Positions 1-64,000 of a stretch of DNA of 64,000 bases are shown here, piece after piece; the first letter of the stretch is position 1, and every line of letters begins with the position of its first letter. Under the pieces are notes generated by a model that ran no database searches, was not told the DNA's origin, and saw only the letters and a program-made list of their open reading frames with translations. The stretch is from Pseudobdellovibrionaceae bacterium (GTDB lineage Bacteria > Bdellovibrionota > Bdellovibrionia > Bdellovibrionales > Bdellovibrionaceae). Both the position numbers and the translations under genes were made by a program. The stretch covers positions 744,001-808,000 of the forward strand of contig JAHBUV010000001.1 of assembly GCA_019637915.1 (NCBI GenBank). Direction: 5' to 3'.

Positions 1-680
1 CCGCCGATGGCGAGCTCATGCAGGTGCAGCAAGGTGTTTTTCACCCGCTGCACGCCGTGCTTCATCTGCATCACGTAGCCCGAGAACTCCTGACCCAGGG
101 TCAAGGGGGTCGCGTCCATCAGGTGGGTGCGGCCGATCTTCACGATGTCCTTGAACTCTTCGGATTTTTTGGCCAGGGCCTTTTCGAGTTTCTCCATCAT
201 CGGCAGCAGACGGTGGTGGATCTGATCGGCGACGGCGATGTGCATGGCCGTCGGGAAGGTGTCGTTGGAGCTCTGGCCCTTGTTGACGTCGTCGTTCGGA
301 TGCACTTCCTTCGACGGCAGCTTGATGCCCTGCATGTCCATGGCGCGGTTGGCGATGACCTCGTTGGCGTTCATGTTCGTCTGCGTGCCCGAACCCGTCT
401 GCCACACCACCAGGGGGAAGTGGGCGTCGAGCTTGCCGGCGATGACCTCGTCGGCGGCCTTGACGATGAATTCGGATTTCCTGCCGTCCAGAAGACCGAG
501 CTTGGTGTTGGTCAAAGCGGCGCATTTCTTGAGCACGCCCAGGGCCTTGATCATCTCGCGGGGGAAGCGGTCGCCGCCGATACGGAAGTTCTGCGTCGAA
601 CGCTGGGTCTGCGCGCCCCAGAATTTGTCCGCCGGAACCTGCACGTCGCCCATGGTGTCTTTTTCAGTCCGAAATGCCAT
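1..680 (-). CDS. fumC: Fumarate hydratase class II, N-terminal part (cut by window edge)
   Basis: Converts fumarate to L-malate in the TCA cycle in the cytoplasm. The 226 visible codons match the N-terminal half of class II fumarases: a start reading [28 protein letters not shown], cited here only by its key GDVQVP and WGAQTQRS motifs, then [13 protein letters not shown] and the substrate-contact segment [11 protein letters not shown]. The gene continues beyond the left edge. The ATG at 678-680 is preceded by a good ribosome site (AGGAG, about 8 bases away). It lies 24 bases downstream of the SDR gene on the same strand, so the two are probably co-transcribed. Identity is secure; only the C-terminal half is unseen. 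Confidence 0.95.
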
Positions 681-704
681 TGTACTTTCTCCTGTTTTAA
701 AAAT

Positions 705-1460
705 TCATTTCAAAGGCCGATGGACCTGGCCGACCGCCGCCTGGTCCGTGGGGAAAATCACCAGCTCCTGAATGTCCACGTGGGCCGGTCGTTGCAAACA
801 CCACTCGATGCTCTCGGCGATATCGTCCGCCGAAAGCGGCGTCATGCCCTGGTAAACCCGGTCCGCTTGCTCCCGCGTGCCGAAGCGCACGAGGGAAAAT
901 TCCGTCTCCACCATGCCGGGCGCGATGTTGGTCACCCGCACGCCGGTGCCGGCGAGGTCCATGCGCAGGCCTTCGGTGAAGGCGCGCACCGCGAATTTGC
1001 TGGCGCAATAAACGGCGCCGCCGGGATAGACCCAACGGCCCGCCACCGAGCCCAGATTGACGATGTGACCGCGCCGGGAAATCAGAAACGGCAAAGCCAG
1101 GCGGCTCATCGCCATCAGGCCCTTGACGTTGGTGTCGATCATCTCGTCCCAGGCCTCGAGCCGGGCGTCCTGGGCTTTTTCCGTGCCGCGGGCGAGGCCG
1201 GCGTTGTTGACGAGCACCGTGAGATTCGCGAGACGGGCCTGTTCGCCTTGAAAAAAATCCTCGACGGCGCGGCGATCCCCGACGTCCAGGGACACAGTTT
1301 TCACCTCGACGCCGGCGCCGATCCCGCGCGCCAGTTCCCGCAAGCGGTCCTCGCGACGGGCCACCAGGATCAAATCAAAGCCGGCGCGGGCCAGCCGACG
1401 GGCCGTGGCCTCGCCGATCCCTGAGCTGGCCCCCGTGATCAGTGCTGTTTTTTTCGACAT
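705..1460 (-). CDS. SDR-family dehydrogenase, YdfG-like
   Basis: Short-chain dehydrogenase of 251 residues. The N-terminal cofactor motif TGASSGIG, the NNAG motif and the catalytic YCASK (YxxxK) are all present and in order. Segments such as MIDTNVKGL, AGRWVYPGG, a GTGVRVTNIAPG stretch and the C-terminal PAHVDI region resemble E. coli YdfG, an NADP-dependent 3-hydroxy acid/L-allo-threonine dehydrogenase. The same subfamily is therefore the best guess; the substrate is not proven by sequence. The gene precedes fumC in what looks like a two-gene operon, although no metabolic link is obvious. The ATG at 1458-1460 has only a weak ribosome site. Confidence 0.85.
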   Translation of the reverse strand: MSKKTALITGASSGIGEATARRLARAGFDLILVARREDRLRELARGIGAGVEVKTVSLDVGDRRAVEDFFQGEQARLANLTVLVNNAGLARGTEKAQDARLEAWDEMIDTNVKGLMAMSRLALPFLISRRGHIVNLGSVAGRWVYPGGAVYCASKFAVRAFTEGLRMDLAGTGVRVTNIAPGMVETEFSLVRFGTREQADRVYQGMTPLSADDIAESIEWCLQRPAHVDIQELVIFPTDQAAVGQVHRPLK

Positions 1461-1524
1461 GCCGGGATCTCAACGCAGTTCCCGACCCTTGTCAAAAGCC
1501 CACGCATCGCAGAGAATGCCCGCC

Positions 1525-1989
1525 ATGGCGAAAAAGCACTGGCTGATGAAATCCGAACCGGATGTTTATTCTCTGGATCATTTGCTCAAGGACAAAACCA
1601 CTTGGTGGGAAGGCGTGCGCAATTACCAGGCGCGTAATTTCATGATGAAGGAGATGTCCGTCGGCGACGAGGTGCTCTTCTACCATTCGAACGCCGAACC
1701 GCCGGGGGTGGCGGGCCTCGCGCAAATCACCCGCGCGGCCGAACCGGATGCCCTGCAATTCCAGAAGTCCTCGGAGTACTTTGATCCCAAGGCCAAAAAA
1801 GATCAGCCCGTCTGGTACTGCGTGCAGGTCGGCGGCGCGAAGAAATTCAAAAACTTCATCTCCCTCGAGGATCTGCGCCGCCACAAGGACCTGCAGGACA
1901 TGCTGGTGCTGAAACGCGGCCAGCGCCTGTCGATTCAGCCCGTGACGAAAAAAGATTTCGACCTGATCAAAAAACTCGGGGGCCTGTGA
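1525..1989 (+). CDS. EVE domain-containing protein
   Basis: A 154-residue cytoplasmic protein made almost entirely of one EVE domain, a PUA-like fold that binds modified bases in DNA or RNA. Family hallmarks are the start KKHWLMKSEPD, the WEGVRNYQARN segment, GDEVLFYHSN, and PVWYCVQV near the middle. The size is usual for bacterial single-domain EVE proteins. The ATG at 1525 gives the typical family N-terminus; an in-frame ATG three codons upstream is possible. Its stop overlaps the GTG start of the next gene (GTGA), so it is probably translationally coupled to the tRNA-dihydrouridine synthase, fitting a role around modified RNA bases. That functional link is inference. Confidence 0.9.
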   Translation: MAKKHWLMKSEPDVYSLDHLLKDKTTWWEGVRNYQARNFMMKEMSVGDEVLFYHSNAEPPGVAGLAQITRAAEPDALQFQKSSEYFDPKAKKDQPVWYCVQVGGAKKFKNFISLEDLRRHKDLQDMLVLKRGQRLSIQPVTKKDFDLIKKLGGL

Positions 1990-2945
1990 GCGCCCCGCCC
2001 CCGCACCTTTCCCTCGCCCCCATGGAGGGCGTGGTCGACTGGATCATGCGCGACACCCTCACGCGCCTGGGCGGCATCGACCAATGCACGACGGAATTCA
2101 TCCGCGTCACCCAGTACCTGCATTCGGAGATCGTCTTCCGCAAATTCTGCCCCGAGCTGCGCATGAACTCGCGCACGCCCGCCGGCACGCCTGTTTTCGT
2201 GCAGCTTCTGGGCGGACAGCCCGAGCCCCTGGCCCGCAATGCCGAGCGCGCCGCCCGGATGGGCGCCGCCGGCATCGACCTCAACTTCGGGTGCCCCGCC
2301 AAAACCGTCAACCGTCACGATGGCGGCGCGAGTCTGCTGAAATGCCCGGACCGCGTTCTCCAGATCGTCAAAGCGGTGCGCGCGGCCGTGCCCGCGACGA
2401 CGCCGGTGACGGTGAAAATCCGTTTGGGCTTCGATGACCCCAACGCCTGTTTCGACAACGCCCTGGCCGCCGAAGAGGGCGGGGCCTCTTCGCTCACCGT
2501 CCACTGCCGCACGCGCACCGACGGTTACAAACCGCCCGCCCACTGGGAGTGGATGCCGAAGATCCGCGAAAAAGTGAAACTGCCCCTGGTCGCCAACGGC
2601 GAGATCTGGAATCGCGCCGATCTCGAGCGTTGCCGCGAGGTCAGCGGCTGCGATCGCTTCATGATCGGCCGCGGCGCCATCGCCAACCCCTTCGTGTTCC
2701 AGGATCTGCGCGGCTGGCGGCCGGCCCAGGCACCGCTCTGGACGGATGTGAAGCCCTTGATTCCGGGATTTTTCGCGGCTTGCACGGATCACATCAACGA
2801 TCACTTCGCCACCTCGCGGACGAAACAATGGCTGCGCGCCCTGTCGACGAAAAATCAAGAGGCGAAAGAGCTGTTCGACGGCGTCAAGACCTACCGCAAA
2901 CCGAGGGAATTCCAATCGGAGCTGGAGCGGCGCCTGCTGTCGTGA
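1986..2945 (+). CDS. tRNA-dihydrouridine synthase, DusC-like
   Basis: FMN-dependent reductase that makes dihydrouridine in tRNA. The 319-residue protein has the Dus TIM-barrel signatures: LAPMEGVVD at the FMN-binding start, TEFIRV, QLLGGQP, the catalytic-cysteine segment DLNFGCPAKTVN, VKIRLG, ANGEIW and the phosphate-binding MIGRGA. ITEF/TEFIRV and ANGEIW spellings are typical of DusC, which modifies position 16, so that subfamily is favoured. The start is a GTG overlapping the stop of the EVE gene. Its 3' end overlaps by 55 bases with a convergent gene. Confidence 0.9.
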   Translation: MSAPPPHLSLAPMEGVVDWIMRDTLTRLGGIDQCTTEFIRVTQYLHSEIVFRKFCPELRMNSRTPAGTPVFVQLLGGQPEPLARNAERAARMGAAGIDLNFGCPAKTVNRHDGGASLLKCPDRVLQIVKAVRAAVPATTPVTVKIRLGFDDPNACFDNALAAEEGGASSLTVHCRTRTDGYKPPAHWEWMPKIREKVKLPLVANGEIWNRADLERCREVSGCDRFMIGRGAIANPFVFQDLRGWRPAQAPLWTDVKPLIPGFFAACTDHINDHFATSRTKQWLRALSTKNQEAKELFDGVKTYRKPREFQSELERRLLS

Positions 2946-3391
2946 CAGGCGGCTTCGATGCGACGGCCGGTCCAGAAGAAATCCGTGCCCACCAGCATGC
3001 GACGCCCGATCCAGGCGATGCGGCCGCGGTCCCCCCAGCTCAAATCGCAGTAACCCGTTTCCAGGTAACAGTCGAAGTGCACGTCCTGAAAGACCTCGCT
3101 GCTGCGCGCGCAGGTCGCGGGGGCGGCGGCTTCGATTTTCTCCTGCAGGCAGCGGCGCACGTCATTCAGAAACCTCCGCCCGTGCGGGGTGAAGGCCGCT
3201 TCGTTGTCATGGTAACGCTCGCAGTACGTCAGGGCCACCCGGGGGATCATCTCCCGCTCCCCGCAGGACTGCTGGGCGGAAAGACAGCGGTAGTAGGAGC
3301 ACTCCCCCAGCCAGGGAGAGCACGGGGAAGCCTCGGCGGCGGGGGCCAGCGCGAGAAGCGCCGTCAGCGCCGCGAAAAATCTCATCATCAT
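2891..3391 (-). CDS. Small secreted cysteine-rich protein, unknown function
   Basis: About 166 residues starting at one of three consecutive ATG codons (3391, 3388 or 3385), behind a GAGG site. The N-terminus MMMRFFAALTALLALAPAAEA is a clear Sec signal peptide ending in an AEA-type cleavage site. The mature part has about ten cysteines, including a CSPWLGECSYYRC cluster, which suggests a disulfide-bonded periplasmic or secreted protein. I do not recognise the family. It follows the YceI-like gene with only a few bases between, so the two are probably one operon. The last 55 bases lie over the convergent dus gene. Confidence 0.7.
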   Translation of the reverse strand: MMMRFFAALTALLALAPAAEASPCSPWLGECSYYRCLSAQQSCGEREMIPRVALTYCERYHDNEAAFTPHGRRFLNDVRRCLQEKIEAAAPATCARSSEVFQDVHFDCYLETGYCDLSWGDRGRIAWIGRRMLVGTDFFWTGRRIEAACHDSRRRSSSDWNSLGLR

Positions 3392-3398
3392 GTCATCC

Positions 3399-4028
3399 TC
3401 AACGTTTCGCCGATTGCAGCAGCGGGCGGCCCTCGAGCTTCTCGATGCCTTCCACCTGATTGTTGTAAAAGCGGAAGTCCAAGCGGATATCATCGCCCAC
3501 CTTGACGATCAAGCCCCACAACAGATCCGGCGGTTTCAAACCGAAGTCGCTGAACTTGAATTCCGCGAAGCCCGTGGTGAAGCGCGTTCCCGCCACCACG
3601 TTGTCGGCCGTGAAGTGCGGCATGGTGACGGCGTTGCCGGCCACCGACAGGTAGCCGGTGTGCTGGTAAGCCGGCTGGGCGAGGATGTGCTTCCACTCCT
3701 CCAGCCCGCGCACCTCGGTCGTCAGGAACATGTTGGGATTGCGTTCTTCGCCCAGGATCTTGCGCACCTGGCGGTCGCGCAAGCCGTTGTCGGAGTGGAA
3801 ACCCGCCACCGGGATGATCATGTTGAAACGGTAGCTGCTGCTGCCGACCTCATCAAAGCGCACGAGGACATCGCAGTTGACCCCGGAGACCGTGCGTTCA
3901 ACGAACATCAGGAAGCGCTCGCGGACCGTGTAAGAAACGCAGTTCTTGCCTTCTTCGAATCCCGCCGGCGACGCGGGCGCGCACCACGGCAGGAGCAGGA
4001 GCGGGAGGAACACCAGATATTTTTTCAT
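3399..4028 (-). CDS. YceI-like periplasmic protein
   Basis: A 209-residue exported protein with signal peptide MKKYLVFLPLLLLPWCAPAS. The mature portion resembles the YceI lipocalin-like family that binds polyisoprenoid lipids. Support comes from the FHSDNGLRDRQVRKIL segment, the FxSxNxxRDxHV signature of YceI proteins, followed by MFLTTEV and a beta-rich C-terminus. Three cysteines near the signal peptide and core are unusual for this family. The ATG at 4026-4028 follows a GAGGTG ribosome site. The gene is first of a probable two-gene operon with the cysteine-rich protein downstream. Family assignment is moderate because only one signature is strong. Confidence 0.6.
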   Translation of the reverse strand: MKKYLVFLPLLLLPWCAPASPAGFEEGKNCVSYTVRERFLMFVERTVSGVNCDVLVRFDEVGSSSYRFNMIIPVAGFHSDNGLRDRQVRKILGEERNPNMFLTTEVRGLEEWKHILAQPAYQHTGYLSVAGNAVTMPHFTADNVVAGTRFTTGFAEFKFSDFGLKPPDLLWGLIVKVGDDIRLDFRFYNNQVEGIEKLEGRPLLQSAKR

Positions 4029-4081
4029 AGGCACCTCGATGGTTGAACGGGGACAGACCGGGCGGGACACTCCCTCCGGTT

Positions 4082-4762
4082 TTACTCCGGAACGCTCCCC
4101 GACACAGGAGGACGAGATGAAATCTTCTCCGCGCGGTCGTCCTGGCGGAAGGCCCACAACCGCCCTGAGCCCCGCACCAGTTCCAGGCCGAAAAGTGTGG
4201 CGAATTTTTCAAAACTTCGCGGACTGAAAAAACTGACGTGGGTGGGGTCCCGCCAGTAATACCAGGAAGCCATTTTCGCGGGTCCCGGATGGGTCTCCGT
4301 CATCACGAACAGCCAGCCGCCCGGCGCCAGCAGCTCCCGCATCGCGCACAGGTCGCGGGCGGGCTCGTGGCAATGCTCGATCACTTCCGTGGTCGTGATG
4401 AAATCAAACGCGCCTTGCGGGCGCACGTCATGATAAAAGGGATCGTAAATCCGCATGTCGAAGGAACGCTCGCCCAGCATCTCCGCCAGCGCCGGCACGG
4501 GGCCGCTGCCCCAGTCCAGACCCCGGGCGCCCGCGGGCAGGTTCTCCGCCACCGCCCGGGCGACGGGCTCGAGAAAACGCCGGTGCCCCTCGTCGCCGTT
4601 GCGGTGGGTGTCGTAGCGGGCCTTCTCGTCGGCGGGGGCCAATCTCAACGAAAAATCTTTATAAATGAGATCGCAGGACCCGCAATGCCAGAAGACTTTC
4701 GATTCTTTCTCGCGAATCTCGAAGCTTTCGGCCTGATCGGCGGCGCACAATGGACATTTCAT
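4082..4762 (-). CDS. SAM-dependent methyltransferase with N-terminal zinc ribbon
   Basis: A 226-residue class I methyltransferase. Residues 3-30 form a likely zinc ribbon with two CxxC pairs (CPLC and CGSC). The SAM-binding motif I is LDWGSGPVPALAEML, followed by an acidic motif II (MRIYDPF) and the motif TTEVIEHC. This layout is typical of Methyltransf_23-type proteins annotated only as class I methyltransferases; the substrate cannot be told. The ATG at 4762 places the zinc ribbon at the N-terminus. A longer TTG start at 4804 would run into the divergent grxC leader and is less likely. The divergent promoters must lie in the 56 bases before grxC. Confidence 0.85.
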   Translation of the reverse strand: MKCPLCAADQAESFEIREKESKVFWHCGSCDLIYKDFSLRLAPADEKARYDTHRNGDEGHRRFLEPVARAVAENLPAGARGLDWGSGPVPALAEMLGERSFDMRIYDPFYHDVRPQGAFDFITTTEVIEHCHEPARDLCAMRELLAPGGWLFVMTETHPGPAKMASWYYWRDPTHVSFFSPRSFEKFATLFGLELVRGSGRLWAFRQDDRAEKISSRPPVSGSVPE

Positions 4763-4818
4763 CGGCGGAAAGGTACCTGTTTTCAGAGGAACTTGCACGA
4801 CCAAATGAGGAGTTGAAA

Positions 4819-5079
4819 ATGGCTCAGGCCGAAGTGGTGATGTATAAAAAAAATCCCTGCCCCTACTGCGACCGCGCCGAGACCCTGTTCGAAAACAAGG
4901 GCGTCAAAGTGCGCATCGTCGACCTCACCGGCAAAGAGGACGAGCTGATGAAAATCAAACAGGAAACCGGCTGGATGACGGTGCCGATCATCCTGATCAA
5001 CGGTCAACTGGTGGGCGGCTATTCCGACGTCAGGGCGCTCGACGACGAGGGCAAACTCGACTCGATGCTGGGGATCTGA
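4819..5079 (+). CDS. grxC: Glutaredoxin 3
   Basis: An 86-residue cytoplasmic dithiol glutaredoxin that reduces disulfides with glutathione. The active site CPYC is at residues 14-17, the TVPIIL cis-proline segment and the GG of LVGGYSDV contact glutathione. Length and motifs are those of GrxC. The ATG at 4819 has an AGGAG ribosome site 6 bases upstream. The gene is divergent from the methyltransferase, and its last 61 bases overlap the 3' end of the convergent L,D-transpeptidase gene. Confidence 0.93.
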   Translation: MAQAEVVMYKKNPCPYCDRAETLFENKGVKVRIVDLTGKEDELMKIKQETGWMTVPIILINGQLVGGYSDVRALDDEGKLDSMLGI

Positions 5080-5912
5080 GGATCCCCCGGCAGGTCCACC
5101 GGCCGGCGCGGCGGCAAGGGCGTTTCGTCCGGTCCGCGGGCTTCACCCCGCTGGCGGCGCGCGGTCTCGATCAGGCCGGGATGGGCATGATAAATCAAGG
5201 CGCCGTTCTTGAGACTGTCGATCACCCGACCGGCCACCGCCAGGGACAAGGCCGGGCAACCCCAGCTCAGGCCCAAACGGCCGAAGGCCTCCCCGGTGCG
5301 CGGATTGCGGCGGGACAAGAAAGCCTCGCTCGCGTACCAGGCCCCGTGCAGGACGATGTCGCGATGATAAGCGCGGCTGTTGGCCGGCTCCAGGCCGCTC
5401 ATCCGCAGGGTCTTTCCGTAAGTTCCCTTGTAGACGCCCTCCGCGAGGTAAAACCCCAAAGAGGTCTGCCGTGAATCCTTGCGATTGCTGAAGCGCGTGG
5501 CGAAGCGGCCCGTGCCGCTGCCGGAACCGTGGGTGGCGAAGAATTTTTCAACCTCTCCCGTGTCCCAATGAATCAGGTAAAAGCGCTTCTCATCCGAAGG
5601 CAAAGAGTAATCGATGATGACGGCCGCCGCGTGGGGATGGAGCCGCACCGTCCGATCGCGGCCCAGGCGGCGCTTTTCGGCGCAGGGTTTGGGATTGCTC
5701 CACTCCTGCCCCAGGCACACGTACTCGCTCTGCAGGAATTCCCGATCGAGATTCGCGGCTTCGAACGCCACCAGCTCCGTCAAGAGCTCGCGGGGCACGC
5801 CCTGCCCGATGATTTTTTCCAGCAGCGCCGGATCCCGCGGGACCGGGGAATTTTGCGCCGCCGCCGTCCCCCCGAACAAACACAGCATCGACAGATGGAG
5901 CAAAAACCGCAT
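5019..5912 (-). CDS. Murein L,D-transpeptidase catalytic-domain protein (YkuD_2 type)
   Basis: A 297-residue exported protein with signal peptide MRFLLHLSMLCLFGGTAAAQ. The central region carries the catalytic pattern of the YkuD_2 family: GTGRFATRFSN, the histidine in DIVLHGAWYAS (about residue 189) and the nucleophile cysteine in LGLSWGCPAL (about residue 219). Such enzymes form or remodel 3-3 or protein crosslinks in peptidoglycan in the periplasm. The C-terminal 50 residues are proline- and serine-rich low complexity. The chosen ATG follows GGAGG; an upstream in-frame ATG at 5960 lacks a signal-like start. Its end overlaps grxC by 61 bases. Confidence 0.88.
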   Translation of the reverse strand: MRFLLHLSMLCLFGGTAAAQNSPVPRDPALLEKIIGQGVPRELLTELVAFEAANLDREFLQSEYVCLGQEWSNPKPCAEKRRLGRDRTVRLHPHAAAVIIDYSLPSDEKRFYLIHWDTGEVEKFFATHGSGSGTGRFATRFSNRKDSRQTSLGFYLAEGVYKGTYGKTLRMSGLEPANSRAYHRDIVLHGAWYASEAFLSRRNPRTGEAFGRLGLSWGCPALSLAVAGRVIDSLKNGALIYHAHPGLIETARRQRGEARGPDETPLPPRRPVDLPGDPQIPSIESSLPSSSSALTSE

Positions 5913-5998
5913 GCAGGCCTCCCACGCAGGGCATTTTGAGGAAATCCCCCCTCGAGGCAACCGATTTCCAGCGACATCACCTGAATTTCACAAGAGGC

Positions 5999-7066
5999 TC
6001 AGGAGAGCAGATCCGTCCGCGGCGACATCTCCTGGGGGGCGGAAAAAAATTCCTCCACCCAAGGGGCGAATTCCTCCAAATGGCGGGCCCGGGTCGAAAG
6101 ACTCATCAGGGTGTGGCCGTAGGTCAACCACGGCGTCGTCGTGCGCAGGTGAAAGCGCACTTTGCGCAAAGCCAGGTCCTCGTTGAAATACCGCCGCGAG
6201 TGCGCGATCAGGGCCAACAGGGCGCGGCCATACTCGGCGCCCTCCTCGAGCGGCGTGCGCGGGGCTTCGCGGCCCTCTTTGCCCGGGGGCGGCGCCCAGC
6301 CGAGATCCTCGCCCACCTGCCACAGCAACCAGGGCCGGGCCGCCAGGGCCCGCCCGGCCATCACCATGTCACAGCCGGTTTCATCGAGCATGGCGAACAC
6401 ATCCTCCGCGGTCTGGATGTCGCCGTTGCCGACCAGGGGCCCCGCCGTTTCCCGCTTGAGGCGGCGGATCTGCGACCAGTCAGCGCGGCCGCGGCGCTTT
6501 TGCTCGGCCGTGCGCGGATGCAACGTGATCCAGGCCGCCCCGGCGCTTTTCAATCCGCCGACGAAATTTTTGAGAAAATCGAAATCGCCCTGCGGGCCGG
6601 CGCGCAGTTTCACCGACACCGGCACCCGCGCATGGCGCACGGTCATCTCCACGACCTGGGCGGCATAGGCCGGATCGCCCATCAAGGCGACGCCGTAATT
6701 GTGGCGCAAGGCCTTCTCCACCGGACAACCCATGTTGATGTCGATGCCCGCCGCCCCCCAGGTTTGCAGGCACCGCACGCTGTCGCGGATGCTGGCCTCT
6801 TCGTTGCCCAGAATCTGCGGCACCAGGACGTCTTCGTCCTCGCCGCGGGCGGTTTCCGGCGTGAGACCGATTTTTTGCTGCGGCAGTTTGCGGGAACTCA
6901 GCATCTCGGTGGGCCACGGGGTTTTGGCCCCGGCCGGCAGATAAGAGCGCAGCACCAAACGCAAAGCCACGTGGCTCAAACCCACCATCGGGGCCAGACA
7001 CAGGGGGAAATTGGGGCTGTCCCCGGGCAGGGCCCGGCGCCAGAGTTCGGCGGAATCAGGTCTCAT
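5999..7066 (-). CDS. tRNA-dihydrouridine synthase family protein (second paralogue)
   Basis: A second Dus-family flavoenzyme, 355 residues. It has APMVGLSHVALR at the FMN site, the catalytic-cysteine segment DINMGCPVEKALRHNYG, SVKLRAG, a TLHPRT motif in place of the usual VHGRT, GNGDI and the phosphate-binding MAGRAL. These agree with the Dus fold, but the spellings differ from DusA, DusB and DusC, so target position is open. It is a different subgroup from the DusC-like enzyme at 1986. The ATG at 7066 gives a sensible N-terminus although the ribosome site is weak; upstream ATGs (7123, 7135) would overlap the divergent purK start. Confidence 0.85.
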   Translation of the reverse strand: MRPDSAELWRRALPGDSPNFPLCLAPMVGLSHVALRLVLRSYLPAGAKTPWPTEMLSSRKLPQQKIGLTPETARGEDEDVLVPQILGNEEASIRDSVRCLQTWGAAGIDINMGCPVEKALRHNYGVALMGDPAYAAQVVEMTVRHARVPVSVKLRAGPQGDFDFLKNFVGGLKSAGAAWITLHPRTAEQKRRGRADWSQIRRLKRETAGPLVGNGDIQTAEDVFAMLDETGCDMVMAGRALAARPWLLWQVGEDLGWAPPPGKEGREAPRTPLEEGAEYGRALLALIAHSRRYFNEDLALRKVRFHLRTTTPWLTYGHTLMSLSTRARHLEEFAPWVEEFFSAPQEMSPRTDLLS

Positions 7067-7121
7067 GGCGGCTCTTTTACCCTTTCTTTCGCGGCATGGA
7101 AAGGATAGGCTGAGCGCTCTC

Positions 7122-8267
7122 ATGACCAGCACCAAAAAAGTGAGGACCTCTTATCCTTTCGGACTTCGTGTGGGCCTTTTGGGCGGTGGCCAACTCGCGC
7201 GAATGCTGGCGCAAAAAGCGCAGGAGATGGGCCTGAGCGTGCGGGTGCTCTGCCCCGCCGCCGATGAACCCGCCGCCCGGGTGAGTTCGGGCTGGGTGGC
7301 CGGCCGCTGCCACGACTCCCGCGATCTGGAAAACTTTCTCGGCCAGGTCGACCTGGCCACGGTGGAGAGCGAATTTCACTCCGCCGAACTGCTGCGGGAG
7401 GCTTCTGAAAAAACCGGCACGCCGATCTGGCCTTCGCCGGCGGTGCTGGGACAGCTGCAGGACCGTTGGCCGCAGAAACAACTTTTGCGGGATCACAAGG
7501 TCCCCACGGCGGACTTCATCGCCGTGAACAAGGCCGACGACCTCCTGGAGGCGGCCGAGTTGTTCGACAACCGCTTCGTGCTCAAGAAGCGCCAGGGCGG
7601 TTACGACGGCTACGGCACCTTCGTGGTCCGTGAACGCGCCGATCTGGACAAGGTCTTCGCCGACCTTGATCCGCGCCAGCAGCCCTGCATCGCCGAACGC
7701 TTCATCCCCTTCAAGCGGGAACTCGCCCTGGTCGCCGCCCGCAACCGGCGCGGCCAATTCGTGACCTTGCCCCTGGTGCAGACCCATCAGGTCGCCAACC
7801 GCCTGGATTGGCTGCGCGGCCCGGTGAAACACCCGGCCCTGACGGCGCTGACCAAAAAGCTCAAGTCGTTTCTCAACAAAATCGATTACACGGGCGTGAT
7901 CGCCTTCGAACTCTTCGACACGGGTCGCGAGCTCCTGGTCAACGAGATCGCCCCCCGCGTGCACAATTCGGGTCATGCCAGCCTGGAGGCCCTCGATGTC
8001 GATCAGTTCACGCTGCACTGGCGGGCCCTCCTCGATCTGGACCTGCAAACCCCCGAGCCGCTGACCGCGGGTTTTTCCATGGTCAACCTGATCGGCGCCG
8101 GCGGCGAAACACCGCAGGCCCCCGCCCGGCTCAGCGGTCATTTGCATTGGTACGGCAAGGAAGACAGCCGCGCCGGCCGCAAGATGGGCCATGTCACTTA
8201 CCTGGGCAGCAAATCCGATGACGGCCTGAAACGCGCCGTGAAGGAACGGAAAGGATTCAAACTGTGA
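7122..8267 (+). CDS. purK: N5-carboxyaminoimidazole ribonucleotide synthase
   Basis: ATP-grasp enzyme of purine synthesis that carboxylates AIR with bicarbonate to N5-CAIR. The 381-residue protein starts its fold at [13 protein letters not shown], then shows [20 protein letters not shown] (ATP-grasp), [14 protein letters not shown], and the metal-site region [14 protein letters not shown], all diagnostic of PurK. The ATG at 7122 adds a short lead before the Rossmann-like strand; the ribosome site is poor. The stop overlaps the GTG start of purE by four bases, so the two are coupled. Confidence 0.95.
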
Positions 8268-8764
8268 AACTCCGCAAAGTCGCCGTCATCATGGGCAGTG
8301 AAACCGATCTCAAGGTCATGCGGGCCGCCGCCGACGTTCTGCGGGATTTCAAAATCCCCCACGACGTGAAAATCGTCTCGGCCCACCGCACTCCCGAGGA
8401 CATGGTCGACTTCGCCAAAAGCGCCCGCGAAAAAGGCTATGGCGTGATCATCGCCGGGGCCGGCGGCGCCGCCCATCTGCCGGGCATGGTGGCGAGCCTC
8501 ACCACCTTGCCCGTGATCGGCGTTCCCGTCACGGTCACCAAACTGCAGGGCCTGGATGCCTTGCTGTCGATCGTGCAGATGCCGAAGGGCGTGCCGGTCG
8601 CCACCGTCGCCGTCGACAACGCCGCCAACGCCGGCCTGCTGGCGGCGCGGATCCTCGGCGTCGACCATGAAAGACTGCAAGCCCGCCTCGAGCAGGACCG
8701 CAAAAAGCAAAAAGCCCGCGTGAAAGAGATGAACCGGCGGGTGCGTTCCTCCCGCCGCCCGTGA
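8264..8764 (+). CDS. purE: 5-(carboxyamino)imidazole ribonucleotide mutase, class I
   Basis: Moves the carboxyl group of N5-CAIR to give CAIR, the step after PurK. Diagnostic class I PurE motifs are [12 protein letters not shown], the catalytic-histidine segment [26 protein letters not shown] and a [21 protein letters not shown] block. It has 166 residues, slightly longer than usual because of a basic C-terminal tail. The GTG start overlaps purK in a GTGA junction. Confidence 0.96.
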
Positions 8765-8786
8765 TTTTGACCGCCGAGCCGGCGCT

Positions 8787-9950
8787 TCAGCGCGCCGCGC
8801 GCAGGGGCTCGGACAAGGTTCTCAGATCCAGGCCGCGACGACGGCTCCATTCATCGATGTCCTGACCGTGAGTGCAACCCGGGGGATGGGCGTCCCCGCC
8901 CGCCCGCACGAAGCCCTGGGCGAGATGCGGGGAAGACGCCGGCACGTATTCCTTCAGGATTTGATCGGCTTCCGTCCGCAGAGCCCGGATTTGCTTTTGA
9001 AGGGCCTCGAAGCGCGAAGCCAGGTCGCGCAGGCCCGTCTTCACGGAAAGGTCGCGGAACAAGGGCGCCAGATCATCCATGTCGTCCAAACGCGGTTTGG
9101 CCTTGTTGCTGATGCTGGAGGAGATGTAAGCCGGCGAGTTGCGGCGGTTGAAAGAGGTGACGTGATCCAACAAGCCCGCGCGAACGGCCCGGGTCATCTG
9201 CACTTCGATGGCCGCCTCCTCCAAGGGGAAGGACACCAGCATCTCGAGCACGCTGTCGAGCATCTCCGCCCAGGCCGTCAGGTAAATCCGGACTTTTTCC
9301 GGGGAATCGCCGTCCTGGGGGATCGGCAGGCTTTGAATGCGTTTCGCGCGCGCCCCGTACTCGTTCAGGAACATTTCATCCGTGCGCCCCTCGCGTTCGC
9401 GCAGACGGGTGAACACGTGGTGCATGTACTCGTGCATGAGGCTGTAGCGATCGGTGTCCGCGCGCAACAAAATCACCGGCCCGCCCTGCCCGAATTCGCG
9501 CACGCGGTTCACCGGCAGGTAGAGTCCGAGCACACCCTGAATTTTCAAACTCCGCCAATAACTCAGCAGGCCCGCGGGCGCTGAAGGCAAAAGCCCCAGG
9601 GTGGCGCAGGCATCGCTTTTCGCCGTGGGAATGGAATAGACCGCCACCCCGTCCAATCGCATCAGCTCCGCCGTTCGGCGGGTGGAGGCGCGCGCCACCT
9701 TTTGCAAACGCGAACCGTCGTAGGTCTTTCCGAAAGACGCTTTGGAGTATTGCGGGTTCGGCAGGGTCAGAACGGCGTCTTCGCCCTCATCGAAACCGTG
9801 CATGCAGGAACTTTCGATGTAACCGGGATCGTTGATATTGCCTTCGAGCGTGGGTTCCCCCGCGCCGCCACCGCCGCGGGACGGGGCGCAGCCCATCACG
9901 GACAGGACAAAAACCAGCAAAGACCCTTGAATGAAAACCCGTGATGTCAT
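8787..9950 (-). CDS. Predicted lipoprotein with HExxH metallopeptidase motif
   Basis: A 387-residue putative lipoprotein. The signal peptide ends in a lipobox-like LSVMGC with the acylated cysteine at residue 21. At residues 173-177 a histidine-glutamate pair in MHEYMHHVF forms an HExxH zinc motif, suggesting a membrane-anchored metallopeptidase; downstream acidic residues ([11 protein letters not shown]) could provide the third ligand. I do not recognise the family, and the rest is alpha-helical. The ATG at 9950 follows AAGGA and sits just downstream of the DUF6580-like gene on the same strand, so the pair may be an operon. Function beyond the zinc motif is inference. Confidence 0.7.
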
Positions 9951-9973
9951 TGGTCCGTCCTTGGTTCCGTTTC

Positions 9974-10495
9974 TCAGTCCGCGCGAACCGGCGGGGCCAG
10001 CGCGGGAAGGCGCGTTTCGGCCTGGGCCCACAGCCCGAACAGCACGGCGGAATAAAAAAGATCCCCCATGGCCTGGCTGGCCAGGAACGGCAGACCCGCC
10101 ACGTAGCAGGTCCACAGGCCCCGCAGGTCCGCGGAGTAAAAGCCGCCCACCAACCACACGCCGAAATTGCTGACGAGGAAAAAAAGCACCGCGGAAACCA
10201 GGGCGGCCGCCCCGATTTTCCAGCCCCGGATCCATTCGCGGCACGACCAGGCGGCCAGCACGATCAAAGCGAAGGCGCCGTACACGAAGACCATGGTGGA
10301 ATGAAAACCCAGGATCAGGTCGCTGATCAGCAGGGCCGCGAGCGGAATGAACAAGGCCTCGCCCAGGCGCTCAAAGCGGCTGCCGGCGAACAAGGACGCC
10401 GCGCCCACCGCCGTCCAATTCCAGGGATGGGGCAAGAGACGGGAGAAAACCGCGAGAAAAACCAAACCGATGAGGGCGCTCTGACGTTTTGACAT
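9974..10495 (-). CDS. DUF6580-like small membrane protein
   Basis: A 173-residue membrane protein with about five hydrophobic segments. The N-terminal pattern of an R-x-x-PHPWNWTAVGAASLFAG segment followed by ALLISDLILGFH resembles DUF6580, a family placed near ECF transporter substrate-binding subunits. The likely role is membrane transport of an unknown small molecule, with low certainty. It precedes the HExxH lipoprotein gene by about 23 bases and follows acs on the same strand, but the acs end and this start are separated by about 40 bases. Confidence 0.6.
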   Translation of the reverse strand: MSKRQSALIGLVFLAVFSRLLPHPWNWTAVGAASLFAGSRFERLGEALFIPLAALLISDLILGFHSTMVFVYGAFALIVLAAWSCREWIRGWKIGAAALVSAVLFFLVSNFGVWLVGGFYSADLRGLWTCYVAGLPFLASQAMGDLFYSAVLFGLWAQAETRLPALAPPVRAD

Positions 10496-10534
10496 GCCTC
10501 AGGCCTATCACGCGCGCCGGAGCGACTCAAGCGC

Positions 10535-12475
10535 TCAGCGGGACAACCGGTGATCGACAAGGTCCTGGACCACGGACGGATCCGCCAGGGTGGAGATGTC
10601 GCCCAGCTGATCCGGCAGGTTTTCGGCGATTTTGCGCAAAATCCGCCGCATGATCTTGCCGGAACGGGTTTTGGGCAGACCTGGCGCCCATTGCAGCAGG
10701 TCGGGCCGCGCGATCGGACCGATCTCCTGGGCCACGAACTGGATCAGCTCTTTGCGCAAATCCTCGCTGGGCGTGACGCCGGATTTCAAAGTCACGTAGG
10801 CGTAAATGCCTTGCCCCTTCAGATCGTGGGGATAACCGACCACGGCGGCCTCCGCGACGGCCGGGTGAGCGACCAGGGCGCTCTCCAGCTCCGCCGTGCC
10901 CAAACGATGTCCCGAAACGTTCAAGACATCGTCCACCCGGCCGGTGATCCACCAGTACTCATCCGCGTCGCGACGGCAACCGTCGCCGGTGAAGTAATAA
11001 CCGGGATAGGCCGAGAAGTAAGTTTCCTCGAAACGCTCATGCTCTTTGTACACCGTGCGCATCTGACCCGGCCAGGAGTCGGCGATGGCCAAAACCCCTT
11101 CGCCGGGGCCGTCGATGACCTTCCCCTCGGGGGTCAACAAAACCGGTTGAATGCCGAAAAAGGGCTTCGCCGCCGACCCGGGTTTCAGCGCCATCGCCCC
11201 CGGCAAGGGCGAGATCAGGATGCCGCCCGTTTCGGTCTGCCACCAGGTGTCGACGATGGGACAGCGTCCCTCCCCCACCACCTCGTGGTACCACAGCCAG
11301 GCTTCGGGGTTGATCGGCTCGCCCACGCTTCCCAGCAGGCGCAGGGAACGGCGGGAGCTCGCCTTCACCGGCCCTTCGCCCTCGCGCATGAGGGCGCGGA
11401 TCGCCGTGGGGGCCGTGTAGAACAGACTCACCCGGTGACGATCGACGACCTTCCAGAAACGCGAGTTGTCGGGATGGTTGGGAACGCCCTCGAAAACCAG
11501 GGTGGTGGCGCCGTTCGCCAGGGGGCCATAGACCAGATAGCTGTGCCCCGTCACCCAGCCCACGTCCGCCGTGCACCAGTAGACATCGTCTTCCCGGCAA
11601 TCAAAGACCAGCTCGTGGGTGAGACTCGCGAAAACCAGGTAACCGCCGGTCGTGTGCAGCACGCCTTTGGGTTTGTTCGTGGAACCCGAGGTGTAAAGCA
11701 GAAACAGCGGATCCTCCGCCCCCATGGATTCCGGCGGGCAGGTGGCCGCCTCGCCCCGCACGGCGTCCTCGTACCAGACGTCACGGCCGGCTTTCATCGG
11801 CACGGCGCCACCGGTGTTTTTCACCACGACGACGGCGCGCACGCCCGGCAGGTTCTGCAGGGCTTGGTCGACGTTTTTCTTGAGGGGCACGGTCTTGCCG
11901 CCGCGACGGCCTTCATCCGCCGTGATGACGAAATCCGACTCGCAGCCCTCGATGCGGCCGGCGATGGAGTCCGGCGCGAAGCCGCCGAAGACCACGTTGT
12001 GGACGGCGCCGATGCGCGCGCAGGCCAGCATGGCGAAGACCGCCTCGGGGATCATCGGCAGATAGATGGTGACGCGATCGCCGCGTTTCACCCGCATTTT
12101 CTTGAGGACGTTGGCGAAACGGCAGACCTCGTCGTGGAGTTCCTGGTAAGTGATTTTCCGCGCCGCCTGGTTGATGTCGTCCGGCTCCCAGATCAGCGCG
12201 ACCTTGCCGGCGCGTTGCGGGAGGTGGCGGTCGATGCAGTTGTAAGAGACGTTGAGTTCCCCGCCCTCGTACCATTTGATCGACACGGGTTTGTGGAAAC
12301 TCGTGTTCTTCACCCGCGTCCACTTTTTGAACCAGGTGAGTCGCTCGGCCATTTCGGCCCAGAAGCCCTCGGGATCCCGCCGCGCTTTTTGCGACATCTC
12401 CTCGTAGCGGCGGGCGTCGATGCGCGCCCGGGCGGCGAAGTCCGGAGGAACGGGGAAAACCTGGGAGCCACTCAT
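10535..12475 (-). CDS. acs: Acetate-CoA ligase (acetyl-CoA synthetase)
   Basis: Activates acetate with ATP and CoA to acetyl-CoA in the cytoplasm. The 646-residue protein has full Acs length and motifs: YMPMIPE-like [20 protein letters not shown], the AMP-binding loop [13 protein letters not shown], the WWQTETGG core, the YFTGDGC aspartate region and the hinge before [16 protein letters not shown]. The C-terminal [11 protein letters not shown] contains the lysine that is acetylated for regulation in other bacteria. The ATG at 12475 follows GAGG and lies 20 bases after the rhodanese gene, so the two are probably one transcript. Confidence 0.96.
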
Positions 12476-12495
12476 GACAACCTCATTTCTCGAAC

Positions 12496-12834
12496 TCACT
12501 TTTCCGTCGGCAGACCGAGATCGTTCCAGAGCTTCATGCCGCCGGTCATGTTCACGACGCTGGTGAAGCCCAGTTGCAGGGCCGCGGCCGTGGCCTGCGC
12601 GGAGCGCCCGCCGGCCAGGCAGACGAAGACGATGAGCTCATCCCGGGCGCCGTTCTCGAGGAAGCGCACCAGCTCGGGACCCAGCGTGACCAGCTCCGCT
12701 CCGGGGATATGCCCGAGCTCTCCGGTGAACTCCTCGGACCGGCGCACGTCGATGACGCGCAGATCTTTGTGATGTTTGTTCACCTCCAGGGGATGAACCT
12801 CCGGGATTCCGCCGTTGTTTTGGATGTCAAGCAT
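12496..12834 (-). CDS. Single-domain rhodanese-like protein
   Basis: A 112-residue cytoplasmic rhodanese domain. The persulfide-carrying cysteine lies in the active-site loop [12 protein letters not shown], and the fold starts with [22 protein letters not shown], the typical DVR...GHIPGA signature. Such proteins carry sulfane sulfur or act in sulfur relay; the partner is unknown. An AAGGAG ribosome site precedes the ATG. It is first in a probable operon with acs. Confidence 0.88.
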
Positions 12835-12923
12835 GGGATTCTCCTTCGCTTTTTCAACAAAACATGTTCGTTGCCGGAAATCAATTGTTCGTGTAGTTCT
12901 GCCTCCCGAAAGAGGGGGTGCCC

Positions 12924-13835
<912 letters not shown>

Positions 13836-13946
13836 GCAGGCGCCGAAGGACTTTTGAAAATCCGCGCGGCCGCAAGGCCCGCGTCTCATTCCGCGACGGA
13901 ACGCGGCTCACGTTTGCCGCCCCGGAAAAACGATTCTGATTGAGAC

Positions 13947-13965
13947 GTTTCAAGCGCTTGGAAAC
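13947..13965. promoter_or_regulatory. Palindromic site upstream of chemoreceptor gene
   Basis: GTTTC and GAAAC flank a self-complementary AAGCGCTT core with one extra base, giving a near-perfect 19-base palindrome. It lies in the 256-base gap between menB and the chemoreceptor gene, about 130 bases before the latter. It resembles an operator for a dimeric repressor, but no cognate regulator is visible nearby. Confidence 0.25.
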
Positions 13966-14091
13966 CTCGCTTTCCCCGCCAAACGCAAGGCATTCACCCC
14001 GGCACCTTCCAGATTTCTGGAAAGTCCTCGCGCGGCCTCGTGAAAATCCGAAAGGATCGTTAAGGCAAAAACGCAGGACGTGGGTGGTGGC

Positions 14092-16086
14092 ATGAAAAAG
14101 CGGACTTGGAGCCTCAAAACAAGATTGCTCAGCGGCGTCGTTCTCCTGTTCGGGGCCTTCAGCCTTTTGGGCGTTTATCTCTTCCAAAGAATGCAGGCCG
14201 AGCTGGTCCGCAAGGCCGAAGACAGCCTGTCGCAGCAGCTGACGCAGACGGTTTCGGCCCTGGAGACCAGCACCAATGACAACGTCAAACGCATCCGCCG
14301 CCTGATGGAGGGCACGCGCAACAAACTGGGTCAGAACTGGTCCGTGGCGCCGGGATCCGGCCGCCAGATCGAAGTGACGAACCAGGTGACGAAGGAAAAA
14401 ACCCTCACCGAGGTGCCGTCGTTCCTCCTCGAGGGGAAACCCGCCGATTCGCATCTTTTCGTCGACGGGATCGCCGGTTTCAACGGCGACGCCGCCACTC
14501 TCTTCGCGCGCACCCCGGTCGGCTACGTGCGCGTCTCGACGAACGTGCGCGATGACCAAAACAACCGGGCCATCGGCACCTACATCCCTTTTGATTCACC
14601 GGTGGCGAAAGCCCTGGAAAAGGGCGAGGACTTCACGGGCCGCGCCTTCGTCGTGCACTCCTGGTTCACGACGGGTTACTTCCCCCTGAAGGACAAACAG
14701 GGCCATCTGGCGGGCGCCTTCTTCGTGGGCTCACCCGACTCGGCCAGCGAGGAGATCCGCCAGGCGCTGAAGACCCAGAAGATCCTCGAGAACGGCTATT
14801 ATTACATCATCGATTCGAAGGGGAAATTCATCCTGCACCCGTCGCTCGAAGGCCAGGTCGTCTGGGAAAAGACCGACCTGAACGGCGTCAAGATCTTCCA
14901 GAACATCGTCAACATGAAGAACGGCGATTTCAGCTACCTCTGGCCCCATCCGCAGACCCAGGCGGCGACGGAAAAGATCGCCGTCTTCCGTCACGTCAAA
15001 AGCCACGACTGGTTCGTCGCCGCCAGCATCAACCGCGACGAGATCCTCACCGACATCGTGGCCCTGCGCCGCAACGTCACCCTGATTTACCTCGCCGTCG
15101 TCTCGGTGTTCTTCGCGGCCGCCTGGTTCTGGCTCACCCGCCTCACCAGAACCCTGGAGTCGAATTTCGAGCCGATCAACGGCAGCTCGTCAGAGCTGAA
15201 CACCAATTCCCGTGACCTCGCCTCGATCAGCGAGCGCTTGTCCTCGGCCTCGCACGAGCAGGCCGCGACGCTCGACCGCATCGACTCCGTCATTGAAAAC
15301 TTCCGGCAGTCCCTGATCGCCTCCGTCAGCAAATCCGAAGAGGCCGCCCACAAATCCGGCGACGCCCTGGGCGCCTCGGACCGCGGTCGCGAGGTCATGG
15401 AGCGCCTGGATCAGGGCATCGCCGATCTCAAATCCACCGTGGAGGAGGTCATCCAATCCTTCCGCGAAAGCCAGAACGACCTGCAATCGATCCGCGACCT
15501 GATCGAGAACATCTCGACCAAAACGCAGATGATCAACGAGATCGTCTTTCAAACGAAGATCCTGTCCTTCAACGCCTCGGTGGAATCGGCCCGCGCCGGC
15601 GAGCACGGCAAGGGCTTCGCCGTCGTCGCCGAAGAGGTGGGCCGCCTCGCCCAGATGAGCGGCCAGGTCGCCGTCGAGATCGAGCAGATCATCACGGGCA
15701 GCTCGCAGAAGGTGCGGGAGCTGATGCAGCAATCCACCCTGCGCATCGAATCCCTGTCCGAGAAGGCCACCAACAAGGTCGAGGAAAACGTGCGGGTGGC
15801 GCACGAGTCCTCCCAGGCCTTCCAGCTGATCAAGAACCGCGCCGAAGAGGCGTCCGGCATGGCGAGCGAGATCTCGCAGTCCTCGCGGCAGCAATCCAAA
15901 GAGCTGGAGGAGATCGTCGTCAGCATCAAGGAGCTCACGCAAGTGACCATGGCCAACACCCGCATGGCGGAGGAAACGGCCGGCCTGGCGTCCCAGCTGA
16001 CCGAGCAGGGCCAGCAGCTCAGCCAGGCGGCGGGCGCCGTGCAGACGGTCATCACCGGCCACGAGGCCTTGAAGAAGGCCGCCTGA
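14092..16086 (+). CDS. Methyl-accepting chemotaxis protein with Cache-type sensor
   Basis: A 664-residue membrane chemoreceptor. The first membrane segment is about residues 10-28, followed by a periplasmic sensor of about 290 residues with Cache 3/Cache 2 features (SHLFVDGIAGFNGDAATLFARTP-like core and a GYYYIIDSKGKFILHPS strand). A second membrane segment lies near LIYLAVVSVFFAAAWFWL. No clear HAMP domain follows, only a short linker. The C-terminal coiled coil has the signalling hairpin QTKILSFNASVESARAGE and GKGFAVVAEEVGRLA, diagnostic for MCPs that contact CheA and CheW. The ligand is unknown; Cache domains often bind small organic acids or amino acids. The ATG at 14092 precedes the basic MKKRTWSLKTRLL start; a GTG twelve bases upstream is an alternative. 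Confidence 0.92.
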   Translation: MKKRTWSLKTRLLSGVVLLFGAFSLLGVYLFQRMQAELVRKAEDSLSQQLTQTVSALETSTNDNVKRIRRLMEGTRNKLGQNWSVAPGSGRQIEVTNQVTKEKTLTEVPSFLLEGKPADSHLFVDGIAGFNGDAATLFARTPVGYVRVSTNVRDDQNNRAIGTYIPFDSPVAKALEKGEDFTGRAFVVHSWFTTGYFPLKDKQGHLAGAFFVGSPDSASEEIRQALKTQKILENGYYYIIDSKGKFILHPSLEGQVVWEKTDLNGVKIFQNIVNMKNGDFSYLWPHPQTQAATEKIAVFRHVKSHDWFVAASINRDEILTDIVALRRNVTLIYLAVVSVFFAAAWFWLTRLTRTLESNFEPINGSSSELNTNSRDLASISERLSSASHEQAATLDRIDSVIENFRQSLIASVSKSEEAAHKSGDALGASDRGREVMERLDQGIADLKSTVEEVIQSFRESQNDLQSIRDLIENISTKTQMINEIVFQTKILSFNASVESARAGEHGKGFAVVAEEVGRLAQMSGQVAVEIEQIITGSSQKVRELMQQSTLRIESLSEKATNKVEENVRVAHESSQAFQLIKNRAEEASGMASEISQSSRQQSKELEEIVVSIKELTQVTMANTRMAEETAGLASQLTEQGQQLSQAAGAVQTVITGHEALKKAA

Positions 16087-16094
16087 AAAGCGCA

Positions 16095-16124
16095 TAAAAA
16101 AAGGCCGCCCGGGGGCGGCCTTTT
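16095..16124. terminator. Bidirectional intrinsic terminator between mcp and dnaK
   Basis: GGCCGCC (16103-16109) pairs with GGCGGCC (16114-16120) around a four-base loop. A-run on the left and TTTT on the right make it usable from both sides, ending both the chemoreceptor and the convergent dnaK transcripts. Confidence 0.85.
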
Positions 16125-16147
16125 CCAGATCGGTCTTTCAACCTGTC

Positions 16148-18055
16148 TTAGTTCACGTCTTTGTAGTCGGCGTCGATGACGTCGTCGCCTTCTTTTTTCT
16201 CGCCGCCACCGGCGCCCGGGGCTTCGCCCGCGCCGCCTTCACCGCCCGCCGCACCGGTTTTCTTGTACAGCTCGCTGGTGAGTTTGTGGGTCGTGGCCTG
16301 CAGCTTCTCGAACACGGTCTTCAGCTGTTCCACGCCGGCGTTTTTGTCATCCAAAGCCTTTTTCGCTTCGGCGAGGCTGTCCTCGGCGGCTTTTTTGTCG
16401 CCCTCGGGGATGTTGGCGCCGTTCTCCTTCAACAATTTCTCGGTCTGGTAAACCAGGTTGTCGAGGTTGTTGCGGGCACTGGCGGCCTCGGTGCGTTTTT
16501 TATCCTCATCCGCGTGCGCTTCGGCGTCGCGGACGGCGCGTTTGATCTCCTCTTCATTGAGACCGGACTGCGCCGTGATCTTGATCTGCTGCACTTTGCC
16601 GCTGGACATGTCCTTGGCGGAGACGTGCAGGATGCCGTTGGCATCGATGTCGAAGATCACTTCGACCTGCGGGACACCGCGGGGAGCCGGCGGGATGCCG
16701 GTCAGCTCGAAGCGACCGAGGGTCTTGTTGTCCGAGGCCATCTTGCGCTCGCCCTGCAGGACGTGGATGTCCACGGCCGGCTGGTTGTCCGTCGCCGTCG
16801 AGAAGACCTGGGTCTTCTTCGCCGGGATGGTGGTGTTGCGCTCGATGAGCACGGTCATCACGCCCCCCATCGTCTCGATGCCCAGGGACAGCGGCGTCAC
16901 GTCGAGGAGCAAAACGTCCTTCACGTCGCCGGTCAGGATCCCGCCCTGGACGGCGGCGCCGATGGCGACCACTTCGTCCGGGTTCACCGTGCGGTTCGGC
17001 TCTTTGCCGAAGAAGTCCTTCACGGATTTCTGGATCGCCGGGATCCGCGTCGAACCACCGACCAGAACCACTTCGTGGATGTCGGAGGCTTTCAAGCCGG
17101 CGTCGGCCAGGGCCTTCTTGCAGGGCTCGATCGAGCGCTGCACGAGGTCGTCGACCATCTGCTCGAACTTGGCGCGGGTCAGTTTCATCTGAAGATGCTT
17201 CGGGCCCGTCTGGTCGGCGGTGATGAACGGCAGGTTGATCTCCGTCTCTTGCGCCGTCGACAGTTCGATCTTGGCTTTTTCCGCGGCCTCTTTCAGGCGC
17301 TGCAGGGCCATCTTGTCGGACTTCAGGTCGATGCCCTGGTCCTTTTTGAATTCCGTGATCATCCACTCGAGGATGCGGGAGTCGAAGTTGTCACCGCCCA
17401 GGTGGGTGTCGCCGTTCGTCGATTTGACCTCGACGACGCCGTCGCCGACTTCCAGCACGGAGATATCGAAGGTCCCGCCCCCGAAGTCGTAGATGACGAT
17501 CTTCTCGTCTTTTTTCTTGTCCAGACCGTAGGCCAAGGCGGCCGCGGTCGGTTCATTGATGATGCGCTTGATGTCCAAACCCGCGATGCGGCCGGCGTCT
17601 TTCGTCGCCTGACGTTGCGAATCATTGAAGTAAGCGGGCACCGTCACCACGGCTTCCGTCACCGGCTCGCCGAGGTAGTCTTCCGCCACTTTCTTCAGTT
17701 TGCCCAGGATCGCGGCCGAGATCTCTTCGGCCGAGACCACTTTGTCACGCACCTTGAAGCCGATGTCGTTGCCTTTTTCGACGACGTGGTACGGGACGAG
17801 TTTGATCTCTTCCTGGATTTCCGAGAAACGGCGACCGATGAAGCGTTTCGCCGAGTAGATCGTGTTTTCGGGGTTGGTCACCGCCTGGCGTTTGGCGATC
17901 TGACCGACGAGCCGCTCCCCATCCTTGGTGTAAGCCACCACGGAGGGCGTTGTGCGCGCGCCTTCTTCGTTGACGAGGACTTTCGGCTCGCCGCCTTCCA
18001 TGATGGCCACCACGGAATTCGTCGTTCCTAAGTCGATACCGATGATTTTTCCCAT
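16148..18055 (-). CDS. dnaK: Chaperone DnaK (Hsp70)
   Basis: ATP-driven chaperone of 635 residues. The N-terminal ATPase has [35 protein letters not shown] and a [14 protein letters not shown] segment. The linker [18 protein letters not shown] leads into the substrate-binding domain, followed by the helical lid and a glycine-rich tail that ends [12 protein letters not shown]. The ATG at 18055 follows AAGGAG. It lies 113 bases downstream of an unknown gene that itself follows dnaJ, so the order is dnaJ, unknown gene, dnaK. The gap could hold a separate promoter; no clear CIRCE repeat is present. Confidence 0.98.
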
Positions 18056-18168
18056 ATTGAGAATTCTCCTTCCATTTGAACTCAGTGAAAATGTGAGTGC
18101 GGAAGGGCTTCCGTCAAGGCGCAAAAACGACTTTTTCGATAATTATTTACCCGATTTATTTCAGGTAT

Positions 18169-18627
18169 TTACAGGGATCTCGACCACTCCACCGTGGCCC
18201 GGTAGATGGCGGCGTGGAGATCCTCCGGCTGGACGTTGGTTTCTTGCCCGGCGCGCCATCGTTGAAACGCCGCAACATCCTTGAGGGAGACTTTGAAAAC
18301 CAGATTCCCTTTCGGGCGCTGGCCGTGATCGCAGACGAAGCTTTCCATCTGATTGTTCACGAAGCTCACGCCGAAAAAAGCCTTCGACAGCATGCGGGCG
18401 CGATCGGCCAGGTCCTCGATGACGTTGGTGAGGACTTCGATCTTCATTTCATTGAGATTGCGGAAGTTCGCGCCGAATTGCGCATCGACATAGAAGGACA
18501 AAACGCGGTCGCCGCGGTCGTACTCGCTCTTGTCCAAACCCGTCATGTCCGCCTTCAGCAAAGCCGCCAATTTCAAGGCGGAACTGAGAACATCCGCTTT
18601 GGGCTGGGACACGTCCTGGTTGACCAA
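18169..18627 (-). CDS. Unknown protein encoded between dnaJ and dnaK
   Basis: A 152-residue soluble protein of no family I recognise. It has mixed helix and strand, one cysteine in MESFVCDHGQRPKG, and ends EWSRSL. The start is a TTG with an excellent AGGAGGT ribosome site embedded in the end of dnaJ; the dnaJ stop is only three bases before it, so translation is coupled. The tight placement suggests a function connected with the Hsp70 system, for example a cochaperone or a regulator, but this is inference only. Confidence 0.75.
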   Translation of the reverse strand: MVNQDVSQPKADVLSSALKLAALLKADMTGLDKSEYDRGDRVLSFYVDAQFGANFRNLNEMKIEVLTNVIEDLADRARMLSKAFFGVSFVNNQMESFVCDHGQRPKGNLVFKVSLKDVAAFQRWRAGQETNVQPEDLHAAIYRATVEWSRSL

Positions 18628-18630
18628 GCG

Positions 18631-19755
18631 CTACCTCCTGCGACCGAACAGACCCCCATGTCCTTCGCCGACCTTGAGGTCGTGAAGCTTGGCGATGTCT
18701 TTTAACAGTCTCGCCTCTTCTTTCGAAATTGTCTCGGGAAATTTCACGTTCACCCGGTAGTGAATGTCGCCCCGACGTTTGCCGCGCAGGGAGGGCAATC
18801 CCTGAGACTCTAAAGAAACCTCTTCGCCGGCGTTCGTTCCCGCCGGCACATGCAGCTTTTCCGTGCCCGTCACCGTCGGGACTTCGATCTCTCCCCCCAG
18901 AAGCATCTGCACGTAAGGCACGGACAGCTCCGCGTAAAGGTCATCGCCGTCCCTCTCGAATTGGGGGTGGTCCTTGACGCGGATCTCGACGTAGAGATCG
19001 CCGTTCGGGCCACCCATGTAGCCGCCCTCGCCCTCGCCGTTCACGCGCAATCGTGTGCCCGTGTCCACGCCGGCCGGGATGCTGATGCGCAGACGGTGAT
19101 GTTTCTCAAGGCGGCCCCGGCCCGAGCATTTCTGGCAGGGGTTCTTGATCATCTGACCCGTGCCTTCGCAGGTCGGGCACGGCGAAGCCATGGTGAAGAA
19201 GCCCTGCGATCTCACCACCTGCCCGCTGCCATGGCAGGTCGTGCAGGGAACCGGTTTCGAGCCTTTTTCGGCGCCGCTGCCGTGGCACTCGCCGCAGGAT
19301 TCGTCGGCGTCGAACTCGATCTCGCGGTCCATGCCGCTGATGACGTCTTTCAATTCAATCTCGATCAGGTAACGCAGATCCGCGCCCCGGCGCGGGGCTT
19401 GCGGACGGCGACGCTGGCTCGCCCCTCCGGCGCCGGCCATGCCGCCGAACAGATCGCCGAAGATGTCGCCGAAATTCTGGAAGATGTCCTCCATGTTCTG
19501 GAAGCCGCCCCCGCCCATACCGCCCTGCCCGAAGGCCGCGTGGCCGAAGCGGTCGTAGCGGGATTTCTTTTCCGCATCGCTCAGGATGTTGTAGGCCTCG
19601 GCGGCCTCCTTGAATTTTTCCTCGGCCTCTCGATTGCCGGGGTTCTTGTCCGGATGCAGCTGCATCGCCAGCTTGCGGTAGGCTTTTTTGATGGTGTCCC
19701 CATCGGCATCACGGCTGACACCGAGGATTTCATAATAGTCGCGGCGGGTGCTCAT
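18631..19755 (-). CDS. dnaJ: Chaperone DnaJ (Hsp40)
   Basis: Class I J-protein of 374 residues that stimulates DnaK ATPase and delivers substrates. The J domain starts [11 protein letters not shown] and carries the HPD triad in [10 protein letters not shown] Gly/Phe-rich linker with [15 protein letters not shown] follows. The zinc-binding region has four CxxCxGxG repeats ([32 protein letters not shown]), then the C-terminal beta domains with [15 protein letters not shown]. The ATG at 19755 gives the standard start; the ribosome site is weak. It heads a dnaJ-unknown-dnaK cluster. Confidence 0.97.
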
Positions 19756-19788
19756 GGGGTCAGACAATAAAAGGTCCGGCGCGGAAGG

Positions 19789-20433
19789 TCAACGAGGGCT
19801 CGCGGCCTCGTTTTGCGCCCTCTGCACGCGTTCCCGCAGGGTTTTCAGCAGAAAAGGGTCGGTGTTCGGCTCGCTTTCCAGTTGTTTCAGCAGGATCTCC
19901 CCGAAATGGATGTCACCCGACTCGTTGGACAGACGGGTCGCCAGCGCGAAGTACCACGGCGGCCCGCCCGCCTCGCCGGCCATCTTCAGCAGCCGCGCGG
20001 CCTTGGGTTTGTCCTTCTCTTCATAGAGGGCATGGTAAGCGGCGCGGGAAAGAAGCGGCCAGTCTTTGGGGAAACGCCCGACGCCTTTATCGAAAATCTT
20101 GCTGGCGCCGGGAAAGTCGTTCACCAGCACCGTCAGGGCCAGACCGCCCGTGGCGTAAGGCATGCGGAAGTGGGGGGCCAGGTCGGTGATCGTGTCGAGC
20201 ATGTGGTAGAGCCAGCCGGAGGATTGGCAGGTTTGCTTGGCGATTTCGTTTTCGCAGTAGTCAAAATCCTGCACGGCCCGCAGCCAGAGCATGTCGGCCG
20301 TGTGCTCTTTGAAGCCGAAGGTGAGATGCTGGATTTGCGGCGGGGTCATGTAAGGGATGCGCGGGCGCGGGCGGCCGGGCTCGAGGAGGGAGATCGAGGC
20401 GGCGAGGATCGCGATGGCTCCCACCAGGGTCAT
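19789..20433 (-). CDS. Membrane-anchored helical-repeat protein downstream of pilin
   Basis: About 214 residues. A hydrophobic N-terminal stretch (MTLVGAIAILAASISLLEPG) looks like a signal anchor, followed by helical, TPR-like segments such as DFPGASKIFDKGVGRFPKDWPL and LLSRAAYHALYEEKDKPKAARLL. I do not recognise a named family. The ATG at 20433 lies just after the intrinsic terminator of pilA; an earlier in-frame ATG at 20514 would start inside the end of pilA and translate through the terminator hairpin, so it is disfavoured. Its position suggests a pilus-related role, unproven. Confidence 0.6.
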   Translation of the reverse strand: MTLVGAIAILAASISLLEPGRPRPRIPYMTPPQIQHLTFGFKEHTADMLWLRAVQDFDYCENEIAKQTCQSSGWLYHMLDTITDLAPHFRMPYATGGLALTVLVNDFPGASKIFDKGVGRFPKDWPLLSRAAYHALYEEKDKPKAARLLKMAGEAGGPPWYFALATRLSNESGDIHFGEILLKQLESEPNTDPFLLKTLRERVQRAQNEAASPR

Positions 20434-20442
20434 GGGCCAAAG

Positions 20443-20474
20443 AAAAAACCCAGGCAGAAGACTGCCCGGGTTTT
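20443..20474 (-). terminator. Intrinsic terminator after the pilin gene
   Basis: On the minus strand AAAACCC and GGGTTTT enclose a second stem GGCAG/CTGCC with an aaga-type loop and one mismatch, followed by a run of T residues. It ends the pilA transcript. Confidence 0.8.
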
Positions 20475-20500
20475 GCAGAACTTGTGACTTCGAATTGAGA

Positions 20501-21055
20501 CTATTGGGTCCCATCAGAGGTGTTGGCCAAGACTTTATTGTTGTTGATGGTCCAACGATCGATATTGTTCGTGCTTGAGGCAATTCGACCGGCGCTAGCG
20601 GCCGTGAAAGCCGCAGCACCCGAGTTGCAGTTCACGGTATCGCCTGTAATCGTTTGGTTACCATCCGCCAGCACGACGCAGCTACCGTTTGTGGGAATAG
20701 CTGAACCGACTGTACAAACAGACACGGAGTTTTGAGCAGCAGTCGCTGTCGGGTTTCGAGGATAACCAAAGTTAATGACAGGGCATACAGGAGACGTTTG
20801 GAAGCCCACGTTATATCTCATCTTACCTTCAGGACGATAACCGATGGTCTCAAAGCGTGAGTCATAGATATTGAACTCAGCAAAGAAAGCCTTGTTCGCC
20901 GTGTAGATCGAAGCCAGATTGGTCTTCGCTTCCGACTGACGGGCTTTCGCCATGTATTTGTTGATCGACGGGATCGCGATTGCCGACAAGATCCCGATGA
21001 TGGCGACAACCACCATGAGCTCGACAAGCGAGAAACCCTTGTTATTACGTACCAC
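20501..21055 (-). CDS. pilA: Type IV pilin, PilA-like
   Basis: A 184-residue prepilin. The leader MVRNNKG is cut by prepilin peptidase at the glycine before FSLVELMVVVAIIGILSAIAIPSINKY, cited here by its FSLVELMVVVAIIGILSAIA core with the glutamate at position +5. The C-terminal domain has four cysteines that could form two disulfides, and is rich in Ala, Ser, Thr and Asn as in major pilins. The start is GTG behind GGAGG. The gene is monocistronic or has a partial read-through into the anchored protein; a strong terminator follows. It is divergent from clpS. Confidence 0.9.
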   Translation of the reverse strand: MVRNNKGFSLVELMVVVAIIGILSAIAIPSINKYMAKARQSEAKTNLASIYTANKAFFAEFNIYDSRFETIGYRPEGKMRYNVGFQTSPVCPVINFGYPRNPTATAAQNSVSVCTVGSAIPTNGSCVVLADGNQTITGDTVNCNSGAAAFTAASAGRIASSTNNIDRWTINNNKVLANTSDGTQ

Positions 21056-21135
21056 AGTGAACCTCCGTGTGGGGTTATGCTAATGTTTTTGGGAACACTG
21101 TTAGTCTGCATGAAGCGACCCCACCCCGCAAGGAC

Positions 21136-21180
21136 TTCTCAAAGTGAGATGGATGCTGTTATGATCGTTCTGTGCGATCA
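21136..21180 (+). promoter_or_regulatory. Candidate clpS promoter with overlapping inverted repeat
   Basis: TTCTCA (21136-21141) and TATGAT (21160-21165) are 18 bases apart, a fair match to a vegetative promoter. A 6-base inverted repeat TGATCG-N7-CGATCA (21162-21180) overlaps the -10 element and the expected start point, so a regulator could bind there. It sits in the divergent pilA-clpS gap. Confidence 0.4.
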
Positions 21181-21254
21181 GGACCAACATCGTGCACTTG
21201 GTTTTCAGGGATTGGACCAAATGTGAGCCCGCGCAATTCTCGGGATGGAGAAAC

Positions 21255-21584
21255 ATGACTGGCGACAAGAAAAACTTGCCCGATTTAAGCCCCGACGGAG
21301 ACAGTTCCGTCCAGACCCTGCCTCGGGTCGAAACGCCGAAGATGTACGTCGTTCTGTTGTTGAACGATGATTACACCCCGATGGATTTCGTCATTTTGAT
21401 CCTCCGCCGCTTCTTCGGGAAGAGCGAGGAGGAGGCCGCCCGGATCATGCTGGACGTTCACAAGAAAGGCTCCGGCGTCGCCGGGGTCTACACTCTGGAA
21501 GTGGCGGAAATGAAGGTCATGCAGGTGAATCAGTTCTCGCGCATGAACCAGCACCCGCTGAAATCCACCCTCGAGGAGGCTTAA
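21255..21584 (+). CDS. clpS: ATP-dependent Clp protease adaptor ClpS
   Basis: A 109-residue adaptor that binds N-degron proteins and delivers them to ClpAP. Core motifs are VLLLNDDYTPMDFV, the substrate-pocket region, GVAGVYTLEVAEMKV and the histidine-containing H of DVHKKGSGVAG. The N-terminal extension is flexible, as usual. The ATG at 21255 follows GGAG. It is separated by one base from clpA in a clear operon. Confidence 0.96.
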   Translation: MTGDKKNLPDLSPDGDSSVQTLPRVETPKMYVVLLLNDDYTPMDFVILILRRFFGKSEEEAARIMLDVHKKGSGVAGVYTLEVAEMKVMQVNQFSRMNQHPLKSTLEEA

Positions 21585-21585
21585 G

Positions 21586-23892
<2,307 letters not shown>

Positions 23893-23950
23893 TTCCATTG
23901 ACAAAATCGCCGCAGGCCTCAAATTAGAAAGCAGAAGGAGGGCCTTCACG

Positions 23951-24862
23951 ATGGCCTTTTTGAAGCGGATCAGTTTGTTCTTGCTCACGAACCTGTTGGT
24001 GATGGTCACGATCGGCGTCATTTGGAGCCTGATCAGCGCCTACTTCCTGCCGAGCCTCAACAGCCACATCGCCACGCTGATGCTGTTCAGTCTGGTGCTG
24101 GGGATGACCGGTTCTTTCGTTTCGCTTTTGTTGTCGCGTTGGATGGCGAAGACCATGCACGGCGTGCAGGTCATCGACCCCAACACCGCGCAACCGGAAA
24201 TGCGCTGGCTGGTGAGCAAAGTCCATGAGTACGCCCGCCAGGCCCAGCTGCCGGCCATGCCGGAAGTCGGGATTTACGAATCCGACGACGTCAACGCCTT
24301 CGCCACGGGCCCGAGCAAATCGCGCTCGCTGGTGGCCGTGTCGACGGGCCTGCTCCGCCGCATGAGCCGCGAGGAGGCCGAAGGCGTGCTCGGGCACGAA
24401 GTGGCCCACATCGCCAACGGCGACATGGTGACGATGACCCTGATCCAGGGGATCGTGAACACCTTCGCGTTCTTCTTCTCGCGCCTGCTCGCGTCGGTGA
24501 TCGCCTCCAATGTCGAGGAGCGCAACCGTCCCCTGGTCCAGATGCTGGTGACGATCGTGGGCGATATCGCCTTCACGATGTTGGGCAGCATCGTCGTGGC
24601 CTGGTTCTCGCGCCGTCGCGAATTCCGCGCCGACCGCGGCGGTGCCCAGTACGCCGGCCGCCAGAACATGATCAATGCTCTCCGTCGCCTGCAAAGCGTG
24701 TACGAACGCCCCGAGGCCGAAGAGGGCGGACGTGACGCCTTGGCGGCGCTGAAGATCTCGCACCGCGAACCCGGCGGGCTCATGGCCTTGTTCATGACCC
24801 ACCCGCCGCTGGAAGTGCGCATCGAGGCTTTGCAGCAGATGCGCATGTCGGCCCCCGTCTAA
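23951..24862 (+). CDS. htpX: Membrane zinc protease HtpX
   Basis: A 303-residue M48 membrane protease that degrades misfolded membrane proteins. Two N-terminal membrane segments are followed by the zinc motif LGHEVAHIANGDMV (HExxH), then two more membrane segments and the third ligand in EFRADRGGAQYAG. The C-terminus MTHPPLEVRIEAL is diagnostic of HtpX. An AAGGAGG ribosome site precedes the ATG. It follows clpA after 58 bases, so it may have its own promoter or share the transcript, forming a proteolysis cluster. Confidence 0.96.
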   Translation: MAFLKRISLFLLTNLLVMVTIGVIWSLISAYFLPSLNSHIATLMLFSLVLGMTGSFVSLLLSRWMAKTMHGVQVIDPNTAQPEMRWLVSKVHEYARQAQLPAMPEVGIYESDDVNAFATGPSKSRSLVAVSTGLLRRMSREEAEGVLGHEVAHIANGDMVTMTLIQGIVNTFAFFFSRLLASVIASNVEERNRPLVQMLVTIVGDIAFTMLGSIVVAWFSRRREFRADRGGAQYAGRQNMINALRRLQSVYERPEAEEGGRDALAALKISHREPGGLMALFMTHPPLEVRIEALQQMRMSAPV

Positions 24863-24902
24863 AGGAGGGGCCGCTCCCGTCCCTGCCGGAGAATCCGAAT
24901 TT

Positions 24903-24930
24903 AAGCCTCGCTCTGCGGGGCTTTTCTTTT
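24903..24930 (+). terminator. Intrinsic terminator after htpX
   Basis: AAGCCTCGC and GCGGGGCTT form a 9-base stem with one G-T wobble and a TCT loop, followed by TTTTCTTTT. Confidence 0.85.
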
Positions 24931-24944
24931 TATGATTGAGGTCG

Positions 24945-27098
24945 ATGTTTTGGCGCGCCACCGCCTTCGCGGCCTTTTGCCTGATCCTGAGCTGTGCCCA
25001 CCTGCTGCGGCAGGAGGGGCGCGTCGATTACAATCTGCTGCCGCCTTCGCCCAAGGATCTGGCGCAGAATCCGGATTCGCCCAACGTGCGCTGGTGGAAG
25101 GCCTTCAAAGAGGCGGAAAACGCCGTGGCCCGGGGTGATCGCGAAGCTGCCTGCCAGGGACATCGTCAGCTCTTGCCGGAGGAACGTTTCCCTTTGCGCG
25201 ATCTCGTGGTGCTGCGGGCCCGAGAACTCTGCGTGCAGGTCGACGATCTGCCGCCCGCTTCCTCTTTGAACGCCAACTCCCTGGCGTGGTTCGAGGAAAG
25301 CTTCGTGCGCGGCCGCCAGAATCATTTCGCGCAACTGAGCACGGATGAAAAGATCCAGCTGCTGTGGGACCAGGCCCGGCTGGAGAAAAACGATCGTCGG
25401 CGCGAGGCCGCTTTGGCCGAAGCTTTGTCCTGGGCCGAAAAAGGCGGCGACGCCGAACGGATCAGCGAGGCCCGGGCGCGCCTGTGGAAAAACTCGCCGC
25501 GCCTGATGCCCTCGCCCGCACCGAAGGATCTGCCGGCGGTGATCAATGATCTGCGCCGGAACCGCGAGTTCTCGCGGGCCGTGGAGATGGAACGCCGGCG
25601 TTTGAAAAAACGTCCCGGCGCGGACGAGCGCTTCGTGATCCTGAAAAACATCCGCCAGACCTGGAAGGTCGCCCAGCAGAAAAACAAAATGATCGAGGCC
25701 ACGACGGAGCTGGTGAACTTCGCCCGCGATGATTTCAAAAAGAATCATCGCCAGGGCCGCAAAGACCCCGGCACGGCGAAACGCCTCTTGGAGGCGCGCA
25801 CTTTGTATGCCCGCACCCTGTGGACGGAGGACCGACGCCATCTGGCGCTGAAGGCCTTGGCCGACGCCCGGCGCGAGCTGAAGGGCGTGATCAGCCTGGA
25901 GGAAGTGCATTTCCTTTTCGGCCGCATGGATGAGGAGATCGGACGCTTCCCCGAGGCCATCGCCCACTACGACAATGCCCTCGCCGAGCGCCCGCTGACG
26001 CCGGGATTGAAAGACCGCATCTCGTGGGCGCGGGCCTGGATCCTGCACAAGCTGGGACGTTCGGAGCAGGCGGTGGCGGCCTTTCAGACCCTGGCCGACA
26101 ACGCCAAAGAGGTTTCCGACAAATCCCGCGCGCTGTTCTGGAAATCGCGCCACCTGAAAGACGCGAACGAACGGCAGACCTTGCTGCGCCAGGTGCGCGA
26201 CGAGGACCCGCTCGGTTACTACGGCATGATGGCCTCGCGGGATCTGAAGGAGCCTCTGGCGCCCATTCAGAGCGGCGCCTCGACGACGGATCTGTCCCTG
26301 TGGCTGTCGTCGGACTTGAGCACCCCCACCGTGGTGACCGCCGAGTGGATGATCTCTCTGGACTGGCACGAGGGATTGGCCCGCGTCCTGGACAATCTGC
26401 AGCAGGAGGCCCGTCAGAAAAACCAGACCGGCACGGACACCTGGTTGCGCCTGGCTTCGGCCTACGCGCGCGGCGGGGAATACCTGCCGCTGTTTTCGCT
26501 GATGAACAGCCTGCCCGCGGACCTGCGCGACCGTCTGCTGAAAGAACGGCCCGAACTGCTCTTTCCCCGCCCCTGGCTGGGCGAGGTGGAATCCGCCGGG
26601 CAGGCGGCGAGCATCCCGCCCGAGCTGATTTACGCGATCATGCGCCAGGAGTCGGCGTTCAATCCCCGGGCCCGCAGCCATGCGGAGGCTTACGGGCTGA
26701 TGCAGCTCCTGCCCTCCATCGCGTCGTCACTGGCGAAGGAAAACAAGATCCCCATGAAAAGCCCCGAGGATCTGTACGAGCCCGAGACATCGATCCGCCT
26801 GGGGGCTTTCGAGCTGCGCCGCCAGTTCGACCGCTGGAAAGGCCGCTGGATCCCGGCGGTGGCCAGTTACAACGCCAATCAGGCGGCCGTGCGCGGCTGG
26901 CTGAAAAGCCGTCACCGCGAGGACCCGGTCGAGTTCATCGAAGAGATCCCCTATGATGAAACCCGCGGCTACGTGAAGCTCGTCATGCGCAATCAGGTGT
27001 TTTACCAGCGTTTGCTGTCGGCCCTGCCCACGGAATTCCCGGAAAATTGTCTCAATTTGTTCCAGGACCCCGCCCAAGGCACGGCGGATGCCCGCTGA
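24945..27098 (+). CDS. Soluble lytic murein transglycosylase-type lipoprotein
   Basis: A 717-residue periplasmic lytic transglycosylase like Slt70. The signal peptide ends in LILSC, a plausible lipobox, so the protein may be lipid-anchored. A long alpha-superhelical region follows. The C-terminal catalytic domain (last 160 residues) has IMRQESAFNPRARS with the catalytic glutamate near residue 569, then AYGLMQLLPSIA and the VASYNANQAAVRGW motif. It cleaves glycan strands to anhydro-muropeptides. The ATG at 24945 follows GAGG; a TTG nine bases upstream is also possible. It is in a probable operon with the GspN-like gene. Confidence 0.88.
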   Translation: MFWRATAFAAFCLILSCAHLLRQEGRVDYNLLPPSPKDLAQNPDSPNVRWWKAFKEAENAVARGDREAACQGHRQLLPEERFPLRDLVVLRARELCVQVDDLPPASSLNANSLAWFEESFVRGRQNHFAQLSTDEKIQLLWDQARLEKNDRRREAALAEALSWAEKGGDAERISEARARLWKNSPRLMPSPAPKDLPAVINDLRRNREFSRAVEMERRRLKKRPGADERFVILKNIRQTWKVAQQKNKMIEATTELVNFARDDFKKNHRQGRKDPGTAKRLLEARTLYARTLWTEDRRHLALKALADARRELKGVISLEEVHFLFGRMDEEIGRFPEAIAHYDNALAERPLTPGLKDRISWARAWILHKLGRSEQAVAAFQTLADNAKEVSDKSRALFWKSRHLKDANERQTLLRQVRDEDPLGYYGMMASRDLKEPLAPIQSGASTTDLSLWLSSDLSTPTVVTAEWMISLDWHEGLARVLDNLQQEARQKNQTGTDTWLRLASAYARGGEYLPLFSLMNSLPADLRDRLLKERPELLFPRPWLGEVESAGQAASIPPELIYAIMRQESAFNPRARSHAEAYGLMQLLPSIASSLAKENKIPMKSPEDLYEPETSIRLGAFELRRQFDRWKGRWIPAVASYNANQAAVRGWLKSRHREDPVEFIEEIPYDETRGYVKLVMRNQVFYQRLLSALPTEFPENCLNLFQDPAQGTADAR

Positions 27099-27139
27099 TT
27101 CATCAACTTTCTCCGTGATTGGGCCGATTGATCCCTGTG

Positions 27140-28600
27140 ATGAAGCGTTTTTTCAATCGACGTTTGTTCCTGGCCTTGTTCGCGAGCCTTCTGATCGCGG
27201 CGCCCGCGGCGTTGATGCTGACGCCGTGGCCTTTGCCCCTGCTGGCGGGCTTTCTCGCGCCGTCGGGCGTGATCATTGAAGAACCGCAAGGCTCGCTGTG
27301 GGCGGGCTTGAGCGCGCGCGAAGTGCGTCTGGAGCGCCCGGGATTGTCCTGGCAATGGCGCGAGGCGCGCTTCGCCCTGGACCATGAGCTTCTGCTGAAT
27401 GAGCAGAAAGTGGTCTTCCAGGACTGGCAGGCGGCCTCGGGGTCCTTGCGGCTGGAGCAGGTCACGCTCGAGCTCACGGATTTGAGGATGCAATCCCTGG
27501 ACTGGCGGCCGGAGGGCGTGTTTTACGCCCGTCAATTTCAAGCTTCAACTCCGAAGGGCTCGTTTGAAATGCCCTCTTTGCGCAGCGATCCCCCGCCTTT
27601 CCAGGCGGAGATCGCGGCCCTGAACGGGCAGTTGCGCGTGGTCTCGGACGCGGATCAGTTGCTTTTGAATCTGCATGGTTTGCAGGTGCAGCCCCTGGTG
27701 GCCGCGGCCCCGCCCATCACCCTGGATCAGGTGGAATTGCGTTTGCCCCGCCAAGTGCAGCTGACGCCGGAGTTCGCCCGTCAGGCGCTGGAGCAGCTGA
27801 TGAAAAACCCGGGACGGGCCACGCTGCGCCTGCCGACGCGTTCGCTCAGCTATGATCTGGCCTGCTCTTGCTTCCGCGACGAAAAAGGTGAATTCCACCT
27901 GAAGCTCGCGGAAGCGCCGACTTTGTTCACGCTGACCTTGGATGAGTACCGTCGCGAACCCGAGGTGCAGGCGGATGAGGAGCTTCTGAGCGGCCTGATC
28001 TGGAGCAAGACCTGGCCGGAGCTTTCGGAAGAGGAAAAAACCCAGCTCAGCGCCTGGAAAGAGCATGTGCGTTTCGAGCGTCCGGAGCCCCTGCCGGTGG
28101 CGGAGAAGACTTTCCTCGATGACTACCGTCTCCTGCAGAAAGTCAGCAAGGACAGGGATCTTTCGCGTCTTTTCACGCGCATCAAAAAATCCGCCCGCGG
28201 CGGGGCGCCGGCGGAGGTCTTGTACTTCGCGAGCCTCCTGACCGTGATGGGCACGGATTGCGAGATGGCGAGTCCCTGGCTCGCGGAACTCACGGCGATG
28301 GCGACGACGCCCGCCCTGCAGGCGAAGACCTTCTCGTTGCTCGCGCAGTGCGAGAAGGACCCGGTCTTGAAAAGAAAGCTTTTGGAAACGGCGAACATTT
28401 ACGCCCCCCGCGATCAGGTCATCAAGGGTTTCCTGCTGAGTTCGATGCTGACGGGCAAGGACGCGAAAAAACACGTGCGCACGGCGAAGCGTTTCCTCCA
28501 TGGCAAGGACCTGGAGCCGGAGGCGGCCCTGCCGGTGAAGAACGCCCTTTTGCGCATGCAGGGCGAGTCACGCGCGCCGGCCTCCCAGAAGCGCCCATGA
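27140..28600 (+). CDS. GspN-like membrane-anchored protein
   Basis: A 486-residue protein with one N-terminal membrane segment (RRLFLALFASLLIAAPAALM). The following 170 residues are beta-rich, and the segment LAPSGVIIEEPQGSLWAGLSA resembles type II secretion protein N. The second half is helical, with DLSRLFTRIKKS and an MGTDCEMASPWLAEL stretch. I have no firm family. Its placement directly after the lytic transglycosylase, 41 bases apart, suggests a cell-envelope role. No clear Shine-Dalgarno precedes the ATG at 27140; a TTG at 27119 is an alternative. Confidence 0.6.
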   Translation: MKRFFNRRLFLALFASLLIAAPAALMLTPWPLPLLAGFLAPSGVIIEEPQGSLWAGLSAREVRLERPGLSWQWREARFALDHELLLNEQKVVFQDWQAASGSLRLEQVTLELTDLRMQSLDWRPEGVFYARQFQASTPKGSFEMPSLRSDPPPFQAEIAALNGQLRVVSDADQLLLNLHGLQVQPLVAAAPPITLDQVELRLPRQVQLTPEFARQALEQLMKNPGRATLRLPTRSLSYDLACSCFRDEKGEFHLKLAEAPTLFTLTLDEYRREPEVQADEELLSGLIWSKTWPELSEEEKTQLSAWKEHVRFERPEPLPVAEKTFLDDYRLLQKVSKDRDLSRLFTRIKKSARGGAPAEVLYFASLLTVMGTDCEMASPWLAELTAMATTPALQAKTFSLLAQCEKDPVLKRKLLETANIYAPRDQVIKGFLLSSMLTGKDAKKHVRTAKRFLHGKDLEPEAALPVKNALLRMQGESRAPASQKRP

Positions 28601-28608
28601 TTTCGACA

Positions 28609-28628
28609 GTCCCGCGGTTTTCCCTGCG
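28609..28628. other. Hairpin in the gap before the subtilase gene
   Basis: CCCGC and GCGGG pair across a 10-base loop in the 109-base gap between the GspN-like gene and the subtilase. No T-run follows, so it is at best a weak terminator. Confidence 0.3.
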
Positions 28629-28709
28629 GGATTCTCAAACCGGGACGGTCCGGATTCATTAAGCCGCCCCCCTGAAAATCCGATAGGAAAAGACGAGCGA
28701 GGAGAGAGC

Positions 28710-30134
28710 ATGCGACCTTGGCACGTCATTTTCGGTTTGAGCGGATTCTTCATTTTGTTCTTCGCGGGCCTCGCGACCTGGTTCACCTTTGACGGCCAGT
28801 GGAATTCCGACCAGTTCTCGCCGTCGCGTTCGCAGAGCTCCACCTACCGCCCGGGCAAGGACAACCGCTCTTTGGAAAAATCCGAGATCACGACGAAGAT
28901 GAACGAGGTGCCGGACGAACCCAGCGCCTTGTTCAACGACCCGGCCATCAACCAGGCCTGGGGCCTGAAAAAAGCCGACGCCGCCCGCGCCTGGTCGGTC
29001 TCCAAAGGCAGCCGTGACATCAACGTCTGCGTGATCGACACCGGCATCGACATCCGTCACGAGGACATCGCGCAGAACCTGTGGAGGAACCCGGGTGAAA
29101 GCGGCTTGGACTCCAAGGGTCGCGACAAGTGCTCGAACGGCATCGACGACGACGGCAACGGCCACATCGACGACTGCTACGGCTGGAACTTCGTGTCCAA
29201 CAACAACAACCTGACGGACAACCACGGTCACGGCACGCACATCGCCGGCATCATCGGGGCCGAGGCCGGGAACGGCAAGGGCATTTCCGGGATCTCGCCG
29301 CAGGTGAGCCTGATGATCCTGAAATATTATGATCCGAAGGTCCCGAACACGGACAACCTGAAGAACACGATCGCCGCGATCCGCTATTGCGTGAAGATGG
29401 GCGCCCACATCATCAATTATTCCGGGGGTGGCACGGAGTACTCGCAGGACGAGCACGACGCCGTGGCCGAGGCCGAACGCAAGGGGATCCTTTTCGTCGC
29501 GGCGGCCGGCAACGAGCGCTCGAACTCGGACCAGCACCACTACTACCCGGCTGACTACAAACTGAAGAACATCATCTCGGTGACGGCGATCGACCCCAGC
29601 ACGCAGGTGCTGTCCTCGAGCAACTACGGCATCGAGACGGTGGACATCGCGGCCCCGGGCCAGAACATCCTGTCCACCCTGCCCGGCAACTCTTACGGCT
29701 TCATGACGGGCACCTCGCAGGCCACGGCCTTCGTGACGGGGGCGGCGGCCCTGATCATGGCGCACAAGCAGTCCTTCAAGGCGGAGGACGTGAAAAAGTA
29801 CGTCCTGTCGACGGGCGACGCGATGACGAGTTTGGCCAGCAAGACGCGCACGTCGCGCCAGCTGAACCTGTACAAGTCGCTGACGATCCTGGATTCCGGC
29901 GTCGGCGCCTCGGGCGTGGTGGCAATCCCGAAGCAAGAGCAATTCACCGTGGACGGCATCTCCGATCCGGGCATGGCCGGCGGCAACGCCCGCGGGGCCG
30001 CCGCGGAAAACCGCGCCAACAGCGGTTTCGCCCAATTCGGCCGGAGCCTGATCAACGCGATCGAGAAGGGCGACAAAAAGGTGAAGCCGAGCAAGCTCGG
30101 CAGCGGCGGCGGCGCGGAGCCGGTGGGGAATTGA
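28710..30134 (+). CDS. S8 family serine peptidase (subtilisin-like)
   Basis: A 474-residue secreted or membrane-anchored subtilase. An N-terminal hydrophobic stretch (residues 6-25) anchors or exports it. The catalytic triad is D110 in VCVIDTGID, H174 in NHGHGTHIAG and S336 in FMTGTSQATAFV, with the oxyanion asparagine N268 in VAAAGNE. A calcium-site-like insert CSNGIDDDGNGHIDD lies between Asp and His. The C-terminal 100 residues are glycine-, lysine- and alanine-rich and look disordered. The start follows GAGGAG. Mature enzyme probably degrades proteins outside the cytoplasm, fitting the many proteases in the window. Confidence 0.92.
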   Translation: MRPWHVIFGLSGFFILFFAGLATWFTFDGQWNSDQFSPSRSQSSTYRPGKDNRSLEKSEITTKMNEVPDEPSALFNDPAINQAWGLKKADAARAWSVSKGSRDINVCVIDTGIDIRHEDIAQNLWRNPGESGLDSKGRDKCSNGIDDDGNGHIDDCYGWNFVSNNNNLTDNHGHGTHIAGIIGAEAGNGKGISGISPQVSLMILKYYDPKVPNTDNLKNTIAAIRYCVKMGAHIINYSGGGTEYSQDEHDAVAEAERKGILFVAAAGNERSNSDQHHYYPADYKLKNIISVTAIDPSTQVLSSSNYGIETVDIAAPGQNILSTLPGNSYGFMTGTSQATAFVTGAAALIMAHKQSFKAEDVKKYVLSTGDAMTSLASKTRTSRQLNLYKSLTILDSGVGASGVVAIPKQEQFTVDGISDPGMAGGNARGAAAENRANSGFAQFGRSLINAIEKGDKKVKPSKLGSGGGAEPVGN

Positions 30135-30160
30135 GCGCGGACTTATTTCGCGTTCCTCAA

Positions 30161-30475
30161 TCAGGCCGCAAGAGCCCGAATCACGGCTGAAATGGTTGCC
30201 AACTCCGGATTGAATTTCTTGTTTGGATCCATCAAATCATAAAGCGTGCGTCGCCCGATCCCCGCCTTTTTGGCGACCTCGGATTTATTCACCGTCATCA
30301 GGTGCGCGATCAAAACCTCCCGGAAGGCGCTCATATCGTTTGTTTTGATACAGTCCAGAAGGGTCTCAGCCACGAGAGCGGAATTTTTGAGCTCTTTACT
30401 CGTGAAAGGCTCGTACACCAGCAAGGATTTCTTCCCTGATTTTTTTTGCTTTTTTGATGTCCCGGCTTTGGCCAT
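30161..30475 (-). CDS. HigA-like antitoxin with HTH domain
   Basis: A 104-residue DNA-binding antitoxin. The C-terminal helix-turn-helix is SEVAKKAGIGRRTLYDLMDPN, typical of addiction-module antidote proteins. The N-terminal half has a basic, lysine-rich stretch before YEPFTSKEL and a short acidic part that would bind the toxin. The ATG at 30475 follows GGAGG. The gene overlaps the upstream toxin gene by 80 bases, giving the toxin-first order of HigBA. It likely represses its own promoter at the palindrome upstream of the toxin. Lower GC than the flanks suggests recent arrival. Confidence 0.8.
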   Translation of the reverse strand: MAKAGTSKKQKKSGKKSLLVYEPFTSKELKNSALVAETLLDCIKTNDMSAFREVLIAHLMTVNKSEVAKKAGIGRRTLYDLMDPNKKFNPELATISAVIRALAA

Positions 30476-30701
30476 TTTTATTACCTCCGTCAAGTGCCAC
30501 AACGACTGATCGGTCCCAGAAAAAACAATAGACGCGAATCCCGTTCTTCCAGCGAAGCTCGAGCAGGCCCTCAAAACGCTTACAGTCACCGAAATGGCCC
30601 AAGCTCAAAAGATCCAGTCGAGATCTGACCAAACTCCTCGTTTTCGGCATTTGCTCCTGAAGCCAATGTTCAAATTCCTCAGTCAGGATAATTTTGAACA
30701 A
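30396..30701 (-). CDS. RelE/HigB-family toxin
   Basis: A 101-residue toxin of the phage-derived RelE/ParE/HigB type. The pattern EFEHWLQEQMP, then RLDLLSLGHFGDCKRFEGLLELRWKNGIRVYCFF, cited here by its LSLGHFGD and LELRW cores, and the C-terminal DIKKAKKIREE match this group. It would cleave mRNA at the ribosome or block gyrase in the ParE sense; the HigB group cleaves mRNA. The start is a TTG behind GAGG. It is the first gene of the pair and partly overlaps the antitoxin. Confidence 0.82.
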   Translation of the reverse strand: MFKIILTEEFEHWLQEQMPKTRSLVRSRLDLLSLGHFGDCKRFEGLLELRWKNGIRVYCFFWDRSVVVALDGGNKNGQSRDIKKAKKIREEILAGVRAFHE

Positions 30702-30717
30702 GAAAACCTCATTTCAA

Positions 30718-30746
30718 ATTGTGCGGTATATTGCACAATTAGTCAA
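30718..30746 (-). promoter_or_regulatory. HigBA promoter with operator between -35 and -10
   Basis: On the minus strand TTGACT (30741-30746) and CACAAT (30718-30723) are 17 bases apart, a fair sigma-70 promoter. Between and partly over the -10 is the perfect inverted repeat TTGTGC-N8-GCACAA (30719-30738). The toxin start is about 17 bases downstream. This is the expected autoregulation site for the HigA antitoxin. Confidence 0.65.
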
Positions 30747-30800
30747 GATATAATGAATGGGGGCCGGCTCATGGGGGCGCCATTCAAAAGAGAGGCCTTT

Positions 30801-30974
30801 TTAAAAGTTATTCGAGTCAAAAAAGAACTTCAGCAAGGTCCGGAGTACGGATTGGGAGATAAATAAGGAAGCCATAATCCGGCCGGCGATCTCCGGAGTC
30901 AGGCCCTGACACTCACGGGCGATGCTGTTGATGGTCTTTACTTCGGCACCAACCCACAAAAGACGAATAAAACC
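30801..30974 (-). pseudogene. Possible gene remnant
   Basis: A 58-codon open stretch with no ATG. Its first 30 codons (around IRLLWVGAEVKTINSIA and RECQGLTPEIAGR) look protein-like and are richer in GC than the surrounding island, which suggests a leftover of an older gene. A TTG at 30959 could start it but has no ribosome site. I cannot name the parent family. Confidence 0.3.
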
Positions 30975-31004
30975 TTAACAAACTCGCTTCGCTAGTCTGA
31001 AATC

Positions 31005-31217
31005 TCATTCACCTTTATTGTTTTTTCCCCTTATGGACTGAAGTAACGGTTTGCTTATCGAAACGAGTAGCCAAACTTCCAGGATGCTCAAGACACCGAA
31101 TAAAAAGGCATATTGAGCATTGTGAAATTTTAGAAAATTTCTGAAAAAAATATAAGTCGGACCAACAAGCAAAAAGAAAACAAATAACTTAGCATATGGC
31201 CTTGAATCAAACATCAT
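31005..31217 (-). CDS. Small membrane protein
   Basis: A 70-residue protein with two predicted membrane helices (KLFVFFLLVGPTYIFF and AFLFGVLSILEVWLLVSI) and a basic tail. The double ATG start follows AGGA. AT-rich codon use sets it apart from the host genes. Function unknown; in this island it could be another immunity-type membrane protein, which is only a guess. Confidence 0.55.
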   Translation of the reverse strand: MMFDSRPYAKLFVFFLLVGPTYIFFRNFLKFHNAQYAFLFGVLSILEVWLLVSISKPLLQSIRGKNNKGE

Positions 31218-31374
31218 TCAAATAATTCCTATTTTGTTATAAAAGAAGCGGTACTCCTTTACCATTGAAGATCAATTTTACGCAAGTGAGAGAGAATTTC
31301 GAGGGTTTTGTTAAAAATCCGAGCGCGAAACAGCCGTCGCCTCTCAACAGGCCTTCTTCATCTTCTTGATATCA

Positions 31375-31746
31375 TCAATGATGACTGGGAAATACATGAA
31401 TATAGAAGCGGTAAAGCCCGAATAGAACCGCAAGTAATGCCAATAAGACCAGTCCCCAAAGCATAGGAGATCGTTCAGCCTTCATTCTATTAAGAGCACG
31501 AGGAAACAAGACAAACCACTGAATATACCCAAATAAGAGCATGAGCGAATAAGACAGAATGGCACCAAGAGATGAGTTAACGCCTATCAAGGGAAACAGA
31601 AGAACCATTGCAATAATGCTAGCCGGTAAGGTGAGCAAGGTAAGTCCATATAGAGCCACTAACTCCGTTTCCCCACCCATATAAGTTCCGATTGCAATCA
31701 GTATAATACACAAACTTATCCATAAATACTTGATGACACTCTTCAT
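31375..31746 (-). CDS. Four-helix membrane protein, possible immunity protein
   Basis: A 123-residue membrane protein with about four hydrophobic helices and basic loops (RALNRMKAERSP). The ATG at 31746 begins one base after the stop of the small upstream gene and has a GAGG site within it, so the two are coupled. A secreted toxin tip followed by a tightly coupled membrane protein is a common pattern for membrane-active toxins and their immunity partners. The family is not recognised and the immunity role is inferred from context. Confidence 0.55.
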   Translation of the reverse strand: MKSVIKYLWISLCIILIAIGTYMGGETELVALYGLTLLTLPASIIAMVLLFPLIGVNSSLGAILSYSLMLLFGYIQWFVLFPRALNRMKAERSPMLWGLVLLALLAVLFGLYRFYIHVFPSHH

Positions 31747-31747
31747 T

Positions 31748-31969
31748 TTAATCCGCCTCACAAGTGCGATTGCATTGCACAATGGCGTCACTTGTCATGC
31801 TGCTTTTGTTGTCTTTTGGCACCTCTTTACAGCTCACTCCTACGCTCCCCAGAGCGAGGTCATTTGAATCTTTACCTGGGCTGGCAAATGGATTCCCGGC
31901 GCGGGCTTGACCACCACAGATACCATTTGCACATAAGTATTGGCGGGAAACAGAGCTAGCTTCAAGCAT
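31748..31969 (-). CDS. Orphan C-terminal tip-like small protein
   Basis: A 73-residue hydrophilic protein with six cysteines (CANGIC, VSC, VQC and RTC) and the segment QARAGNPFASPGKDS. It has no signal peptide. The reading frame is open back to the stop of the upstream immunity-like gene, and its beginning lacks a good ribosome site, which suggests a fragment of a larger protein such as an Rhs C-terminal tip that was shifted downstream. Assignment as a toxin tip is inference from its position between two immunity-like genes. Confidence 0.4.
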   Translation of the reverse strand: MLEASSVSRQYLCANGICGGQARAGNPFASPGKDSNDLALGSVGVSCKEVPKDNKSSMTSDAIVQCNRTCEAD

Positions 31970-31981
31970 GTTCCAGTGAAA

Positions 31982-32413
31982 CTAAGCTAGTGAAGCCGCT
32001 ATATATCTATTTACTTCCGAACGAAAACTATCGTCATTCTTGTACGGACGGCGAATCACACCGGACTTAACGACGCTCGAAATAATTCTTCTGAAAATAT
32101 CTGCCGTTAAAGGATACTGAATGGCCTCCTTCGACAGCGTGAAGCGCAGGAAATCATCATCCTGCATCCACTTATTCCAATCCAAAGATTTAGAGAACAC
32201 TCCCTTGGCAGGCATATGAATCAAGATGTCCTCAATTTCCTGTTGAATTCCTATCAAAAAATCCCGCTCTTCACAGCTGAGGCTGGAAGAATTGCTTTTC
32301 AGAGCTTCCCGCCAATCTCGTTCAAATCCTTCCCAGGACACAAGTTCTCTTGAGAAATCGAAATGGGAATCCAATATACTCTGAAATTGTACGACTAGGC
32401 CACTCTTCATCAT
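31982..32413 (-). CDS. Putative immunity protein paired with the Rhs-like tip
   Basis: A 143-residue soluble, acidic, helical protein of no family I recognise. It starts at ATGATG overlapping the stop of the toxin-tip gene (ATGA), which is the typical tight coupling of an immunity gene to its toxin. It contains DRD- and EEIED-type acidic stretches suited to mask a basic nuclease. Codon use is AT-richer than the host average. Immunity is inferred from gene order and coupling only. Confidence 0.55.
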   Translation of the reverse strand: MMKSGLVVQFQSILDSHFDFSRELVSWEGFERDWREALKSNSSSLSCEERDFLIGIQQEIEDILIHMPAKGVFSKSLDWNKWMQDDDFLRFTLSKEAIQYPLTADIFRRIISSVVKSGVIRRPYKNDDSFRSEVNRYIAASLA

Positions 32414-32694
32414 TTCCCCCAAGGCCAATGCTTGACCACTCCCGGAATATCCACATGTGGCAAGCTCGACCCGCCCGGTCTAATGGGGTGAACATCGAGC
32501 CGGATGATATTCGAAGACTGGCCCGGCAAAGGATTGTTTCGATACAAACCCAATCCACTTCCACCAGAGTTCGGGTATTTCCTAAACTGTAACGAAGTAT
32601 CCGTGGCTCTGCAAAGGCCGCCCCCTGCAGCCCACCCTCCGGCAACAGCCATAGGAACACCAATCATTTCATTCTGAGCTGCACCATGTGTATC
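32410..32694 (-). pseudogene. C-terminal tip of an Rhs-like polymorphic toxin, decapitated
   Basis: About 94 codons remain, open up to the edge of the insertion sequence. The end carries IIRLDVHPIRPG and SSLPHVDIPGVVKHWPWGK, a His-rich pattern typical of nuclease-like tips at the end of Rhs/YD-repeat toxins, preceded by a glycine-rich AVAGGWAAGGG linker. The conserved Rhs core that should precede it is absent; the IS begins directly at the break. The first ATGs left in frame are at 32667 and 32652, so a free tip might still be made. A coupled immunity gene follows. Confidence 0.55.
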
Positions 32695-32740
32695 TGACCT
32701 TGACCCTTTAAACCGGTCCACAACTTGATGTATTGTGGGC

Positions 32741-33034
32741 ATGAAAGGAAAGGTTATGGCAAACAAGAAAAGAAGCCCTGAGCAGATCGTTCAGATTTTA
32801 AGAAACATGGAGATCGAAACAGGCCGAGGAATAAGCCAAGAAGAGGCTTGCAGGAAACACGGCATCACGCTGCAAACTTTCTACCGCTGGAGAAAAGAGT
32901 TCGGCGGTTTGCAAGTGGATCAAGCCCGAAGGCTGAAAGAACTTGAGATTGAAAACCAGCGCCTCAAAAAAGTCGTCGCCGAACTCGCTCTAGATAACTC
33001 CGTTCTGAAAGAGATCAACAAGGGAAACTTCTAA
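32741..33034 (+). CDS. IS3-family transposase OrfA
   Basis: A 97-residue protein with an N-terminal helix-turn-helix (PEQIVQILRNME, EACRKHGITLQTFYRWRKEFGG, cited by its TFYRWRKEFGG core) and a C-terminal leucine zipper region (RLKELEIENQRLKKVVAELALDN). This is the DNA-binding half of the IS407-type transposase. The ATG at 32741 or an inner one at 32756 can start it. OrfB lies in the -1 frame, so a fusion transposase could arise by frameshifting before the stop. Confidence 0.88.
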   Translation: MKGKVMANKKRSPEQIVQILRNMEIETGRGISQEEACRKHGITLQTFYRWRKEFGGLQVDQARRLKELEIENQRLKKVVAELALDNSVLKEINKGNF

Positions 33035-33075
33035 GCCCGTCACGCAAAAGAGAGGCCGTTGAGCACGCGATCGAA

Positions 33076-33894
33076 GTGTTTGGCATCTCAGAAAGACGGG
33101 CCTGTAAAATCCTCGATCAGGGAAGATCCACTCAGCGCTACACCGTGACCTTTCGACCAGACGAAGACCGCCTTACTCGTGACATCATTGAACTTGCGCA
33201 AACCTACGGGCGATACGGATATCGCCGCATCACAGCCCTTCTGAAAGAAAAGGGCTGGAAGGTCAATGCCAAGCGGGTTGCGAGAATTTGGAAAGAGCAA
33301 GGGCTCAAAGTTCCCAAAAAACAAAAGAAACGAGCCCGGCTTTGGGATCGAGAAGGCTCTTGTATCAGGCTTAGGCCCGAAAGACCCAATCATGTCTGGT
33401 CTTATGATTTTGTATTCGATCAAACTCATGAGGGAAAGACGTTTAAGATGTTTAACGTGATCGATGAGTTCACGAGAGAGTGTTTGATGATCAAGGCGGC
33501 GCGAAGGCTCACTCATCAGGACGTGCTCGATTCCCTCTGTGAACTCTTTTTACAAAGAGGGGTTCCAACACACGTTAGATCCGACAACGGATCTGAGTTC
33601 ATTGCGGCGAAGCTTCGAATTTGGTTTGAGGCCTTGGAACTTAAGCCCCTTTTTATCCAGCCCGGAAGCCCTTGGGAGAATGGCTATGTGGAATCTTTTA
33701 ACGGCAAACTTCGCGATGAGCTTTTGAATCGGGAGATCTTTTATTCAATGAAGGAGGCGCAAGTGATGATTGAGAGATGGAGAAAGCACTACAACACCGT
33801 TAGGCCACACAGTTCTCTTGGTTATCGGCCGCCAGCGCCGGAAACTTTTACGCCATTTCAGGCAAGTGTTGAGATTCGACCAGTCGCAATGTAA
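33076..33894 (+). CDS. IS3-family transposase OrfB (DDE integrase)
   Basis: A 272-residue integrase-core protein. The GRYGYRRITALL segment and the RPNHVWSYDFVFD start of the RNase-H fold are typical of IS3 OrfB. The catalytic triad is the aspartate of SYDFVFD, the aspartate of VRSDNGSEF and the glutamate of WENGYVESFNGKLRDE. Its frame is open upstream to about 33025 (LSPSRKREAVEHAIEVFG), overlapping the end of orfA, so in life it is probably made as an OrfAB fusion through a -1 frameshift rather than from the GTG at 33076. Confidence 0.9.
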   Translation: MFGISERRACKILDQGRSTQRYTVTFRPDEDRLTRDIIELAQTYGRYGYRRITALLKEKGWKVNAKRVARIWKEQGLKVPKKQKKRARLWDREGSCIRLRPERPNHVWSYDFVFDQTHEGKTFKMFNVIDEFTRECLMIKAARRLTHQDVLDSLCELFLQRGVPTHVRSDNGSEFIAAKLRIWFEALELKPLFIQPGSPWENGYVESFNGKLRDELLNREIFYSMKEAQVMIERWRKHYNTVRPHSSLGYRPPAPETFTPFQASVEIRPVAM

Positions 33895-34025
33895 CTGGAT
33901 CAAACATCGGGTTCAGGTCACGAACGATTAAAAACAAGCATTCTTTAAATTAAGATTTATTGAATAATCTAAGTGATTTTTACTTGAGAAGATTCCTCAA
34001 CCAACCACTTCCATCGCCGGAAGCG

Positions 34026-34817
34026 TTACTCCCAGAAATCCCTTAACGTCAGCCGGCCGCGCAGGCTCACGATCAACCCATAGCTCAGCAAGGCCACGGC
34101 GATACCCGAGCCCACCATGTTGCGGTGATTCGTGTGCATCATGCCCCACAGGATCATGCCCAGGCTCACCACAAAGGGGGCCGCCAGGAGTGCCTTGCGC
34201 CATTGCGGCAGCGGCACGCGTTCCGAGGCGGGTTGCTCCTTCTTCGCCAGCACGTCGCCCGGTTTTCTCACCGGCATCCGCAAGGTCGGCGGCGGCGCCA
34301 CCGACTTCATCGCTTCCAGGCGCCGCAGCTGCTCCGTCGCGATGTCGTCCTGGCCCTGAATCTGACGGATGTTCTCGTACTGATGACGGGCGTACTCCAG
34401 CGCGTCCAACTGCTGGCAGGCCATCACGAAATCGCGGTGCTTGTCCTCGTTCGTGTAATCCTCCAGCAATTCCTTCCACCGGCGCACCAGGCTCGGTTGC
34501 GCGCGCAGGGACGGATCCGACGGCAGGCCCTCGAGCTTTTCGAAAATCACCTGACAGCTGGAGCACTCCTTCGCCGAGGCCGCGCTCTCAGACCCGCAGC
34601 GCGGGCACTTGCGGGTCGCCGTGCTGGCGACTGACGCGGGGCTCTGCGCCTCCAGGGCGCGGGTCGTGACGTGCAGGGGGTCCGCCGGCGGGAAATCGAA
34701 GGTGAATCGCGTCGGGCAATTCATGCACTGGAAGTGCGGCGAGGTGCTGAAAATGGCCGTCACATCCACTTGGTAGAGCTTCGCGCATGATGGACAACGG
34801 ACCTGCAGTTGATTCAT
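34026..34817 (-). CDS. MJ0042-type zinc-ribbon membrane protein
   Basis: A 263-residue protein. An N-terminal zinc ribbon of the MJ0042 type (VRCPSCAKLYQVDV to FQCMNCPTRFTF) is followed by a second CxxC pair set (CPRCGSES and CSSC), a helical region of about 80 residues, and two C-terminal membrane helices (LLAAPFVVSLGMILWGM and IAVALLSYGLIVSL). Such proteins are common in delta-like bacteria and of unknown role. The start at 34817 is seven bases from the divergent lnt start, so the promoters must overlap the coding starts or both genes have very short leaders. Confidence 0.8.
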   Translation of the reverse strand: MNQLQVRCPSCAKLYQVDVTAIFSTSPHFQCMNCPTRFTFDFPPADPLHVTTRALEAQSPASVASTATRKCPRCGSESAASAKECSSCQVIFEKLEGLPSDPSLRAQPSLVRRWKELLEDYTNEDKHRDFVMACQQLDALEYARHQYENIRQIQGQDDIATEQLRRLEAMKSVAPPPTLRMPVRKPGDVLAKKEQPASERVPLPQWRKALLAAPFVVSLGMILWGMMHTNHRNMVGSGIAVALLSYGLIVSLRGRLTLRDFWE

Positions 34818-34823
34818 ACTCAC

Positions 34824-36419
34824 ATGATGAAAAATTTTACGGCATTTTTCAAGGCTTCTTGGGGACCTTTGTTGTCCAGCGTTCTCATCGCCACCACCTA
34901 TGTCCCCTTCCCGCCCTGGGCCCTCCTCTTCTGCTTCGTGCCCCTCTGGCTCTGGCTGAACGAACCCCAGCGCACCGGGCGCGGCGCCTTCTTCGGCGGC
35001 TGGCTCACGCAGTTCGTTTTCACCCTCATCGGCAACCACTGGATCGCCCACACCGCCAAAGAGTTCGGCTACTTCCCCTGGCCCCTCGCCATCCTCGTCC
35101 TGCTGCTTTTCGCGGCATTCATTCACCTGCACGTCCCCATGGCCTCCTACCTCTCCGTCGTTCTGCGCAACCGCCTGAACCTGCGCGGGGCGCGGTTTTT
35201 CTTCGTCATGGCCCTCGTGTTCTCCCTCGTTGAGCGCATCTGGCCCATGATCTTCCCCTACAACATGGGCTACACCCTGCTCTGGGCCCAATGGCCCGTC
35301 TACCAATGGGCCGACGTCATCGGCTTCTCGGGACTGTCATCCATCATTTTCCTGATCAACGCCTGGATCGCCTGGATGTGGGTGCAACGCCACGACACGA
35401 AACGGGTCCTGCGGCACGCCGGCGTTTTGGCCTTCCTCCTGGGGGGCTTCACCCTGGCCGGGCTGTGGCACGCCCGGACCTGGCAACACACCGACGCCGA
35501 AGTGAAGGCCCTGGTGGTGCAGGCGAACATCGGCAATCTCGAAAAAGCCTACGCCGAGCAAGGCCGCGGCTTTCTCTTCGGCATCACCTCCAAATTCGTG
35601 GAGCTCACGCAAAAAGGCCTGAGCGAGCACCCCGACGCGGACCTCGTGGTGTGGCCGGAAACGGCCTTCCCGGATTCGCCGGACCGTCCGGAGTTTTCGC
35701 AATCCCGTCTGGATCAGATCGCGGCCGGGCTCGGGCCCCTTGAAAAACCGCTCCTGATCGGCGCCTACTCGAAAGACCCCTCGCCCACGGGCCGCGCCCG
35801 CGACGCGCTGACTTACAATGCCGTGTTTCTGCTCGATTCCCGCGGCAAGCCCCTCGATCAGCCCTACCGCAAAACCGACCTGCTGATGTTCGGCGAGTAC
35901 CTGCCCTTGAGCGAGACCTTCCCGATCCTGCTCGAGTGGCTGCCCTTCATTTCGAACTTCGGCCGCGGCCAGGGGCCGATGGTGCTGAACTGGCAACGGC
36001 CGACCGGCGAAGTCCGCCTGGGCCCGCAGATCTGCTATGAAGGCCTCTTCCCCGATTTCTCCCGCGGGCTCGCCCTCAAAGGGGCCGAGGTGCTGGTCAA
36101 CGTCACCAATGACTCCTGGTTCGGCACGCCCTTCGAACCGCGCCAGCACATGAACAAAACCCTCGCCCGCGCCATCGAAGTGCGGCGCCCCCTGGTGCGC
36201 TCCACGAACACCGGCATCAGCACGGCCATTCTGGCCGACGGCACGCAGTTGCAACGCTCGCCCTCGGATCAGGAATGGACCGGGCTTTACCGCATTCCCT
36301 ACAAACAGAATCCCCCTTTGACGTTTTACACACGTTACGGGCATTGGGATTGGCTGTTGCTCTGTTTGGCCTTATTGCTCTTGCTGAAGATGAGAGGAAA
36401 CAAAGAAGACCATGCTTGA
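34824..36419 (+). CDS. lnt: Apolipoprotein N-acyltransferase
   Basis: Adds the third acyl chain to lipoproteins in the inner membrane. The 531-residue protein has about seven N-terminal membrane helices, then a nitrilase-like domain with the catalytic glutamate in DLVVWPETAFPD, the lysine in YRKTDLLMFGEYLP and the cysteine nucleophile in LGPQICYEGLFPD. A final membrane helix (HWDWLLLCLALLLLLK) closes it. Its presence fits the many lipoproteins here. The double ATG at 34824/34827 lacks a clear ribosome site. The 3' end overlaps mutS2 by eight bases. Confidence 0.95.
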   Translation: MMKNFTAFFKASWGPLLSSVLIATTYVPFPPWALLFCFVPLWLWLNEPQRTGRGAFFGGWLTQFVFTLIGNHWIAHTAKEFGYFPWPLAILVLLLFAAFIHLHVPMASYLSVVLRNRLNLRGARFFFVMALVFSLVERIWPMIFPYNMGYTLLWAQWPVYQWADVIGFSGLSSIIFLINAWIAWMWVQRHDTKRVLRHAGVLAFLLGGFTLAGLWHARTWQHTDAEVKALVVQANIGNLEKAYAEQGRGFLFGITSKFVELTQKGLSEHPDADLVVWPETAFPDSPDRPEFSQSRLDQIAAGLGPLEKPLLIGAYSKDPSPTGRARDALTYNAVFLLDSRGKPLDQPYRKTDLLMFGEYLPLSETFPILLEWLPFISNFGRGQGPMVLNWQRPTGEVRLGPQICYEGLFPDFSRGLALKGAEVLVNVTNDSWFGTPFEPRQHMNKTLARAIEVRRPLVRSTNTGISTAILADGTQLQRSPSDQEWTGLYRIPYKQNPPLTFYTRYGHWDWLLLCLALLLLLKMRGNKEDHA

Positions 36420-38742
36420 TCTGCAAGCCCTGGATTGGACCGAAGTTCTCGAGCGCATCCGTCAGGCCGCCACCAGCGAGCCCGGTCGCGGCCGCATCAT
36501 GGCCACGAGCCCTCTGGACAACGCCACCGCCGCCCGCCTGGCCGTGAACGACATCATGCAGGCCGGGGCCATCGTGCAACAGGGCCTGCGCCCTCATCTG
36601 CAGAGCCTGGATCTGTACCCGATCTGGATCCCGCGGCTGAAGAAAAAAGCCGTCCTGAAAAATCTCGAACTCAAGGACGTCCGTCACTTCTGCCACGAAG
36701 CCATCGCCCTCAAAGAGGCCCTGAAGCTCGCCGTCAACGACTGGGCCGACCGCCTGGGCGAAGCGCTCATCGACGCCACCGAACCCCTGTCGGCCATCGA
36801 TCAGATCCTCACGCCCTCGGGCGAGATCCGCTCGGACGCGTCGGAAAGGCTGTACTCCCTCTTCAACGAGAAGGAGCGCCTGGGCCGCGAGATCCAGAAC
36901 ACCTTGGACCGTCTGGTCAAAGACCATCAGATGGAAAACCTGCTGCAGGATAAATTCGTCACCACCCGCGAGGGACGCTGGGTGCTGCCGGTGAAAAGCG
37001 GCATGCAGCACCACCTGCCGGGCGTGATCCACAGCAGCTCGCAATCGAAGCAAACCGTCTTCATGGAGCCCGACAAGGTCATTCCCGCCAACAACCGCAT
37101 GCGCCAGATCGAAGTCGAAATCGAGGACGAGATCGAGCGCCTGCTGACGGACCTGTCGCACTACCTGGCGACGCGCACCGAGGAATTCGAACGCAGCCGC
37201 GATCTGATGGAAACCTGCGACGTGCGTTTCGCGCAGGCGCAGTTCGCCATCCTCGTTCAGGCCGTGCCCTGCGAATTCTCCGAGGACCGCCTGGAGCTCG
37301 TCGATGTCCGCCACCCGCTGCTGCAACTGTCCGGCAAAGCCGTGATCGCGAACTCCGTCACCCTGGATGAGAGCAAAACCATCCTGCTGCTCTCCGGCCC
37401 CAACGCCGGCGGCAAGACGGTGCTGCTGAAGTCCATCGGCCTCGCCGCCCAGATGGCCCGCTGCGGGCTGCCGGTCTGCGCTTCGGAAAACTCCAAGATC
37501 CCGTTTTTCAGCCACATCCTGATCGGCATCGGCGACTCCCAAAGCGTCGACGAGGAGCTGTCGACCTTCGCCGCCCACCTGAAGATCCTGCAAAGGGCGT
37601 CATCGCTGCAAGGGCCGGACAACCTGATCCTGGTCGACGAGATCTGCGGCTCGACGGATCCGGAAGAGGGTTCGGCCCTGGCGCGCTCCTTCATCGAGAG
37701 TTTCTCGCGCCATGGCGTTTTCGCCATCATCACCTCGCACTTGGGCCCTCTGAAATCCGGTTGGACCGCGGAAGACCTCATTCTCAACGGCTCCCTGGAG
37801 TACGATCCCAGGACGGGCCGCCCGACGTATCATTTCATTTCCGGCATCCCGGGCGATTCGCTGGCGATCCAGACCGCCCAGCGCGTGGGCGTCGAGGACA
37901 ACATCATCCGCCGCGCCGTCGAGATCCTGTCGCCGGCGACCCGCGCCCGCTACGAGGGCCTGGAGCAGATCGAAAAGCTCAAGGCCGACATCGCCGTGCT
38001 ACAGGAGTCCCTGCGCAAGGACATGCAGGCCGCGAGCGCCGCCAAAAAGAAATACGAAAAGCTCGCCAGCGATTTCGAAAAAGAAAAAGACGAATGGCTG
38101 TCGAAGACGGTGCGCAAGGCCGAGAAAAAAGTCGACGAGGCCATCCAGCACGCGCGCGCCGACGACACCTTCCGCCGTCACCGCCAGCTGCAGGACATCA
38201 AGTACCAGCTGCCCGAGATCGTGAAGGCGAAACCGGTGAACCTGGGGTTGCCGGCCGAAAGCGCCGACGAGTTCAGCCGGCGTTATCCGCCCGGATCGAA
38301 GGTTTTCGTGCCGAGCCTGAACGGCGACGCCCTCGTGCAGAGCACGCCGAACTCAAAGGGCGAAGTCATGGTGCTGGCCGGTTCCATCCGTTTGCAGCTG
38401 CCCTGGCAGGAGCTGAAGCCGCCGGGAAAACCCAGCAACCCGACGCCGAATCTGGTGCGCCGTTCGGGCGGCGTCACCATCGCCCTGCACGACGAGGACC
38501 GCACCCTCGATCTGCGCGGCAAGACCGTCGAAGAGGCGATCGAGAATCTCGAGATCGCCCTCGACCGCGCCGCCACCCAGAAAGAGGACCGGCTGAAGAT
38601 CATCCACGGGCACGGCACCGACGCTTTGAAAAAAGCCGTGCGCACTTACCTGTCGCGCTCGGTGTACGTCAAAAAATGGAAAGCCGGTTCTTCGGAAAGC
38701 GGCGGTGACGGCGTCACCTGGGCCGAAGTGGCGGACGATTGA
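36412..38742 (+). CDS. mutS2: Endonuclease MutS2
   Basis: A 776-residue MutS2, which unlike MutS lacks the mismatch-recognition domain. The core and clamp helices come first, then the ABC ATPase with Walker A LLSGPNAGGKTVLLK, the DEICGSTDPEEGSAL signature and a Walker B region. A helical stretch of about 100 residues precedes the C-terminal Smr nuclease domain, marked by LDLRGKTVEEAIENLE and the IIHGHGTDALKKAVR motif. The family resolves branched DNA or rescues collided ribosomes, depending on species. The start overlaps lnt, so the genes are co-transcribed. Confidence 0.95.
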   Translation: MLDLQALDWTEVLERIRQAATSEPGRGRIMATSPLDNATAARLAVNDIMQAGAIVQQGLRPHLQSLDLYPIWIPRLKKKAVLKNLELKDVRHFCHEAIALKEALKLAVNDWADRLGEALIDATEPLSAIDQILTPSGEIRSDASERLYSLFNEKERLGREIQNTLDRLVKDHQMENLLQDKFVTTREGRWVLPVKSGMQHHLPGVIHSSSQSKQTVFMEPDKVIPANNRMRQIEVEIEDEIERLLTDLSHYLATRTEEFERSRDLMETCDVRFAQAQFAILVQAVPCEFSEDRLELVDVRHPLLQLSGKAVIANSVTLDESKTILLLSGPNAGGKTVLLKSIGLAAQMARCGLPVCASENSKIPFFSHILIGIGDSQSVDEELSTFAAHLKILQRASSLQGPDNLILVDEICGSTDPEEGSALARSFIESFSRHGVFAIITSHLGPLKSGWTAEDLILNGSLEYDPRTGRPTYHFISGIPGDSLAIQTAQRVGVEDNIIRRAVEILSPATRARYEGLEQIEKLKADIAVLQESLRKDMQAASAAKKKYEKLASDFEKEKDEWLSKTVRKAEKKVDEAIQHARADDTFRRHRQLQDIKYQLPEIVKAKPVNLGLPAESADEFSRRYPPGSKVFVPSLNGDALVQSTPNSKGEVMVLAGSIRLQLPWQELKPPGKPSNPTPNLVRRSGGVTIALHDEDRTLDLRGKTVEEAIENLEIALDRAATQKEDRLKIIHGHGTDALKKAVRTYLSRSVYVKKWKAGSSESGGDGVTWAEVADD

Positions 38743-38811
38743 ACAAAGCCCGCGCGTGATCCGCGCTCAAAAGTTTGAAAAGCGGCCGTCCAATCCGCGG
38801 CCGCCGCCGTT

Positions 38812-39588
38812 CTAGAACGAATACCCCAGATGGAGTTTCACCGCCGAAAAGCGCGGGAAATAAGACACCAGGTTCATGGCGCTCCGGGCGTCGCTGCCGT
38901 CATCGGCGGTGCCGGCTTCATCGATGAAGGCGGCTTTGCGCGAAATGACCACCAGGGGTTGGGCCCAAGAAAGCCAATCCACGCCGAACGTCAGGCCGTT
39001 TTTCAGAGTCCAGCGATTGCCCAATCCCACGGTTCCCCCGAAGGCCTCGAGCCTCATGGCATCGATGGTGGGCGTGCCGGCGACCCGCGAGAGCATGGCA
39101 TCACCGATCTGAATCGTGAATTTCCCGTAGTGCACGCCCGCGAACAGATTGAAGCTGTTGGTGCCCAGGTACTTGCGCCACAAAAAGCTGTAACGCTGCT
39201 CTTCCAGACCGCCGAAGCGATCCAAAAAACCCGGCGGCTTGATGCTGCCCGAAAGATATTCCAGTTCCCACGAGGTGTTCTGATCGCGGTTTTTACCGAC
39301 GACCAGCCCGAACTTGCTGGGCAGAATCATATCCAGGTAAGAGTACTCGACCGCCGCGAACCACCCGCCGCGCGCCCGCGACGCCCGGGCCTGAGTCAGC
39401 CGTTCATCCACGCGAACCACGGCCTGATCGATTTTCTCCCCGGCTTCTTTGGCCGTCTCTTTCACGCTCTCCGCCACGGTCTCCACCGCCGGCGGCGCTT
39501 CTTTTGAAGCCTCTTTCGACGCTTCCACCGGAGCCGCCATCACCGAACCAGCGAACATCATCCCCACAACCAGCAAAAAATATCTCAT
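38812..39588 (-). CDS. Predicted outer-membrane beta-barrel protein
   Basis: A 258-residue exported protein. The signal peptide MRYFLLVVGMMFAGSVMA is followed by a repeat-like KEASKEAPP and a heptad region (EKIDQAVVRVDERLTQARAS), then a beta-rich region with alternating aromatic residues that ends LHLGYSF. The terminal phenylalanine is the usual Bam-complex signal of outer-membrane proteins. The family is not recognised. The ATG at 39588 follows a GGTGG site. It is convergent with mutS2 and separated from the next gene by a gap of 460 bases. Confidence 0.65.
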   Translation of the reverse strand: MRYFLLVVGMMFAGSVMAAPVEASKEASKEAPPAVETVAESVKETAKEAGEKIDQAVVRVDERLTQARASRARGGWFAAVEYSYLDMILPSKFGLVVGKNRDQNTSWELEYLSGSIKPPGFLDRFGGLEEQRYSFLWRKYLGTNSFNLFAGVHYGKFTIQIGDAMLSRVAGTPTIDAMRLEAFGGTVGLGNRWTLKNGLTFGVDWLSWAQPLVVISRKAAFIDEAGTADDGSDARSAMNLVSYFPRFSAVKLHLGYSF

Positions 39589-40048
39589 CCCGCCACCATA
39601 GCCCCCCACCCCTCCCTTGACCAGCGCCATTTCCCCGACATCCCCCCTCTCCTCTCCTCTCTTTCCCCCTCCCCAACCAAAAAAAGAGACCGGCAGCAGC
39701 CGAGGTCTGTGCGGGCGGGGCGGCCCTCCGATCGGGACCTCCCGCAAGCCGGAGGCGTTGGCCGCCAAGGGCGGCCATGCGGGCCTGAGGGCAGGAGCCC
39801 GTGTCCCGATCGGAGGGCCGCCCCGCCCGCACAGACCGTTCGCTCCATCTCCCTCCCTCCCTCCCCCCCTGTCATGCCAATTCCGTCCCCTGTCACATCC
39901 CTCGACGTCCCACAATAAGATCGCCCCACACCGAGACACCCCCACTCCGCCAAGCCCCCGCGATCACACCCTTTTCCCCTCCGTCTCAGCCTGAAATATG
40001 GCACCGCCCTTGCTCCATCCTCAGTCATCAAACAAAGGGGAGGCCCCA
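39589..40048. other. Gene-free gap with pyrimidine tracts around a long palindrome
   Basis: No convincing gene. The left part (39600-39680) and the stretch after the palindrome (39845-39875) are dominated by C and T on the plus strand. The centre holds the 134-bp inverted repeat listed separately. The right end contains the ribosome site GGGGAGG of the lipoprotein gene. Promoters for the divergent genes must lie here, but I cannot place them. Confidence 0.6.
39704..39837. repeat. Long palindromic element with 35-bp perfect arms
   Basis: Bases 39704-39738 and 39803-39837 are exact reverse complements over 35 positions with no mismatch. The 64-base loop holds a smaller hairpin, GGCCGCC-aag-GGCGGCC, flanked by CCCGCA and TGCGGG, so the whole element can fold into one extended cruciform or RNA stem. 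It has no T-run and no flanking direct repeat I can see. It could be a dispersed palindromic repeat or a miniature mobile element. Confidence 0.85.
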
Positions 40049-40813
40049 ATGAAAAACAGAATGAATCTGAATCCCACTCAGAAAAAATTGAGCATGGTGG
40101 TTCTGATGCTGGCCGCCCTGGTCTTGAGCGGTTGCGGGGCCGCGAAATCGACGGACAGCGCCGACCTTTCCTCCCGGGTCACGGACACGAGCAACACCGC
40201 CCGCGCCTGGTCCTACTGCAACGAGGGTTTGAGCCAAGGTCAGTCTTTCAAGTTGAGCCTTTATTCCTACACGGAAAACAGCCAGGTGCGGAACGACCTG
40301 ATGTACGCGATGCCGAGCGCCCTGCCCTCGGACTTCACCACCAGCAATGATTACTTCCAGTTTTACCGCTGGCAAGCGAGCGCCGGTTCGGCCACTTATC
40401 TGGACACGTCGCCTTTGTCCTTCTCGATCCTGAACCCTTCGACCGGCGCCACCATCCTGTCGACGCGCACGGCCCTGCGCTGGAGCGATGTTTCGGGCCT
40501 GGCGGCGCAGATGGGCGTGAGCACGCCGAAGGATTTCTTCCGCCGCGTCTGGATCATCATCGACTTGAAGGATCCGTCGGCGCAGTTCGACGCCTTGATG
40601 ACGGTGCTGTATCGCAACGACAACAGCCAACGCGACCACAGCAATATGTTGCTGCCGATCTTTGACGCCAATCCGGCCGGTTACGCCACGGAACCCGGCG
40701 GCGGCGCCCGCCCGAAAGTGCTGCGCGACATCCATCCCTTCAACGGCACCAGTTGGACCACCGAGGCTTACAAGAGCGGCGCCACGTCCCTCTGCGCCGC
40801 CTTCAGCAGCTAG
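40049..40813 (+). CDS. Predicted lipoprotein of unknown function
   Basis: A 254-residue lipoprotein. A positively charged start (MKNRMNLNPTQKK) leads into a hydrophobic stretch ending ALVLSGC, a good lipobox, then a Ser/Thr/Ala-rich mature part with DFFRRVWIIIDLKDP and conserved-looking aromatic residues. The family is not recognised. The ATG at 40049 follows GGGGAGG. It precedes pgi on the same strand by 38 bases. Confidence 0.75.
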   Translation: MKNRMNLNPTQKKLSMVVLMLAALVLSGCGAAKSTDSADLSSRVTDTSNTARAWSYCNEGLSQGQSFKLSLYSYTENSQVRNDLMYAMPSALPSDFTTSNDYFQFYRWQASAGSATYLDTSPLSFSILNPSTGATILSTRTALRWSDVSGLAAQMGVSTPKDFFRRVWIIIDLKDPSAQFDALMTVLYRNDNSQRDHSNMLLPIFDANPAGYATEPGGGARPKVLRDIHPFNGTSWTTEAYKSGATSLCAAFSS

Positions 40814-40851
40814 GCTTGAATGATCGTGGCGGAGCAAGTAAGTTCTCCGCC

Positions 40852-42069
40852 ATGATTGAAATCTCCCAAGCCCGCTTCGACACCCCCGCCGATCTCCTGC
40901 AACAATGCCGCGATTCCCTGGATCGCTCCTTCGCCAAGAAAGGCTCCGGTTTTCCGGAGCTGCCGGCGCGCGAGGCGCTGTGGACCGAGGCCGAGAAAAT
41001 CGGCCGCGAGCTGCGCCAGCATTACGAGCACCTGGTGGTCATCGGCACGGGCGGCAGCTCCCTCGGGGGGCAGGTCATCGCCGCGCAACGCCCGGGCAGC
41101 CGTTTGCGTTTCCTCGAGAACGTCGATGCCCTCGCCGTGTCGCGCGTGATGCACGGTCTGGAGGCGAAGCGCACGGCCTTCGTGATGATCTCGAAATCCG
41201 GCGGCACCATCGAGACCCTGGCCGGCATCGATTATCTGCGCGAGTTCCTGGCCCGTCAGGGCGTCGACCTGAAAAGACAATCCCATGCCCTCACCGAGTC
41301 CCCGGACAACTCCCTGGGCCGCTGGGCGCAACAGAACAAGGTGCCCTTGACGATCATTCCGCGGGACGTGGGCGGTCGTTACTCGGTGCTCTCCCCCGTG
41401 GGCATGATCCCCGCCGCCTTCGATGGCGCGGACGTGAAGTCCTTCCGCGCGGGCGCCGCCTGGGCCCTGGAGCAGAAAGACCTGGTGGCGAATCTGATGG
41501 CGCAATCCGTTCTGAGCTTCGAGCGCCAGGAGTGGATCACTTACTTCTGGATTTACGATTCCCTGGCCCGCGTGCTCGGCTGCTGGATTCAGCAGCTGTG
41601 GGGCGAGTCCCTGGGCAAAAAAACGGGCTTTGACGGCCAGCCCGCCCGTCGTGCCAGCACGCCGATGGCGGGTTTGGGGACGGTGGACCAGCACTCGATG
41701 CTGCAGCAGCTGGCGGACAATGTGGTGCGCGACAAACTGATCGTGTTCGTGCGTTCGAAAGCGGCGGAAGGCGGCCATCAGCCCTTGGAGCAGCCGGAGT
41801 TCACGGAGTGCGACAGCCTGCGCGGCCATTCCATCGGCGAGCTTCTGAAAGCCGAGGCCGTCGCCACCGAAGAAGCGCTTCACCGTCAGTCGGTGTCGAC
41901 CCTGACGTTGACCGTGGATTCCTTCGACGACCGCAACCTGGGCGCGTTCTTCATGACCTTGCAATTGTGGGTCGGCGCCCTGGGCGAGCACCTGGGGTTG
42001 GATCCCTATGATCAACCCGGCGTGGAGCTCGGGAAGATCCTGACCAAAGAGTACCTTAAAAAGCGCTGA
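40852..42069 (+). CDS. pgi: Glucose-6-phosphate isomerase
   Basis: Interconverts glucose-6-phosphate and fructose-6-phosphate. At 405 residues it is shorter than most, but keeps the sugar-phosphate motifs VVIGTGGSSLGG and ISKSGGTIETL, the GGRYSVLSPVGMIPAA block, the catalytic glutamate region WGESLGKK and the QHSMLQQ histidine. The start at 40852 lacks a close ribosome site. It meets the PTS operon head-on and overlaps ptsI by 14 bases; the two transcripts together cover import and the first glycolytic step for glucose. Confidence 0.9.
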   Translation: MIEISQARFDTPADLLQQCRDSLDRSFAKKGSGFPELPAREALWTEAEKIGRELRQHYEHLVVIGTGGSSLGGQVIAAQRPGSRLRFLENVDALAVSRVMHGLEAKRTAFVMISKSGGTIETLAGIDYLREFLARQGVDLKRQSHALTESPDNSLGRWAQQNKVPLTIIPRDVGGRYSVLSPVGMIPAAFDGADVKSFRAGAAWALEQKDLVANLMAQSVLSFERQEWITYFWIYDSLARVLGCWIQQLWGESLGKKTGFDGQPARRASTPMAGLGTVDQHSMLQQLADNVVRDKLIVFVRSKAAEGGHQPLEQPEFTECDSLRGHSIGELLKAEAVATEEALHRQSVSTLTLTVDSFDDRNLGAFFMTLQLWVGALGEHLGLDPYDQPGVELGKILTKEYLKKR

Positions 42070-43771
42070 ACTCCTGAAGCAGGCGGCGCGCCTCTTCGCG
42101 GCTGCCGGCGCGGATCACGCGCTCCGTGAGGGCGCGGCACTCTTCCAGGGTCCAGCGCGACAGGGCCTCGCGGCTGGCCGTGATCAGGCGCGCGTTCTGG
42201 CTGATCTTCTGCACGCCCGCCCCGAACAGGAAGGGCCACAGCAAGGGGTCCGAAGCCATTTCCCCGCAGACGGAAAGTTCGCGGCCGCAGCGGCGCACGT
42301 CCTGCGCCAGATAATGAACCGCGCGCAGAACGCCCGGCGAGTAGGCGTCGCTCAGGTCGTGCAGGTTCGGGTTCATGCGGTCGCAGGCCGTCAGGTACTG
42401 GGTCAGGTCATTGGTGCCGACGCTGAAGAACTGCACCCATTTCGAGAATTCCGGGATCATGAAGATGTTCGAGGGGATCTCGAGCATCATGCCCCATTTG
42501 ATGGCCGGCGTGCCCGGCGCTTTTTTCGCGAGCATGGGTTTCAGGATCTCAAAAACCTCTTCGAGCTCCTGGGTCGTCGTCACCATGGGGAACATGACTT
42601 CCAGGGGCCCCGACTCCGAGGCCCGCACCAGGGCGCGCAGCTGAGTCTCGAAGATCCCGCGGTTCTGCAAAGACAGACGCAAGCCCCGCACGCCGAGGAA
42701 GGGATTGTCCTCTTTCGGCATCTTCAGATAAGAGATCTCTTTGTCGCCGCCGACGTCCATGGTGCGCAGGGTGACCGGGCGACCGGCCGCCACCTTCAAG
42801 GCCTGTTGATAAATGCGCAGCTGCTCGTCCTCCGACGGCGGCGACGAGCGGTCCATGAACAGAAATTCCGTGCGGTAGAGGCCGATGCCGTCGGCGCCGT
42901 TCTCGAAAGCCAGGTCCACCTGGCTTTGATTGGCGACGTTCGAGCACACCATCACGGCGTTGTTGTCCCTCATGAGGGAGGCCTTGTTTTTCCAGACCGC
43001 CAAGGCGGCCTGACGTTTTTCCTCTTCACGGGCCTGCTCTTCGGCTTGGGCCAACAGCTCCGCCCCCGGATTCAAGGTCAGACGCCCGTCCCGGGCCTCC
43101 AGGACCGCCATGCCCGATTCGGTCAAAGCATGCAGATCCAGATCCTTCACTTGAAACACGGAGGGAATGCCCATGGACTTCAGCAAAATCGCCGTGTGCG
43201 ACGTGAGTCCGCCCTTGGTCAGCACCACGCCCCGCAAAGGCTGTCGGGAGTAGGCCATCAAGTCCGAGGGCGCGAGGTCTTCGGCCACCAGCAGGATCGG
43301 CTCGGTGGAGGAGAGCTCCGCCGTCGAAGAAACCAAATTGCGGATCAGGCGCTGCGAGACGTCCTTCAAATCCGCGACCCGCTCGCGCAGGTAATCCGAC
43401 GTCGACTGCGAGAGGATCTTCACGAACATCCCGGTCACCGACTGCACGGCTTTTTCGACGATCACGCCCTGACCGATCTCGCCGCGGATGCCGTCGAGGT
43501 ACTCCGGATCCGTCAGCATCATCTGGTGGGCTTCGAAAATCATGGCCTCTTGAGCGCCCATCTTGCGGGCGGCCATGTCCTTGATTTGCAGGATCTGCTT
43601 TTCACTCGCCTGCACGGCCGCGTCGAGGCGGCGGAGTTCCTCCGCCTCGGTGGTGAAGGCGCGATCCGCCAAAGATCCCGCGACGGGGCGCAAACACAGG
43701 ACCGGCCCCACGGCGATGCCGGGGAAAACGGGGGTGCCTTGGAATCTTCGCGGTTCGTTGCGGGCGTTCAT
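42056..43771 (-). CDS. ptsI: PTS enzyme I (PEP-protein phosphotransferase)
   Basis: Takes phosphate from PEP and passes it to HPr. The 571-residue protein has the swivelling His domain with GGLTSHTAILLKSMGIPS (active histidine), the PEP-binding signature DGIGLYRTEFLFMDR, TMDVGGDKEISYL, and the C-terminal FSVGTNDLTQYLTACDR with VCGEMASDP. Length and motifs are those of standard EI. It overlaps ptsH by four bases (ATGA) as the last gene of the sugar operon. Confidence 0.96.
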   Translation of the reverse strand: MNARNEPRRFQGTPVFPGIAVGPVLCLRPVAGSLADRAFTTEAEELRRLDAAVQASEKQILQIKDMAARKMGAQEAMIFEAHQMMLTDPEYLDGIRGEIGQGVIVEKAVQSVTGMFVKILSQSTSDYLRERVADLKDVSQRLIRNLVSSTAELSSTEPILLVAEDLAPSDLMAYSRQPLRGVVLTKGGLTSHTAILLKSMGIPSVFQVKDLDLHALTESGMAVLEARDGRLTLNPGAELLAQAEEQAREEEKRQAALAVWKNKASLMRDNNAVMVCSNVANQSQVDLAFENGADGIGLYRTEFLFMDRSSPPSEDEQLRIYQQALKVAAGRPVTLRTMDVGGDKEISYLKMPKEDNPFLGVRGLRLSLQNRGIFETQLRALVRASESGPLEVMFPMVTTTQELEEVFEILKPMLAKKAPGTPAIKWGMMLEIPSNIFMIPEFSKWVQFFSVGTNDLTQYLTACDRMNPNLHDLSDAYSPGVLRAVHYLAQDVRRCGRELSVCGEMASDPLLWPFLFGAGVQKISQNARLITASREALSRWTLEECRALTERVIRAGSREEARRLLQEFSAF

Positions 43772-44031
43772 TCGGCGAATTGGTTCTGAATGAGTTTTTG
43801 CAGGGCGCTGGCGGCGGCGGCGCCGTCCTCGCCTTGGGCGATGATCTGGATCTCGTCGCCTTTTTCCAGGCCCAGCGACAGCAGGCTCATCAACGACTTG
43901 GCGTTTTTCACCTGGCCCTTGGCTTTGATCTCGATCTTGGATTGAAACTGCGAGGCGAGCTTCACCATCACCGCCGCCGGGCGGGCGTGCAGGCCTTCGG
44001 CGTTTTCCAATCGAACCGTGAATTCCGTCAT
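43768..44031 (-). CDS. ptsH: Phosphocarrier protein HPr
   Basis: An 87-residue phosphocarrier. The phosphorylated histidine is H15 in EGLHARPAAV. Serine 46 in AKSLMSLLSLG is at the position that HPr kinase modifies in other bacteria. An AGAGG ribosome site precedes the ATG. It lies between the EIICBA gene and ptsI, overlapping ptsI by four bases. Confidence 0.96.
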   Translation of the reverse strand: MTEFTVRLENAEGLHARPAAVMVKLASQFQSKIEIKAKGQVKNAKSLMSLLSLGLEKGDEIQIIAQGEDGAAAASALQKLIQNQFAE

Positions 44032-44064
44032 GAGACTTTTCCTCTTCCGCTCTTGAGAGCTTTC

Positions 44065-46050
44065 TTAGATTTGGATATCCAACAATTCCTGGCCCGGGCG
44101 GATTTCACCCGCCGCCGCCAGGGCCCGCACGGCCTTGAAATCCGCCGTGTTGGTCACCACCACCGGGGTGATCACCGAAGGCGCCTGGGAGCGGATCCGC
44201 TCCAGATCGAATTCGATCAAGCGGTCCCCGCGACGAACCACGTCGCCGTTTTTCACCAGGGCCCGGAAGCCCTCGCCGCCCAGTTTCACCGTGTCGATGC
44301 CGACATGAATCAGCAACTCCACGCCGCGGTCATCGCCCAGGCCCACGGCGTGACCGGTCTTGAACATCTGCAGGACGGTGCCGTCGAAGGGCGCGTAGAC
44401 GACGCCTTCCGCGGGCTCGATGGCCAGGCCCTCGCCGAGGATTTTGCCGGCGAAGGTTTGATCGGGAACCTGCTCCAGCGGAAGAACGCGGCCTTTCAGG
44501 GGCGAAAAAACCCGCGTGCTCGGGGCGGCGTTCTTCGCCACCGGCGGAGCGGCCGGCGCGGGAGGGGCCGCGGCTGCGCCCGCGGGCGCGGCGCCGGGCT
44601 GGCGCATGAGGACCTGCATGCGGCCCTTCAGGATATCCGACTTGGTGCCGAACACGACCTGGAAATTGCTGCGACCGTCGTGGAAAATCCCCGCGGCGCC
44701 CAAACGCTTCAAGCGGGCCTGGTCGACGCGCGAGGGATCCACCACCACCGTGCGCAGGCGCGTGATGCAGGCGTCGAGGGAACTCAAGTTCCCCGCCCCG
44801 CCCATGGCGGAGAGAACTTCCGCCGCCAGGACATCGGTGGGATTGCCGCCCGCGGAGGTCACGGGCGTCTCATCCAGAGCGTCGTCCGCGTCGCGGCCCG
44901 GGGTTTTGTACTGGAACAAACCGATCAGGAAATAAAACAGGCTGAAGTACAAAACCGCCATCAAAGGACCCACCACGGCCCACAGATAGAAGCTGTTCAG
45001 CTGATTGAAGTAACCCAGCCCGAAATCGATCAACGACGCCGAGAAGGTGTAGCCCAGGTGAATGTTGAAAAACTGCGTGAGGAAGCCCGACAGGAAGGCC
45101 AGCGCGACGTGCAGGATGTACAACAGCGGCGCGACGAAAATGAAGGAGAACTCGATCGGTTCGGTGATGCCCGTGATGATCGAGGTCAAAGCCGCCGTCA
45201 GCATGACGCCGGCGATGGCCTTGCGGCGCTCGGGCCGCGCCCGCAGGACGATGGCCAGGGCCGCGGCCGGCAGACCGAAGAGCATGATCGGGAATTCCGA
45301 CGCCATGAAAATCCCGGCCGTCGGGTCGCCGGCGAAATAACGGGCCGAGTCCCCGTGCACGATCTGGCCCGAAGTGGTGGTAAATTCGCCGAACTGGAAC
45401 AGGAAAGGCTGATAAAAAACGTGGTGCAGGCCCACCGGGATCAGCAGGCGCTTGCCGGCGGCGTAGAAGGCCCCGCCGTAGGTGGAATTCATCACCCACA
45501 AACCGAAGTGATTGATGCCCTCCTGGATGGGTGGCCAGAAAAAGGCGAACCCGAAACTCAGGATCAGCGTCGAGAACACCGTGAGGATGGGAACCAGGCG
45601 CTTGCCCGAGAAAAATCCCAGCACGGCGTGCAGCTGCTTCTCATGGTAGCGGTTGTACAGCCAGGCCGTCATCAGGCCGATGACGATGCCGCCGAACACC
45701 CCGGTGTTCAGCGCCAGCTCCAGGCCGCGGATCTCCGTGAAGACCTTGAGCAGGCTCACCAGGGTGAAGTAACCGGCGGCGGCCGAAAGCCCGGCCACGC
45801 CCGCGCCGCCGGTGAAGCCGATGGCGACCCCGATGGCGAAGATCACCGGCAACTGCTCGAACACCGCGAGGCCGCCGCTGTAAAGGACCTGGCCGATGTC
45901 GTGGGTCAGAGTCCCCTTCCCGGCGTTCTGCAGGGTCCGCCCCAGGGCCACGACCAGACCGGCCGCGGGCAGAACCGAAACCGGGATCATCAGGGACTGA
46001 CCGAGTTTCTGCAGAACCGACAGGAAACGGGAGAAACGCGACGCTGTCAT
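44065..46050 (-). CDS. PTS EIICBA, glucose/N-acetylglucosamine family
   Basis: A 661-residue three-domain sugar transporter. The IIC membrane part (about 1-375) has QSLMIPVSVLPAAGLVVALG, IPVGLHHVFYQPF and the GITEPIEFSFIFVAPLLY motif. The IIB part (about 405-490) has the phosphocysteine in LSSLDACITRLR. After an Ala/Pro linker the IIA part has the phosphohistidine in VELLIHVGIDTVKLGG. The order IIC-IIB-IIA is that of NagE and some glucose enzymes. GlcNAc versus glucose cannot be decided by motif alone; the glucoamylase gene just upstream favours glucose. The ATG at 46050 has AAGAGG six bases upstream; the ATG at 46056 abuts that site. Confidence 0.92.
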   Translation of the reverse strand: MTASRFSRFLSVLQKLGQSLMIPVSVLPAAGLVVALGRTLQNAGKGTLTHDIGQVLYSGGLAVFEQLPVIFAIGVAIGFTGGAGVAGLSAAAGYFTLVSLLKVFTEIRGLELALNTGVFGGIVIGLMTAWLYNRYHEKQLHAVLGFFSGKRLVPILTVFSTLILSFGFAFFWPPIQEGINHFGLWVMNSTYGGAFYAAGKRLLIPVGLHHVFYQPFLFQFGEFTTTSGQIVHGDSARYFAGDPTAGIFMASEFPIMLFGLPAAALAIVLRARPERRKAIAGVMLTAALTSIITGITEPIEFSFIFVAPLLYILHVALAFLSGFLTQFFNIHLGYTFSASLIDFGLGYFNQLNSFYLWAVVGPLMAVLYFSLFYFLIGLFQYKTPGRDADDALDETPVTSAGGNPTDVLAAEVLSAMGGAGNLSSLDACITRLRTVVVDPSRVDQARLKRLGAAGIFHDGRSNFQVVFGTKSDILKGRMQVLMRQPGAAPAGAAAAPPAPAAPPVAKNAAPSTRVFSPLKGRVLPLEQVPDQTFAGKILGEGLAIEPAEGVVYAPFDGTVLQMFKTGHAVGLGDDRGVELLIHVGIDTVKLGGEGFRALVKNGDVVRRGDRLIEFDLERIRSQAPSVITPVVVTNTADFKAVRALAAAGEIRPGQELLDIQI

Positions 46051-46063
46051 GCTCATCCTCTTT

Positions 46064-47413
46064 TTAGCGTTTCAAAGATTGGCGTGGGCTCAAGAACCGG
46101 TGGGCGCTGTGGCAGGCGTTGTAAGCGCGCACGGCGGCGGCATAGCTCCAGGTCAGGTCGCGGGCGCCGCGACGGTAACCGCTGTCGCGATCAAACTGTT
46201 CGGCGAAGTGACGGTCCGCCCCGCCATGGAACAGCGAGCGCTGAATGTAGGACTGCCCCTTGTCCTGCAAGGACCGCAGCAGCTCCCAGAACTCGTCCTG
46301 CTGGGGATTCAACGTCCCGCCCTGGGGAGGCACGCTCAAAGTGGGCAAGGCGGCCCGGTAGAATTCGCGGTTGATCGGATCGATCTTCACGAAACTGCGC
46401 TGCGCGAGTTCCTGCACGAGGTGGCAGTGCAGCTCGGCCATGGCGAAAGTCGCCAGGAACCAGGCATGGCCCTGACCGAAGCCGTTGCCATCGTAAACAT
46501 CCTCCGGATAGCGGCCGATGCCCGGGGCCATGTGGGCGAACCGCTGGTTCACCGGGTACAGGCGGCGGAAGGCGTCCTCGATTTTTTGAGCCGTCGACAG
46601 GATGTAAGACTGCGAGAAGCTCCAGCGCGGGCTCGCCCCGAAGTACAAAGGCGCCAGGATCACCGACACATCCAGGCCCGAGGGTTTTTGCACGCCCTGC
46701 ACGTGGCCGATGGTGGGCACCACCAGACCGCGGTTCGAATCAACGAAGCGATGCAGGGAGTTCTCGATGGCCGTGGCCTCGCTCATGTAGGCGCGGGCGC
46801 GGACGACATCGCGGCCCATCAACAGCTGGGCGGCCAGGCGCAGGGACGACATTTGAGCGTAGCGAGTGAAGAAATGCTGGCCCTTCACTTCCTCCCAAAG
46901 ATCGAAATCAGCTTCCCGCCATTTTTCACGGGTGTATTCCAGATCCGCGATGGCCAAGCCGTCAGCGCTGCCCGTCAAAAGCATGTAGCTGCGGGCCCGG
47001 ATCGCCGGACCATCATTTTGCGGACGGCCCCAGGGTCCCCGGAAGACCTCGCCGTTCACGTGGAACTTCGGCTCGCCAAGTTGATTGTTCTCGATGGCTT
47101 TTTGCTGCACCAAGTTTTCAAACGACACCCAGCGGCGGAAAAAGCTGCCCCACTGAGGCGTGCGCGGCGCATTGTCGATCAAGGTCCCCATGGTCAAACC
47201 GGCATCGCGAACCCAGTGATAGAAATAATCCGGACCCTGACGGGACGGCGAGGCGATCACGGCCCCGGGGGTGATTTGCGGATCACGCAGATTGTCTTGA
47301 ATGCGCTGCAGGGCCAGCTGGGCTTCCTGGCGGGGATCGTAAAACACCGTGGCGGCCTGGGCCCACGATGAAGAAATCAAACTCACAACCAGAAGCCATC
47401 GCCACCATTTCAT
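46064..47413 (-). CDS. Exported GH15 glucoamylase
   Basis: A 449-residue glycoside hydrolase family 15 enzyme (glucan 1,4-alpha-glucosidase), which releases glucose from the ends of starch, glycogen or dextrins. The signal peptide is MKWWRWLLVVSLISSSWAQA. The catalytic domain shows SPSRQGPDYFYHWVRDAGL, GRPQNDGPAIRAR, the general acid region FDLWEEVKGQHFF and the general base region FAEQFDRDSG, then LTWSYAA. No starch-binding domain is attached. It is first of the operon with EIICBA, HPr and EI, with only 13 bases before the EIICBA start. Confidence 0.92.
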   Translation of the reverse strand: MKWWRWLLVVSLISSSWAQAATVFYDPRQEAQLALQRIQDNLRDPQITPGAVIASPSRQGPDYFYHWVRDAGLTMGTLIDNAPRTPQWGSFFRRWVSFENLVQQKAIENNQLGEPKFHVNGEVFRGPWGRPQNDGPAIRARSYMLLTGSADGLAIADLEYTREKWREADFDLWEEVKGQHFFTRYAQMSSLRLAAQLLMGRDVVRARAYMSEATAIENSLHRFVDSNRGLVVPTIGHVQGVQKPSGLDVSVILAPLYFGASPRWSFSQSYILSTAQKIEDAFRRLYPVNQRFAHMAPGIGRYPEDVYDGNGFGQGHAWFLATFAMAELHCHLVQELAQRSFVKIDPINREFYRAALPTLSVPPQGGTLNPQQDEFWELLRSLQDKGQSYIQRSLFHGGADRHFAEQFDRDSGYRRGARDLTWSYAAAVRAYNACHSAHRFLSPRQSLKR

Positions 47414-47528
47414 GCCGGATCCCCCATGGATGAAGAGAGCATTCTTTCATTCCAAGGGACGGGGGGGATATCAAGCTTTTTGTGAGGAAATGGTTAAATA
47501 TCGAACAGAAATTGATCAGGGCGGAGAT

Positions 47529-48398
47529 TCAGTGGGAGCTCTCCTGGACGATTTCTTCCGCCTGCAGATTCTCCCCTTGGCGATAGCGGTCCACGAGGTT
47601 CATGTCCGTCGTCGGAAAAGAGAACAGCAGGGCGTGAACGCCGGTCTGATCATCCTCCTGGGTCACGGCGATGTAGTGCATGTCCTTCACCTCGTGATCG
47701 GGGAATTCTTTGATGAAACAAACCAGCACGTGGCCGTCGAGATCGTTCTTGCGCCAGATCTCGTCGGCGGCCTCGATGGTTTCCTCGCGCAGATCGCCGT
47801 ACTTGGGGAAATCGCTTTCCGGCACGTCCTTCTCGGAACGCAGCTTCACCATGGACAGGTAAAGGCCGATGGCCAGGGGATCCCCCTCCACCAGCGCGTC
47901 CCCGTCGATGGCGGCGCCCTGCACGCGCTCGTAACGGCGGTCATAAACCAATTCACCGCGTTGAAAGTTCGCGACCATTTCCGCGTCGCGCGTGGGAAAA
48001 TGACTCAGGACGAAGGTCGGCTCCTCGTCGGTTTCCGACAGGTACGCGACGGCGATGTACTGGAAGCCCTCGCATTCGCGGACGAAAATATGCACGGGGA
48101 AATCCGGGAAGCTTTTTTCATCGCGCCACACCTCATCCGGGTCATCCAGGCATTCTTCCAGGTGATTTTCCAGACTGAGCTGCTCCTCGTCGGAGTAGTC
48201 GTCCTCGGCGCGCAGGGATTGGTATTCGTTTTCCAGGCGGTCGATGGACTCCTGGAAATAGGCCGACAATTCGTCCTCGGATTCGAAGATCAATCCCGCG
48301 GATTCGTCGATGACGATGAGCTCGGCGTCGCGATCCGCCGAAGACTTGGTTTTTTTCGCTCGGGATTTGGATTTAGCCATGGATTTATTTTCAATCAT
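47529..48398 (-). CDS. Internally duplicated acidic protein, unknown function
   Basis: About 289 residues. A lysine-rich N-terminus (KSKSRAKKTKSS) precedes an acidic helical region, then two related units. Each has a DE-V/I-WR motif, a YIAV strand and an F-x-FPT-x-D segment ending in a GE pair: PDEVWRDEKSFPDF to SHFPTRDAEMVANFQRGE, and ADEIWRKNDLDGH to SFPTTDMNLVDRYRQGE. The pattern recalls the barnase/EndoU/RelE-fold PBECR domains, but that is only an impression. The start could be 48398 or 48380; no good ribosome site is present at either. Confidence 0.6.
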   Translation of the reverse strand: MIENKSMAKSKSRAKKTKSSADRDAELIVIDESAGLIFESEDELSAYFQESIDRLENEYQSLRAEDDYSDEEQLSLENHLEECLDDPDEVWRDEKSFPDFPVHIFVRECEGFQYIAVAYLSETDEEPTFVLSHFPTRDAEMVANFQRGELVYDRRYERVQGAAIDGDALVEGDPLAIGLYLSMVKLRSEKDVPESDFPKYGDLREETIEAADEIWRKNDLDGHVLVCFIKEFPDHEVKDMHYIAVTQEDDQTGVHALLFSFPTTDMNLVDRYRQGENLQAEEIVQESSH

Positions 48399-48466
48399 GG
48401 AGGCCCGTCCCACAACTGCGAATCATCAACCGTGACGAACTCCGTCAAAGGGCGCCGGGTTTGCTC

Positions 48467-48850
48467 ATGAAACTTGAAAAGGGAGGCGAAATCCCTCAGC
48501 ATCGAAAGAGTGAGAGAGAGCGCAAGGAGGCGGCTTTGTCGATCGAGGAAAAAAATTTGGAACGAATGGAATCGTTGCTCAGTCACTCGGCCCTGGGAGT
48601 GCATGTTCTCTTCGAAAACCGGTCCATCGCGGAAGCCCTCCGCGAAGTCAAAGACGACAAGGACTTTTACGACTTCGACAAAATGAAGAAGGTGCAGGAC
48701 GTGATGACGGAACTCATCGCGAAAAAGACCTACTTCGAGAAAGTGGCTTACCTGCGCTCGCTCGAGAGCGAAGCCTTCCAGATGGTCGTGCGGGCTTATT
48801 TCCACATCGTGGAGAACACCGTCCGCGCCACCCACGAATACCAGCACTGA
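48467..48850 (+). CDS. Small helical protein, unknown function
   Basis: A 127-residue, charged, all-helical cytoplasmic protein with segments such as IEEKNLERMESLLSHSA and YFEKVAYLRSLESEAFQ. No family recognised. The ATG at 48467 lies divergent from the duplicated acidic protein with about 70 bases between the starts. Codon use matches the host, supporting a real gene. Confidence 0.6.
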   Translation: MKLEKGGEIPQHRKSERERKEAALSIEEKNLERMESLLSHSALGVHVLFENRSIAEALREVKDDKDFYDFDKMKKVQDVMTELIAKKTYFEKVAYLRSLESEAFQMVVRAYFHIVENTVRATHEYQH

Positions 48851-48890
48851 TCCAAGGCCTTCCGGGCGGTCCGGCGCTTTTTCCGCTTCA

Positions 48891-48914
48891 TGATCGGCGC
48901 GATCCCGCCGATCA
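48891..48914. other. Perfect hairpin before the small exported protein
   Basis: TGATCGGCG (48891-48899) pairs exactly with CGCCGATCA (48906-48914) around a six-base loop. There is no T-run, and the start codon of the next gene is only eight bases downstream, so it may limit access to its ribosome site rather than end transcription. Confidence 0.45.
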
Positions 48915-48921
48915 GTCCCCC

Positions 48922-49221
48922 ATGAGGAATCGCATCTTCAGCCTGCTCGTCTTTGGTCTGGTGGGGGCTCTGACGCCCGCCGCCCGGGCCGAGTACCGCG
49001 TTTTCGTGCTGAAGATCTCCAAGGCCCCGCCCGCCCCGGGCCAGCCGGCGGAGGAGCGTTTCATCGAAAGCAACCTCGATCCCTGGCAGTACGTGGGCTT
49101 TTATCCCATCCACCCCACCGAGACCGTCACCTACACCGACACCTGGATGTGCCGCGAGCGCACCGGCGGACGGCCCTTTTGTCCAAATCCGCGGGACCCG
49201 GCCTCGGTCCCCGCCCCCTGA
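48922..49221 (+). CDS. Small exported protein, unknown function
   Basis: A 99-residue protein with signal peptide MRNRIFSLLVFGLVGALTPAARA. The mature part has the pattern YRVFVLKI, DPWQYVGFYPIHPTETVTYTDTWMCRERT and two cysteines (MCRER and FCPNP), ending in a proline-rich tail. Not a family I can name. No Shine-Dalgarno is evident; a perfect hairpin lies just upstream of the start. It precedes the coiled-coil gene by 52 bases. Confidence 0.65.
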   Translation: MRNRIFSLLVFGLVGALTPAARAEYRVFVLKISKAPPAPGQPAEERFIESNLDPWQYVGFYPIHPTETVTYTDTWMCRERTGGRPFCPNPRDPASVPAP

Positions 49222-49273
49222 TCTGATATCCTGAAAACCGAAGCGAATCCGCCATCCCAGGGAAGGGAGAGCC

Positions 49274-50551
49274 ATGGCCGATGTTTCATCGCTGCGTCGT
49301 CAGCAACAGGATGATCTGAGCGATCTGCAGGCGGAGTACAACCGCAAGCGCAAGCGCCTGATCAAAGAGCAGGAGTCCGAGCTGAACGACATGCGCGCCA
49401 CGCACAAGGAGCGCCAGGAGGCCGTCAACGAACAGGGCGAGGCCGCCGTCAACCACATCCGCAAAAAGACCGACGACGACATGAACCGCGCCCAGGACCA
49501 GCGCCAGGCCATCCAGAAGCGCTCCCAGGACCAGATCGGAAAAATCGAGGAAGTTTACCGCAAGAAAGTCGCCGGCACCCTGCAGGGCCGCGAAGAGGAC
49601 ATCAAAGAGACCCGCGAAAAAACCCGCGCCAAGACCGAGCAGATCCGCCAGGACAGCGAGGAGAAGATCGCCAGGCTCCGCGAGGACACCACCGACCGCT
49701 ACATCCGCGCCAAGGAGCGCGGCGACGGCGAAGTCCGCCGCACCGAGCGCCAGCACGAGGACAAACTCACCACCCTGCGCCGGCAGGGCGAGATCGCCCA
49801 GAAGCGCGAGCAGGAGCGCGGTTCCCACCAGATGGAAAAACTGCGAAGCGAGAACGAGTCCAACTACGCCCGCACCCACGCCCTGGGCGAACACGCCGTC
49901 GCCGAGGACAAGGCCTCCCACGAGAGCAAACGCCAGAAGCTGACCCAGGAGTACGAGCTGCGCTTTCAGAAGGACCAGAAGGAATGGGCCGACCGCGGCG
50001 AGCGCCTGGACCGGGAGTACTCCGAAAAACTCGGCCGCAACAAGGAGTCCTACGAGAGCCAGCTCAAGGAGCAAAAAAAACGCTTTGACTCCATTTACAG
50101 CAAGAACCAGGAGTCCAACGAGCGCTCCCTGCAGTTGCAGCGCCTGAACGCCGCCAAGGAACTCAACGAACTGAAGAAGGACTTCCTCACCGACGCCAAC
50201 AAGTACTCCGGCAAAGAGACGGACGCCTTCTACAAGGTTCAGGACCGCGGCAGCCGCATGGTGGAAACACCCAATTACTACGTCATCGACGCCTACGCCC
50301 CGGGGCACGAAAAGGACGGCGTGCGCGTGACCGTGGAAAAGAACCGCGCCACCGTGCAGGGGCAACGCTCTTTCCAGGACAAATTCGAGAACGGGGACGG
50401 CAAGAAAGTCTCCACCAGCTCCTACCAGACTTTCCGCGAGGAGTTCCCCTTCGACAAACCGGTGATCACCGAGGGGATGAGCCGGAAACGCGAGGGGGAC
50501 TGGGTCCGCATCGTCGTTCCGAAGCTGTTGGGTTTTTCGAAAAAAGTTTAA
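49274..50551 (+). CDS. Long coiled coil fused to an alpha-crystallin-like (Hsp20) domain
   Basis: A 425-residue cytoplasmic protein. Residues 1 to about 320 are a nearly unbroken, highly charged coiled coil rich in Glu, Lys, Arg and Gln. Residues about 329-418 look like an alpha-crystallin domain: ETPNYYVIDAYAPGHEKDGV, the VRVTVEKNRATVQGQR strand pair, FREEFPFDKPVIT and the final REGDWVRIVVPK, matching the order of strands in small heat-shock proteins (YVIxAxxPG, VxVxxNxxxVxG, FxRxFxLP, GxLxIxIPK). A ribosome site GGGAGAG precedes the ATG. The fusion suggests a chaperone tethered to or organised by a filament-like rod. The domain call is from pattern only. Confidence 0.7.
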   Translation: MADVSSLRRQQQDDLSDLQAEYNRKRKRLIKEQESELNDMRATHKERQEAVNEQGEAAVNHIRKKTDDDMNRAQDQRQAIQKRSQDQIGKIEEVYRKKVAGTLQGREEDIKETREKTRAKTEQIRQDSEEKIARLREDTTDRYIRAKERGDGEVRRTERQHEDKLTTLRRQGEIAQKREQERGSHQMEKLRSENESNYARTHALGEHAVAEDKASHESKRQKLTQEYELRFQKDQKEWADRGERLDREYSEKLGRNKESYESQLKEQKKRFDSIYSKNQESNERSLQLQRLNAAKELNELKKDFLTDANKYSGKETDAFYKVQDRGSRMVETPNYYVIDAYAPGHEKDGVRVTVEKNRATVQGQRSFQDKFENGDGKKVSTSSYQTFREEFPFDKPVITEGMSRKREGDWVRIVVPKLLGFSKKV

Positions 50552-50574
50552 GGAGCTGACCCGGTCGGATCAGC

Positions 50575-50805
50575 TCAGGCCTTCAAAAGGTAACGGGTCT
50601 CGCGCATCAGGAACGACAGACGCCCCTGCAGATCTTCCAGCATTTGCATGTTCGACTCGAGCACGGACATCACGTCCGTTTCAACGACGGGGAAATCGGC
50701 CATCTCGTGATAAGCCCTGTGAGTCATCGGCGCCGACACGGCCCAGTCCGCTTCGGACGCAGAAGATGTCGCGACAGTCAGGTTTTTCTGATCTGCGGTT
50801 CTCAT
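50575..50805 (-). CDS. Small hypothetical protein
   Basis: A 76-residue soluble protein with a helical C-terminal half (MSVLESNMQMLEDLQGRLSF). It is preceded by AAGGAG at good spacing, and so is likely translated. No family recognised. It is convergent with the coiled-coil gene; a GAGCTGA/TCAGCTC hairpin (50553-50576) lies between the two stops and could act as a weak shared terminator. Confidence 0.6.
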   Translation of the reverse strand: MRTADQKNLTVATSSASEADWAVSAPMTHRAYHEMADFPVVETDVMSVLESNMQMLEDLQGRLSFLMRETRYLLKA

Positions 50806-50941
50806 TCTTGTCTTCTCCTTGATTCAATTTAAAAGTCTAGGAACGGAAAAGCCCGCCTCACAACTGAAATCATCTGTCATGAACAATTGACATAACATCC
50901 GCTCCCGTCGTGCCTTCCCTGCCTGACTGACAATCTGTTGA

Positions 50942-51580
50942 CTAATATTCGCATTGCAAGCTGCTCTTGTCCGTTTCCGCCAGTTCCGTGCGATCACTGT
51001 TGCTGGCGAGGTAAGTCGCCATGACGCTCGAATCCCGATCTTTGTGTTTCAAACCAAGCACATGGCCCAGTTCATGGAGAAGCAAAGCTTCAATATTCAC
51101 GCCACCGCCGCTGACGGTCGTGGCGTTGGGATCCTGCCAGTAAAATTGGAAAACCTCGCGCCCGCTGGAGGTCTTGGACGCGTTGACGCGGATGTCTGCT
51201 TCCTGGATCTGATCGCCGACCCAGTGGACCGAGGTCTTGGCTTGTTCCGACAATTTTTCCTGTTCCCAGTTGGAAGAGAAAGAGATCAGATTTTGACGAT
51301 CGCGGCCGGTGGGGGTGCCGGTGGCTTTGGTTTCATCGATGCGGAAGAGGGGCTTTCCGGAGGCCTTGTTCCAGCTGTTGGCGGCGGCCTTGATCGCCTC
51401 CACATATTGATCCGGCACGCTCTCATGGAGCTGCAGCGTGATCGGGATCTGGCCCTTCCAGGAGATGCGCTCCCCGTAGACGTTCTGAACGAAACCGCAA
51501 TCATCCTGCGCTTTGGGGGCACAAGCTTGCAGACTCAACAAAGCGGCACAACCTGCCAACAAACCGAACCATTTCCGCAT
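50942..51580 (-). CDS. Matrixin-type zinc metalloprotease lipoprotein
   Basis: A 212-residue protein with a lipobox-like LSLQAC (acylated cysteine at residue 20). The zinc motif HELGHVLGLKH (H169, H173, H179 with E170) is the metzincin HExxHxxGxxH, and the Met-turn is M187 in SSVMATY. These define a matrixin/M10-like protease. The upstream ATG at 51601 is not preferred, because AGGAGG lies between it and the ATG at 51580 at ideal spacing. Likely an envelope-anchored protease; with the subtilase and S41 protein it adds to the exported protease set. Confidence 0.85.
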   Translation of the reverse strand: MRKWFGLLAGCAALLSLQACAPKAQDDCGFVQNVYGERISWKGQIPITLQLHESVPDQYVEAIKAAANSWNKASGKPLFRIDETKATGTPTGRDRQNLISFSSNWEQEKLSEQAKTSVHWVGDQIQEADIRVNASKTSSGREVFQFYWQDPNATTVSGGGVNIEALLLHELGHVLGLKHKDRDSSVMATYLASNSDRTELAETDKSSLQCEY

Positions 51581-51617
51581 GCGCTTGGCCTCCTGACGCA
51601 TTGCAAAGCAACGCCGG

Positions 51618-51650
51618 GGCCACCTCAGGCCAGACCTGAGGATTGTGGCC
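51618..51650. other. Two-part hairpin upstream of the matrixin gene
   Basis: GGCCAC pairs with GTGGCC, and inside it CCTCAGG pairs with CCTGAGG across a CCAGA loop, with a three- to four-base bulge. It starts 38 bases before the matrixin ATG on the opposite orientation and may be a regulatory structure or operator. Confidence 0.4.
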
Positions 51651-51946
51651 TAAAGTACTGGAATGAAACAGATTCCAGCCTTAGGTCAGAGTCTCCTTTC
51701 AAGACACCTCAGTGGCCAAATCCTACCTGGACGGCTCCCAAGGACCTGGCCAAATGTCCTAACCCCTTTGAAAACCTCAGCTTTGATGGTGTTCAAAAAA
51801 GAGACAGCGCCCGGGGAAAATCGGACCGGAAACGTCACAGGACCTGCCCCTGGTTTCAGGTCATTTTGCCCCCAGTCTGGGGCAGACTCCCCGATTCCTT
51901 CTTGGCACCAGCAAGCTAAGCCGTTGAAATCTCAAAATGAAACACT

Positions 51947-51963
51947 TTGGCAGGGCCCTTGCT
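51947..51963 (+). promoter_or_regulatory. Sigma-54 promoter candidate
   Basis: TTGGCAGGGCCCTTGCT fits the -24/-12 consensus (TGGCAC-N5-TTGCW) with one mismatch and the exact 12-base spacing between the GG and GC pairs. Transcription would start near 51975, about 230 bases before the lipoprotein-MFS operon, leaving a long structured leader. Confidence 0.55.
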
Positions 51964-52202
51964 ATAAGACCAGTCAAGACAACCCGCCGAGGACCCGGCC
52001 ACTTCCGTGGCGACCGCTAAGGGCCTCATCGAACCCTTCCAACTGATCTTTCGGGACGGGAGCTGACACCACAGCTCCTTCTTCCCGCTCGCCTGCCCTG
52101 TGACGGCAAAGCCACACCTCTAACTCCTGGCGGCACCACAGTCGCTTTTCCCCAGACCCTTCAGTAAGCTCCGTGGAAGCAAACCCAAAGGAGGTTTCTT
52201 CC

Positions 52203-52766
52203 ATGAAAAAGATTTTGGTTTTTGTCCTGTCGGCCGCGGCCCTGACGAGCTGCAAATCGAACCCCCACAAAGCGGAGGAGATCGACACCAAGATCGAAAG
52301 CTCCGACATGGTCACCGGCGACACCTCGGTCGGCGTCAAAGACGGCAATATGATCGTGCAGAAAAAAGTCCGGATGAACGAGGAGCTGCGCCGCCTGCAA
52401 TATGAAGTCTATGAACTGGAAGACCGCGTGTTCGGCAACCGCAAGTACGGCTCCCTCGGCCTGTACGGCGTGCTGCGCGACTGCCGCCTGCGGATGTCCG
52501 ACCCGAAAAACGGCGGCGACGGCAAACTGAAATGGACCGAGCCCATGGACCGCGTCACCGACAAAGAGGATGAATTCAAAATCGGCGTCGAGGACAACGC
52601 GAAGCTCGTCGGCGTTTCGGAGGAGTTCCTGAAAGACCGCCTCGACCGCTTCAAAGGCTACAAGTCCCTGCTGCACAAACGCCAGGACGAGTACGAGGAG
52701 AAAGTCAGCATCTGCAAAGCCGAACTGCGCGCCCAAAAAGCCTCGAACGGCACCGTGAACGAATGA
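52203..52766 (+). CDS. Small predicted lipoprotein
   Basis: A 187-residue lipoprotein. MKKILVFVLSAAALTSCKS gives a lipobox ending LTSC with acylation at residue 17. The mature part is charged and helical, with coiled-coil character (NEELRRLQYEVYELEDRV) and the segment GVLRDCRLRMSDP. Family unknown. AAGGAGG precedes the ATG. The stop overlaps the MFS gene start by four bases (ATGA), so the two are coupled, possibly under the sigma-54 promoter upstream. Confidence 0.75.
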   Translation: MKKILVFVLSAAALTSCKSNPHKAEEIDTKIESSDMVTGDTSVGVKDGNMIVQKKVRMNEELRRLQYEVYELEDRVFGNRKYGSLGLYGVLRDCRLRMSDPKNGGDGKLKWTEPMDRVTDKEDEFKIGVEDNAKLVGVSEEFLKDRLDRFKGYKSLLHKRQDEYEEKVSICKAELRAQKASNGTVNE

Positions 52767-53983
52767 GCCTGCTGAAGGATCTGCGGTCCGTCCTGAACGT
52801 CACGGTCCTGGTCGCGGGTCTCGGTTATTTCGTCGACCTCTTCGATATCACCCTGTTCGGCGTGCTGCGCGTGGCCTCGCTGCGGGATCTCGGCCTCACC
52901 GATCCCGGCGAGATCCTGCGCTCCGGACTCTTGATCTACAACGCGCAGATGGCCGGTTTGATGATCGGCGGGCTCGCCTGGGGCGTGCTCGCGGACCGCC
53001 GCGGCCGCTTGTCCGTCCTGTTCGGTTCGATCTTCCTGTATTCCCTGGCCAACATCGCCAACGCCTTCGTGACCGATGTGCCGCAGTACGCGCTATGCCG
53101 CTTTCTGGGCGGCCTGGGACTGGCCGGCGAACTGGGCGCCGCCGTCACCCTGGTGGCGGAATCCCTGCCCCGGGACAAACGCGGTTTGGGAACGACCCTG
53201 GTCGCCTTCCTCGGCATGATGGGCATCCTCGCCGCCGCCGTGATCGGCCAGTGGCTGCCCTGGAAAGCCTGCTACATCCTGGGCGGGGTCATGGGCCTCT
53301 CCCTGCTGGCGTTGCGCTTTCAAGTGGCGGAATCGGCCTTGTTTCAAAAACATTCCCCCGCCGCCCGCGCCAATCCCTGGCTCCTGTTGCGGCGGGGGCG
53401 CTTCGGCAGGTACCTGCGCTGCATTCTGATCGGCATGCCGATCTACTTCACGACCGGCGTGCTGTTCATTTTCGCGCCAGAGCTGACGGCGGGCCTGAAT
53501 GTGCGGGGCGAGGTCAGCGCCGGCAATGCCCTGCTCTTCGGCTCGGCCGGCCTGACCCTCGGCGATCTGCTGGCGGGCCTCGTGAGTCAGCGCTTGCGCA
53601 GCCGGAAAAAGGCCGTGGCGATTTTCCTGCTCACGGGATTTTTCCTGACCGCAGTCTACGCCCTGTGGCCGGGGATGACCAGCGCCATGGTCTACGGCTT
53701 GAGTTTTTTGATCGGAGTCTGCGTCGGCTACTGGGCCGTGCTGGTCACCATGGCGGCCGAGCAGTTCGGCACCAACGTGCGCGGCACCGTCGCCACCACC
53801 GTGCCGAACTTCGTGCGCGGCACGGGCGTGATCGCCGCGAGCCTCTTCGCCTTCCTGAAGGAATCGATGACGGCCGCGACGGCGGCCTTGAGCGTCGCCG
53901 GCCTGTGCTTCGGCCTCGCCCTGTGGGCGCTGTGGCGGATGGATGAAACCTTCCACCGCGACCTGGATTTCGAGGAGAACTAG
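52763..53983 (+). CDS. Major facilitator superfamily transporter
   Basis: A 406-residue transporter with about twelve membrane helices. The signature loop between helices 2 and 3 is GVLADRRGRLSVL; a second copy, LVSQRLRSRKKAV, is in the C-terminal half. FVDLFDITLFGVLR at helix 1 and CRFLGGLGLAGELGAA resemble the sugar/metabolite-proton symporter group that includes niacin- and aromatic-acid carriers. The substrate is unknown. It overlaps the lipoprotein start and meets hslO end to end with a four-base overlap. Confidence 0.85.
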   Translation: MSLLKDLRSVLNVTVLVAGLGYFVDLFDITLFGVLRVASLRDLGLTDPGEILRSGLLIYNAQMAGLMIGGLAWGVLADRRGRLSVLFGSIFLYSLANIANAFVTDVPQYALCRFLGGLGLAGELGAAVTLVAESLPRDKRGLGTTLVAFLGMMGILAAAVIGQWLPWKACYILGGVMGLSLLALRFQVAESALFQKHSPAARANPWLLLRRGRFGRYLRCILIGMPIYFTTGVLFIFAPELTAGLNVRGEVSAGNALLFGSAGLTLGDLLAGLVSQRLRSRKKAVAIFLLTGFFLTAVYALWPGMTSAMVYGLSFLIGVCVGYWAVLVTMAAEQFGTNVRGTVATTVPNFVRGTGVIAASLFAFLKESMTAATAALSVAGLCFGLALWALWRMDETFHRDLDFEEN

Positions 53984-54885
53984 TTCAGCGAATCCCGGTA
54001 GAGGCGGTTTTTGATCTCTTCGATCTCCGCCACGGGAATTTTATAGGGTTTGCCGCACATCTGGCAGGTGACGTCGGCCTCTTCGTTTTTGTTCACCATG
54101 TCCTGCAGCTCTTCGACGCCGAAGGTTTCAAGGGCGCGCAGCACCCGGGCCTTGTCGCAGGGGCAGGCGTATTGCACTTCGAAATCATGCTCGATCTCGG
54201 TGAAGGGGATGCCGTCCAGATACGGTTTCACCAGCTCTTGCGGCGAAACGCCGTCGAGAATGGACTTCGACACGCCCGTGTCGAGTTTCGCCGCGTTGGC
54301 CTGGATCTTCTCGACGATGGCGTCCTCCACGCCGGGCATGATCTCGATGAGCAAACCGCCCGCCGCCCGCACCTGGCCGAAGGAGTCGAGGTACACACCG
54401 AGGGAGATCACGCTGCGGATCTGCTGGGATTGATGCAGGTAATGGGCGATGTCGTCGCCGATCTCGCCGTTCACCAGATGCACCATGCCCTGATAGGGCT
54501 GCTTCTGGAACGGCTGATGGCGGGTCACCGTCAGGGTGCCCATGCCGATGGATTCCTGCAGGCTCAATTTGTCGCCGTACTCCGCGGGCTCGTAGTGGGC
54601 GTTGGGCGTGTAGCCCCGCACCTGGCCCTCGAAGTGGGCTTCCGCGTAGACGGCGCTCAAAGGGCCGTAACCGCGCACGTAGAGACCGACCTGCTGCCCC
54701 TCTTTGAGCTGGCTCGCCATGAGCAAGGCCCCGACCATGGCCCGTCCCACCGCCACCGTCGGCAAGGGATACAGCGTCTGGATCCGCTGCATCTCTTTCA
54801 CCACATCGGTGGCGTTCACCGCCGCGGCCCGGACGGTGAAATCATTGGATACAAAACGATGGACGCGGTTTTTCGTCTCTGACAT
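53980..54885 (-). CDS. hslO: Redox-regulated chaperone Hsp33
   Basis: A 301-residue holdase that is activated by oxidation. The C-terminal zinc-binding redox switch is CPCDKARVL (CxC) with TCQMCGKPY (CxxC). The core has FVSNDFTVRAAAVNATDVV, VGRAMVGALLMASQLK, and LLIEIMPGVED. Length is normal. There is no clear ribosome site before the ATG at 54885. It joins DnaK, DnaJ, ClpA, HtpX and the alpha-crystallin-like protein as stress proteins in the window. Confidence 0.95.
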   Translation of the reverse strand: MSETKNRVHRFVSNDFTVRAAAVNATDVVKEMQRIQTLYPLPTVAVGRAMVGALLMASQLKEGQQVGLYVRGYGPLSAVYAEAHFEGQVRGYTPNAHYEPAEYGDKLSLQESIGMGTLTVTRHQPFQKQPYQGMVHLVNGEIGDDIAHYLHQSQQIRSVISLGVYLDSFGQVRAAGGLLIEIMPGVEDAIVEKIQANAAKLDTGVSKSILDGVSPQELVKPYLDGIPFTEIEHDFEVQYACPCDKARVLRALETFGVEELQDMVNKNEEADVTCQMCGKPYKIPVAEIEEIKNRLYRDSLN

Positions 54886-54944
54886 GAAGATTTAAAAACT
54901 AGCAAAGCCTTGCCGGCCCACACAAGGTTTTTTACGATCAGCTC

Positions 54945-55433
54945 ATGGACCTCATTTTGCTTCGTCACGCGGAAAAGACCCTGAGCCCCGATCGCAATCC
55001 CGGTCTGACGACCCGGGGGCGCGAGCAGGCCATCGCTCTGATCAGTGAAATGCAGAAAAAACGCTGGCCGAAGCCGCAGCGGCTCTATGCCTCGCCGAAA
55101 GCGCGCACGCAGCAGACCCTGCAGCCCCTGTCGGACAAATTGGGACTCAAGGTGGAGATCCTCGAGGATCTGGATGAAAGGCGTTTTGACGAATCCGCCT
55201 CGCACTTCCGCGCCCGCATCGCCCGCACTATTGAAGCCTTGAGTCATTCGGAGCTGGGCACGGGGTGCGTGCTCTTGTGCTCGCACCTGGACTGGATCGA
55301 GGAATTCCGCGGCGTCATCGATTCGGAACAGAATCTGCTGGCCCCGCCCTACGATCAATGGTCCACCGCCCAGTACATGATTTTGCACGGTGATGATCTG
55401 TGGAAGGTGACGGCCTTCGGGAGGGCGCTATGA
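54945..55433 (+). CDS. SixA-like histidine phosphatase
   Basis: A 162-residue phosphatase of the histidine phosphatase superfamily. The active-site RHG-type motif is LILLRHAEKTLSPD at the N-terminus; further signature residues are YASPKARTQQTL and the second histidine in LLCSHLDWIEE. SixA in E. coli dephosphorylates histidines of phosphorelay or PTS-related proteins (NPr), which is interesting beside the PTS genes, but the target here is not known. It overlaps the next gene by four bases. Confidence 0.82.
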   Translation: MDLILLRHAEKTLSPDRNPGLTTRGREQAIALISEMQKKRWPKPQRLYASPKARTQQTLQPLSDKLGLKVEILEDLDERRFDESASHFRARIARTIEALSHSELGTGCVLLCSHLDWIEEFRGVIDSEQNLLAPPYDQWSTAQYMILHGDDLWKVTAFGRAL

Positions 55434-56032
55434 TCCACAACGTCTGGGCGGTCGGCCGCAACTACGCCGATCACGCCAAGGAACTCGGCAATGCGGTGCC
55501 GGGCGAACCGATGATTTTCCTGAAGGCCGGCAGCTCGGTGACCACCGGTCCCCGCGTGCAGTGGCCGGCGTGGGCGAAGGATGTGCACCACGAGCTGGAG
55601 TGGGCTTTGGAGTTCGGTCCGGAGCTGCGTTTCTCCCGCATGGCCCTGGCCCTGGATCTGACCGAGCGCACTTTGCAGGGAAAACTGAAAAGCCAGGGCC
55701 ACCCCTGGACGCTGGCGAAGTCCTTCACCGGCTCCTGCCCGCTGTCGGACTGGGTGAAATTGCCGGCCTCGGAAGAGGATCAGAAAAAACTTCGCCTGCA
55801 GCTTTTCGTGAACGGCGAAAGCCGTCAGGACGGCCTGGTTTCCCAGATGATTTTCCCGGCCGAGGTGCTGCGGGAATTCATCCTGGCGCGCTTCCCGGTG
55901 AGACCGGGCGATGTCCTTCTCACCGGCACCCCGGCCGGGGTGGGCGCCCTGCATGCCGGCGATCAACTGGAGGGGCGCCTGTCCCTGGCGGGCAAAGAAC
56001 TTTTGACGGTTCCCTGGACGGTGGCGGGCTGA
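55430..56032 (+). CDS. Fumarylacetoacetate hydrolase-family protein
   Basis: A 200-residue enzyme of the FAH superfamily, which hydrolyses or decarboxylates acylpyruvate-type compounds. Features are VWAVGRNYADHAKELGN, EPMIFLKAGSSV, the HHELEWALEFG metal-site region, AKSFTGSCPLSDW and DVLLTGTPAGVG. The central metal-site region (ALALDLTERTLQ) is less typical than in standard family members, so activity should be checked. The ATG overlaps the stop of the phosphatase gene (ATGA). The gap to putA is 105 bases. Confidence 0.85.
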   Translation: MIHNVWAVGRNYADHAKELGNAVPGEPMIFLKAGSSVTTGPRVQWPAWAKDVHHELEWALEFGPELRFSRMALALDLTERTLQGKLKSQGHPWTLAKSFTGSCPLSDWVKLPASEEDQKKLRLQLFVNGESRQDGLVSQMIFPAEVLREFILARFPVRPGDVLLTGTPAGVGALHAGDQLEGRLSLAGKELLTVPWTVAG

Positions 56033-56137
56033 AACCCGCGACGCAGCGGGCCTCCGCGTCGTTTTGATCCCTTGAAAAAGCCTTGCTCAAGTCTCTGCTC
56101 TACGGGATGATGCAGCCGCCCAAAATCGAGGTGATCA

Positions 56138-59077
56138 ATGCAGGATCTGCAGGCCCAAATCCGTGCCAAAGGTGAGGAAATTCTTCGTCGCATGGAGAGC
56201 CAGAGCAAGATGTCGCTCTTCTCCAAGGACTTCTGGTACGGCTCCATCATGGAATGGAGCATGAAGAACGAAAAATTCAAAACCAATATGTTCCGCTTCG
56301 TCGACGTCTTGCCGGCGCTCAACTCCGGCAACGAAGTCGCCAAACACCTGAAGGAATACTTTGAAGAGGGCGGCGAGATGCCCCCGGTTTTCAAAGTCGG
56401 CCTGGGACTGGGCTCGCTGGCGCCGGGCCTGATGGCGAACACCATCAAGAAAAACGTCACCGAGATGGCGAAGATGTTCATCACCGGCGAAAATCCGCAG
56501 GACGCCCTGCCGGTGCTGAAAAAAGCCCGCAAGAACCGCCTGGCCTTCACCGTGGACATCCTCGGCGAGGCCACGCTGTCGGAGAAAGAGGCGGCGGAGT
56601 ACCAGAACCGCTATCTCGAGCTCATCGACTGGCTGGCGAAAGACGCCGCCACCTGGGAGGACGTGCCGCAACTCGACCGCGATCACGAGGGACCGATCCC
56701 GAAGGTGAACGTCTCGGTGAAATTGACGGCGCTCTACTCGCAGATCAACGACAAGGCCTGGGACCGCACGAAAGAGATCCTGAAAGAGCGCCTGCGCCCG
56801 ATCTACCGCGCGGCCATGCAGAAGAACGTCTTCCTGAACCTGGACATGGAGCACTACGCGGTGAAGCACCTCACCGTGGAGGTTTTCAAAGAGCTCATGA
56901 TGGAGCCCGAGTTCCGTCATTACAAATTCTTCGGCTGCGTGATCCAGGCTTACCTGCGCGACTCCTTCACCGACATCAAGGACCTCACCGACTTCGCGCG
57001 CAGCCGCGGCACGCCTTTCACCATCCGCCTGGTGAAAGGCGCCTACTGGGACTCCGAAACCATCGAGGCCGAGCAGCGCAGCTGGCCGATCCCGGTTTAC
57101 ACGAACAAGGCCGAGTCCGACGCCAACTACGAAGTCTGCGCCAAGTACCTGCTGGAAAATCACCGCTGGATCCGCGCCGCCCTGGCCTCGCACAACGTGC
57201 GCACGCTCGCGGCCGCCCTCGTGCACGCCGAGAAACTGGCCCTGCCGAAAGAGGCCTTCGAGATCCAGATGCTCTACGGCATGGCCGAGCCGATCAAGCG
57301 CGCCCTCGCCGACATGGGTTACCGCGTGCGCGAGTACGCGCCGGTGGGTGAGCTCATCCCGGGGATGGCCTATCTGGTGCGCCGTCTCCTCGAGAACACC
57401 TCCAACGAATCCTGGCTGCGCGGCAAGTTCGCCGAGGGCCAGACTTCGGAGAAGCTGCTGCGCGATCCGGCGCAGGGCCTCACGCCGACGGGCGAATGGC
57501 CGGACCGCAAGGGTTTGTTCAGCAATGATCCCCTCACCGACTTCGCCGTCTCGGAAGACCGCCGCCAGATGCTGCGCGCCCTGGAGGGCGTGCAGGCCCA
57601 GCTGCCGAAGAACGTGCAGCCCGTGGTGGACGGCCGCGAGGTGAAATCCGCCCAGCTGTTCGAGCGGGTCAATCCGTCGCAGGTTTCGCAAATCGTCGCC
57701 CGCGTCGGCATGGCCAACTCCGAAATGGCGGAGGTCGCCGTTCAGGCGGCCCACAAAGCCTTTCCGGCCTGGAAAAAAACCGCCGTGCAGGAGCGCGCCG
57801 CCTTGCTCGACAAGGTCGCCGACCTGATGGTGCGCGATCGTTTCAAGCTCACGGCCACGCAGGTTTTCGAAGTGGGGAAACCCTGGGCCGAGGCCGATGG
57901 CGACATCGGTGAAGCCATCGACTTCTGCCGTTACTACGCCCGTCACGCGCGCGAACTGCTGAAGCCCTTGAAAGTGGGCTCGGTGCCCGGCGAGAACAGC
58001 CAGTATATTTACCGCCCGCGCGGCGTGACCGTGGTGATCGCCCCGTGGAATTTCCCGCTGGCGATCCTGGCGGGCCAGGTCGTGTCGGCCCTGGTGACCG
58101 GCAACACCGTGGTGATGAAGCCGGCCGAGCAGAGCTCCCTCGTCGCGCAAGGCCTGATGGATATGCTGCGCGAAGCCGGTTTCCCGGCGGGCGTCGTGCA
58201 CTTCCTGCCGGGTTACGGCGAGGAGGTCGGCGAGTACCTGGTCAATCATCCTTTGACCACGACCATCGCCTTCACGGGCTCGAAAGCCGTGGGCTTGCAC
58301 ATCCTGCAACGGGCGGCCCTGGTGCAGCCCGGTCAACAGCACGTCAAACGTTGCATCATCGAGATGGGCGGCAAGAACGCCGTCATCATCGACAACGACG
58401 CCGATCTGGACGAGGCGGTGGACGGGGTTCTTTACTCCGCCTTCGGTTTCTCGGGCCAGAAGTGCTCGGCCGCCAGCCGTTGCATCGTTCTGGACGAGGT
58501 TCACGACGTCTTCGTCGGCCGTCTGGTCGAGGCCGCGCGCTCGATCAAGGTGCGCGCCGCCACCGATCCCGAGTCCTACCTGGGCCCGGTCGTCGACAAA
58601 GAGGCTTACGACCGCATCATGGCGACGATCAGCCAGGCCGAGACTCAACATCAATTGTTGTTCAAGGGCGAGGTTCCGGAGACCGGTTTCTTCGTGCCGC
58701 CGACCATCTTCGGCGGCGTGAAGGGCGGCGACGGCATCGCGCAGAACGAGATTTTCGGTCCCGTGCTGGCGATCTTGCGCGCCAAGGACATCACCCATGC
58801 CCTGGAGCTCGCCAACGGCACCGAGTACGCCCTGACCGGCGGCCTCTTCAGCCGCAGTCCGGCCAACATCGCCCGCGTGCGCGAGGAGTTCGAAGTGGGG
58901 AACCTCTACATCAACCGCGGCATCACGGGCGCCATGGTGGATCGTCATCCCTTCGGCGGCTTCAAGATGTCGGGCATCGGCTCGAAAACCGGCGGCCCGG
59001 ATTACCTGCGCCAGTTCGTCGAGCCCATCGTGGTCACCGAAAACACCATGCGCCGAGGCTTCGCCCCCACCGAATAA
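56138..59077 (+). CDS. putA: Bifunctional proline dehydrogenase / L-glutamate gamma-semialdehyde dehydrogenase
   Basis: Oxidises proline to glutamate in two steps. The 979-residue protein begins with the proline dehydrogenase TIM barrel (about 130-440), with RLVKGAYWDSE near the substrate site and FAD-contact ALASHNVRTL. The aldehyde dehydrogenase half (about 500-979) has VVIAPWNFPLAI, the cofactor motif AFTGSKAVG, the catalytic glutamate in IEMGGKNAVII and the nucleophile cysteine in FSGQKCSAASR. No ribbon-helix-helix DNA-binding domain is present, so it is not a trifunctional PutA. GAGGTG precedes the ATG. A large hairpin terminator follows. Confidence 0.96.
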   Translation: MQDLQAQIRAKGEEILRRMESQSKMSLFSKDFWYGSIMEWSMKNEKFKTNMFRFVDVLPALNSGNEVAKHLKEYFEEGGEMPPVFKVGLGLGSLAPGLMANTIKKNVTEMAKMFITGENPQDALPVLKKARKNRLAFTVDILGEATLSEKEAAEYQNRYLELIDWLAKDAATWEDVPQLDRDHEGPIPKVNVSVKLTALYSQINDKAWDRTKEILKERLRPIYRAAMQKNVFLNLDMEHYAVKHLTVEVFKELMMEPEFRHYKFFGCVIQAYLRDSFTDIKDLTDFARSRGTPFTIRLVKGAYWDSETIEAEQRSWPIPVYTNKAESDANYEVCAKYLLENHRWIRAALASHNVRTLAAALVHAEKLALPKEAFEIQMLYGMAEPIKRALADMGYRVREYAPVGELIPGMAYLVRRLLENTSNESWLRGKFAEGQTSEKLLRDPAQGLTPTGEWPDRKGLFSNDPLTDFAVSEDRRQMLRALEGVQAQLPKNVQPVVDGREVKSAQLFERVNPSQVSQIVARVGMANSEMAEVAVQAAHKAFPAWKKTAVQERAALLDKVADLMVRDRFKLTATQVFEVGKPWAEADGDIGEAIDFCRYYARHARELLKPLKVGSVPGENSQYIYRPRGVTVVIAPWNFPLAILAGQVVSALVTGNTVVMKPAEQSSLVAQGLMDMLREAGFPAGVVHFLPGYGEEVGEYLVNHPLTTTIAFTGSKAVGLHILQRAALVQPGQQHVKRCIIEMGGKNAVIIDNDADLDEAVDGVLYSAFGFSGQKCSAASRCIVLDEVHDVFVGRLVEAARSIKVRAATDPESYLGPVVDKEAYDRIMATISQAETQHQLLFKGEVPETGFFVPPTIFGGVKGGDGIAQNEIFGPVLAILRAKDITHALELANGTEYALTGGLFSRSPANIARVREEFEVGNLYINRGITGAMVDRHPFGGFKMSGIGSKTGGPDYLRQFVEPIVVTENTMRRGFAPTE

Positions 59078-59078
59078 C

Positions 59079-59139
59079 AAAAGGTGCCAGGTCCTGTTTG
59101 GCAATGCGATGCATTACCAAACAGGACCTGGCACCTTTT
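59079..59139. terminator. Large hairpin terminator after putA, 23-bp perfect stem
   Basis: Bases 59079-59101 and 59117-59139 are perfect reverse complements (23 bp, both starting AAAAGGTGCCAGG), with a further AATGC/GCATT stem and a GAT loop inside. Terminal AAAA and TTTT make it usable in both directions. It starts one base after the putA stop. Confidence 0.85.
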
Positions 59140-59168
59140 CGCCTTGCGCTGCGGCCCGAAAGAGGAGC

Positions 59169-59200
59169 TGGCACCTGTTAGGTGTGGCACCTGTTAGGTG
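59169..59200. repeat. Tandem 16-base repeat of a GGTGCCA-type hairpin
   Basis: TGGCACCTGTTAGGTG occurs twice in direct tandem with no gap. Each copy folds as CACCT-gtt-AGGTG. The second copy overlaps the last two codons and stop of the rhomboid gene. The TGGCACC core also forms the arm of the putA terminator 30 bases away, so the two may have a common origin. Confidence 0.75.
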
Positions 59201-60117
59201 GGTTGGCGGAAGAGGCGGAAGTTGAGGGCGAGGGTGGCGCCGAGGAGGGCGCCGCCGACGTGGGCGCTGTAAGCGACGCCGGTGATGAAGCCTTCGGGAG
59301 CGGCGATCAGGCCGGCGAAATCGGAAACCAGGTACAGCGGCCAGATCAGGAGCGTCGGCAGGTAAACGAAACCGTGCAGGTTCTGCCAGGGCAGAAGCAT
59401 GAAATAATAGCGCACGCGGCGGCGGGTTTCGGCCAGCGAGTAAAATGAAATCAGGGCGCTGACCGAGCCGCTGGCGCCCACCATCGGGATGATGCCCGCG
59501 GGACTCAGGCTCAGGAAAAGAAGGCCGCCGGCGAAGCCGCCCGTCAGGTAAAGCAAAAGCAGCACTCCCCCGCCCCAGATGCCCTCGATCACCCAGCCCA
59601 GGAAAAGCAAAAAGGCCATGTTGCTGATCAAATGCATCCAGCCGATGTGCGAGAACTGGTAAGTGACCCAGGCGAAACTCTTCGTGCGCTCCGAGTTCAG
59701 CCCGAAGCGGTGCAGGGGCTGCGACGACAGGTTGTCGCGGAACTGATGGATTTTCTCCCGCAAGGACGCGAAAGCGATCTCGTCCCCCAGGGGCGGGCTG
59801 TTTTCGACGAAATCCAGAAAACGGCGGTCGCGCACCGCCATCGAACCCAGCATCTCCATCTGCCGCGAATCCCCGGACTTCATCTCGTCCAACCAGGCCG
59901 GCTGCCGCAGACGCTGCGCGGGAGGCAGGTTTTTTTCGTAGCGCAGATAGATCTCGCCCGCCACGCGCAGGTTCTCGTCGCGCAGCAACTGCGAGGCCGA
60001 GCTGTCCGGCAGACCCGAGAAAAAGAGCATGAAGATGAACACGTTCGCCGCCACCAGGCACCAAGTGACGGGGCGTTTGTGCCAGGACTGGGGACTCTCC
60101 GGGCAAGCGAGGATCAT
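59194..60117 (-). CDS. Rhomboid-family intramembrane serine protease
   Basis: A 307-residue membrane protease that cuts transmembrane helices. About 120 residues between the first membrane helix and the rest are soluble and helical. The rhomboid core follows: WVTYQFSHIGWMHLISNMAFL, then the catalytic serine in MVGASGSVSALISF and the catalytic histidine in AYSAHVGGALLGA. Its start overlaps the RDD gene stop by four bases (ATGA). The tandem 16-base repeat lies at its 3' end. Confidence 0.92.
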   Translation of the reverse strand: MILACPESPQSWHKRPVTWCLVAANVFIFMLFFSGLPDSSASQLLRDENLRVAGEIYLRYEKNLPPAQRLRQPAWLDEMKSGDSRQMEMLGSMAVRDRRFLDFVENSPPLGDEIAFASLREKIHQFRDNLSSQPLHRFGLNSERTKSFAWVTYQFSHIGWMHLISNMAFLLFLGWVIEGIWGGGVLLLLYLTGGFAGGLLFLSLSPAGIIPMVGASGSVSALISFYSLAETRRRVRYYFMLLPWQNLHGFVYLPTLLIWPLYLVSDFAGLIAAPEGFITGVAYSAHVGGALLGATLALNFRLFRQPT

Positions 60118-61313
60118 TGCAGCTCGTACCTTTCCTCGAAATCCCGCTGGACTTCGTCCAGCTCCGAGGACGCCGGCGTCCTACCCTGTCTTTTGCTCTC
60201 GCGGATTTTCCAGACGGTGCGCACTTCCTCGCGGCTCAGGTAATCCTCGAAGCCTTTTTCCGCGCGCAGGTCGCGGATCAAAGCCGCGGCGGACGCCAGT
60301 TCCCCACGGTCGACGTTTTCCCGCAGCAACAGCACCCGCGACGTCAGGGTCGACAAACCCTGGGCCCGCAGCAAAGAAGAGCGGCTCTCTTCCGTCGAAG
60401 AGGCGAAACGCGCCAGAGCGCAGGCCTCGCCCTTGCTTTCGACCTCGCAGGCCTTGTTCAGGTAAACCGTGCTGACATCGGATTCATCGGCGGCCAGGCC
60501 CTTGGCGAGATAAGCGAAGGCTTTGCCCGCGCTCCCGGCGCTCCACAACATCAGATCGGCCTCGTGATCCAGGCATTCCTTGTCGGCGCCGCCCGCCAGA
60601 AAGGTCGCCACCACCCGGTCCAGACGGCGCACGCCCGCCAGCTCCGCCGGGACCTCCAGGCAGAGTTCCCCCGCCTCCGACATCGCCTGCTGGGTGAAAT
60701 GGCGCTGCGAGATCAAATCCTGCAAACGCAGAACGCTCAAGGTGGCGCCGAACAAAACCAGGATCAGGAACATGCGGCTCCAGGAAAGGAAAAACTCCCT
60801 CTCCAAAGGCAAGGGGCCGAGGTCGCCGACGCCCCTGTCCGTGACCACCAAGGTGTCACTGGCGCGATCGTGGAAAGCGCGGCGCAAAGGATGCGTGTAC
60901 ACCGACAGCAAGGGCATCACCCACGGCAGCGAAAGCCACCACAAGGCGGCGCGACTCAAGGCCTGCACGAAATCGATCGGACCCTGATCCGGCAATGAAC
61001 GCACGCGCAGATGCAGGAACCTCTGACCGGGCGAGCCGCCCATCAAGGACAGGCACAAAGCCTCGCTGAAGATCGCGAGCGCCACCACGGCGATGACGAG
61101 CAGGATCCACAGCACGCCCGCTTCCGGCGATTCAGGGTTCAGCAGGAGCAGCGTCCGGATCTCTTTCAGCAAACCCGAGATGGCGAGCCCGATGACCGGG
61201 GAAAAGATCAGAAAGTCGATGAGAAACGCGAGGAGACGGTCCATGACCGGCGCCAGGCGCGGCAGGGGGGAATGCGCTTTTGATTCTTCGAAATCGGGAT
61301 CCGGATAGACCAT
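60114..61313 (-). CDS. RDD-family membrane protein
   Basis: A 399-residue membrane protein. The N-terminal RDD domain starts PVMDRLLAFLIDFLIF (arginine and aspartate pair), with further membrane helices, a GGSPGQRFLHLRV motif and FHDRASDTLVV. After another helix (SRMFLILVLFGATLSVL) the C-terminal 200 residues are soluble and helical with repeats like DVSTVYLNKACEVESKG, perhaps a TPR-like array. Function unknown. It is coupled to the rhomboid gene, so the two may act together in the membrane. Confidence 0.8.
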   Translation of the reverse strand: MVYPDPDFEESKAHSPLPRLAPVMDRLLAFLIDFLIFSPVIGLAISGLLKEIRTLLLLNPESPEAGVLWILLVIAVVALAIFSEALCLSLMGGSPGQRFLHLRVRSLPDQGPIDFVQALSRAALWWLSLPWVMPLLSVYTHPLRRAFHDRASDTLVVTDRGVGDLGPLPLEREFFLSWSRMFLILVLFGATLSVLRLQDLISQRHFTQQAMSEAGELCLEVPAELAGVRRLDRVVATFLAGGADKECLDHEADLMLWSAGSAGKAFAYLAKGLAADESDVSTVYLNKACEVESKGEACALARFASSTEESRSSLLRAQGLSTLTSRVLLLRENVDRGELASAAALIRDLRAEKGFEDYLSREEVRTVWKIRESKRQGRTPASSELDEVQRDFEERYELQ

Positions 61314-61362
61314 AAGGCCCTATCGGCGTTTCCACCCCGGCGCTCAGGTCTGGATTTGAAGG

Positions 61363-61384
61363 AAAAGGCGGTCCCGGGACCGCC
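61363..61384 (-). terminator. Intrinsic terminator after the anchored protein gene
   Basis: GGCGGTCCC and GGGACCGCC (61367-61384) form a perfect 18-base palindrome; on the minus strand it is followed by TTTTCC, ending the leftward transcript of the gene at 61392. Confidence 0.8.
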
Positions 61385-61391
61385 GCTGATT

Positions 61392-62012
61392 CTACTTTTT
61401 GATCACGAGGGAACTGAGGCGTCCCCGGTCATCGAGATGGAAAAGAGCCTGTCCGACGATGGTCCGGTCCGCGCCGACGAGATTCCACGTCTCGCCCGCG
61501 GCGTCCTGGCGCTCGGCCAATCCCACTTCCGTGAAGGACACCGCGAAGGCGCCGCTGAAACGGAGCAGGAATCCGGCCCGGTCCTTCACCACGAGGGGGG
61601 AGGTTTCGGTTCCGGAATTGATGAATTCAAGGCTTTCGATTTTTTCGCCGGCGGCGACTTTGACGCCGTAACGGCCTTCCAAAGCGCCGTAGATCAGCTC
61701 ATCGCGCAGCGAAGGCTTCACGCCCAGGTGGGCGTCCAGACCCTGGCCCGAAGCGAGCTCGCGCGCCAGGCGGTGCTCCCAATTGATCTCGGACTTCACG
61801 TCGGTCGGGGAAAAACTGGCGATGCCGCGGCCGCCGGAATGGCCGGAGGTTTCGGGGCGGGTCAGCCATTGGTTCGACAGGACCGACATCATGAGGATGG
61901 ACAGAATCGACATGGCCAAAACGGCGCGATGACGGCCGCGGGCCCGCTCGTGCACGCGCACGCGGGTGCTTTGCTCTTTCGGAAACTGCAGGACATTGCT
62001 TTTCTTGTTCAT
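61392..62012 (-). CDS. Membrane-anchored protein, unknown function
   Basis: A 206-residue protein with a basic cytoplasmic N-terminus (VRVHERARGRHR), one membrane helix (VLAMSILSILMMSVLS) and a periplasmic C-terminal domain with EINWEHRLARELASG and AGETWNLVGADR. Not recognised. The ATG at 62012 has GGGGAGA eight bases upstream; the ATG at 62018 abuts that site. It has its own terminator, so it is probably monocistronic. Confidence 0.7.
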   Translation of the reverse strand: MNKKSNVLQFPKEQSTRVRVHERARGRHRAVLAMSILSILMMSVLSNQWLTRPETSGHSGGRGIASFSPTDVKSEINWEHRLARELASGQGLDAHLGVKPSLRDELIYGALEGRYGVKVAAGEKIESLEFINSGTETSPLVVKDRAGFLLRFSGAFAVSFTEVGLAERQDAAGETWNLVGADRTIVGQALFHLDDRGRLSSLVIKK

Positions 62013-62146
62013 CCGCATTCTCCCCTGACGGCATTCATCACGTCTCGACATTGAACGTTCTTGCGAGCTTCATGCCGGGCCGGACACCCTTCTTTTCGAC
62101 CTGACCGGCGAGAAACTGTACAGCTGCCGGAGTTTTGTTTGACGTC

Positions 62147-63427
62147 TCAGTTTGAGAGGCTTTTGCCGTTCTCATTCCGGGACGGGGCGCGCGGCTCCTT
62201 CTTTTCGCCGTCGCGGCGGAGGTCGAGCCAGGCCTGGTCGACCCAATTGTCGCGTCCCCGCCTCAGGTCCGCGAGGTTGTAATAAAACGCCCGGTCGACG
62301 CGCACCCCCTCGGACTCCAGGCGGCGGCCGCGGCGGCTCTGGTAGACGGCCTCGGGGATCGACAACCGCCAGTCCTCGCCCAGCTCCGGCAGCGGGTACC
62401 ACACCCCCACCAGCAGCTGCCCCGAGGACGTGATGCCGAACACGCGCGCGTCCACGTAGTCCCGCAGGGCCTGCGTCACCATCTCGGCGGTGGAGGCGGT
62501 GGCGCTGTCGATCAGGACGGCGACGCGCCCGGTGACGCAGCCATAATCAGAATATGTTTTCATGTGAACGACGTCGGAGCGGTCCATGACCTCGAGCTGC
62601 CCCTCGTCCGACAGGTCGTCCGGCAGTTCCTCCTGCAGGAGGCGCCCCGACCGGGGTTTGTAGAGGTAGCCGATGTCCTGCCGCCCGCACATGAACGACG
62701 ACAGGAAACGCAGGCCGGCGACGAAATTCCCGCCGGAGTTGCCGCGCAGATCAAGGACGATGCGGCGTTTGTCATGGAGGGAGAGCGCCTGGCGGCGCCA
62801 TTCCTCCGCCCCGAAAAATTCCGCGCGGAACGACGGCACCCGCAACAGGGCGGTGTCGCGGTCGAGGGATTCGATGCGCACGCGCTCATCCAGCTGCAGG
62901 GGCGCGGGCCAGATCTCGACCTCGAGATCGCGCCCGCCGCGGTTCAGGCTGAACGAGCCGCCCACGACGCGGGCGATCTCCGGCGCCGGATGCTCGCCCT
63001 GCACGCGGCGGATGACGTCGCCGAACCTCACGCCGGCTTTTTGCGCCGGCGATCCCGGTTCGACTTTCAGGACGACCAGCTCCCCGTCGACGAACTCGCT
63101 GTCGATGCCGGTCTGGCGGTCCTCGCCGGCCCAGGCGCGACGGACCTCATCGGGATGGTACAGATTCAGGTGCGACACGTTCAGCGACGCCATCAGGGCG
63201 CGCAGATCCCGGGCGAGCTGCTCGGGAAGCGTGTCCGCCGTCACCAGGGCGGCGCGCGCGCGGCAACGGGAACCCCAATCGCCGAGGTCTTTGGCGTCGA
63301 GATAAATGCGTTTTTCAACGAGATCGCAGATGCGGGCATAGGCGTTCGGCGAATGCCGGTCGATGAAGAGACCGAAGGTCACTCCCGCGCAGAACAGAGT
63401 GAAAAGAAACGCCGCGATGACTTTCAT
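62147..63427 (-). CDS. S41-family peptidase with PDZ domain
   Basis: A 426-residue exported or anchored protease of the C-terminal processing type. After a signal anchor (MKVIAAFLFTLFCAGVTFGLF) come a helical part, a PDZ domain (VLKVEPGSPAQKAGVRFGDVIRRVQG) and the TSPc core with RIVLDLRGNSGGNF and VLIDSATASTAEMV (serine of the S-T-A-E motif). The usual catalytic lysine in the GxxTxGKG motif is replaced by GITSSGQLLVG, so the dyad is unusual. The start lies just after a terminator and lacks a ribosome site. Confidence 0.85.
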   Translation of the reverse strand: MKVIAAFLFTLFCAGVTFGLFIDRHSPNAYARICDLVEKRIYLDAKDLGDWGSRCRARAALVTADTLPEQLARDLRALMASLNVSHLNLYHPDEVRRAWAGEDRQTGIDSEFVDGELVVLKVEPGSPAQKAGVRFGDVIRRVQGEHPAPEIARVVGGSFSLNRGGRDLEVEIWPAPLQLDERVRIESLDRDTALLRVPSFRAEFFGAEEWRRQALSLHDKRRIVLDLRGNSGGNFVAGLRFLSSFMCGRQDIGYLYKPRSGRLLQEELPDDLSDEGQLEVMDRSDVVHMKTYSDYGCVTGRVAVLIDSATASTAEMVTQALRDYVDARVFGITSSGQLLVGVWYPLPELGEDWRLSIPEAVYQSRRGRRLESEGVRVDRAFYYNLADLRRGRDNWVDQAWLDLRRDGEKKEPRAPSRNENGKSLSN

Positions 63428-63433
63428 GCCATG

Positions 63434-63465
63434 AAAAAAGCCGGCGCCTGGGCGCCGGCTTTTTT
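63434..63465. terminator. Strong bidirectional hairpin terminator
   Basis: AGCCGGCGCC and GGCGCCGGCT (63439-63460) form a 10-base perfect stem with a TG loop, with six A residues before it and six T after it. It would end the leftward transcript of the Fis-type regulator gene immediately before the S41 gene start. Confidence 0.88.
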
Positions 63466-63483
63466 ACTCCCAGGGAGGGACGA

Positions 63484-63921
63484 TCAGGCGGCCTGCTTCT
63501 TCTTGCGGGCGGCCGAGGGATCGATTTGGTATTGCTTCACTTTGCGGTACAAGGTCGCGCGGCCGATGCCGAGGGCCTTGGCGGCTTCCGTGAGGTTGCC
63601 TTTGTACTGGCCGATGGCGTCCTCGATGGCGCGGGCCTCGAGGTCCTCCATCTTCTGAACACGCGGCTCGACGCCGTTGCCACCCATGGGGAAGGGCACG
63701 ACATTGCTGCCGACCGGGTTGCTGTTCATCGGGTTGTTGCCCGAGGACAGAGCCGGCATGCCGGCCGAAAGTTGCTGGCGGAAAAAGACGTTGTCCAGTC
63801 CTTCACGCCATTGTGACGGGGAATAAACCTGAAAAGTGACATCGTGGTTTTCCCAGTATTTCCGAGCTTGCTCGATCGTTTCATGGTTCTCACTGACCAT
63901 GACCAGAATCGTACGCGACAT
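63484..63921 (-). CDS. Fis-type DNA-binding regulator
   Basis: A 145-residue regulator. The N-terminal 60 residues look like a small receiver-like or sensor part (TILVMVSENHETIEQARKYWE), followed by a Gly/Asn/Pro linker. The C-terminal Fis-type helix-turn-helix is ARAIEDAIGQYKGNLTEAAKALGIGRATLYRKVKQY, cited by its LTEAAKALGIGRATLYRKV core, as in the DNA-binding ends of NtrC-family activators. There is no AAA+ domain, so it is not a sigma-54 activator by itself. The ATG at 63921 has GGAGG eight bases upstream and shares its first base with the stop of a 13-codon upstream ORF. Confidence 0.82.
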   Translation of the reverse strand: MSRTILVMVSENHETIEQARKYWENHDVTFQVYSPSQWREGLDNVFFRQQLSAGMPALSSGNNPMNSNPVGSNVVPFPMGGNGVEPRVQKMEDLEARAIEDAIGQYKGNLTEAAKALGIGRATLYRKVKQYQIDPSAARKKKQAA

Positions 63922-63962
63922 TATCGTCCTCCCCATTTTGAGACGTCTAAAAGATTTGTCAT
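63921..63962 (-). CDS. 13-codon upstream ORF of the Fis-type regulator
   Basis: ATG at 63962 preceded by GAGGGGAG at six bases, encoding MTNLLDVSKWGGR and stopping at TAA in a TAATG junction that shares one base with the regulator start. The good ribosome site and exact junction suggest that it is translated and coupled to the regulator, as in leader-peptide control, or that the regulator is restarted from it. Confidence 0.45.
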   Translation of the reverse strand: MTNLLDVSKWGGR

Positions 63963-64000
63963 GCTGACTCCCCTCTATCGGCGACCCATTGTGAGAATGA

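Follow-up and report, generated by a model that had tools for sequence, protein, structure and literature searches.

Several described systems approach the element reported here. IscB with its omega RNA (HEARO) is an HNH nuclease encoded beside a structured non-coding element. MITEs are short, dispersed palindromic sequences with no gene inside. The sequences of the REP/REPIN-RAYT system are also dispersed, intergenic and hairpin-forming, occur in many copies and are possibly mobilised in trans; in the available text of PMC3733652, REPs have stems of 5-13 bp with a GTAG or CGTC tag. The REP13E12/DUF222-HNH system of Mycobacterium includes a multi-copy HNH gene with a DUF222-type N-terminus, and the available text of PMC10589994 describes DUF222/HNH genes as repeats in that genus. 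In short inverted repeats, the arms are homogenised by template switching, according to the available text of PMC8604942, and such arm-to-arm copying keeps the arms of perfect palindromes identical.

The locus studied here is a palindrome in a 64,000-nucleotide stretch (the window) from a Pseudobdellovibrionaceae bacterium. The dispersed stem-loop family to which it belongs is real and new; its members have a conserved fold, and their arms are free in sequence but matched. Although the family is REP-like in its dispersal, intergenic position, hairpin formation and copy number, its arms reach 104 bp and its loop is a conserved branched fold of 50-90 nt. It differs from MITEs in that its terminal arms are not common to the copies and no target duplication was found. 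As in the REP13E12 system, HNH genes are located near some copies, but the hairpin family occurs without HNH in many genomes. The combination of an HNH nuclease with a nearby structured element also recalls IscB. However, no Rfam match reached the gathering score in the window or in loci L031, L032 and L033, where only plant or animal miRNA-like and lncRNA matches appeared below threshold. The NCBIfam IscB model matches the neighbouring HNH proteins only via their HNH stretch, at 19-40 bits and thus far short of the cut-off of 175. In comparison with template-switched palindromes, the arms here flank a conserved, dispersed core. Literature searches on Bdellovibrio repeats and ncRNA, HNH repeats, stem-loop families and palindrome evolution, judged by titles and abstract openings, turned up no description of the family.

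Structure of the palindrome in the window

An inverted-repeat search identified two arms of 35 nt at 39704-39738 and 39803-39837, 100% complementary and 64 nt apart, which confirms the perfect-arm palindrome at 39704-39837 of the initial annotation. These arms are the longest of the 14 inverted-repeat pairs listed in the window (arms of at least 18 nt, partners within 300 bp). Folded as RNA, positions 39690-39850 reach -130.3 kcal/mol (z = -10.9), a value equalled by none of 200 dinucleotide shuffles. Four helices (P2 to P5) are possible in the loop between the arms, which themselves form the helix P1. The parts of the element and its surroundings are:

39704-39738, + strand: 5' arm of P1; inner end GAC family-wide, outer ~22 nt specific to the window copy
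39803-39837, + strand: 3' arm of P1, complementary to the 5' arm at all positions; family-wide GTC at the inner end
39736-39805, + strand: conserved core with the signature GACCTCC...GAGGGCAGGAGCCCGTGTC; covariance model R1 matches at 39726-39815 with 95 bits
39741-39783, + strand: helix P2, in which CCCGCA (39741-39746) pairs with TGCGGG (39778-39783); surrounds P3 and P4; covariation in the family
39748-39756, + strand: hairpin P3, GCC-GGA-GGC; covariation at the third pair
39760-39776, + strand: hairpin P4, GGCCGCC-AAG-GGCGGCC; pairing conserved, sequence free
39789-39800, + strand: hairpin P5, GGGC-AGGA-GCCC; invariant in the 25-core alignment; in distant members the stem varies and still pairs
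39836-39849, + strand: 3' tail CCGTTCGCTCCATC, similar (CCGYTCG...) across the four best copies of the genome
39688-39703, - strand: small terminator-like hairpin with a T-run, just outside the element
likely start near 39590, - strand: outer-membrane-type ORF flanking the element
likely start near 40050, + strand: lipoprotein ORF flanking the element

The nested hairpin noted previously corresponds to P4 (39760-39766 with 39770-39776). The CT-rich flanking tracts are visible in the sequence, and the ORF list agrees with the two annotated neighbours, an outer-membrane-type and a lipoprotein ORF, which are divergent genes. The stem was also said to have no T-run; this is true behind the stem on the + strand, the T-run at 39688-39703 belonging to the separate small hairpin of the - strand.

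Copies and distribution of the family

Blastn revealed three further strong copies in the source genome (E 6.3e-45 to 7.4e-24), whose arms measure 36 nt (97%), 33 nt (100%) and 37 nt (89%). The covariance model raised the total to six; in the two additional copies, the arms extend over 44 nt (98%) and 58 nt (97%). Across the copies of this genome, the arms measure 33-58 nt and are matched at 89-100%, unlike the short stems of REPs, and no GTAG or CGTC tag is common to the four aligned copies. The cores of the first four copies are 0.92-0.98 identical. Their outer 22-nt arms, 0.91-1.00 identical within a copy, reach only 0.64-0.73 from copy to copy, not far from the 0.58 that shuffling gave for genome G037, and thus do not form the shared terminal repeat of a MITE. 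The MITE-like trait of dispersed copies without a transposase of their own is present in the six copies.

Beyond the four copies and the opposite-strand self match, only short matches to the window arms were found in the rest of the source genome; the absence of further long matches speaks against the arms as guides to other places there. For the source genome, only two flanking genes were matched in the same-genus G037, on two contigs.

The core signature of the family reads GACCTCC...GAGGGCAGGAGCCCGNGTC. Its part GAGGGCAGGAGCCCGNGTC was found at 39 places in the order, spread over 16 of 140 genomes and never in reverse. In the genome_contigs set, 22 of the 27 stretches with this signature are from Bdellovibrionales; the other five are without the 5' motif and the stem on inspection of sequence and fold, and look like chance. 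Three of the 39 places (G026:C2, G053:C56 and G053:C60) are unmatched by the model and may be truncated or unrelated.

The structure and the model are based on an alignment of 25 distinct cores with five helices (the L063 core was not used). In this alignment, 92% of the cells are paired and 20 of 32 pairs have changed on both sides. The covariation score of the 25 sequences is 0.506, compared with 0.126 for shuffled and at most 0.108 for slid controls, as for a structured RNA, although arm-to-arm copying could also yield such covariation.

Of 138 genomes from the order, 49 have a match to the covariance model at E<=0.1. With the cut-off at E<=0.01, six copies were counted in the source genome, 16 in G037, 60 in G137, 20 in G122, seven in G097, 21 in G108, 15 in G093, 16 in G079 and 12 in G075; these nine genomes were picked mostly for their high copy numbers, with up to 150 candidates scored per genome. 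The initial annotation had proposed a dispersed palindromic repeat and a genome-wide search for its copies. With six places in the source genome and matches in 49 genomes, that proposal holds; the multiple copies do not agree with the opposing case it named, a unique copy fully conserved together with its neighbours.

The cores of G037 differ mainly in P4, both sides changing jointly. GGA is usual in the P5 loop; a CsrA-type role would be conceivable for such loops, but some P5 loops are without the motif. A long P4 insertion, with model matches of ~150 nt, was observed in L089, L090, L091, L092 and L097 (G051 and G054). G087:C18 (L104 33-320) is a tandem array in which three cores follow one another at intervals of ~101 bp. 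Each core has a single arm, and the closing 3' arm is found only behind the last one.

Of the 102 copies flanked by two genes, 37 separate convergent genes, 17 divergent and 48 co-directional ones. Another 12 copies are at edges, and a crude ORF caller places five inside long ORFs. Copies vary both in strand orientation and in gene context, and clusters in G122 and G137 contain both orientations.

The signature has no exact match in IMG/VR. Distant blastn found the 134-bp element in neither phages nor plasmids, and one long G122 element with 104-nt arms was not found in phages. A viral origin, or arms derived from phages, is therefore unsupported for the two elements compared.

Matched change of the arms

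The model gave 127 matches in 94 loci, representing 119 distinct copies. Arms of at least 12 bp are present in 105 of these, with a median of 37 and a maximum of 104, and 15 are perfect by the scoring used. The other 14 have shorter or no arms and include cores of tandem arrays and cores at contig ends. The longest arms were found in G122 (104 nt and 96 nt, both 100%). In nine copies of G037, arm identity is 0.95 within and 0.67 between copies, and core identity is 0.92. In some copies, the arms open into an internal loop at positions 5-8, counted from the core. In the outer arms, 2953 positions comprise 2784 Watson-Crick pairs, 55 G-T, 31 A-C and 83 others.

Orthologous copies were compared at 14 loci of two genomes of the genus Bdellovibrio, G016 and G018. 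The element is retained in both at 13 loci; at the remaining one, the G018 core was lost by a deletion between GCG repeats. The arm test covered 10 element pairs at nine of the 14 loci, with 412 arm pairs after 12 gap-adjacent pairs were dropped; omitted were the lost copy, an insert-bearing copy, one whose arms were unalignable and two that contain inserted bases. Double Watson-Crick changes were observed 32 times, against 0.99 expected if the two sides were independent. One-sided changes numbered 37 against 63.9 expected, a figure that assumes simple site independence, and selection for pairing would lower the one-sided count too. A looser count gave 35 double changes (1.5 expected) and 73 one-sided ones (100 expected). 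Divergence between the two genomes is 0.144 in the arms and 0.085 in the flanks (600 of 7082 flank sites).

The arms thus change at least as fast as their neighbours, mostly on both sides together. Compensatory evolution via unpaired intermediates should lag behind the flanks, which makes copying from arm to arm the simplest reading; selection for pairing may act as a second force alongside it. In the pair omitted for its unalignable arms (L268 1992-2076 and L278 near 19608-19700), flanks and core do align. This looks like wholesale arm replacement, for which drift alone is a poor explanation.

Absent sites and mobility

At one Bdellovibrio locus, the element is present in G003 (which we take to be strain HD100), G006, G009 and G010 and absent in all five aligned relatives (G024, G015, G022, G014 and G007); G020 and G021, outside the alignment, also have both flanks. 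The intergenic DNA of the absent site is too diverged to show a junction or to separate gain from loss. No clean insertion junction or target-site duplication was found at any absent site, these being too diverged or partial deletions. The pair L265/L300 was ruled out as a clean empty site, as it represents a deletion inside the element at the GCG repeat, and this deletion in L300 means that loss occurs as well.

In one G016 copy, a 70-nt look-alike lies within P3 (L277 17302-17386; 14.3 bits, E 0.007 in 601 bases) and is absent from the G018 ortholog, which is a hint of mobility. The retention of 13 of 14 sites represents a slow turnover for a transposing element. Y1_Tnp (PF01797, at 1e-5) is encoded in 10 of 14 element-bearing genomes and missing from G037, G122, G108 and G079; among the listed matches, it forms one close pair with an element (G137:C36), which does not fit a RAYT. 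The suggestion that the palindrome might be a miniature mobile element is thus partly borne out. The scattered distribution and the site absent in relatives point to movement, whereas the arms are unshared between copies, no target-site duplication turned up and two related species retain most of the sites.

Proximity to HNH endonuclease genes

In G137, 36 of the 57 listed elements (of 60) have an HNH match no more than 1 kb away, although only 3.2% of the genome is that close to one; a simple binomial puts P at about 1e-39. Conversely, 20 of the 34 listed HNH genes of G137 have an element within 1 kb. The same proximity applies to two of the six elements of the source genome (with a weak HNH match of 1.2e-7 left out of the count) and to none of the five listed elements (of 16) in G079. 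HNH entries were merged or removed by hand where matches were split, leaving 34 from 43 in G137 and 17 from 32 in G079. In G137 and the source genome together, the nearest elements point outward from the HNH gene in 17 of 22 cases (P = 0.017). The HNH units of G137 have some 1.1 kb in common, of which ~250 bp lie upstream.

The neighbouring proteins have an HNH domain, and one of five shows a weak DUF222 match which, together with the available text of PMC10589994, hints faintly at a link with REP13E12. Multi-copy HNH genes with a DUF222-like N-terminus were observed at L174 5884-6906, L175 5549-6595, L031 1263-2489 and L033 3552-4733. DUF222-like HNH genes, with 43 matches in G137 and 32 in G079, are apparently repeats themselves.

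Across the order, HNH matches are found in 37 of 49 element-bearing genomes and in 40 of 89 element-free ones (P = 0.0006, kinship uncorrected, assuming that the 138 genomes of both searches are identical). At 1e-15, 12 of the 49 have no match, including G003, G006 and G010. G037 (16 elements) and G122 (20) have one strong HNH match each, none adjoining listed elements. Given G003, G006 and G010 without matches and G122 with one, HNH would act as a partner in some lineages at most, and in those the DUF222-like HNH endonuclease is the best candidate.

Proposed mechanism and alternatives

The analysis establishes the family itself, the fold and copy numbers of its members and a two-sided change of the arms that outpaces the flanks. 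On this basis, we favour, with a probability of roughly 0.58, a dispersed MITE-like stem-loop that is recognised via its folded core and whose arms are homogenised by copying one from the other. This element of the Bdellovibrio order would consist of a conserved branched core (P2-P5) upon the long helix P1. The core would be the part recognised, with the arms required, if at all, only as a duplex. The working form may be RNA or single-stranded DNA. Copies would spread in trans, in the manner of MITEs. After placement, the arms would drift fast and jointly, one arm probably serving as template for the other by template switching at the hairpin, so that complementarity persists.

Transcription of the + strand would give another account of the fold: a family of structured ncRNA genes or elements, in which the core binds a protein and selection for RNA pairing keeps the P1 duplex. 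P2, P3 and P4 covary as structured RNA does, GGA is usual in the P5 loop, and nearly all sites are retained between the two Bdellovibrio species. In the outer arms, G-T exceeds A-C by 55 to 31 (P = 0.013), or by 30 to 13 when counted by element (P = 0.014), which is what folding of the + strand as RNA would predict. Strand-biased C-to-T change would, however, produce the same excess, and wobble is scarce (55 of 2953 outer positions). Arms that match perfectly over 96-104 nt exceed what RNA pairing requires, double changes outpace flank divergence, and strand orientation and gene context are inconstant. A scan limited to sigma-70-like promoters found none in 39550-40060, and none of eight attack-phase sRNAs of HD100, in the available text of PMC3627812, lies at the two element places of G003. 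We consider an RNA gene rather unlikely. A hairpin acting as transcription terminator or insulator, with the structure shared by chance, is highly implausible despite the preference for convergent over divergent gaps (37 versus 17, P = 0.009). No T-run follows the stem, the 35-nt stem forms no terminator-like site, the window copy is located between divergent genes, and termination needs no sequence-conserved branched core.

The HNH gene itself might be what moves, with the hairpins as its ends or cargo and lone copies as remnants. The frequent pairing and shared 1.1-kb unit in G137, the outward orientation of the elements, the excess of HNH in element-bearing genomes and the repeat nature of DUF222/HNH genes in the available text of PMC10589994 would all agree with this. 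Such a unit nevertheless appears distinctly improbable in view of G037 and G122, where numerous elements stand apart from a single strong match, of G003, G006 and G010, which carry elements with no match at 1e-15, and of G079, where no listed element is near HNH. Also improbable, in our estimate, is a spread as core plus one arm, the other arm being rebuilt. In that case, the folded core, together with the invariant closing pairs GAC/GTC, would keep the core's 3' end in place as a primer, and the 5' arm would be copied into a fresh perfect 3' arm with every move, the HNH nuclease providing the nick. If true, this would account for arms that are arbitrary in sequence yet perfectly matched over as many as 104 nt, for the one-arm-per-core arrays of G087:C18 and for symmetric indels.

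The favoured stem-loop with arm-to-arm copying would make the family a natural test case for hairpin copying and spread, as it separates two usually mixed things, a fold that is conserved and recognised and arms whose sequence is free. Several natural replicates per genome make the rate and mechanism of arm-to-arm correction measurable in bacterial long inverted repeats. The family is also a warning that stem covariation need not imply selection on RNA. For predatory bacteria, it represents a candidate new mobile or RNA family, with the HNH nuclease as a testable partner.

Other inverted repeats

Another strong inverted repeat (35 nt, 91%) is located at L281 4621-4698, ~110 bp before one of the source-genome copies. 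In the window, a second, unrelated palindrome was found at 59079-59107 and 59111-59139 (AAAAGGTGCCAGGTCCTG...), with arms of 29 nt (97%) only 3 nt apart, and a partial arm related to it lies at 59159-59179.

Follow-up and report, generated by a model that had tools for sequence, protein, structure and literature searches.

The locus lies in a 64,000-nucleotide stretch of DNA (the window, meaning the whole stretch that was analysed), and its main gene occupies positions 49274-50551 of the forward strand. The open reading frame encodes 425 amino acids with an estimated mass of about 50 kDa, starts with ATG, and has a GGGAAGGGAG-type ribosome site just 5′ of the start. Orthologues are known: a congener has one with 52% identity along the entire protein, and those of other genera share 33-41%. 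Given this conservation, the ORF is a real gene. The protein combines a long coiled-coil rod with a C-terminal alpha-crystallin domain (ACD), and is called the rod-ACD protein here. It begins with a conserved head (residues 1-62, 49274-49459), in which the pattern LxDLQxEYxRKKKxL ... EAAxNHI forms the conservation peak of a 40-sequence alignment and A57, H61, and I62 are nearly invariant. The rod has two helices in the AF2 model. Helix 1 (residues 4-178, 49283-49807) is in 11/3 register and is the length-variable part of the coiled coil, and helix 2 (residues 186-311, 49829-50206) is constant in length. Gly183 (49820-49822) stands between them. A linker (residues 312-327, 50207-50254) carries a nearly invariant D-P-F-Y motif, which is DAFY in the window protein, and leads to the ACD, or Hsp20 domain (residues 328-417, 50255-50524), found by profile, AF2, and Foldseek. 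The protein ends with a short tail, LLGFSKKV (50525-50548). All these features are on the forward strand. An antisense ORF (49286-50365, reverse strand) is considered an artefact that mirrors the codon usage of the rod. The possibility that the gene is mobile or plasmid-borne was rejected, given that no plasmid match was found and the neighbourhood is conserved.

The survey of the fusion in related genomes, which the earlier note had recommended, found it phylum-wide. The gene is present in 58 of 60 relatives, in 123 of 144 genomes of the class Bdellovibrionia (the class being judged from named relatives, namely Bdellovibrionaceae, Bdellovibrio, and Pseudobdellovibrio), and in 235 of 369 genomes of the phylum Bdellovibrionota, including most of the lineages sampled. 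Sampled members f11, f12, and f20-f27 have the rod, a D-[P/Q/D/A]-F-Y linker, and the ACD in almost every case read out. The genomes without the gene are mainly small ones (1.2-2.4 Mb), and some of the absences are due to genome incompleteness. A wide scan beyond the relatives, made with two peptide patterns only, returned Bdellovibrionota and one contig labelled Streptomyces. This contig (L072, CALQIT020000134.1) belongs to a metagenome-assembled genome (MAG) under the name Streptomyces griseus, but its rod-ACD protein is clearly of the Bdellovibrionota kind; the contig is probably misbinned, or else the MAG is mislabelled. Single-sequence peptide patterns from the rod gave no match in genome contigs, because rod patterns are too variable. 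The rod-ACD protein can be regarded as an ancient family of Bdellovibrionota.

First, the rod has a regular but unusual register. Residues 1-312 are rich in E, R, K, and Q, 45% charged, and free of proline. The two AF2 helices were predicted from 22 sequences, for a single chain only (pTM 0.27), with low confidence at residues 171-190 and 312-330. Core residues recur with a period of 3.66-3.67, and the power at this period is 20 for the single sequence and 37 for the family average, against about 8 for the 99% level of shuffled sequences. At the heptad period of 3.5 the power is only about 0.1-2, and a heptad coiled coil was rejected by this spectrum. The earlier note had described an unbroken charged coiled coil and proposed an analysis of its register; the coiled coil and the long rod stand, by AF2 and periodicity, at residues 4-311, but the register is that of a hendecad and not a heptad. 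In an 11-residue frame, hydrophobic residues fall on positions 0, 3, 4, and 7 (spacing 3-1-3-4), the canonical a-d-e-h positions. Hydrophobic or aromatic residues occupy 64-73% of positions a and 50-58% of positions h, and the stripe is narrow with Y/F/L among its core layers. About 28 repeats follow each other continuously in the window rod, and their phase stays within 93-131 degrees across ~310 residues, Gly183 included, without any slip. The long forms, with a rod of ~400 residues, have the same period as the window rod, and a period of 3.655-3.665 is seen in these and in most of the distant members within the phylum. If straight, the rod would measure ~46 nm at 0.15 nm per residue. The rod is thus a slip-free hendecad (11/3) a-d-e-h coiled coil, which would oligomerise through the stripe.

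Gly183 occupies a core h position and is conserved in 34 of the 40 aligned sequences. AF2 breaks the helix in this region at low confidence, and the register runs on across the glycine. A hairpin at Gly183 is less likely, because the register is continuous and the lengths of the two arms differ between lineages; a two-register or antiparallel arrangement is possible. Glycines 150, 172, 183, and 205 (49721-49890) all lie at core h positions in the middle of the rod, two or one hendecads apart. The mid-rod h layer is otherwise small or polar, so that the central stretch may be thin or bendable.

Second, the length of the rod is conserved. All 40 full-length sequences of the alignment have 136 residues from G183 to F319, at identities down to ~24%. 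The distance from H61 to G183 is 122 residues in the window protein and 96, 103, 111, 119, 184, or 217 in others, which corresponds to indels upstream of G183 of -26, -19, -11, -3, +62, and +95 residues. All six sizes are within 0.18 of a whole 11/3 turn (mean 0.11), with p of about 0.007 against random sizes, a value that rests on six states only and on events that are not phylogenetically independent. Rods of 28 to 37 repeats are found in the family. From these comparisons, rod length seems to change almost only by whole helical turns, and since the 136 residues are constant and the indels are near whole turns, the length is considered to be under selection. In Pseudobdellovibrio and its relatives (L073-L083), most of the rod is lost; their proteins have 215-262 amino acids in total with a short stub left, and the basic KK tail has given way to acidic tails. 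As the ACD and the operon are kept, this group provides a natural rod-loss experiment.

Helices of the perilipin, apolipoprotein, and synuclein type, which lie on lipid surfaces, likewise have 11/3 periodicity. Thus the period of 3.66, together with weak apolipoprotein Pfam matches in 2 of 17 members and the basic C-terminal KK tails, would fit an amphipathic helix that lies on a lipid surface and recruits the ACD to membranes. However, the high charge and the narrow a-d-e-h stripe with its Y/F/L layers are against this, and the gapless length constancy and turn-quantised indels suit a register-locked bundle better, so we consider membrane binding improbable. Another class with 11-residue repeats and high charge is the group 3 LEA proteins. 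By analogy, the rod could be a mostly monomeric charged 11-mer helix that counters desiccation or crowding as an LEA-like or spacer-type protectant, while the ACD forms a head to which clients bind, and the presence of the protein in some free-living lineages would agree with such a function. The strong hydrophobic and aromatic core positions, the fixed length, and the lack of any LEA Pfam match speak against it, and we give this idea very little credence.

Third, the C-terminus is a true alpha-crystallin domain. The C-terminal domain of the window protein alone matches PF00011 with E=2e-4, above the gathering score; orthologues match it with E of 3e-14 and 1e-13, and 22 of 31 aligned relatives do so, at best with 2.9e-12. 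A PDB search with a profile of the C-terminal domain returned only small heat-shock proteins (sHsps) at E<=0.01. An AF2 model of residues 290-425 has a mean pLDDT of 77.7 (73-93 in 10-residue blocks across the domain), and all 29 of its Foldseek matches in PDB at E<=1e-3 are sHsp or alpha-crystallin folds, with target-normalised TM mostly of 0.46-0.72. Seven strands follow the rod helices in the AF2 model from 22 sequences. The best profile and fold matches are bacterial and plant sHsps (PF00011; HspA, 6ewn; Hsp18.1, 5ds2; Hsp16.9, 1gme), with which the domain shares fold, strand order, and the length of the loop of the bacterial/plant (beta-6) type. A chance or low-complexity match to Hsp20 was rejected on the evidence of profile, fold, and orthologues. 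The earlier note had read this part as an alpha-crystallin domain ending in IVVPK and had named structure prediction as the check; PF00011, the PDB profile search, Foldseek, and the orthologues bear out the domain, the predicted fold is the alpha-crystallin sandwich, and IVVPK turns out to be the last strand, beta-9, before the short tail ...FSKKV.

Thus, by its domain, the rod-ACD protein is a member of the Hsp20/ACD family. sHsps are usually of ~12-43 kDa, and their N-terminal region is short and mostly disordered. In contrast to the bacterial and plant members, the rod-ACD protein has a hendecad rod of ~310 residues instead of the short disordered arm, reaches 410-580 amino acids, and is without an IXI motif, which is absent from the tail of the window protein and from the alignment of relatives. 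The same genome encodes two canonical sHsps with SIQI and SIEV tails. In most long-rod f1 relatives, the tail ends with [hydrophobic]-[S/N]-K-K-[V/A/G/I]. The beta-9 motif is divergent in the window lineage, with GDW in place of GVL, whereas the canonical signature (YENGVLTVVIPK) is intact in distant members, and f11/f12 members have canonical nGVL. Apart from this family, a 198-amino-acid sHsp-like protein with an N-terminal membrane anchor (L053, G000:C1:2911321-2911527, reverse strand) lies ~1.3 kb from a canonical sHsp of the same genome.

The earlier note proposed a holdase positioned by a long rod, perhaps a chaperone bound to the cytoskeleton or to filaments. On this reading, unfolding clients would still bind to the ACD, and numerous ACDs would be set by the rod along a cellular structure or at some distance from it. 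The ACD is genuine, with conserved strands and the fold of sHsps; this and the full-length PF00011 matches with canonical nGVL in relatives are in line with the idea, and the beta-4/beta-8 groove would be free of the protein's own tail because IXI is absent. However, the disordered N-terminal arm, which is the usual client-binding part, is missing, and conservation is over rod length and operon, not over stress features. The two canonical IXI-type sHsps already in the genome, the absence of the IXI tail, and the absence of CIRCE near the operon argue somewhat against a generic heat-shock holdase but are not decisive. A sigma-70-like match or clear promoter was not found near the rod operon either, which again does not favour a holdase. 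We regard a positioned holdase as a serious but less likely alternative.

The gene does not stand alone on the chromosome. Two small genes precede it on the same strand. nbB (48461-48850, forward strand) encodes a cytosolic protein of ~115-129 amino acids ending with ...HIVENTVRATHEYQH; its exact start is uncertain, and the model match begins at 48533. nbA (48922-49221, forward strand) encodes 99 amino acids (~100 in relatives) with a signal peptide, followed by a secreted or periplasmic domain of ~77 residues with two invariant Cys. On the same strand and before the rod gene, nbA is found in 40 of 42 loci, with a median gap of 32 nt, and nbB in 34 of 42. The order nbB-nbA-rod holds in Bdellovibrionia and in f12; in f20-f27, nbB immediately precedes the rod gene, and ~1.5 kb of flanking sequence did not reveal nbA. 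Profile searches of Pfam, NCBIfam, and PDB assigned neither nbA nor nbB to a family; nbB has two marginal PHROG matches. Across the class, 111 genomes have both nbA and the rod gene, 12 the rod gene only, two nbA only, and 19 neither (Fisher 1e-13, without phylogenetic correction and with 11 unlisted negatives inferred by subtraction). By this co-occurrence, nbA and the rod gene appear to be gained or lost together across the class. The rod-ACD gene can be described as the last gene of an ancient operon that is conserved across the phylum. nbB has at least one other task, because several small genomes that lack the rod gene retain it.

Other genes flank the operon. Divergent from it is a gene (47529-48413, reverse strand) with a PBECR2-type domain (PF18810, E 8.5e-13, in two matched stretches), of a phage-associated nuclease-like family, which is next to the operon in relatives too. 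A lipoprotein-like matrixin (50942-51601, reverse strand; Peptidase_M10, E 3e-10) neighbours the rod gene in 38 of 42 loci. Between the rod gene and the matrixin lies nbC (50575-50805, reverse strand), which encodes a helical protein of 76 amino acids (YHEM..P ... MREVRYLMK), is transcribed towards the rod gene in 21 loci, and has no family match.

Head, about 28 hendecads, D-P-F-Y linker, and ACD, in a protein predicted to be cytoplasmic: this architecture is close to certain. What it does is a matter of interpretation. Several chains would pack together along the a-d-e-h stripe, giving a rod of fixed length with hardly any twist, and at its C-terminal end the ACDs would pair as dimers by way of the flexible 16-residue linker. 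Short disordered N-termini and IXI tails build the cages of ordinary sHsps; the rod and head may stand in for these parts, as the protein has lost the IXI tail whereas SIQI and SIEV are retained in the two canonical sHsps. Such an assembly would serve mainly as a scaffold or spacer of set length, which probably polymerises or is anchored and has the ACD as the part that joins or docks, and nbB, as well as nbA across the membrane where present, may serve the same process. That the main role is that of a scaffold is, in our view, an evenly balanced proposition, and we place about half of our belief in the best explanation as a whole, namely the rod-ACD architecture serving as a length-fixed scaffold or spacer with the ACD as its joining or docking module. 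The usual holdase duty is covered by the two canonical paralogues, which is in favour of the scaffold, as are the hendecad register without slip, the conserved rod length, the conserved operon, the strong co-occurrence of nbA with the rod gene, and the absence of the gene mainly from small genomes. On the other hand, canonical nGVL in f11/f12 would be in keeping with a functional chaperone domain, at least in an ancestor, and the link to nbB as a partner is not obligatory, as shown by the rod-less small genomes. A bolder extension is that Bdellovibrionota possess a cytoskeleton-like system of hendecad rods joined by sHsp domains, with nbB on one side of the inner membrane and nbA on the other as dedicated partners; we hold this only tentatively and think it rather unlikely. 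Rods of this kind would have been overlooked because coiled-coil surveys look for heptads.

Known rod proteins offer several comparisons. Lamins consist of a coiled-coil rod and an Ig-fold beta-sandwich tail. They resemble the rod-ACD protein in having a beta-sandwich after a rod of fixed length, but the likeness is an analogy in architecture and not homology, since lamins are eukaryotic, mostly heptad, and have the Ig fold instead of the ACD. NudC joins an N-terminal coiled coil to a CS/p23 domain. It shares with the rod-ACD protein the fusion of a coiled coil to an ACD-like beta-sandwich, but its coiled coil is short, its domain is a CS domain, and it is eukaryotic; sequence searches with the rod-ACD protein matched sHsps, not CS proteins. 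Crescentin, FilP, and Bdellovibrio Ccrp also have long cytoplasmic rods, but these are heptad rods without a beta-sandwich. The likeness to this coiled-coil-rich class is thus one of appearance, known here from sequence, and the rod does not have the long heptads that mark the class.

B. bacteriovorus HD100 has one orthologue of the rod-ACD gene (G036:1201510-1202793). Elsewhere in this genome, an ORF of 407 amino acids (G036:C1:2618740-2619963, reverse strand) begins with a sequence resembling an export signal and has a long heptad coiled coil free of stutters, with a period of 3.52 by the method used for the rod. It lies at the expected place of Bd2697, which we take to be the tag of Ccrp, and is likely the published Ccrp. 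Identity of the rod-ACD protein with Ccrp was rejected, the two being most likely different genes, as the orthologue and the heptad ORF are at different places. According to a title cited in PMC8938487, the ccrp gene prevents cell indentation, and the same paper states that B. bacteriovorus has no coiled-coil-rich protein besides Ccrp. This count probably left out the rod-ACD protein, as heptad-based predictors score hendecads poorly, which suggests that the single coiled-coil-rich protein of PMC8938487 reflects heptad-based prediction. The present family adds a large natural set of long hendecad rods.

sHsps are seen as compact cage-formers with floppy ends, and here the same domain sits on a stiff rod throughout the history of a phylum, with the length of the rod kept to the helical turn. 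This raises the question of what an sHsp domain does when it is not free to diffuse, which is testable in HD100, a genetically tractable predator. The orthologue is 22 kb from the Bd1244 primer site (primer from PMC3593177), and its tag would be about Bd1260-1270. In the literature, no paper naming the rod-ACD protein was found, nor one on Bd1259-1270 among Bdellovibrio papers. In HD100, an ORF with a LuxR-type HTH (L035:9255-9548, forward strand) runs antisense to the rod-ACD gene and overlaps its 3′ end.
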